In this document: positions 1-23,053 of the stretch, piece by piece | Layout of the letters: the number at the start of each line of letters is the position of its first letter | Position numbering within the stretch: position 1 is the stretch's first letter | From: a virus | Length of the DNA: 23,053 bases | Strand: one strand, 5' to 3' | Virus record (IMG/VR): IMGVR_UViG_3300023292_000056 | Coordinates: 1 to 23,053 of that record | The notes under the pieces: model-generated | Database searches by the model: none | Seen by the model: only the letters and a program-made list of their open reading frames with translations | Told to the model about the DNA's origin: nothing | Made by a program: the position numbers and the translations under genes

Positions 1-111
1 GCATTTGATAAAGCTAAACAGTCTGGTATGTCGAACAGCCAATTATATAAGCAAGCGGGTAACTCAATCGTGGTAAATGTACTAGAAGCAATATTTAAGG
101 AGATATTATAA
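1..111 (+). CDS. C5-cytosine DNA methyltransferase, C-terminal end (partial)
   Basis: The window opens inside a gene whose last 36 residues are readable, ending at TAA 109-111. They contain SNSQLYKQAGNSIVV followed by NVLEAIFKEI, the conserved C-terminal motif X region of Dcm/HhaI-type (cytosine-5) DNA methyltransferases, which helps form the S-adenosylmethionine pocket. In a phage such an enzyme most likely modifies phage DNA against host restriction. The catalytic motif IV and the target-recognition region lie outside the window, so specificity cannot be judged. The next gene starts one base after this stop, so they are probably co-transcribed. The motif is distinctive and the family call is firm. 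Confidence 0.85.
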   Translation, partial: AFDKAKQSGMSNSQLYKQAGNSIVVNVLEAIFKEIL

Positions 112-112
112 T

Positions 113-418
113 ATGGAAAGACCACCTATACTATGTGACACTTGTTTAAAGTCTTGCAAAAAGTTTAAAGTTACTGGGATTTGGAATTATTATGCTTGTA
201 AATTTGTTAAAAACGAAAACCATATTAGGAGGGATAAAGAAACTATGAAAAATGAGTTCGGCAAGCTAGTTAATGCATACAGTTTAAACAAACAAAAACA
301 AGAAGAATTAAAAACTGCTATATTAAACTCACAACGTTGGATTAAAATAAACATAGCAAATATTAGCACCAAACAACTACAAAAAATTAGGAGTATATTA
401 AATGAAAGCAACAACTAA
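113..418 (+). CDS. Small Cys-containing protein, function unknown
   Basis: A 101-residue protein of unrecognised family. The N-terminus has cysteines at 8, 11, 15 and 29 (CDTCLKSC, then YYACKF), which could form a small zinc-binding knuckle. The rest is Lys/Asn/Gln-rich and predicted helical. The start ATG lies about 10 bases after AGGAG, directly downstream of the methyltransferase stop. A second ATG near 245 is preceded by AGGAGGG and could be an internal start giving a shorter protein without the Cys cluster. The position in an early phage operon suggests a DNA-binding or regulatory role, but this is inference only. Confidence 0.6.
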   Translation: MERPPILCDTCLKSCKKFKVTGIWNYYACKFVKNENHIRRDKETMKNEFGKLVNAYSLNKQKQEELKTAILNSQRWIKINIANISTKQLQKIRSILNESNN

Positions 419-554
419 AATGATTGATTTTGCAGATGCTATTGCAGAAACTCTTGACCTACCACCACTAGACACTACAGATTTCGATGAGGTTTCAGAG
501 TTCATTGATGAATACAAAAGCGAGTTCTATTATCAGCAACGGCATAACGACTAA
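402..554 (+). CDS. Small acidic protein, 50 aa, unknown
   Basis: Short frame beginning at ATG 402, with AGGAG about 10 bases upstream, and ending at TAA 552-554. It overlaps the end of the preceding gene by 17 bases, as is common in phage early operons. The product is acidic (DLPPLDTTDFDEVSEFIDEY) with no recognisable domain. A candidate intrinsic terminator follows within 20 bases, so this may be the last gene of the leftmost operon. Function is unknown. The acidic character would fit a DNA-mimic or inhibitor protein, but nothing in the sequence proves that. Confidence 0.55.
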   Translation: MKATTKMIDFADAIAETLDLPPLDTTDFDEVSEFIDEYKSEFYYQQRHND

Positions 555-570
555 CCCTAACCACCATAAG

Positions 571-605
571 AAAACCATTTTATTTAATTATAATTTGGTT
601 TTTTT
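571..605 (+). terminator. Candidate rho-independent terminator
   Basis: AAAACCA (571-577) and TGGTTTT (596-602) form a 7-bp stem around an AT-rich 18-base loop that can pair further (TTAT/ATAA). The T-run continues to 605. It lies just after the 50-aa gene and before a candidate promoter. The stem is AT-rich, so efficiency is uncertain. Confidence 0.45.
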
Positions 606-616
606 GCGTTTATGGG

Positions 617-645
617 TTGTAATTTGGTGCGGTATGGTGTATACT
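617..645 (+). promoter_or_regulatory. Candidate sigma-A promoter
   Basis: TTGTAA (617-622), a 17-base spacer and TATACT (640-645) make a plausible -35/-10 pair directly downstream of the candidate terminator. The expected transcript start near 652 coincides with AGGAGG (652-657), so the leader before a TTG start at 661 would be very short. Confidence 0.4.
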
Positions 646-660
646 AGGTGTAGGAGGCAT

Positions 661-993
661 TTGTTTGCTAAACCTATGCATAGAATTATTGATATAAACC
701 TAGTAACCAAGATAGAATATTCAGAACTAGAAACGCAAGCAGATATGTTTTTATATGAAATATATTACATAAATAAACTAAAGCCACAATTAAATTCTGA
801 TGATAAGGCAATAGATGATTTAACAATAGAATTGCCAGATATTATATTTAGTTTATTTGAAACTAAGTTATGGCATAAGTGGAAAGCAATAATATCTGAA
901 GAGAAACAAAGTAATATAGATAATAATGTTCAAGATATTGATAAAAGAACTGAATCTATGTGGTTTGCAAATATTAAACAAGGAGGCAACTAA
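661..993 (+). CDS. GIY-YIG-like protein lacking the catalytic N-terminal half
   Basis: The frame carries the C-terminal half of a phage GIY-YIG-like domain: LVTKIEYSELETQADMFLYE followed by IYYINKLKPQLN, the stretch containing the conserved Glu and the xxKPxxN end of the fold. The GIY and YIG strands and the catalytic arginine should lie 30-50 residues upstream but are absent; that DNA holds a terminator-like hairpin and a promoter-like element instead. Start choice is uncertain: TTG 661 has AGGAGG three bases upstream, ATG 676 is too far from it, and the frame is open back to 487 but overlaps the preceding gene. The C-terminus (about 50 residues after the domain) is unknown. It may be a decayed nuclease or a repurposed DNA-binding fragment. 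The next gene starts immediately after the stop. Confidence 0.5.
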   Translation: MFAKPMHRIIDINLVTKIEYSELETQADMFLYEIYYINKLKPQLNSDDKAIDDLTIELPDIIFSLFETKLWHKWKAIISEEKQSNIDNNVQDIDKRTESMWFANIKQGGN

Positions 994-1740
994 ATGGAAT
1001 ACATAGCAAGTTTGAGTTATGGCAAGGATAGCATTTATATGTTAGAAGTTATCAAGCAGAACAATATGCCTTTAGATAGAATTATTACTTGTGATATTAT
1101 GGCAACTAATACAATACATGCTGATTTACCGCCAATGATTGAATTTAAGGTTAAGGCTGATAAGATTATTTTAGACAGATATGGGATAAGAGTTGAGCAT
1201 ATTAAGAGCAAATATAGTTATGAAGATTATTTTTATAAAATTAGAGGGAAAAGAGCAAAGCTAAAAAATCAAGGCAAAATATATGGGTTTCCATTTCAGA
1301 TTGGTGCTTGGTGTAATTATATACTAAAAGTAGCTCCATTAAATAAAGTTTGTAAAAATAATATCTCTTATATAGGCATTGCCGTTGAAGAAAAAAAGCG
1401 ATATAAAATATTAAATGATAATAAAATTAGTCCGCTAGTTTTGCATAACATAACCGAAAATCAATGCCTTAAATAGTGCAAAGATAATAACTTATTATCG
1501 CCTATATATAATAATATTACTACAAGAGGTGGTTGTTGGTTCTGCCATAATCAGAAGCTGGGCGAACTTAGACAGTTATATCATAATTATACTGATTTGT
1601 GGCAATTAATGCTTAAATGGGATAAGGATAGTCCTGTTACATTCAAGGCTAATGGCACGACAATACACGATTTTGGCGATTTATTCAAATTTCAAGACAA
1701 ACAACGGACAATGTTCGACATAAAGGAGGTAACTAAATGA
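994..1740 (+). pseudogene. PAPS-reductase-family protein with in-frame amber stop
   Basis: The N-terminal part (160 codons) begins with ASLSYGKDS, the PP-loop motif of the adenine-nucleotide alpha-hydrolase/PAPS reductase superfamily, followed by the family landmarks ADLPPMIEFK, YGFPFQIGAWCN and YIGIAVEEKKR. A TAG at 1474-1476 stops translation, but the same frame stays open to TGA 1738-1740 and encodes the rest of the family: LLSPIY, then TRGGCWFCHNQ with the paired cysteines, then LMLKWDKDSPVTFKANG. As I recall phage homologues, the residue at the TAG is tryptophan (KWC), one base change (TGG to TAG) away. Such phage proteins are thought to act in sulfur transfer or nucleic-acid modification. 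The gene is either freshly inactivated or read through. The RBS is AGGAGGCAACTAA before ATG 994. The reconstructed length of 248 residues fits the family. Confidence 0.75.
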
Positions 1741-1982
1741 GTAAAACTCGTGCAAGCATAGGTTTTGGTGAGGAGTTATGGCAGAAGATAACAGTAGGTG
1801 CAGATAAGCGTGGTATAACAAAAGCTGGGCTAGTTAATATGGCAATGATTGCGTTTCTTGCTAAAGACTATTATGCTGTTATGGCTTTTAAAACTAAAGA
1901 AGAGTATGAAAATCATAAACGCATAGATGCGTTTGGGCAAGTCGCTGAAAAATGGCAAAATAATAATAAATATGTTGAATAG
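1737..1982 (+). CDS. Ribbon-helix-helix-like small DNA-binding protein
   Basis: An 81-residue protein whose N-terminus (TRASIGFGEELWQKITVGAD, then KRGITKAGLVNMAMIAFL) matches the beta-strand, helix A, turn, helix B layout of Arc/CopG/MetJ-type ribbon-helix-helix proteins, which bind operators as dimers. The C-terminal part is a charged helix. The start ATG overlaps the TGA of the upstream reconstructed PAPS-like gene (ATGA), with AAGGAGG eight bases upstream, so the two were translationally coupled in the intact version. It stops with TAG, followed by a good RBS for the next gene. A transcriptional regulator of the early region is likely; its operator is not known. Confidence 0.55.
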   Translation: MSKTRASIGFGEELWQKITVGADKRGITKAGLVNMAMIAFLAKDYYAVMAFKTKEEYENHKRIDAFGQVAEKWQNNNKYVE

Positions 1983-2014
1983 TCTAAACGCTGTTATGGC
2001 AAAGGAGGCAACTA

Positions 2015-2266
2015 ATGGGAATAGACAAATTATATGCCATTCTTAGCAAGAAATATAAGCACATAATGTACGACCACCCAGTTCTTGAGGGTAGAAAGCA
2101 AATCATAGTGAGGGTTAAGAATAAAGAATATTCTATTGTGAACAAAAACGGTTCACTTGAATATGATATAGCAGAGTTTTGTAAATGTGATGTAATTGAG
2201 TTAGGCGATAATCTAAGTGGCGAAAAGATATTGAAGATGCTAGAAAAACTTACGGAGGGCAACTAA
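2015..2266 (+). CDS. Hypothetical early protein, 83 aa
   Basis: An 83-residue soluble protein of unrecognised family, with alternating strands and helices: KQIIVRVKNKEYSIVNKNGS looks like a beta-hairpin and the C-terminus is a charged helix (LSGEKILKMLEKL). The start ATG follows AAAGGAGGCAACTA, a near-perfect Shine-Dalgarno cassette. The stop TAA overlaps the start of the next gene by one base. Its position in the replication operon suggests an accessory early function. Confidence 0.65.
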   Translation: MGIDKLYAILSKKYKHIMYDHPVLEGRKQIIVRVKNKEYSIVNKNGSLEYDIAEFCKCDVIELGDNLSGEKILKMLEKLTEGN

Positions 2267-2403
2267 TGGCTAAATTTATAGAATTAACAGTAAAGAATAA
2301 TCATGGACCTGATGAAACAGGCTATGCAAATAAAGATACTGAACAAGACTGGAATAATGGTGAAGCCTTTTTGCTAACTCTAGCAACTAAGCTAAGGGGT
2401 TAG
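2266..2403 (+). CDS. Small hypothetical protein, 45 aa
   Basis: A 45-residue frame starting at ATG 2266, preceded by CGGAGGGCAACTA, the same initiation cassette as its neighbours, and ending at TAG 2401-2403 three bases before the DUF927 gene. The sequence begins MAKFIELTVKNNHG and includes a Gly/Asp/Asn-rich centre. No family is recognised. The exact fit between neighbouring start and stop codons and the strong RBS support it as a real gene. Confidence 0.6.
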   Translation: MAKFIELTVKNNHGPDETGYANKDTEQDWNNGEAFLLTLATKLRG

Positions 2404-2405
2404 CA

Positions 2406-4250
2406 ATGGATAACATTACAACTATTATACCCAATTTCCTTGATGTAGATTATCTTGTAGAATACCTTATCGATGTTTCAGTACAAAACAAAGTTTTAGC
2501 CATTGAAGAGCTTAAGGCTGATGCTAAATCGGCTAAGGTTTCTATCTCAGCGGTTAATAAGCAAATCAAACTTGCTGAAACTAAAATTATCCAAATACAT
2601 CAAAACAAACTTAGGCAACAACACAAACTAACAGATATGCCAGAACAAATCAAGAACACTACTGGCTATATTATAAACGAATACGGTATTAAAATGTGTA
2701 TGCCCAATTCAGAAGCTATGCTCGAGATATGTTCAAAGCCTATATTTATTACTGAACGGTACCAAGACATAGACACTAGCGAGGAGAAAGTCAATTTCGT
2801 ATATAAAACCGATGGCAAGTGGAAAGAAACTATCATACCCAGAGAATGGATTGCAAATTCTAACAAGATTATGGAGCTTGCTAAATTCCCTACTGGCATA
2901 AACTCAGATAATTCACGCAGTATAATTAAGTATCTCAATGATATAGAATCAGAGAACCGTGGTACTATTCTAATCAAGAAAGCAGTATCTTCATTAGGTT
3001 GGACTGAGTTCGGGTTCGTGCCTTATATCGATGATGTCGTATTCGCTGGCGGTGATAATTATAACCTAATTTATAAGCGTATGAAAAACAAAGGCAATTT
3101 CGATACATGGAAACAATTGCATATAGATGCCTTAAAGTTCCCAATACCTAGAGTAGCTATTGCGTGTGCTTATGGTTCAATATTACTTAAGCCACTAGGT
3201 GTAAACGGCTTCTGCGTTCATATGTGGGGTGTTTCAGGTAAAGGCAAAACTATTGCAGAAATGTTTGCTACATCAGTTTATGGCAACAGCGATGACAAGG
3301 AGGGACTTATCCGCAACGGTGCGATTACAGAGAACGCTATCGAATCGGTTATGGGTTTTTATGGTAACTGTATGCTTGCGATTGATGAGTTATCCAACCA
3401 AACACCTGAGCAACTAACTAAACTAGTATACAAGATATCCAATGGTTTAGGCAAGGATAGGATGACTCGCAGTATTGGTATGCAGAAAGTTTCCAGTTGG
3501 AATAACATAACACTACTCAACGCAGAAAAACAAATAACCGATGCACAATCATTATCAGGTATGCTTAATAGATTAATCCAAATAGAATCCACTGAGGATG
3601 TTTTCGGTACAGACAACAACAACGATATGCGTGACATAGCAAACGCCATTAGGGAGCATTATGGGTTCGGTGCTAAACTCTTTATCGAAGCAATCGACAA
3701 GTGCGATTTCAAGCAGATTTTCAAGGATTACAAATCCAAGATACCTGCTAAATACGAAGCCAAGCAGGTCAACTCAGTGTGTGTATTACTAACCGCTTAT
3801 CATATAGCGTGCAAGTATATTTACGATATTCCTAATGAGTTTACTTTCGATTATTTCAAGGACATTATCCAGACACAGGAGCAGAACTCTATGGTGCTGA
3901 GGAACTATAATAGCCTTATAGAATATATCGATGCTAACTATCTTATGTTTGATGATGACAACACACTTAAGCAGTCAAAATGGGGTAAATATACTAAGGA
4001 TGGGTACATCTGCATTCTACCAGAACGGTTCAACGAATGGTGCCGAAAACACAACATAAATAGCGACACTTTGCTTAAGGGTTTAAAGGCTAAAAATCTG
4101 CTTAAAACTACTGGTGAAAAACGGCTAAAATTCAGAACAAATGGACTCACTGGCAGTGGTACCAAGATGTCTTTTATAGCTATTAAGGAAAAACTCGCCG
4201 ATTTTGTTGATGAACTTGAGGAAGTCGAAGATGGGGCAATGCCGTTTTAA
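2406..4250 (+). CDS. DUF927-type replication ATPase (putative helicase)
   Basis: A 614-residue protein. Residues 20-80 form a Lys/Ala/Gln-rich helical N-terminus. From about residue 190 the DUF927 domain begins (SLGWTEFGFVPY), with Walker A GVSGKGKT at about 275-282, Walker B CMLAIDEL with the Asp/Glu pair at about 327-328, and a downstream sensor-like stretch (WNNITLLNAEKQITDA). DUF927 proteins of phages and plasmids are related to superfamily 3-like replication helicases and often replace the primase-helicase in the replication module. The C-terminal 150 residues are likely DNA-binding; FNEWCRKHNINSDTLLKGLK resembles a winged-helix segment. An iterated-box region that looks like an origin lies directly downstream, and one AGTGGTACCA box lies inside the 3' end of the gene. 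The start ATG follows the previous TAG closely, with AAGGGG-like bases upstream. Confidence 0.8.
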   Translation: MDNITTIIPNFLDVDYLVEYLIDVSVQNKVLAIEELKADAKSAKVSISAVNKQIKLAETKIIQIHQNKLRQQHKLTDMPEQIKNTTGYIINEYGIKMCMPNSEAMLEICSKPIFITERYQDIDTSEEKVNFVYKTDGKWKETIIPREWIANSNKIMELAKFPTGINSDNSRSIIKYLNDIESENRGTILIKKAVSSLGWTEFGFVPYIDDVVFAGGDNYNLIYKRMKNKGNFDTWKQLHIDALKFPIPRVAIACAYGSILLKPLGVNGFCVHMWGVSGKGKTIAEMFATSVYGNSDDKEGLIRNGAITENAIESVMGFYGNCMLAIDELSNQTPEQLTKLVYKISNGLGKDRMTRSIGMQKVSSWNNITLLNAEKQITDAQSLSGMLNRLIQIESTEDVFGTDNNNDMRDIANAIREHYGFGAKLFIEAIDKCDFKQIFKDYKSKIPAKYEAKQVNSVCVLLTAYHIACKYIYDIPNEFTFDYFKDIIQTQEQNSMVLRNYNSLIEYIDANYLMFDDDNTLKQSKWGKYTKDGYICILPERFNEWCRKHNINSDTLLKGLKAKNLLKTTGEKRLKFRTNGLTGSGTKMSFIAIKEKLADFVDELEEVEDGAMPF

Positions 4251-4470
4251 TTCAAAATTCACTGGTCCGAGTGGTACATAGTGGTACCATGAGTGGTACT
4301 ATAAAAATTGCTAGAAAGCCTATGAATGCTATATATATATATAGTAGGTACCACTAGACCACTACTATTACTATATTACCCTTATGTGCGAGATATATTT
4401 TTTTACTAAATTAAAAATGTTATCCTACAGATGCCGTTCTACCCTTGAACCAGTGGTACCAGTGGTACCA
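4155..4470 (+). repeat. AGTGGTAC iterons with AT-rich core, candidate replication origin
   Basis: AGTGGTAC occurs on the plus strand at 4155, 4270, 4280, 4292, 4452 and 4461, and on the minus strand at 4348-4355; a partial inverted box (GACCACT) is at 4357-4363. The boxes at 4280, 4452 and 4461 extend to AGTGGTACCA. Between the clusters lie an alternating AT tract (about 4330-4344) and a T-rich tract (about 4395-4410), possible unwinding elements. The 279-base gap between 4250 and 4530 has no gene and follows the replication ATPase. Iterons plus AT-rich DNA next to a replication gene is the classic origin layout; a repressor operator array is the alternative. Confidence 0.65.
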
Positions 4471-4529
4471 TGGCAATTTAGAGCAACAAACAACAGCACT
4501 TTTTTAGGTGCGAATAGGAGGTAACTATT

Positions 4530-4925
4530 ATGAAAGATTACAGTATGTGTATTGATAAAAAAATCATAGATAATGCATCACTTTATAAAGAGGTTTGCGA
4601 TTTATTAATAGCAGATGATTTTATAAACGAAAACGATTGTTGCGAAACTTATCTTAATATCAGGCTTAAAACTATTATAACGGCACTTATTAACAACGAT
4701 GCTGAAACTATTCCTTTACTAGACCGTGAATTAATACAGATGATAGACAAGTACGACGACCCAGAGGAATTTAAACAGGCTTATCTTAAACGTACTGACC
4801 CTAATGAACCAAATCCTTATGCTGGTATCGTTTTTCCGTTTACTAACGATGAACTTCTTAATCGCAAAGTTGCTAAACGATTTGAAGAAACGATTCAAAA
4901 AACTCACACAACGACGCAAACTTAA
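4530..4925 (+). CDS. Hypothetical protein, 131 aa
   Basis: A 131-residue acidic, mostly helical protein of unrecognised family. It includes CIDKKIIDNAS near the N-terminus, a central helical region (LKTIITALINNDAETIPLLD), and a C-terminal Thr/Gln-rich tail. The start ATG follows AATAGGAGGTAACTATT, the recurrent strong initiation cassette of this genome. It is the first gene after the iteron region and lies just before the small-terminase-like gene, so it is either the last replication gene or the first packaging gene. Nothing in it identifies a function. Confidence 0.65.
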   Translation: MKDYSMCIDKKIIDNASLYKEVCDLLIADDFINENDCCETYLNIRLKTIITALINNDAETIPLLDRELIQMIDKYDDPEEFKQAYLKRTDPNEPNPYAGIVFPFTNDELLNRKVAKRFEETIQKTHTTTQT

Positions 4926-4972
4926 ATAAGTTTACTATTACTAAACCGTATTAAAGGAGGTTAGACAAGATT

Positions 4973-5383
4973 ATGGCAACTAAACATAGCACGGAAAACT
5001 TAAAACAGTTTCAAGACCTAACCGAGGCAGAGCAGAGAAAAATATCTACTCAAGGAGGAATAGCCTCAGGAATCGTACGAAAACAAAAAACCTTGTTAAA
5101 AGATGCACTAATAATGATAGGAAAAATGGAATTAGACCTACCAGCAGACGAACAAGCGAAGATGGCACTAAAAACCGTGGGAATGGAAGCAACAGAGGAA
5201 AATATAATGCTCGCTAACCTATCTACAAGATCCAAGACGAACCATAAAGACTTTGTGGTCTATAGGGACACGATAGGTGAGAAGCCTATTGAAAGGGTCG
5301 CTATGGCAGTCCTAGAGGACAAAATGGACAGTGGTGAGATAATGGCTAAATATTTCAACTTTGAAAATGAAGAAGATGACTAG
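4973..5383 (+). CDS. Small terminase subunit-like protein
   Basis: A 136-residue protein. Residues 16-45 (LTEAEQRKISTQGGIASGIV then RKQKTLLKDAL) resemble the Gly-rich basic N-terminus of small phage packaging/DNA-binding proteins (KGG-like). Residues 95-110 contain VVYRDTIGEKPIERV, a signature I associate with Firmicutes phage small terminase-like proteins. TerS recognises the packaging site and hands DNA to TerL. The RBS is AAAGGAGG, 14 bases before ATG. The stop is TAG; the same frame continues 27 more protein-like codons, so the original gene may have been longer. Unusually, TerL lies 3.6 kb downstream. The zinc-ribbon/HTH gene directly before TerL is a rival TerS candidate, so the assignment is moderate. 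Confidence 0.5.
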   Translation: MATKHSTENLKQFQDLTEAEQRKISTQGGIASGIVRKQKTLLKDALIMIGKMELDLPADEQAKMALKTVGMEATEENIMLANLSTRSKTNHKDFVVYRDTIGEKPIERVAMAVLEDKMDSGEIMAKYFNFENEEDD

Positions 5384-5553
5384 AAATCGACAGAAACAAG
5401 CAAACTATCGGAATTTGTCGAAGATAATAGTTGGAAAAAAGAAAAGGAAAAGTATGGCAAACAATAGTAGTTGACTGCTATAACAAAGCTCGCAACATTG
5501 AGAATTTAGACTGGTGTAAAACTGCGTTTATAGAGGAAGACTTTTACGATTAA
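5384..5553 (+). pseudogene. Decayed coding remnant after the TerS-like gene
   Basis: Directly after TAG 5381-5383 the TerS frame continues as KLSEFVEDNSWKKEKEKYGK and hits two TAG codons at about 5465. One frame over, past an A-rich tract (5430-5452), protein-like sequence resumes as VWQTIVVDCYNKARNIENLD then WCKTAFIEEDFYD and ends at TAA 5551-5553. Joined across the A-rich tract, the two pieces read as one continuous charged/aromatic sequence, suggesting a frameshift in a former gene or gene extension. No RBS is visible except an unlikely TTG 5431 start. I do not recognise the family. A short unrelated gene in the second frame is the alternative. Confidence 0.35.
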
Positions 5554-5589
5554 GCAGACTCGCAGACTTGCAAACTCTCGCACAGACTC
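5554..5589. repeat. Tandem 8-bp repeats (GCAGACTY)
   Basis: GCAGACTC at 5554, GCAGACTT at 5562 and GCAAACTC at 5570 are three head-to-tail 8-bp units. After TC comes a related GCACAGACTC at 5580-5589. They begin immediately after a stop codon and open the GC-rich island between the terminase genes, so they are candidate protein-binding sites such as terminase sites. Confidence 0.55.
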
Positions 5590-5780
5590 AGATTTTCGTG
5601 GAGATGCTGATGCCGAGATGCGAACATCTGTTCGCAAAATCCAAAACCTGAACACCCGTTCGCATTTTCGGGTCATTGAGCTGGAACGCCAGAGAGTCCA
5701 CGACCGCCACCGCTGGAGCATAGAACCGCCACCAGGTGATTATATTTACACCTGGCACGACCTGCATCATGATGGCATAA
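5590..5780. other. GC-rich noncoding island with inverted repeats
   Basis: The stretch is visibly richer in G+C than its surroundings. It holds TGCGAACA-tc-TGTTCGCA (5619-5636), ACCCG/CGGGT around a 10-base loop (5654-5673), direct repeats ACCGCCACC (5703-5711 and 5725-5733), and CCAGGTG/CACCTGG around a 10-base AT loop (5732-5755). An open frame from ATG 5618 to TAG 5800 exists, but it has no good RBS, unusual Arg/His-rich content, and stops inside the terminator hairpin, so I do not call a gene. The density of symmetry suggests a protein-binding or structured-RNA region; a packaging (cos/pac) site is the leading idea. Confidence 0.5.
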
Positions 5781-5781
5781 G

Positions 5782-5814
5782 AAAAGCCCGCTATTACTAG
5801 TAGGCTTTTTTTTT
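5782..5814. terminator. Bidirectional rho-independent terminator
   Basis: AAAAGCC (5782-5788) pairs with GGCTTTT (5803-5809), and nine T residues follow (5806-5814) on the plus strand. On the minus strand the hairpin ends in GGGCTTTTC, so it can also terminate the leftward mini-operon that ends at 5820. Confidence 0.75.
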
Positions 5815-5819
5815 GTTGG

Positions 5820-5996
5820 TTAGTACCTTGAATCAGTTTTGATTGTTTTCTCAAATTTGTCTTGCTCTTTTTGAATTGACATAGAAATATATCTACCATC
5901 AATCATTGTTAGATAATCGTTATATTTCCTGTTCGCATTTTCCAAATTAAAAGCAAAATCGATTAATTCGTTATCGTTATAAATCCTATATATCAT
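5820..5996 (-). CDS. Small minus-strand protein, 58 aa
   Basis: Reading leftward, ATG at 5996-5994 is preceded by a strong RBS (GGAGGATATACG) and the frame ends at TAA 5822-5820. The 58-residue product begins MIYRIYNDNELIDFAFNLEN, is rich in aromatic, Asp and Asn residues, and has a charged C-terminal helix. No family is recognised. It is the last gene of a four-gene minus-strand operon and ends just before the bidirectional terminator. A GC-rich palindrome sits 16 bases upstream of its RBS. The RBS and operon position make it convincing despite its length. Confidence 0.65.
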   Translation of the reverse strand: MIYRIYNDNELIDFAFNLENANRKYNDYLTMIDGRYISMSIQKEQDKFEKTIKTDSRY

Positions 5997-6011
5997 CGTA
6001 TATCCTCCATA

Positions 6012-6032
6012 TGCCCGCCGGGGCGGGCGTTG
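6012..6032. repeat. GC-rich perfect palindrome between minus-strand genes
   Basis: GCCCGCC and GGCGGGC abut almost directly, forming a very stable 6-7 bp hairpin in both strands. It lies between the 96-aa and 58-aa genes. No T-run follows on either strand, so a simple terminator is unlikely; an mRNA stability or processing element, or a protein-binding site, fits better. Confidence 0.6.
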
Positions 6033-6041
6033 TTATTTATG

Positions 6042-6332
6042 CTATTTCTTATATGTACAATCTTTATATATCTCTAGCATATTCAAAATATAAAAGTTCT
6101 CGGCATCAATAGCTTTTTCAATATCCATATGTAATAAAATCTTGATTGCCTTAATCTTATCCGCTTGCTTCTGCAGAAATTCATCCAACCCGCAAAACTG
6201 GATTGCATCCGTTCCGTGGCCTTCAATAAAGCCAAAGTTTTTTTTGCTCAATTCGGTCATGTCATAACCAATTGAGTTGATGTTCTCTTTAATTAATGTT
6301 GCTTTTGCTTCTTTGTCGTTAAAATATGTCAT
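6042..6332 (-). CDS. Hypothetical minus-strand protein, 96 aa
   Basis: A 96-residue protein starting MTYFNDKEAKATLIKENINS, with GGAGGG six to ten bases before its ATG (6332-6330). The middle has GFIEGHGTDAIQFCGLDEFL, and the remainder is helical and Lys/Ile-rich. No known domain is recognised. Its start lies two bases from the stop of the upstream 33-aa gene, so both are probably translated from one mRNA. The N-terminal KEAKAxLIK segment resembles that of the 33-aa protein, and the DNA encoding it is part of a 27-bp near-identical direct repeat, indicating a partial duplication. Confidence 0.7.
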   Translation of the reverse strand: MTYFNDKEAKATLIKENINSIGYDMTELSKKNFGFIEGHGTDAIQFCGLDEFLQKQADKIKAIKILLHMDIEKAIDAENFYILNMLEIYKDCTYKK

Positions 6333-6427
6333 TTTTATACCCTCCCAAGTAATATATATGTTGCTATTTGTCTAGCTGTTGGTGCTGCTATGCCGTGGTT
6401 TTTAATTAATATTGCTTTTGCTTCTTT
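6288..6427. repeat. 27-bp direct repeat in the starts of two adjacent genes
   Basis: 6288-6314 and 6401-6427 are identical except for one base (G versus A at the eleventh position). Each copy encodes, on the minus strand, the KEAKAxLIK segment near the start of the 96-aa and 33-aa proteins respectively. The spacing is 113 bases. It points to duplication of a gene start. Confidence 0.7.
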
Positions 6428-6436
6428 TCTGCTCAT
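6335..6436 (-). CDS. Mini-protein, 33 aa
   Basis: The frame begins at ATG 6436-6434 on the minus strand with GGAGGTAGCAAA just upstream and ends at TAA 6337-6335. The product starts MSRKEAKAILIKNHGI and continues with APTARQIATYILLGRV; it is basic and helical, with a possible small helix-turn-helix look. Its N-terminus duplicates that of the following 96-aa protein. It could be a truncated paralogue, a leader peptide coupled to the next gene (two-base gap), or a genuine mini-protein. Confidence 0.5.
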   Translation of the reverse strand: MSRKEAKAILIKNHGIAAPTARQIATYILLGRV

Positions 6437-6463
6437 TTTGCTACCTCCATTTATTTACTACCT

Positions 6464-6526
6464 GCACGACCTCCAAATCGTGCAACGCTCAGAGCCTAAA
6501 GTCTTTTTATGGTCGCTCTGTCGACC
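6464..6526 (-). promoter_or_regulatory. Paired RNA hairpins between two minus-strand genes
   Basis: On the minus strand, GGTCG-acagag-CGACC (6526-6511) starts at the stop codon of the lipopeptide gene. GCACGA-tttggagg-TCGTGC (6483-6464) follows and displays GGAGG in its loop. Both stems are perfect. They may terminate or stabilise the lipopeptide message and separate its expression from the downstream genes. Confidence 0.45.
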
Positions 6527-6606
6527 TATTGATTATCGCAAGCCGTTAATATTGTTAATAATATCACCAGCGGCAGAATTAAAGTTGCTTTTAATAGTTT
6601 CAGCAT
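6526..6606 (-). CDS. 26-residue lipopeptide precursor
   Basis: Minus-strand ATG 6606-6604 follows AAAGGAGGTGTAA, an almost perfect RBS, and the frame ends at TAG 6528-6526. The product has a short basic N-terminus (MLKLLK), a hydrophobic core of Leu/Ile/Val, and ILTAC, a classical lipobox, at residues 19-23. Only Asp-Asn-Gln follow the cysteine. By family rules it would be lipidated and cleaved by signal peptidase II, leaving a four-residue lipopeptide and a hydrophobic signal peptide. Comparable tiny hydrophobic products act as membrane toxins, superinfection-exclusion factors or signal peptides; which of these applies is unknown. It is the first gene after a good promoter, so it should be well expressed, possibly in the lysogen. 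Confidence 0.6.
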   Translation of the reverse strand: MLKLLKATLILPLVILLTILTACDNQ

Positions 6607-6637
6607 TTACACCTCCTTTCTTCTTTATTACTATTAT

Positions 6638-6666
6638 ATTATACCACACTTTTTCACAAAATGCAA
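6638..6666 (-). promoter_or_regulatory. Promoter of the minus-strand mini-operon
   Basis: On the minus strand, TTGCAT (6666-6661), a 17-base spacer and a perfect TATAAT (6643-6638) precede the lipopeptide RBS by about 20 bases. It is divergent to the plus-strand promoter at 6861. Confidence 0.75.
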
Positions 6667-6860
6667 TACTATTTGGCAAATTATTTAATAAATATGCAAT
6701 TCTTTAGCTGTACCCAATTCCCAACCAATCAGCATAATAAAGCACCTGCAAGGTGCATAAGCCCGAACCAATAACACTTGCCCCCCCTTTGTACCCACTG
6801 ATATTTTCGGGCATATAGACCCGCTCACCTAAAAAAGTAAAATTAAACTCTTGCACCTAC
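6667..6860. promoter_or_regulatory. Divergent intergenic region with inverted repeats
   Basis: There is no gene in these 194 bases between two divergent promoters. They contain GCACCT-gca-AGGTGC (6742-6756), GCCCGAA (from about 6760) paired over 45 bases with TTCGGGC (ending about 6811), a run of seven C at 6781-6787, and another TTGCACCT at about 6851-6858 just before the rightward -35. Shared GCACCT boxes near the promoter are candidate operators for a regulator. Confidence 0.5.
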
Positions 6861-6889
6861 TTGACAAAACATAAGAGATGTGGTAAGAT
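6861..6889 (+). promoter_or_regulatory. Rightward promoter
   Basis: TTGACA (6861-6866), a 17-base spacer and TAAGAT (6884-6889). The predicted transcript start near 6896 lies just upstream of GGAGG and ATG 6912, which rules out the longer TTG-initiated frame starting at 6861. Confidence 0.65.
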
Positions 6890-6911
6890 GGAGGAAATGG
6901 AGGTAGGCATA

Positions 6912-7250
6912 ATGACGGAAACGAGAAAGCCAACGGCAGAAGATAGAGAGCTTATTATAAAGCAAGAAAGAGATATTTCAATTTGCGGAAACATAATTGC
7001 GGAAAGGATAGATGGAAAGGGTGATACCTATGGTATTTTAATTGTAGACACACCTTGGTATTCGCCAGAAAGTACTTGGGATTATTATTGCATACACCCG
7101 TACGGCAATGAATATTCATCTGGTTTTAGTGTTATTAGGATTAAGAAAGAAACTATAGTGCCATTTTCGTATGATACTTGCGAGAAAAAAGATTTTTGTT
7201 ATGACAAAGATGATGGGTGCAATTATGTTTTCAAAAAAGAAAGGAGGTAG
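6912..7250 (+). CDS. Hypothetical protein, 112 aa
   Basis: The frame is open from 6861, but the promoter occupies 6861-6889, so translation most likely starts at ATG 6912, preceded by GGAGGTAGGCATA. The product begins MTETRKPTAEDRELIIKQER, has several aromatic-rich strands (TPWYSPESTWDYYCIHPYG) and ends in a basic segment. Five cysteines are scattered along it. No family is recognised. It is the first gene of a new rightward operon leading to the terminase, with three bases between its stop and the next ATG. Confidence 0.65.
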   Translation: MTETRKPTAEDRELIIKQERDISICGNIIAERIDGKGDTYGILIVDTPWYSPESTWDYYCIHPYGNEYSSGFSVIRIKKETIVPFSYDTCEKKDFCYDKDDGCNYVFKKERR

Positions 7251-7253
7251 GAT

Positions 7254-7712
7254 ATGGAAAAGAGATTTACGATAATATGTGTAATAGGAAACAGTAAAGA
7301 GTTAGAGGGAAAGCGTAGTTTATTAGCGAATGTAGGAGATGGGGTTTTGTGTTATTTTCACACAAGCGAGGCAAAAGAGGTAGAATCGTTTATAGAATCT
7401 TTTTTTAAGCCTAACAACAATGATTTTTATTATTTAAATTTAAGTGGAGTAGAAATAGAGGTAAATAATGCAAAAGAAGCAGATTGCGAGTGGTTTTATA
7501 AAGTGATAGGTTCTACAGAAGAGGTATCTAAAGAAGAAGAAAGTGTAATAAGTGCAATAAAGGCAACGATAGATAAAAGGTTTCGAGTTATATATGAAGA
7601 ATGCAAAGATAGCAATCCAGGAATAGAGTTAAAAGCGTATGAGGATATGAGTTATATTGAGAAGAATTTCCCATTGTTAGGAGGAAATATAAAGGAGGTT
7701 AGAGTGGAATGA
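7254..7712 (+). CDS. Hypothetical protein, 152 aa
   Basis: A 152-residue acidic protein starting MEKRFTIICVIGNSKELEGK, with an AAAGGAGG RBS nine bases upstream. The N-terminal half looks like an alternating alpha/beta domain (strands TIICVIG, GVLCYFH, YYLNLSGVEIEV); the C-terminal half is Glu/Lys-rich helix. No catalytic motif is visible and I do not recognise the family. It is tightly linked to the gene upstream and overlaps the next short frame by four bases (ATGA), suggesting coupled translation. Confidence 0.65.
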   Translation: MEKRFTIICVIGNSKELEGKRSLLANVGDGVLCYFHTSEAKEVESFIESFFKPNNNDFYYLNLSGVEIEVNNAKEADCEWFYKVIGSTEEVSKEEESVISAIKATIDKRFRVIYEECKDSNPGIELKAYEDMSYIEKNFPLLGGNIKEVRVE

Positions 7713-7831
7713 AAAAGATAGTTATGCAGAGTAGGGAACTGACAGCAGAAGAGAGTGGTAGGTTGAGGAACGATGGTAGTCGGTTAATGGATAAGGATAA
7801 TGTATTACCGATATTGTCCACAAGAGTGTGA
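7709..7831 (+). CDS. Short frame, 40 aa, possibly the N-terminal half of a split gene
   Basis: ATG 7709 overlaps the TGA of the upstream gene and has AAAGGAGG about ten bases upstream, so initiation here is credible. The product begins MKKIVMQSRELTAEESGRLR and stops at TGA 7829-7831. From about residue 31 the neighbouring frame (ATG 7800) becomes the more protein-like one, with paired cysteines. The two frames may be one gene broken by a frameshift near 7800-7830, or two overlapping genes. Confidence 0.45.
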   Translation: MKKIVMQSRELTAEESGRLRNDGSRLMDKDNVLPILSTRV

Positions 7832-7958
7832 TTCAAAGATAATAGGAAAAGCTGTTGATAAAACAGTAATGCATCCGAAAATATATAACGGTAGTTATAT
7901 CAGGAAATTGGATAATCCGTTTAAGGGAGAAGAATATGACACAAAATTTGGAGGTTAG
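7800..7958 (+). CDS. Short Cys-containing frame, 52 aa, possibly the C-terminal half of a split gene
   Basis: Frame from ATG 7800 to TAG 7956-7958. The product starts MYYRYCPQECDSKIIGKAVD, with a CPxxC-like pair, and ends GEEYDTKFGG. Its RBS is poor (AAGGA two bases from the ATG), which argues that it was once reached from the 40-aa frame upstream, either by fusion or frameshift. Its last bases contain the GGAGG that serves the adenine methyltransferase. No family is recognised. Confidence 0.4.
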   Translation: MYYRYCPQECDSKIIGKAVDKTVMHPKIYNGSYIRKLDNPFKGEEYDTKFGG

Positions 7959-7959
7959 A

Positions 7960-8538
7960 ATGAGTAAAGTATATACAACACTAGGAGCAAGCAATCATAC
8001 AGACAAAGAAAGAGAATCAAACGATTTTTACGCAACAGACCCTATATCAATAGAAAAGTTGCTTGAAGTTGAAAAGCTAAACAATGATATATGGGAATGT
8101 GCGTGTGGAGAGGGACATTTAAGCGAGGTATTAAAAAAACACGAACATAGAGTTTATTCAACTGATTTAATTAATAGAGGTTATGGCATTAGTGGTATTG
8201 ATTTCTTAAACTGCAAAAACAAATACAAAGGTGATATTGTAACAAATCCACCATATAAGTATGCAAAAGAATTTGTATTAAAAGGGCTTGATTTATTAGA
8301 AGATGGTAATAAGTTATGTTTGTTTTTAAAAGTACAATTTCTTGAGGGCATAGCTAGAAAAAAAGAGATATACGATAAGTTTTCACCTAAAACAGTATAT
8401 GTATTTAGCAAAAGAGTTTTATGTGCTAAAAATGCAGATTTTGAAAGAATGAAAGCTGGAGGTGGCAGTGCAGTAGCTTATGCGTGGTATGTATGGGAAA
8501 AAGGCTATCAAGGTGAAACCGTTATAAAATGGATATAG
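7960..8538 (+). CDS. DNA N6-adenine methyltransferase (phage type)
   Basis: A 192-residue SAM-dependent methyltransferase. The N-terminus has the phage-family signature ESNDFYATDP. Motif I is ECACGEGHLSEVL (about residues 44-56), the acidic strand motif STDLINRGYG follows, and catalytic motif IV is NPPY (about residues 95-98), typical of N6-adenine or N4-cytosine enzymes. The length fits the compact solitary phage enzymes without a separate recognition domain. ATG 7960 was chosen over ATG 7936 because TTGGAGG lies five bases upstream of it. Together with the C5 methyltransferase at the left edge, this phage carries two DNA-modifying enzymes, consistent with protection from restriction. Confidence 0.88.
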   Translation: MSKVYTTLGASNHTDKERESNDFYATDPISIEKLLEVEKLNNDIWECACGEGHLSEVLKKHEHRVYSTDLINRGYGISGIDFLNCKNKYKGDIVTNPPYKYAKEFVLKGLDLLEDGNKLCLFLKVQFLEGIARKKEIYDKFSPKTVYVFSKRVLCAKNADFERMKAGGGSAVAYAWYVWEKGYQGETVIKWI

Positions 8539-8553
8539 GAGAATAGAAATAAT

Positions 8554-8925
8554 ATGACACACGAAGAAACGAGGAAAAGCAAAGAGGGTATGGTGATTAA
8601 CGGCATAACAGTGTTGCGGTTTAGTCATACGGTAAGGGAAGCCGAGCAGAGCAAGAGTTATTATGTATGTCGGTGTCACTGTGGGCGAGAGTTCGTAGTA
8701 GGTGCTAACAGGCTGTATAAAGATGTGCTAAAGAGCTGTGGTTGCATAACAGCGAAGATAGGCAAGGATAATCGAGTGCTGAAAGAGGATATGATGGGAT
8801 ATTTGCGGAAGTACCGAGCTGATGGGCTTAGTTATAGGCGGATAGGTGATAAACTGAAGTACGAGTTTGGAATAGAGGTAAGCCGAACCACGATAATGAA
8901 ACGGTGTCGTGAGATGGGGGTGTAG
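8554..8925 (+). CDS. Zinc-ribbon plus helix-turn-helix protein
   Basis: A 123-residue protein. Residues about 37-65 contain YVCRCHCGREFVV, then LKSCGC, a CxCxC...CxC zinc-ribbon seen at the N-terminus of phage AP2/HNH-associated proteins. Residues about 80-120 (LRKYRADGLSYRRIGDKL, then EVSRTTIMKRCREMGV) look like a helix-turn-helix of the resolvase or TerS type. Being directly before the large terminase, it could be the true DNA-recognition subunit of packaging, or a remnant of a homing-type DNA-binding protein, as no nuclease motif is present. The RBS is GGAGAATAGAAATA. Its G-rich codon choice resembles terL rather than the preceding methyltransferase, suggesting these two travelled together. 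Confidence 0.6.
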   Translation: MTHEETRKSKEGMVINGITVLRFSHTVREAEQSKSYYVCRCHCGREFVVGANRLYKDVLKSCGCITAKIGKDNRVLKEDMMGYLRKYRADGLSYRRIGDKLKYEFGIEVSRTTIMKRCREMGV

Positions 8926-8945
8926 ATAGCAGACTGGAAACTGGC

Positions 8946-8967
8946 TTAGAGTAGATTAGAGTAGATT
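8946..8967. repeat. Tandem 10-bp repeat before terL
   Basis: TTAGAGTAGA occurs twice in direct succession (8946-8955, 8956-8965), followed by TT. It lies in the 67-base gap between the HTH protein and the large terminase gene and may be a binding site or simple slippage. Confidence 0.5.
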
Positions 8968-8992
8968 ATATGGGATATAGGAGTAAAAAGAT

Positions 8993-11083
8993 ATGCAGAG
9001 ATTAGAAGAAATGCTAGCAGTGGTACTGAAAACGGAGAAGTACTGGAAAGAGCGAAAGAAAACTATAAGTGATAAGATGAAGAACCGAAATAACAAGCTA
9101 GTAGCAATGAAAAAAGCTAAGGCAACTCGTTATAGCATAAAGAAAGTAGAAGCGGAGTGGTTTAGTTTAAACAGAGAGTATAACGCAGTACCAGAAACAC
9201 TGGTAGTAGTACGGCATAGGCGAGATGGTCTGCGTGGAGTGATAGGGCTGATAACTGAACTGGAAACTGCTACAGCGGAGAAAGCTGAGGAGTTAAACAG
9301 CTTCGATATAGTATTGAAAAGTTACGAAATAGCAAGGATATGTGATACACTGTACAGTCGTGGAGCTGATTTAATCAAGAATGACCGTAAGTGTTTCAGT
9401 GAGCTAGCGTGTAAGTATGCGAAAACGGTAACGGAAGATTTTATTAAGTATTATTATAAAAAGAAAGTATATTTTAAAATGCTAAAGAAGATGTATCCTG
9501 ATGAAATTGGTGATGATTTATTCGCAAAAAAAATAGAACCTGCGTGGAAAGACTGTTTCGACATAAGGGCAAGGGCGTTTGATTTCGAGTGTTATATGAT
9601 AGCCTTGGAGTGGAATCGTAAGGAACAGGACAGGTTTTATTTGCCTAGAAGAGAGTGCCTAAGGAATTTGGAGGATATTAACGGGCAAAAGGTAGATTTA
9701 GTGGCTGATTATCAGGACTTATTCGATGGTAAACTTGATATACTAACAGTATCACTACCGCAACGGGTTGGAAAGTCAAGGCTGAGTTTGTTTTTTCTGT
9801 CTATGTACTGTTTCAAGAACCTGAAGAACAGCATAGTAGGGATTGGACACAGTGCAGGATTGGTTGGTACGTTTTATGAAGAGATACTAATGTATTTCAC
9901 AACACCTAAAGATTATAGAGTGTTCGAGATATTTAAAGGTCATTTGGTTGGCAAGAATAACGCCGAAAAGGGTACGATTAATATCGACAAGCAGTTGGGT
10001 ATACCTAGTTTTACTTTCAGAAGTATCGATGGTAATATCACTGGGCAGACTGATGCAAGTTTACTGAACTATGTAGATGATTTGATTAAAGACCAAAGCG
10101 AGATAATCAACAAGCGGATAGCAGATAATATATGGAGTAAGTTTAATAATCTGGTTTTAGGTAGAGCAAAACAAGACATACCACTACTGTTTGTAGGAAC
10201 ACTGTGGGGCGATAACTGTCCATTGACAAGGCTGATTGTAGAGTACAAGAACGATAACAACCCTAGGCACAGGTTTCGGCAGTTTGCGTGGTGTAATAGT
10301 AAGTTAGAATCGCAGTTCGATTATCAGTACAAGGTAGGGTTTAATACACGGCATTTCAAGAAGCTGGAACGGACAATGAAGAGAGCTGACCTAGCACTAT
10401 GGAACGCAATGTACATGGGCAAGCCGATACCAAGAGAGGGCAGACCGTTTAATATATTACAGTATTATAAAGACTTGCCAGAGGAAAAGCCTGATTTCGT
10501 GTGTGCGTTCGTTGATGTAGCGGTAGCAGAGGGCGGTGATAAGTATTCTATGCCGATAGGTAATGTGTATGAGGGAACTAAGTCGATATATATACACGAT
10601 GTAATATACAGTAATAGAGGAACAGACTATACGATACCAAGAACAGTTGATAAGATAAAACAGCATAACATAGAGAAAGTGGAGTTCGAGGAAAAAGAGG
10701 GAGCTGTCGGCAAAAAGGTTAATTTCGGTATAGCAAGCAAGGTAGATGAGTTGTTAAGGAAAGATAATTACAGATGCGATATAGGGAATCATAGCGGTTC
10801 TGGCTTGAAGTCGAAGTTATCTAGGATACTGTCTACGGCAAACGAGATACTGGGCATAGAAACTGATTTCGGTTATAAGATATATTATTTAGATGAGGAA
10901 CTAAGAGTAGGGAATATGGAGTATAACGATTTTATAGACTGCGTGCGAAATTTCAGTGAGGTAATAGTAAAGCAAGAAGATGATGCACCGGATAGTTTAA
11001 GTGGTTTGATATCGTATTGCGTAGATGGCAAGAAGAAAGGCAAGGTAGTGGTGTTGGATAAGCGGAAATGGTTGCCGTATTAA
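8993..11083 (+). CDS. terL: Terminase large subunit
   Basis: A 696-residue packaging motor. The first 200 residues are Lys/Glu-rich and helical, an unusually long extension. The ATPase domain has a Walker A-like PQRVGKSR at about 256-263 and Walker B LLNYVDD with acidic residues at about 362-363, followed by FVGTLWGD as a coupling-motif-like strand. The nuclease domain begins with FVCAFVDVAVAEGG (first metal-binding Asp at about 508) and ends with DAPDSLSGLI (Asp at about 667), typical of the RNase H-like terminase nuclease. It cuts and translocates phage DNA into procapsids at the portal. The start ATG follows ATAGGAG by eight bases. It is separated from the TerS-like gene by 3.6 kb, but abuts the zinc-ribbon/HTH gene. 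Confidence 0.93.
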   Translation: MQRLEEMLAVVLKTEKYWKERKKTISDKMKNRNNKLVAMKKAKATRYSIKKVEAEWFSLNREYNAVPETLVVVRHRRDGLRGVIGLITELETATAEKAEELNSFDIVLKSYEIARICDTLYSRGADLIKNDRKCFSELACKYAKTVTEDFIKYYYKKKVYFKMLKKMYPDEIGDDLFAKKIEPAWKDCFDIRARAFDFECYMIALEWNRKEQDRFYLPRRECLRNLEDINGQKVDLVADYQDLFDGKLDILTVSLPQRVGKSRLSLFFLSMYCFKNLKNSIVGIGHSAGLVGTFYEEILMYFTTPKDYRVFEIFKGHLVGKNNAEKGTINIDKQLGIPSFTFRSIDGNITGQTDASLLNYVDDLIKDQSEIINKRIADNIWSKFNNLVLGRAKQDIPLLFVGTLWGDNCPLTRLIVEYKNDNNPRHRFRQFAWCNSKLESQFDYQYKVGFNTRHFKKLERTMKRADLALWNAMYMGKPIPREGRPFNILQYYKDLPEEKPDFVCAFVDVAVAEGGDKYSMPIGNVYEGTKSIYIHDVIYSNRGTDYTIPRTVDKIKQHNIEKVEFEEKEGAVGKKVNFGIASKVDELLRKDNYRCDIGNHSGSGLKSKLSRILSTANEILGIETDFGYKIYYLDEELRVGNMEYNDFIDCVRNFSEVIVKQEDDAPDSLSGLISYCVDGKKKGKVVVLDKRKWLPY

Positions 11084-11134
11084 AGTAGTACGGTGAGGCG
11101 AAACGGGCTGTAATGGCGAGGATATAGGAGATTA

Positions 11135-11203
11135 GTGGTATGTAAAACGAAATCAGAATTGGATTTAACGAAGATGGAAAAACTAAAAAGGAGCAGTAAA
11201 TGA
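11135..11203 (+). CDS. Possible 22-residue peptide (GTG start)
   Basis: After terL, ATAGGAG is followed five bases later by GTG 11135, opening a frame that ends at TGA 11201-11203, overlapping the next ATG (AAATGA). The peptide is basic (about KTKSELDLTKMEKLKRSSK). It may only serve translational coupling. Apart from this, nothing is seen in 11084-11199. Confidence 0.25.
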   Translation: MVCKTKSELDLTKMEKLKRSSK

Positions 11204-11565
11204 AAAATAACGAAGTAAACATATTAGGCACTATATATAAAGTAATAAATAAAGATTATAAAAAAGAAAAAGCCTTTGTTGAACGAGGAATAGATGGATA
11301 TTGTGATGGAGTATTGCACGAAATATGTATATGTAATATGAAAACATCTCCTAACTATGAATCAGAGACTAAAGAGTTTTGCAATATTGTAGAAAAACAA
11401 ATACTAAGACATGAAATCACACACGCATTTTTAAATGAAAGCGGACTGGCAGATAGTGCGTTTGCTTATGACCGTTCTTGGGCAAAGAATGAAGAAATGA
11501 TTGACTGGATTGCAAACCAATTTCCTAAAATGGTAAAAGCAATGACAGAAATGGAGTGTTTGTAA
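11200..11565 (+). CDS. HExxH putative zinc metallopeptidase-like protein
   Basis: A 121-residue protein with ILRHEITHAFLNESGLAD at about 67-84, containing the HExxH zinc-metallopeptidase signature, and a downstream NEEMIDWIANQFPKM, whose Glu is a candidate third zinc ligand. I recall similar short proteins encoded near terminase/portal genes of Firmicutes gut phages; they resemble the IrrE/ImmA or SprT-like metallopeptidase cores. The substrate is unknown: it could cleave a head protein, a host regulator or a repressor. The start ATG has AAAGGAG ten bases upstream. The next frame begins before its stop, suggesting coupling. Confidence 0.7.
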   Translation: MKNNEVNILGTIYKVINKDYKKEKAFVERGIDGYCDGVLHEICICNMKTSPNYESETKEFCNIVEKQILRHEITHAFLNESGLADSAFAYDRSWAKNEEMIDWIANQFPKMVKAMTEMECL

Positions 11566-11786
11566 TTAGAAATAAAAAATTATATATAATAACTATATTT
11601 GAAGAGGGAAAAGAGGATAGTGATAAACTTGAATTTATCTGTACAAGCTTTAAAAAAGCAAAGCATGCTATACTAAACCATAAAAGCGGATATTGTCCTG
11701 GCAATCATTGTGTTTGCTTCCATATAAACGAGGTTATTGCAAATACAAATATAAAACATAAAATAGCGATAGAAATAACCACTTGA
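11556..11786 (+). CDS. Small Cys/His-rich protein, 76 aa
   Basis: The frame starts with GTG 11556, overlapping the end of the HExxH gene by ten bases, with only GGA directly before it, so expression probably depends on coupling. The product has an N-terminal beta-rich part (LYIITIFEEGKEDSDKLEFI) and a Cys/His cluster GYCPGNHCVCFHINE at about 47-61. Its stop TGA lies inside the -35 box of the ncRNA promoter. Family is unknown. Confidence 0.5.
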   Translation: MFVIRNKKLYIITIFEEGKEDSDKLEFICTSFKKAKHAILNHKSGYCPGNHCVCFHINEVIANTNIKHKIAIEITT

Positions 11787-11811
11787 CAGCTAAAACAAAG
11801 TATGCTATAAT
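11783..11811 (+). promoter_or_regulatory. Perfect-consensus sigma-A promoter for the ncRNA/tRNA unit
   Basis: TTGACA (11783-11788), a 17-base spacer and TATAAT (11806-11811), with TGC directly before the -10 box (extended -10). It is as strong as such promoters get, and no coding frame with an RBS follows before the terminator at 11996-12027. Confidence 0.9.
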
Positions 11812-11817
11812 AATAAA

Positions 11818-11913
11818 CATAAATAACTTGTGTTACTGCTTAGGTATCGCTACGGCAAGGCTACGGCAGTAACAACCATACAGGCAAAAGCGGTGTTTCA
11901 CAGCCATATAAAT
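11818..11913 (+). ncRNA. Structured leader RNA upstream of the tRNA
   Basis: The predicted transcript starts near 11818. TGTTACTGC (11831-11839) pairs perfectly with GCAGTAACA (11866-11874) and is followed at once by ACCA (11875-11878), like a tRNA acceptor end on a minihelix. The loop contains GCTACGGCA twice (11849-11857, 11860-11868). A smaller GTG-TTT-CAC hairpin lies at about 11893-11901. No RBS or start codon leads to a frame. It may be a processed 5' fragment, a degenerate second tRNA-like element, or a functional small RNA. Confidence 0.55.
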
Positions 11914-11988
11914 TGCGTGGTATAACAGTGGCAGTTCGTTGGGTTCATAACCCAAAGGTCATCGATTCAAATCCGATTCCCGCTACCA
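11914..11988 (+). tRNA. tRNA(CAT) with initiator (fMet)-type features
   Basis: All arm and loop lengths are canonical: acceptor 11914-11920, D-arm 11923-11937, anticodon arm 11939-11955 with CAT at 11946-11948, variable AGGTC, T-loop TTCAAAT (11966-11972), acceptor 11978-11984, A73 and an encoded CCA. Three initiator hallmarks are visible: no Watson-Crick pair at 1:72 (T-T), A11:T24 in the D-stem, and three G:C pairs (GGG/CCC) closing the anticodon loop. Mismatches at 5:68, 10:25 and 53:61 suggest decay or a specialised molecule. It belongs to its own short transcription unit. Confidence 0.75.
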
Positions 11989-11995
11989 AATAATT

Positions 11996-12027
11996 AATAG
12001 AGGTATTATTATAATTGCCTCTATTTT
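11996..12027 (+). terminator. Terminator of the ncRNA/tRNA unit
   Basis: AATAGAGG (11996-12003) pairs with CCTCTATT (12018-12025) around an AT loop, ending in TTTT. It lies eight bases after the tRNA CCA and immediately before the next promoter, closing a unit of about 210 bases. Confidence 0.75.
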
Positions 12028-12032
12028 AGTAG

Positions 12033-12061
12033 TTGACAAATTACAATAAATATGATATAAT
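12033..12061 (+). promoter_or_regulatory. Perfect-consensus promoter of the structural operon
   Basis: TTGACA (12033-12038), a 17-base spacer and TATAAT (12056-12061) with TGA before the -10 (extended -10). It drives the portal and the following head/tail genes; the transcript would start near 12068, 26 bases before ATG 12094. Confidence 0.9.
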
Positions 12062-12093
12062 TAATATTGTTGAATAATATAGGAGGTAACCGT

Positions 12094-13464
12094 ATGTCCA
12101 CTAGACCAAGTCAGTTCGGGATTAATCGCATATTTACTGATGAAACAGTAAGCGAAAGTACCGTTATAAGCATACTAGAAAAGACATTAGAGAAACATAG
12201 AATAAACGCCACCTATATAGAAAAGTTAGATGAATACTATAAAGGCAACCAGTACGATAACATAACAAGTAGCGGTCGTAACATTGATGAAAAGAATGTA
12301 GTTAATCTAACAAAGGTTTTTATAGATACAGTTGTATCAATAACATTAAACAAAGAAATAACATATGTAGCTAGAAAAGATATATTTAAAGATGATGTCG
12401 AGAAGATAGCGAACTATATGCGTGATGAAGATGAACATACTATAAACTTAGACACTTGTACTAATATGGTTGTAGATGGAATAGGTTATCAGTACTGTTT
12501 ACAGAACGGTGAAAACGACATTACACCGCACAGTCCGTTCACTATAGGCTTGTTTTCTCCTAAAGATACATACTTAGTAGAAAGCCTTGATATAGGCAAT
12601 CCAGTGGTATTGAGTGTGCATATAAGCGAGTATGATGACATTAAACAGTATGCTTGTTTTGACAATAAATATAAGTATATAATTAAGAATAGCAAGAAAA
12701 GTGGCAAGCTCGAAGTAACCGAAACCACACTACACGATTTGCCGTTCAACCCTATACAGTGCTATAACAACGATATGTACAGATTATCAGCAGTGGCAGA
12801 TTTAATGGGGTTGCAAGACAGTTTGAACACTTCTATTAGTAACTATAACAACGATGTACTGATAAAAATAAACCAAATATTAGTTATTATAGGTGCTGAA
12901 CTTGCTCCAGAAGAGGCTAAGAAACTTAAAGAAAGTGGAGTATTGCAGATAACTGGTAAAGATGGTGTTAAGCAAGATGTTAAGTTCGTAAGCAGTCAGT
13001 TAGACGGCAGAATTATTGATTTTGTCAAGAACACTGTAGAGATGATGTGTTTAGTAAGTGGTTGTCCTAGCCAAAACGCAGGAAGCCTAGAAACTGGCAA
13101 GGCGGTCGAAACAGCTAATGGACATACGATAGCTAATTTTGTTAGTAACCGCAAGGAGCAAGCGTTCCATAAGCCTAAAAGACAGCAACTAGATAATATT
13201 ATAGCTATATTGAAACGCAAGAAAAAAATAAGCAGCGATATAACAGCAAACGATATAGATATTAAGTTTGATAAGAACAGACTTACTAGCATAAGTGATA
13301 ATGTTATTAATTTAGTTAAGTTACTTGATGCTGGGATGGAAGAGTATGATGCACTTGTCGTTTGTCCGTTTATAGATGACATATCAAGTGTTGCAGATAG
13401 AATTAAAGAAAACAGAGAAAGAATGGGGCTTAAAACTGGTAAAACCGAAGAGGTTATAGTATGA
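12094..13464 (+). CDS. Portal protein (SPP1 gp6-like)
   Basis: A 456-residue protein of the SPP1-type portal family. It has an N-terminal helical entry (ILEKTLEKHRINATYIEKLD), LDEYYKGNQ, the NLTKVFIDTVVSITLNKE segment typical of SPP1-like portals, and a C-terminal region QNAGSLETGKAVETANG then NRKEQAFHK that corresponds to the long stem/tunnel helix. Twelve copies form the ring at the capsid vertex through which TerL pumps DNA. ATG 12094 has a perfect AGGAGGTAAC seven bases upstream and replaces a longer TTG-initiated frame from 12067 that would begin inside the promoter leader. Its last four bases overlap the next ATG. Confidence 0.9.
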   Translation: MSTRPSQFGINRIFTDETVSESTVISILEKTLEKHRINATYIEKLDEYYKGNQYDNITSSGRNIDEKNVVNLTKVFIDTVVSITLNKEITYVARKDIFKDDVEKIANYMRDEDEHTINLDTCTNMVVDGIGYQYCLQNGENDITPHSPFTIGLFSPKDTYLVESLDIGNPVVLSVHISEYDDIKQYACFDNKYKYIIKNSKKSGKLEVTETTLHDLPFNPIQCYNNDMYRLSAVADLMGLQDSLNTSISNYNNDVLIKINQILVIIGAELAPEEAKKLKESGVLQITGKDGVKQDVKFVSSQLDGRIIDFVKNTVEMMCLVSGCPSQNAGSLETGKAVETANGHTIANFVSNRKEQAFHKPKRQQLDNIIAILKRKKKISSDITANDIDIKFDKNRLTSISDNVINLVKLLDAGMEEYDALVVCPFIDDISSVADRIKENRERMGLKTGKTEEVIV

Positions 13465-13646
13465 AAAAGATAAGATGCCAAAACTGTCCCAAAGGCATAC
13501 TGTTCGCTATTTATGATAAAGCCACTAAAGGCAAGATAGAGGGCAAGTGCAGTTGGTGCAAGGCAATATATATTTACGACTTGGAAACTGGGGAGTACGA
13601 GCTAGTTTCAAAAAATGTTAGAGAAAACATAAAAACGCAAGAATAG
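13461..13646 (+). CDS. Com-like zinc-ribbon protein
   Basis: A 61-residue protein: MKKIRCQNCPKGILFAIYD at the start, with CxxC at residues 6-9, and GKIEGKCSWCKAIYIY with the second CxxC at about 31-34. This spacing and the IExKCxxCK motif match the Com family of Mu-like phages, where Com binds mom mRNA to switch on its translation. Here no mom gene is visible; the gene overlaps the portal stop (ATGA) and precedes the scaffold gene, so it may regulate structural gene translation or assist DNA/RNA binding. The family call rests on Cys spacing and is good; the function is inferred. Confidence 0.7.
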   Translation: MKKIRCQNCPKGILFAIYDKATKGKIEGKCSWCKAIYIYDLETGEYELVSKNVRENIKTQE

Positions 13647-13681
13647 TGAAAGAACACTTAAAAATGCAAAAGGAGAACCAT

Positions 13682-14323
13682 ATGAAAGAAGTGAAAGGAT
13701 GTATGAATTTACAGCTATTTGCAGAACTAGCACCAGTAGAACCACCAGTGGTAGTAGCACCACCAGTTACTCCACCAGTAGTTGAACCACCAGTAGTTGA
13801 ACCACCAGTAGTAGTTGAGAAAACTGTTTCTAAGAAGATGTTTGATGATACTGCTAGCGATTTAGCTAAGGCTAAGAGAGAGCTAAAAGAACTGCAAAAC
13901 AAAGGCAAGACAGCAGAGCAAATCAGTGCTGATGAATTGGCGGAAGCTGGAGCTAAACTTTTAGCACTACAAACTGAGTTTGAAGAAACTAAGTTAAAGT
14001 CTAACAAATCACAAGCATTAAGTGCAGTTGCTGAGGCTAAAGCTAAAATTTCTTTGAAAGAAGATAATAATAGTTTCGAGTTATTAATTGATGCTATTAC
14101 TAGTAGCGATAGTGAGAAAACTACTGCTAATTCTTTAGAACTAAGTAAGCTAGCTTTGGCTATTTACGAAAAAGGTGTTAATGATGTTAAAAGTGGTGAT
14201 TATAATAATATGACTAACGGTGTTAAGACAGGTGACCCTAGTGTAAAGTCTACTTATGGCGAAAGGATAGCAAAGAATAATGCAACTGCTGATAACAGTA
14301 GTATAAAAGATAAATATAAATAA
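13682..14323 (+). CDS. Capsid scaffolding protein
   Basis: A 213-residue protein with the phage scaffold-type start CMNLQLFAELAP, then a low-complexity Pro/Val segment (about residues 18-47: repeats of EPPVV and APPV), then a long Lys/Glu/Ala coiled coil (ASDLAKAKRELKELQNKG, LLALQTEFEETKLKS), and a Thr/Asn-rich C-terminus ending SSIKDKYK. This organisation and its position between portal and capsid genes are typical of scaffolds that guide procapsid assembly. ATG 13682 was preferred over GTG 13646 because AAAAGGAGAACCAT directly precedes it. The Pro/Val repeats are encoded by near-identical DNA (ccaccagtagtt units), a sign of repeat expansion. Confidence 0.8.
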   Translation: MKEVKGCMNLQLFAELAPVEPPVVVAPPVTPPVVEPPVVEPPVVVEKTVSKKMFDDTASDLAKAKRELKELQNKGKTAEQISADELAEAGAKLLALQTEFEETKLKSNKSQALSAVAEAKAKISLKEDNNSFELLIDAITSSDSEKTTANSLELSKLALAIYEKGVNDVKSGDYNNMTNGVKTGDPSVKSTYGERIAKNNATADNSSIKDKYK

Positions 14324-14348
14324 AAATAAATAGAAAAGGAGAACTAAA

Positions 14349-15119
14349 ATGGCAATAACAACAGAAACGCTTACAAGCGACAAGAATATTCTTATTGGTC
14401 CAGACCTAGCCTATAGCATTGGCGTACAAGTTACTAATACTAACTTAGTAGCAGATGATGATGGTAAAAAGATAATTCTTGCAGGAACACCTATCGGAGG
14501 TAAGACTTCAGCATTAGCTAATAGGCAAACAGTATTGATTGCTACTAATAACGCAGATACTGAAACAGCAGCAGCAGTAGCAGCAACTTGTGTGGTAGCA
14601 GCAGCTAGTGCAACTACAGACATATTAACAGTAACCGCAGCACCAGCAAGCATAGCAACAGCAGGTAATGATTTAAGTATAAACTTAACGACAGCAGCAG
14701 ATGATGTATTAGCGGTTTCAGCAACTGGAGCAGTTATAACAATAGCTTTAGCTAACTCTACAGCAACTAAGAATACAGCAGCATTGATTCAAGTAGCAAT
14801 AAGAGCTTTGTCAACAGTTGATGAAGTAGCAGTAGACGCATTTACATGTGTAGCTGGTGGAAGTTGGGATAGTGCAGCAATAGCAACAGCAGAAACTGGT
14901 GCAGTAGACTTTACTGGTGGAACTGAGGCAGTACCTGGACCATCTAGCGGTCAATATTCACAAGGTGTAGCATTACACGATGTTGATGTTACAGATGGTC
15001 AAGCTAATGGAGAAATGGTAGTATCTGGTTTCGTTGATTCTGAAAAGATTACAGCAATAAACCCAGCAGCTTCTACAGAACTAACTAAAATAACATTCCA
15101 AAAGGGGGTTAATAAATAA
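14349..15119 (+). CDS. Head decoration/fiber-like protein
   Basis: A 256-residue protein. The N-terminal 60 residues and C-terminal 60 residues (SQGVALHDVDVTDGQANGEM) form a phage decoration-like core. Residues about 75-200 are an Ala/Thr/Val-rich insertion (ATCVVAAASATTDILTVTAA, AVITIALANSTATKNTAAL) resembling Ig-like or beta-prism display domains. It lies between scaffold and capsid, as decoration proteins do (lambda gpD position), and stabilises or decorates the capsid surface. The insertion may mediate weak binding to mucus or host surface, an inference. Runs of gca codons make the insertion compositionally distinct. The stop overlaps the start of the capsid gene (TAATG), and the RBS is AAAGGAGAACTAAA. 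Confidence 0.75.
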   Translation: MAITTETLTSDKNILIGPDLAYSIGVQVTNTNLVADDDGKKIILAGTPIGGKTSALANRQTVLIATNNADTETAAAVAATCVVAAASATTDILTVTAAPASIATAGNDLSINLTTAADDVLAVSATGAVITIALANSTATKNTAALIQVAIRALSTVDEVAVDAFTCVAGGSWDSAAIATAETGAVDFTGGTEAVPGPSSGQYSQGVALHDVDVTDGQANGEMVVSGFVDSEKITAINPAASTELTKITFQKGVNK

Positions 15120-16162
15120 TGGCTAATATTTATGATATAGTAACCAGCAAAGAAATAGCTAGTTATTGGACAGAAAGTTCAAGAGAGAGAGTGCCATATT
15201 TTGGTGCAAGCAAATTCCCTGTCAAGAAGAAATTAGGTTTAGATTTATCTTGGATTAAGGGTGCTAAAGGTTCGCCAGTTTCATTAAGCCTATCAGCTTT
15301 TGATTCTAAGGCAATTCCTTTAAACAGAGTTGGCTTTAAAAAATTATCAGCAGATATGCCGTTCTTCAAGAATAGCAAAAATATTGATGAAAAACAAAGA
15401 CAAGAATTAAACAAAGTTATTGGTTCTGGCAATGCAACTATAATTGATATTATCATAAACCAAATATTTGATGATAAGAGTTCTCTAATTTCTAACGCAC
15501 TTGTTGCACAAGAAATGATGAGGATGCAAATTTTAACTACTGGCTCTTTAGCTGTTGCTAATAACGGGCAAAGTTATAGTTATGATTATGGAGTTCCAGC
15601 TGATAACAAGAAAACACTTACAAACACAGCGAAATGGGATGCTCCAACTACTGCCGACCCAATAAGAGATATACTTAGCTGGCAAGAAATAGTTACTGAA
15701 AGCACTGGCGAAACTCCTACTGAATTATTAATGAACTCTACGACACTTAGATTAATAGGTAAGTGCGATAGTATTAAAAACGCAATATATGTTATGGGTA
15801 ACGGCAAAGTTGTACCTAGTACTAGTGCGGTTAAGAAGTTTATACTTGAAGAAACTGATTGTATTGTTTATACTTATGATAAAGGCTATAAGAACGATTC
15901 TGCTGTATTCACCAAGTTTGTAGCAGACAAAATTGTTGTTGTTATGCCATCATCTAATTTAGGTGACACTTTTGTGGGAACAACACCTGAAGAAAGCGAT
16001 TTAATTAATGATAGTTCAGCTTCAGTTGACATTGTAGAAATGGGTATTGCAATAACTACATCTAAAGAGATTGACCCAGTTAATGTAATGACAAAAGCTA
16101 GTATGATTTCACTACCATCATTCGAGTTGGCAGATTCAGTTGTAATAGCTACAGTAGCGTAA
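15119..16162 (+). CDS. Major capsid protein (lambda gpE-like)
   Basis: A 347-residue protein of the major capsid protein E family. The N-terminus ANIYDIVTSKEIASYW continues with YFGASKFPVKKKLGLDLSWI, the diagnostic N-arm of gpE-type capsids; VGFKKLSADMPFFKNSKNID corresponds to the E-loop region, and MRMQILTTGSLAVANNG to the spine helix. Length fits the family. It forms the icosahedral shell with the HK97 fold. The gene starts inside the stop of the decoration gene, with AAGGGGG upstream, so both are expressed together. No cleaved delta domain is visible; the separate scaffold gene takes that role. Confidence 0.93.
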   Translation: MANIYDIVTSKEIASYWTESSRERVPYFGASKFPVKKKLGLDLSWIKGAKGSPVSLSLSAFDSKAIPLNRVGFKKLSADMPFFKNSKNIDEKQRQELNKVIGSGNATIIDIIINQIFDDKSSLISNALVAQEMMRMQILTTGSLAVANNGQSYSYDYGVPADNKKTLTNTAKWDAPTTADPIRDILSWQEIVTESTGETPTELLMNSTTLRLIGKCDSIKNAIYVMGNGKVVPSTSAVKKFILEETDCIVYTYDKGYKNDSAVFTKFVADKIVVVMPSSNLGDTFVGTTPEESDLINDSSASVDIVEMGIAITTSKEIDPVNVMTKASMISLPSFELADSVVIATVA

Positions 16163-16173
16163 GGAGTAGTATA

Positions 16174-16446
16174 ATGAGTTGGGTAAAAATCAAAGATACA
16201 AACGGTAATGTGCTAACTGTCCCAGAAACAGCGTTTAACGATAGTTTCAAGAACAACGGTTGTGTATTAGTTAAAGATGTCAAAGACAAACCTGTCGTTA
16301 TTCCTGCGGTAGCAGTAGCACCTACGTTTGTTAAAGAACCGTTACTTACAGATAAACCACTAATGGCTGGTGGTTTGGTTATGGATACTAAAATAGTAGC
16401 GAAACCAGCACTTAAAGGCAAGGCAAACCCTTTCAAAAAATCTTAG
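16174..16446 (+). CDS. Small structural-region protein, 90 aa
   Basis: A 90-residue protein starting MSWVKIKDTNGNVLTVPETA, with a beta-rich first half and a Pro/Val/Lys-rich second half ending KANPFKKS. AAGGAG lies seven bases before ATG. Similar short proteins with a C-terminal basic tail occur right after the capsid gene in Firmicutes phages; the function is unknown, with a minor head role most likely. Confidence 0.6.
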   Translation: MSWVKIKDTNGNVLTVPETAFNDSFKNNGCVLVKDVKDKPVVIPAVAVAPTFVKEPLLTDKPLMAGGLVMDTKIVAKPALKGKANPFKKS

Positions 16447-16456
16447 AGGTGGTATT

Positions 16457-16846
16457 ATGATAGATTATGATACAATTAAAGAGAATTTAGAGCTAGAAAT
16501 ACTAGCTAACGGGTTGGAGGTAGTTAATAATACATTAGCTATCTCTGCTGACCCGCTTATTAAGTCTAAAATAATATCTAAGAAAATACAAGATGCCACT
16601 ATGCGAGCTTACAATAAACGCAGAGGTTCTAACGCCACTGATGTTTATACATTCGATATGTTCGAAGATGAAGCTGATAAATACCAAACAACGATTACTA
16701 ATATGGCTTACACAGCTTTTACTAAAATCGGTATTGAGGGTGTGTTGGGTAATTCAGAGAACGGAATATCTAACAGTTACGAGAGTGGTGGCTTATATTT
16801 GAAAAGTGATTTAGCTAATATAATGGAAAAGGCTGGTGTATTATAA
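16457..16846 (+). CDS. Head-tail connector (gp6-like adaptor)
   Basis: A 129-residue mostly helical protein. It begins MIDYDTIKENLELEILANGL and has DPLIKSKIISKKIQDATMRA then YNKRRG in the middle, typical of phage gp6/gp15-like adaptors that dock under the portal ring and extend the DNA channel. Its position, first after the capsid genes and before closure and tail-completion genes, agrees. The stop overlaps the next ATG by one base. The function is inferred mainly from gene order and helical pattern. Confidence 0.7.
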   Translation: MIDYDTIKENLELEILANGLEVVNNTLAISADPLIKSKIISKKIQDATMRAYNKRRGSNATDVYTFDMFEDEADKYQTTITNMAYTAFTKIGIEGVLGNSENGISNSYESGGLYLKSDLANIMEKAGVL

Positions 16847-17199
16847 TGGGTAATGTTATGAACACAAAACTTAAAAGTAATATATACCTATGTAAGAAAC
16901 TAACTGCAACTACTTGGGGCGAGCCTGTTATTTATAGGTTTAATATATTTCAAGTAAACTCTAGCACTAAAACGGAAGAGTACGGCACTAACTTCACGAG
17001 TGACTTAAAAATAATGTGTACAACTGATGAGAGTGTTTTGTTTTCTGTTGGTGACAAGATTTATTACAAGAAAACACCGCCTACAACACATAATAACTTG
17101 CAGAACAAAAAGGCTGATTCTAATTATATGATAAAACAGCTACCAGTTATTGGGTTGAACTTTTGCAAGGTATATCTTAATAACATTAAAGGTAGATAG
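16846..17199 (+). CDS. Head closure (stopper) protein-like
   Basis: A 117-residue beta-rich protein (IYLCKKLTATTWGEPVIYRF, SDLKIMCTTDESVLFSVGDK) occupying the position of the SPP1 gp16-type stopper that seals the head channel. ATG 16846 overlaps the preceding stop; ATG 16858 is an alternative start. No diagnostic motif is visible, so the role rests on synteny: adaptor, stopper, gp10-like, tail terminator. Confidence 0.6.
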   Translation: MGNVMNTKLKSNIYLCKKLTATTWGEPVIYRFNIFQVNSSTKTEEYGTNFTSDLKIMCTTDESVLFSVGDKIYYKKTPPTTHNNLQNKKADSNYMIKQLPVIGLNFCKVYLNNIKGR

Positions 17200-17203
17200 C
17201 ATT

Positions 17204-17686
17204 ATGGCTGATGTATTAGTTAATATTAGGCGTAAGCTGGACAAGCTAGCGGACTTGCCAACTTTGACAGACACAATCGCAAGGACTGTCGCAGAGAGAG
17301 GCAAAGACATAGCAAATAAGAATTATTCAAGAACACACGTTAATATGCCGACCGAACCTAGTGTGTATACAACAAGTCAAGGTAAAGGCAAGACAGAAAT
17401 AATTGCTTACGGTGATGGTATAGCGTTTGAAGAGTTTGGAACTGGTACTAAGGGCGAAAATTCACCTCACCCTAGATTACCTAAAGTTAATGTGCCTATA
17501 ACGGGCAAGTGGATATATAATTATCCTAGTACGTTCAAGAAAACTAACAAAAAAGGTGGAATTTATTGGGTTTATGCTGGTCGAAACAGAAACGGACAGA
17601 TTGCAGGTAAGCAGATGTACGAAACAGCGATTGAGTTAAGGGCTAACATACCTAGTATAGTAAAAAAAGTTATTAAGGAGTTATAA
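17204..17686 (+). CDS. HK97 gp10-like neck/tail protein
   Basis: A 160-residue protein with the conserved phage gp10-type segment YGDGIAFEEFGTGTKGENSP and a helical N-terminus (LADLPTLTDTIARTVAERGK). Proteins of this family sit at the head-tail interface of siphophages. The C-terminus ends in helices (MYETAIELRANIPSIVKKVI). The stop is immediately followed by the ATG of the tail terminator gene. The family call is good from the AFEEFGTG motif. Confidence 0.8.
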   Translation: MADVLVNIRRKLDKLADLPTLTDTIARTVAERGKDIANKNYSRTHVNMPTEPSVYTTSQGKGKTEIIAYGDGIAFEEFGTGTKGENSPHPRLPKVNVPITGKWIYNYPSTFKKTNKKGGIYWVYAGRNRNGQIAGKQMYETAIELRANIPSIVKKVIKEL

Positions 17687-18133
17687 ATGCTTGATTTTAT
17701 AGAATGGCTAACAACATATATAAACACTATCCTTAATAGTGATGCCGATTTCGATGGTGCTGTATTCCATACAGTGTACGGTTATGCGTATGATAGCGAG
17801 TTTGAGTTCCCACAAGTAACGATACAAGTTATAAACGATAGTGAGAACGAAAGCTACACAACATTCGATGGCGAGGAAGTTAGTAATTTAGGCTTACAAA
17901 TTGATTGTTTCGCACAAGAAATGAGTATTGACTTAACTATAACTGAACCGCAAAGGGCTTGCTTAGTAATTAGCGATAAGATTAAGAAGATATTTCAAGA
18001 CCTTAAAACAAACAAAGTAAAGACCGAAATACTTGGAGTTACTAGAACTGGACATAACTTCTCAATGCCGATAGATAATGGTGAGCAGTTATATAGAGTA
18101 ATATCTAGGTATAATTTATTAATAAACGAATAG
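17687..18133 (+). CDS. Tail terminator/completion protein-like
   Basis: A 148-residue protein with a helix-strand pattern typical of gpU/gp17-type tail terminators: N-terminal helix LDFIEWLTTYINTILNSDAD, strand PQVTIQVINDSENES, strand LGLQIDCFAQEM, helix RACLVISDKIKKIFQ, and final strand LYRVISRYNLLINE. Tail terminators cap the finished tail tube and join it to the head. It lies directly before the tail tube gene, the expected place. The assignment rests on secondary-structure pattern and order. Confidence 0.75.
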   Translation: MLDFIEWLTTYINTILNSDADFDGAVFHTVYGYAYDSEFEFPQVTIQVINDSENESYTTFDGEEVSNLGLQIDCFAQEMSIDLTITEPQRACLVISDKIKKIFQDLKTNKVKTEILGVTRTGHNFSMPIDNGEQLYRVISRYNLLINE

Positions 18134-18141
18134 GAGATAAG

Positions 18142-18342
18142 ATGAAGTCAAACGAACAAATAAAACAAGAGTTAGAAAAAGAATATGAAGAATTGAACAA
18201 AAAATATTTAAAACTTGATAATTTTGGGTGGACAGAAGAATTTAAACAATTGCCACAACTACATCAAGATTTATTAAATTTACAGAACGATGCAATGAAT
18301 AGCTATTGCTATATTTTGCAAATGCGAATTAAAAACTTATAA
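18142..18342 (+). CDS. Small charged helical protein, 66 aa
   Basis: A 66-residue protein starting MKSNEQIKQELEKEYEELNK and continuing with KYLKLDNF and LPQLHQDLLNLQNDAMNSYC. It is strongly charged and probably a two-helix coiled coil. I recall similar small proteins (EKEYEELNKKYLKLDNF) in many Lactobacillales phages, usually in early regions, where they have no known function. Here it is inserted between tail terminator and tail tube genes and its AAAA-rich codons differ from the neighbours, suggesting a recent insertion. RBS is AGGAGATAAG. Confidence 0.65.
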   Translation: MKSNEQIKQELEKEYEELNKKYLKLDNFGWTEEFKQLPQLHQDLLNLQNDAMNSYCYILQMRIKNL

Positions 18343-18362
18343 AAAATAGGAGGTAACCAAAA

Positions 18363-18851
18363 ATGGCAATAGCAATAACATCTGCTGGTATACAATTTTA
18401 CTACGCAGTAGAAGCAACAGCAGGCACAAGACCAACAGCATTGGCTGATTACACAGCAATTAAAGGCATAAAATCTCTACCTACAACGGAAGAATCAAGA
18501 ACAACTTATGATGTTACTCCACTAGAGGAAACAGTGCAAGAACTAGAAGTTGATGGATTACTAGGTGCGTCAGGAGAATTAGAAATAACAGCAGTGGGTT
18601 CTGAAACCTTTTATACGGCTTGGAAAGCATTAGTAGCTGCTTATGCTGCAGGAATAGCTGATGGTGGAAAATCTACTTGGTTTACAGCTGTAATACCAAA
18701 CCTTACTGAGAGTTGTTATTATACAGCAAAACCGTTTGCTATGACATCACAACTAGCGTTAGACACAGGAAGTGCTGTAGATTTTGTTGTTAAAATACTA
18801 AAAACTAATACTTCAGCATATTTTGCAATACCTACAACAGCACAAAACTAA
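18363..18851 (+). CDS. Major tail (tube) protein
   Basis: A 162-residue protein. It opens AIAITSAGIQFYYAVEATAG then TRPTALADYTAIKGIKSLPT, the usual start of Gram-positive siphophage tube proteins, and continues with beta strands and AVDFVVKILKTNTSAYFAIP. Many copies stack as hexameric rings around the tape measure. It lies before the tail chaperones and the tape measure gene, as expected. The RBS AGGAGGTAACC is strong, fitting high expression. Confidence 0.85.
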   Translation: MAIAITSAGIQFYYAVEATAGTRPTALADYTAIKGIKSLPTTEESRTTYDVTPLEETVQELEVDGLLGASGELEITAVGSETFYTAWKALVAAYAAGIADGGKSTWFTAVIPNLTESCYYTAKPFAMTSQLALDTGSAVDFVVKILKTNTSAYFAIPTTAQN

Positions 18852-18882
18852 ACTAAAATCATAAATTAAGGAGAATTAAAAA

Positions 18883-19284
18883 ATGAACAAATTAGTAAGA
18901 GAAATATACTTCGGTGATTATAACTTTAAGTTATCACCTACAAAAGAAATATTTAAATGCACAGTAAGAGAGTTTCCTGATTTCTTTGACAATATGCAAG
19001 AACAAAAAAAAATAAAAAATAAAAAGTTTTCAGAAATGGTTTGCGATGGTAGCATAGATAAAACTATGGAAGAACAAGCAAAGGTTGTTGCGTTCTCTAT
19101 AAGAATGATGTTGAGAGAATACGAAAAAACTATTACTGATGATTATATTATGGCGTTAATGGATTATGTTGATAACAGTGGTAAAAATAATAAAGTTGAA
19201 TTTGCTGCTATGGTTATGGAAGTACTGTTATTGGGTTTTACGAACGACAGTCAAAAACCAAAACTGAAAATGTCAATGAAGTAA
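18883..19284 (+). CDS. Tail assembly chaperone, short form (gpG-like)
   Basis: A 133-residue zero-frame product: basic start MNKLVREIYFGDYNFKLSPT, helical centre, end MSMK at TAA. In siphophages this gene is followed by a frame-shifted extension; here the -1 frame opens at about 19198 and stays open to 19700, and a G GGT TTT slippery heptamer sits at 19233-19239 in the right phase. The short form and the fused form act together to load the tape measure during tail assembly. RBS AAGGAG lies twelve bases upstream of the ATG. Confidence 0.8.
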   Translation: MNKLVREIYFGDYNFKLSPTKEIFKCTVREFPDFFDNMQEQKKIKNKKFSEMVCDGSIDKTMEEQAKVVAFSIRMMLREYEKTITDDYIMALMDYVDNSGKNNKVEFAAMVMEVLLLGFTNDSQKPKLKMSMK

Positions 19285-19700
19285 ACAGTAATGGTGAAGA
19301 AACTGTAAATAATGATAATAAAATAATAGATTTAGTTGAGTATATGGAAACTGAACTTTTAGAGAGTGCTTTGCTTTATGGTATGACTGTAGAGCAGTAT
19401 TGGCACGATAACCCACAGCTATATTTTAGGTATAGAAATGTTTTTATACAGAAACAAAAAATGATAAGTCATAATATTTGGCAACAAGGTGCAGTTATTA
19501 AATCAGCACTTATGAGTAGTCCTTTAGTTGTTATAGGTATGACAGATACTAAGAAGTATAAAGTGCCTAAATACATTGAAGAACCTAAGTTTGATAATAA
19601 TAGCGAAAACCTAGATAAAGATGGTAACAAGATTTTAACAGAAAAAGAAAAAGAATTTGAACGACTAAAGGCAAGAATATTTTTCGACAATTTAAACTAA
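18883..19700 (+). CDS. Tail assembly chaperone, long form by -1 frameshift (gpGT-like)
   Basis: Zero frame is read from 18883 to 19239 (119 codons); after slipping one base back on G GGT TTT (19233-19239), translation continues from 19239 to TAA 19698-19700 (153 codons), giving a 272-residue fusion. The extension begins YERQSKTKTENVNEVNSNGE, an acidic linker, then ELLESALLYGMTVEQYWHDN, the conserved T-domain motif seen in many phage chaperones. The internal ATG 19344 has no RBS, so independent expression of the second part is unlikely. All this follows the lambda G/GT scheme. Confidence 0.75.
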
Positions 19701-19715
19701 AGGAGATAGTGCATT

Positions 19716-21773
19716 ATGGAAACCGAAAGGCTAGTTATATATATAGATGTCAAATCTAATAAATCCGATAATGCACTTAAATCTGTTAATAGTAGTTTAA
19801 CAAAAATAAATTCAAACTTGCAAAGTCAAACTGCTATACTTAAAAAGTCTGGAGAGTCTTATTCTAAATTATCTACTAGGATTATTAAGACTGTTACCAG
19901 TTTTAAAAAATTCAATAATGTACTTAACAAAAAATCAGGCGTAACTTCTATGAACAAGAATTTAGGTCTTTCTATAGCTAAGTTTACTGCTGTTATTTAT
20001 GGCTTGAAAAGAATTACTAACGCTTTCGCTGGGTTTATTAAAGAAAGTAACTCTTATGTAGAGAACTTAAACCTATTCCAAGTAACATTCGGTGACCTTA
20101 ATAAAGAAGCACTAGCTTTTGCGAAAAACTATTCATCAGCACTAGGGTTAGACCCTAGTATTGTTATGCGTGATATGGGTTTCTTCAACCAAATCGCAAC
20201 TGGTTTTGGTCTTGCAACAGATAAAGCCTTTGCTATGTCTAAGACACTAACACAGATTTCTTACGATTTAAGTTCGTTCATTAACATACCGATTGCTGAT
20301 GCGGTTACTAAGGTGCAATCAGGTATTGCTGGCGAGTTAGAACCACTTAGAAGAGTTGGTTACGCACTTGATGAAGCTACCCTACAACAATTGGCATACA
20401 GTAAGGGTATAAATACATCAATTAGGGCTATGACACAAAAAGAAAAGGTTCAATTAAGAGCAGTAGCTATTTATGAACAGTCTACTAATGTATTGAATGA
20501 TTTAGCACAAACAATAGAAAGCCCAGCTAACCAATTAAGGGTTTTAAACCAACAAATAACATTGTTGAAACGGTCAATAGGTAATGTATTCATACCTATG
20601 CTTAATAAGGTTATACCATACCTAAGAGCATTTATTGAAGTTCTTACAGATAGCTTTAATGTTATGTCTAAGTTCTTCGGGTTTGAGATACAAGGGGCAA
20701 GAGAAGCGGCAGCTACTAACTATTTAGACAGTGTAACAGCTAGTGCTGAAGAAACAGAAAAGGCTTTGAGCAAGGCTTTATTCTCTTTCGATAAGTTTGA
20801 AACACTAGGTGGTGCTAGTACAAAAACTGCTACCGAAACTACATCTACTATTGATATTGACATTCCAGAGTATGACGCACTTGTTGGATTGACTGGTAAC
20901 ATTGATGACATAAAAGAGCAAGTAGAGGGATTTATTCCAACTCTACAGACGATAGGTGGGTTAGTAGCTGCAATAACAGTATCTAAGTTATTAGGTAGCT
21001 TGTCTTTAGTATCGCTATTTCTTAGTGGGATAGCACTAGCGTTTATAGCTTTATACATTGAAGATGAAGATTTTAGAGAAAGCATTGATGCTTTGGGTGT
21101 ATCTTTAAAGGCAGCGTTTGAAAAAGCAAAGCCAGCTATTCTTTGGGTTTGTGAGGGAATTGTTTGGTTTATAGAAAAGTTTGTAGAAGCAACTGCGTGG
21201 GTACTTGATTTCTTAGAACAAAACAGAGTGTTAGCAGTAGTATTAGGTGTATTAGCAGCAGCAATATGGGTTATAAACATAGCTATGGCAGCTAATCCTG
21301 TAGGTTTATTAATTATTGGCATAGGTATCTTAATTGGATTGTTTGCGTTATTAGTTAATTGGATAGTAAAAAGTTGGGATAAGATCAGCCTATTTGTTAA
21401 GAAAGTTGTTAATTTACTTGTAAAAGATTGGGATATAGGTATAAAGCATATAGAAAAAATAGAATATGAACCTTTACCACAGTACGCAACTGGAGGTTTC
21501 CCACAAAGCGGAAATGCTTTTATTGCAAACGAGAGTGGTACATCAGAATGGATAGGAAAGAACGGTAACAGTTCCGCAGTAGTTAATGACACACAAATGA
21601 GCGATATTATGCAACAAGCCGTAAAGCAAGGCGTAATACAAGCACTAGCACAAAGTGGCAATAAGAACACTGATAGGGAATTAGTTATCAATATAGATGG
21701 GCAAGAGTTAGCAAGGGCAAATACAAATAATCAACTTGATGCTTTTAGCGAAGTTGGGATTGTACTTAATTAG
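19716..21773 (+). CDS. Tail tape measure protein
   Basis: A 685-residue protein. The N-terminal region is coiled coil (VNSSLTKINSNLQSQTAILK), followed by the conserved tape-measure segment FGDLNKEALAFAKNYSSALG with LDPSIVMRDMGFFNQIATGF and ELEPLRRVGYALDEATLQQL. Hydrophobic segments lie at about 425-448 and 505-550, the latter containing MAANPVGLLIIGIGILIG, a typical membrane-insertion motif. The C-terminus carries ATGGFPQSGNAFIANESGTS, also common in these proteins. It sets tail length and enters the host membrane at infection. The length predicts a fairly short tail. RBS is AAAGGAGATAG. Confidence 0.93.
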   Translation: METERLVIYIDVKSNKSDNALKSVNSSLTKINSNLQSQTAILKKSGESYSKLSTRIIKTVTSFKKFNNVLNKKSGVTSMNKNLGLSIAKFTAVIYGLKRITNAFAGFIKESNSYVENLNLFQVTFGDLNKEALAFAKNYSSALGLDPSIVMRDMGFFNQIATGFGLATDKAFAMSKTLTQISYDLSSFINIPIADAVTKVQSGIAGELEPLRRVGYALDEATLQQLAYSKGINTSIRAMTQKEKVQLRAVAIYEQSTNVLNDLAQTIESPANQLRVLNQQITLLKRSIGNVFIPMLNKVIPYLRAFIEVLTDSFNVMSKFFGFEIQGAREAAATNYLDSVTASAEETEKALSKALFSFDKFETLGGASTKTATETTSTIDIDIPEYDALVGLTGNIDDIKEQVEGFIPTLQTIGGLVAAITVSKLLGSLSLVSLFLSGIALAFIALYIEDEDFRESIDALGVSLKAAFEKAKPAILWVCEGIVWFIEKFVEATAWVLDFLEQNRVLAVVLGVLAAAIWVINIAMAANPVGLLIIGIGILIGLFALLVNWIVKSWDKISLFVKKVVNLLVKDWDIGIKHIEKIEYEPLPQYATGGFPQSGNAFIANESGTSEWIGKNGNSSAVVNDTQMSDIMQQAVKQGVIQALAQSGNKNTDRELVINIDGQELARANTNNQLDAFSEVGIVLN

Positions 21774-21785
21774 GAGATAGATATA

Positions 21786-21968
21786 ATGTTTGAGAAAGGT
21801 AAATTGTTTATTCATAACAGTGATGAATATTCTGAATATATAGTATCAGATAAAAATATAAAAAACGATTGTGTTAATCATAAAGTAATGGAAGAAGCAG
21901 TAAAAAAAGCTGTAACTGAAGCACTAGCTAAAAACGCTTATAAAGTAGAGGTGCATAATGGCAAATAA
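21786..21968 (+). CDS. Small protein, 60 aa
   Basis: A 60-residue protein starting MFEKGKLFIHNSDEYSEYIV and ending with a helix EEAVKKAVTEALAKNAYKVE. That helix resembles the C-terminal part of the tape measure gene just upstream (QQAVKQGVIQALAQSG), so it may be a relative of that module. It is preceded by AGGAGATAGATATA and overlaps the next ATG by eleven bases. Function is unknown; a minor tail role is likely. Confidence 0.6.
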   Translation: MFEKGKLFIHNSDEYSEYIVSDKNIKNDCVNHKVMEEAVKKAVTEALAKNAYKVEVHNGK

Positions 21969-23053
21969 CACAATACCAGAAAACACAGTTATATTAAGTA
22001 GACCTGACTTTAACGAGGCTGTTACTCTTACTTCAGCTAAGGTTAGCGATATAAGTACACTTTTTAATAAGGCTTATGTCGGCAATGCTAACCCAGAAGA
22101 GGGTAGGGCTTTAAATGGTAGTATGCCAGATATAGACAATTATTCTACAGCAAGAGTGCCTAGAGTTAAAGTGTTGTGTAATTATACTGATATAGCTACT
22201 TATAGACTGTTTTACGAATTTATTAATAACCAAAAATATAATCAGTTCTATGCAACTTATTATGATGAACACACAAACGAAGTAGTAACTAAGGCTATGT
22301 ACTCATATCCTAGCGAGTTTGCTGAGTACCACCGAAAAGGCAGAGAGATATTAGGCGTGTTTGGTTTAGAAGTGAACCTAGTAGGCACACTGAATACACT
22401 GGATAGCTATCACATAGTTTATAATGATAATATTGATGGTAGTGGTGCAACAGTAGTGCAAGGAGATTTATCATACGGTGAAGCAGTACTGTTAAAGGAT
22501 AATGCTGAATTTACTGTTGCTGGAAAAACTATAGAAGAATGGAACGACAAAGCTGATGGAACTGGTAGAAGTTATCCTACATCAAGCTATCAAATAATGT
22601 ATAACAGTTTGAACCTATACGCAATATATAGCACTACAACTCTTTACACTTGCACATTTAATTATCAAGGTGCAGTACAACCAGCTAGTGAGGAAGAAAC
22701 TAATACTGAAAACTGGTTGCCTAGCAAAGAAGTTATGTTAGGAAGTCCTATAGGAGTATTGCCTATACCAACTTATAAAATAGAAAACACAGCTGAAGAA
22801 GAAGTTACAGTATATACATTTGGACAGGAAGAACCACTAACAGTAGGTGGTTGGACTAACATACCATACGACAAGTATAGAGATAACGACACAGCATATA
22901 AAACTGACTTCTTGGACAAAATAGCTAATGGTACTATTACACTATACACAGACACTCCAGCTACTAATTGGGGTATAAAGGGTGATAGCACATTATATGC
23001 GTTATGGTTCTCAGTAGACCAAACATTGTCTTACGATACTACTGGTGGAGAAT
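21958..23053 (+). CDS. Tail protein with InlB-type (Flg_new) repeats (partial)
   Basis: ATG 21958 opens a frame without stop to the window end (365 residues seen). Residues 1-148 form a domain found at the place of distal-tail proteins (DUF6711-like in pattern: LNGSMPDIDNYSTARVPRVK, FYEFINNQKYNQFYATYYDE). From about residue 151 come InlB B-repeat/Flg_new-like units: YHIVYNDNIDGSG, WNDKADGTGRSY and LNLYAIY complete the first unit (to about 222); weaker copies follow with LYTCTFNYQGA and STLYALW. Such repeats are beta-grasp adhesion modules in bacterial surface proteins, so host-cell or matrix binding is likely. The overlap with the previous gene suggests coupling, as no strong RBS is seen. Confidence 0.75.
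   Translation, partial: MANNTIPENTVILSRPDFNEAVTLTSAKVSDISTLFNKAYVGNANPEEGRALNGSMPDIDNYSTARVPRVKVLCNYTDIATYRLFYEFINNQKYNQFYATYYDEHTNEVVTKAMYSYPSEFAEYHRKGREILGVFGLEVNLVGTLNTLDSYHIVYNDNIDGSGATVVQGDLSYGEAVLLKDNAEFTVAGKTIEEWNDKADGTGRSYPTSSYQIMYNSLNLYAIYSTTTLYTCTFNYQGAVQPASEEETNTENWLPSKEVMLGSPIGVLPIPTYKIENTAEEEVTVYTFGQEEPLTVGGWTNIPYDKYRDNDTAYKTDFLDKIANGTITLYTDTPATNWGIKGDSTLYALWFSVDQTLSYDTTGGE

Follow-up and report, generated by a model that had tools for sequence, protein, structure and literature searches.

A divergent initiator-type tRNA gene with its own promoter between the terminase and portal genes of a phage contig

The 23-kb IMG/VR phage contig analysed here (23,053 nucleotides, hereafter the window) carries between its terminase and portal genes a tRNA gene that has the identity positions of an initiator, a perfect promoter of its own and a divergent sequence with a C32→U change and three broken pairs. 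The favoured explanation, to which we give a probability of roughly 40%, is that of a divergent initiator tRNA which supplements or replaces that of the host. Such a phage-owned gene would have been captured from a bacterial tRNA-fMet, and its own strong promoter beside the late (head) promoter would drive a short transcript. Trimming of this RNA would yield an initiator tRNA whose CCA end is encoded and which would supplement or replace that of the host while the late genes are expressed; as a divergent copy it may be resistant to nucleases that target the near-invariant anticodon arm of the host initiator. Expression, processing, charging, formylation, use in initiation and the link to nucleases are parts of this model that we infer. 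An initiator-type tRNA in a phage is of a kind already known and the window is not a first; judged from the sequence, its gene is likely a variant rather than a mere member of that kind, because it forms a solitary unit, has a weak cloverleaf and stands in a particular context, the terminase-portal interval or slot.

Organization of the transcription unit

The upstream boundary of the slot is the terminase large subunit gene (8993-11083; phrog_38, 2.3e-27), and the portal protein gene (12094-13464; phrog_64 portal, 4.5e-40), preceded by the Shine-Dalgarno sequence AGGAGG at 12082-12087, lies downstream; these genes and all parts of the unit are on the + strand. An earlier note on this DNA had proposed a self-contained unit beginning with a perfect sigma-A promoter and a structured leader of about 95 bases, both of which are recovered. 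The promoter P1 (11783-11811) is of the extended -10 sigma-A type and consists of TTGACA at 11783-11788, a 17-nt spacer and TATAAT at 11806-11811, scoring 12/12, with TGC before the -10 element so that the TG stands one base 5′ of it. With a start placed about 7 nt after the -10 element, the leader covers 11818-11913 and contains a 10-bp hairpin (11831-11874) with two gcUACGgc repeats, followed by ACCA at 11875-11878. The hairpin, folded within 11828-11875, reaches -19.6 kcal/mol (z=-3.72, 0/200 shuffles as stable). Together with the ACCA it has a superficial resemblance to an acceptor minihelix, but the idea of a second tRNA-like domain in the leader is unsupported, as the hairpin does not score significantly with the tRNA model (4.4 bits, E=0.31).

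The tRNA occupies 11914-11988, with the anticodon CAT at 11946-11948 and the encoded CCA at 11986-11988, and is followed by a weak, terminator-like hairpin of the intrinsic type with a UUUU tail (11996-12027). Its 10-bp stem-loop at 11996-12025 has an energy of -11.4 kcal/mol (z=-3.29) with only four U after it and was not accepted by the terminator scan; a terminator function is plausible but weak. The independence of the unit claimed in the note is backed by the two perfect promoters and less so by its 3′ end. The second promoter, P2 (12033-12061, 12/12), belongs to the structural operon and lies directly 5′ of the portal gene; the unit stands immediately ahead of this promoter, as the note had stated. 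Perfect promoters number two in the window and 0.06 per shuffled window. The only near relative is one second IMG/VR contig, in which the whole unit is identical and which therefore adds no evolutionary information on it.

Elsewhere in the window, 13461-13646 holds a gene for a small Com-like zinc-finger translational regulator (phrog_6417, 2.9e-7), and similar short Cys-rich ORFs were seen by eye 5′ of the portal gene in several relatives. A Pistol self-cleaving ribozyme is found at 6456-6526 on the - strand (Rfam RF02679, 67.8 bits).

Initiator identity, ancestry and divergence of the tRNA

The reading of the element as a tRNA of canonical length with a CAT anticodon is confirmed by a match to Rfam RF00005 at 11914-11985 (41.5 bits, E=1.4e-7), above the gathering score of 29, and the tRNA reaches 64.6 bits with a covariance model built from 20 tRNAs, itself included; ARAGORN did not call the tRNA at 11914-11988 in the window. 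It measures 75 nt including CCA and has a D-loop of 7 nt. The three initiator hallmarks named in the note are all present: U1:U72 is unpaired; A11:U24 is found, as in 16/16 sequences of an alignment (A5, columns 11:25) of 16 initiator-type tRNAs, ten of them chromosomal; and the anticodon arm, TTGGG-TTCATAA-CCCAA, is intact with its GGG/CCC stack and CAT. Also kept are G2:C71, C3:G70, G4:C69 and A73. The divergence lies in the anticodon loop, where TTCATAA replaces the initiator-type CTCATAA (C32→U), and in three broken pairs, 5:68 (U-C), 10:25 (U-C) and 53:61 (A-C), which fall in the acceptor, D and T stems, respectively, and were already listed in the note.

The cloverleaf is not the favoured fold of this tRNA, as by secondary-structure energies of the unmodified RNA, without tertiary contacts, it lies at -7.0 kcal/mol and the best fold at -15.8. 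The resulting gap of 8.8 kcal/mol compares with 0-3.0 in the ten chromosomal initiators, 0-1.7 in four phage initiators and 5.3 in an anticodon-less tRNA-like element of the related phage L017, and makes the window tRNA by far the least stable of the 16 initiator-type tRNAs compared.

The ancestry of the gene is best seen in two chromosomal tRNA-fMet genes of Bacillota. One of them, L202, is the chromosomal initiator found to be closest and agrees with the window in U1:U72 and the stem TTGGG/CCCAA, the other, L203, shares the D-loop AGTGGCA, and A11:U24, CAT, A73 and CCA are common to both and the window. Since L202 unites the unusual 1:72 positions with an identical anticodon stem, initiator ancestry can, on sequence grounds, be taken as secure, and the source of the gene was probably a bacterial tRNA-fMet from Bacillota. 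The best identity to any chromosomal initiator found is only about 82%, and U32, the broken 5:68, 10:25 and 53:61 pairs and the weak cloverleaf set the window apart from L202 and L203. The pair 12:23 is A-U in the window and G-C in all ten chromosomal initiators of the alignment, a change on both sides that points to selection on the structure after capture, and pairs of the T stem are likewise compensated with respect to single relatives. G53:C61 is nearly universal; A53:C61 nevertheless also occurs in L207, a tRNA-Met from a Bacillota tRNA cluster, hence the break is tolerated elsewhere and is not fatal by itself.

A search of a phage collection with the window unit, the region of the human-gut phage L015 and a host tRNA-fMet brought up initiator-type tRNAs in isolated phages of Stenotrophomonas, Klebsiella, Mycobacterium, Vibrio, Clavibacter, Xanthomonas, Gordonia, Caulobacter and others. 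The statement of the note that phages usually carry elongator tRNAs is therefore a fair one that needs the qualification that a minority of isolated phages have initiator-types. These (Stenotrophomonas QDWS359, annotated as tRNA-fMet, Myrna, nt-1, CN1A, XbC2, GodonK, BL47 and others) share A11:U24 and CAT with the window tRNA, which is less stable than they are, and several of them belong to tRNA clusters in larger phages, whereas the window gene stands alone between terminase and portal with a promoter of its own. Most of them, like the window, depart from the host anticodon-arm core GGGCTCATAACCC, which is altered in 14/15 phage initiator-types compared with 0/11 chromosomal ones (Fisher p=1.6e-6, a test that ignores host taxonomy and shared descent) and in 18/22 after seven phages were added; L224 and L225, which are probably host DNA, were excluded from the phage set. 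The GGG/CCC stack also varies in some rhizobial and mycoplasmal chromosomal initiators. U32 recurs in L216-L218, and the complete loop TTCATAA is common to the window, QDWS359 and VBv52. In Bacillota genomes the exact C32 pattern was found in 107/149 and the U32 pattern in 0/149. The record MT837581, one of the matches (H15), was set aside for its resemblance to actinobacterial host DNA; in three phage-labelled records, MT837581, OQ572408 (Pseudomonas phage Y6) and MT835736, the tRNA-fMet region resembles host chromosome.

VapC cleaves tRNA-fMet between A38 and C39 (PMC4105405). This cut is beside the 32:38 pair, in which the window has its C32→U change. Because the altered loop adjoins the cut site and is absent from the 149 Bacillota genomes, the roles proposed in the note, boosting initiation or replacing a cleaved host tRNA, may still apply. 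Changes in the anticodon loop of phage tRNAs have been proposed as an escape from anticodon nucleases, and tRNA-fMet is generally avoided by phages when its anticodon is the target (PMC10264068).

The terminase-portal slot in related phages

The terminase-portal interval was compared in 131 loci obtained from terminase searches, a few of which are duplicates of one contig. The best promoter scores 11-12 of 12 in 47 of the 131 intervals and in none of the equal-length stretches inside the terminase gene, so that a strong promoter in this interval is a feature of the group; what is uncommon about the window is the separate RNA unit ahead of the slot promoter. A tRNA or tRNA-like RNA occupies the slot in five lineages, namely the window, the human-gut phages L013, L015, L016 and L017, the rumen-type phages L110, L115 and L118, and the loci L117 and L148. 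In related prophages, whose terminases reach 68% identity, the slot is free of tRNAs. The slot tRNAs of the relatives have identities other than initiator or are non-decoding forms. In L110 an element at 4570-4631 is without anticodon arm (32.1 bits) and another at 5089-5157 has no usable anticodon (24.0 bits), whereas in L148 (1450-1506, 20.6 bits) the acceptor, the T-arm and ACCA are present, the rest is reduced and the anticodon lost. Anticodon arms are abnormal in the tRNA-likes at L015 5600, L016 2546 and L017 6440, and a UACG tetraloop replaces the anticodon loop at L017 6633-6708. A further form, at L169 5393-5435, is an anticodon-less, CCA-ended acceptor/T-arm minihelix of 43 nt located 5′ of the capsid genes; a strict minihelix search gave 0 matches in six 1.2-Mb Markov controls. 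The window tRNA, with its anticodon arm intact, shows none of the loss of arm or loop that defines the non-decoding forms.

In all four gut phages the slot promoter is followed by a structured noncoding RNA of about 600 nt between terminase and portal (L013 5058-5680, L015 5428-6046, L016 2390-2978 and L017 6280-6875). The consensus fold, drawn from four sequences only, comprises 108 pairs, of which 28 changed on both sides, and includes two tRNA-like domains, a first one and a tRNA domain with conserved helices on either side. Within the first, invariant columns amount to 25/32 in the acceptor/T half and 10/45 in the D/anticodon part. Beyond the tRNA domain the RNA has no Rfam family match, a DNA search for the first domain in 394 genomes of one bacterial order had no hit, and the matches of an 18-base motif of the RNA in a genome contig scan were chance hits in protein-coding DNA.

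Several side observations concern the same interval. In L110 a noncoding stretch of about 1 kb (4380-5500) contains six elements, tRNAs or tRNA-like, and some of these have no anticodon arm that could be used. The motifs CTCCTTTC/CCTCCTTT, which resemble the 3′ end of 16S rRNA (anti-Shine-Dalgarno), recur in the leaders that follow the terminase promoter in L015, L016, L049, L110 and L148; an anti-Shine-Dalgarno role for the CCTCCTTTC motifs of the relatives was dropped, the window being without them. A terminator-like hairpin with a T-run stands just 5′ of the portal gene in L003, L010, L012, L086, L121, L123, L154 and L197, often after a promoter, and may be an attenuator or a small RNA in the slot.

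Alternative readings and known systems

The covariance match, the intact state of all initiator features tested, the perfect promoter, the compensated 12:23 pair, the loop change not seen in the 149 Bacillota genomes, the departure of phage initiator-types from the host core and the position of the VapC cut argue for the favoured reading; the energy gap, the missing ARAGORN call and the three broken pairs argue against it, as do the avoidance of tRNA-fMet described in PMC10264068 and the finding that slot tRNAs of relatives have other identities or are non-decoding. The weak cloverleaf is the main evidence for decay or for a non-decoding use, and the caveat of the note that the tRNA might be decayed or a decoy has gained weight from it and from the clearly non-decoding tRNA-likes that relatives keep in the slot. 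A captured host tRNA-fMet in decay, with the initiator hallmarks as leftovers, would account for the same three features that weaken the favoured reading, yet the both-sided change at 12:23 relative to every chromosomal initiator compared, the T-stem compensation, the intact identity positions and the preserved promoter speak against decay, and one of the breaks, A53:C61, is seen in a chromosomal initiator, L207; we regard decay as somewhat unlikely. Temperate phages often integrate in tRNA genes, and such frequent use of tRNA genes as integration sites is the general ground for reading the element as an attachment-site remnant that restores the host tRNA-fMet gene after integration. This reading is highly improbable: the window proteins scanned, which cover part of the ORFs of a possibly fragmentary contig, include no integrase family, the element sits within the head genes with its own promoter, and no chromosomal initiator found is nearly identical to it.

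The element could also be a non-decoding tRNA-like RNA kept for its acceptor/T-arm half, whether as a decoy or sponge for tRNA-attacking defences, as a processing signal for RNase P/RNase Z or as a domain of a larger RNA. The occupants of the same slot in L110, L148, L015, L016 and L017 that have no usable anticodon, the L169 minihelix with its clean Markov controls and the greater invariance of the acceptor/T half in the first gut domain all fit such a role. The window itself speaks otherwise: an intact anticodon arm and intact initiator positions would be needless in a decoy or processing element, the leader hairpin does not score as tRNA-like, and with a terminator-like hairpin and a new promoter 3′ of it the tRNA need not process the head mRNA. 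We regard this alternative, like decay, as somewhat unlikely. A broader proposal, which we consider unlikely, is that the slot is a dedicated RNA site where captured tRNAs evolve into non-decoding mimics that occupy host enzymes or defence nucleases. The mimics would then be CCA-ended acceptor/T-arm minihelices or tRNA domains in the ~600-nt RNA, directed at targets that act on tRNA acceptor ends, and the weak initiator tRNA of the window would represent an early or intermediate stage.

To our knowledge, phage tRNAs have been without a settled function for decades. The usual explanation by codon usage does not apply to an initiator tRNA, and a solitary, divergent one with a strong promoter beside late genes thus bears on the idea of nuclease evasion. 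The anticodon-less mimics that related phages have at the same spot suggest that it is the acceptor/T-arm half for which some phage tRNAs are retained. This idea can be tested directly on defences directed at tRNA tails; the authors of PMC12851939 knew of no viral counter to these. The loss of whole arms in the L110, L148 and L169 tRNA-likes recalls the armless mitochondrial tRNAs of nematodes, where D- and T-arms are absent (PMC7730189, PMC12221289), although in L148 and L169 it is the anticodon that is lost and the acceptor and T-arm that stay. Among large phage RNAs, GOLLD and ROOL resemble the gut relatives only, in that these have a ~600-nt structured RNA with tRNA domains, and GOLLD linkers sometimes hold tRNAs (PMC12286853); homology is not claimed, the GOLLD/ROOL Rfam models match neither the window nor the gut relatives, and the window unit measures only some 200 nt. 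Other RNAs seen in related phages are a RAGATH-18 RNA (L012 5006-5078), a type-P5 twister ribozyme (L063 239-300, - strand) and a GP20-b RNA (L052 7077-7136).
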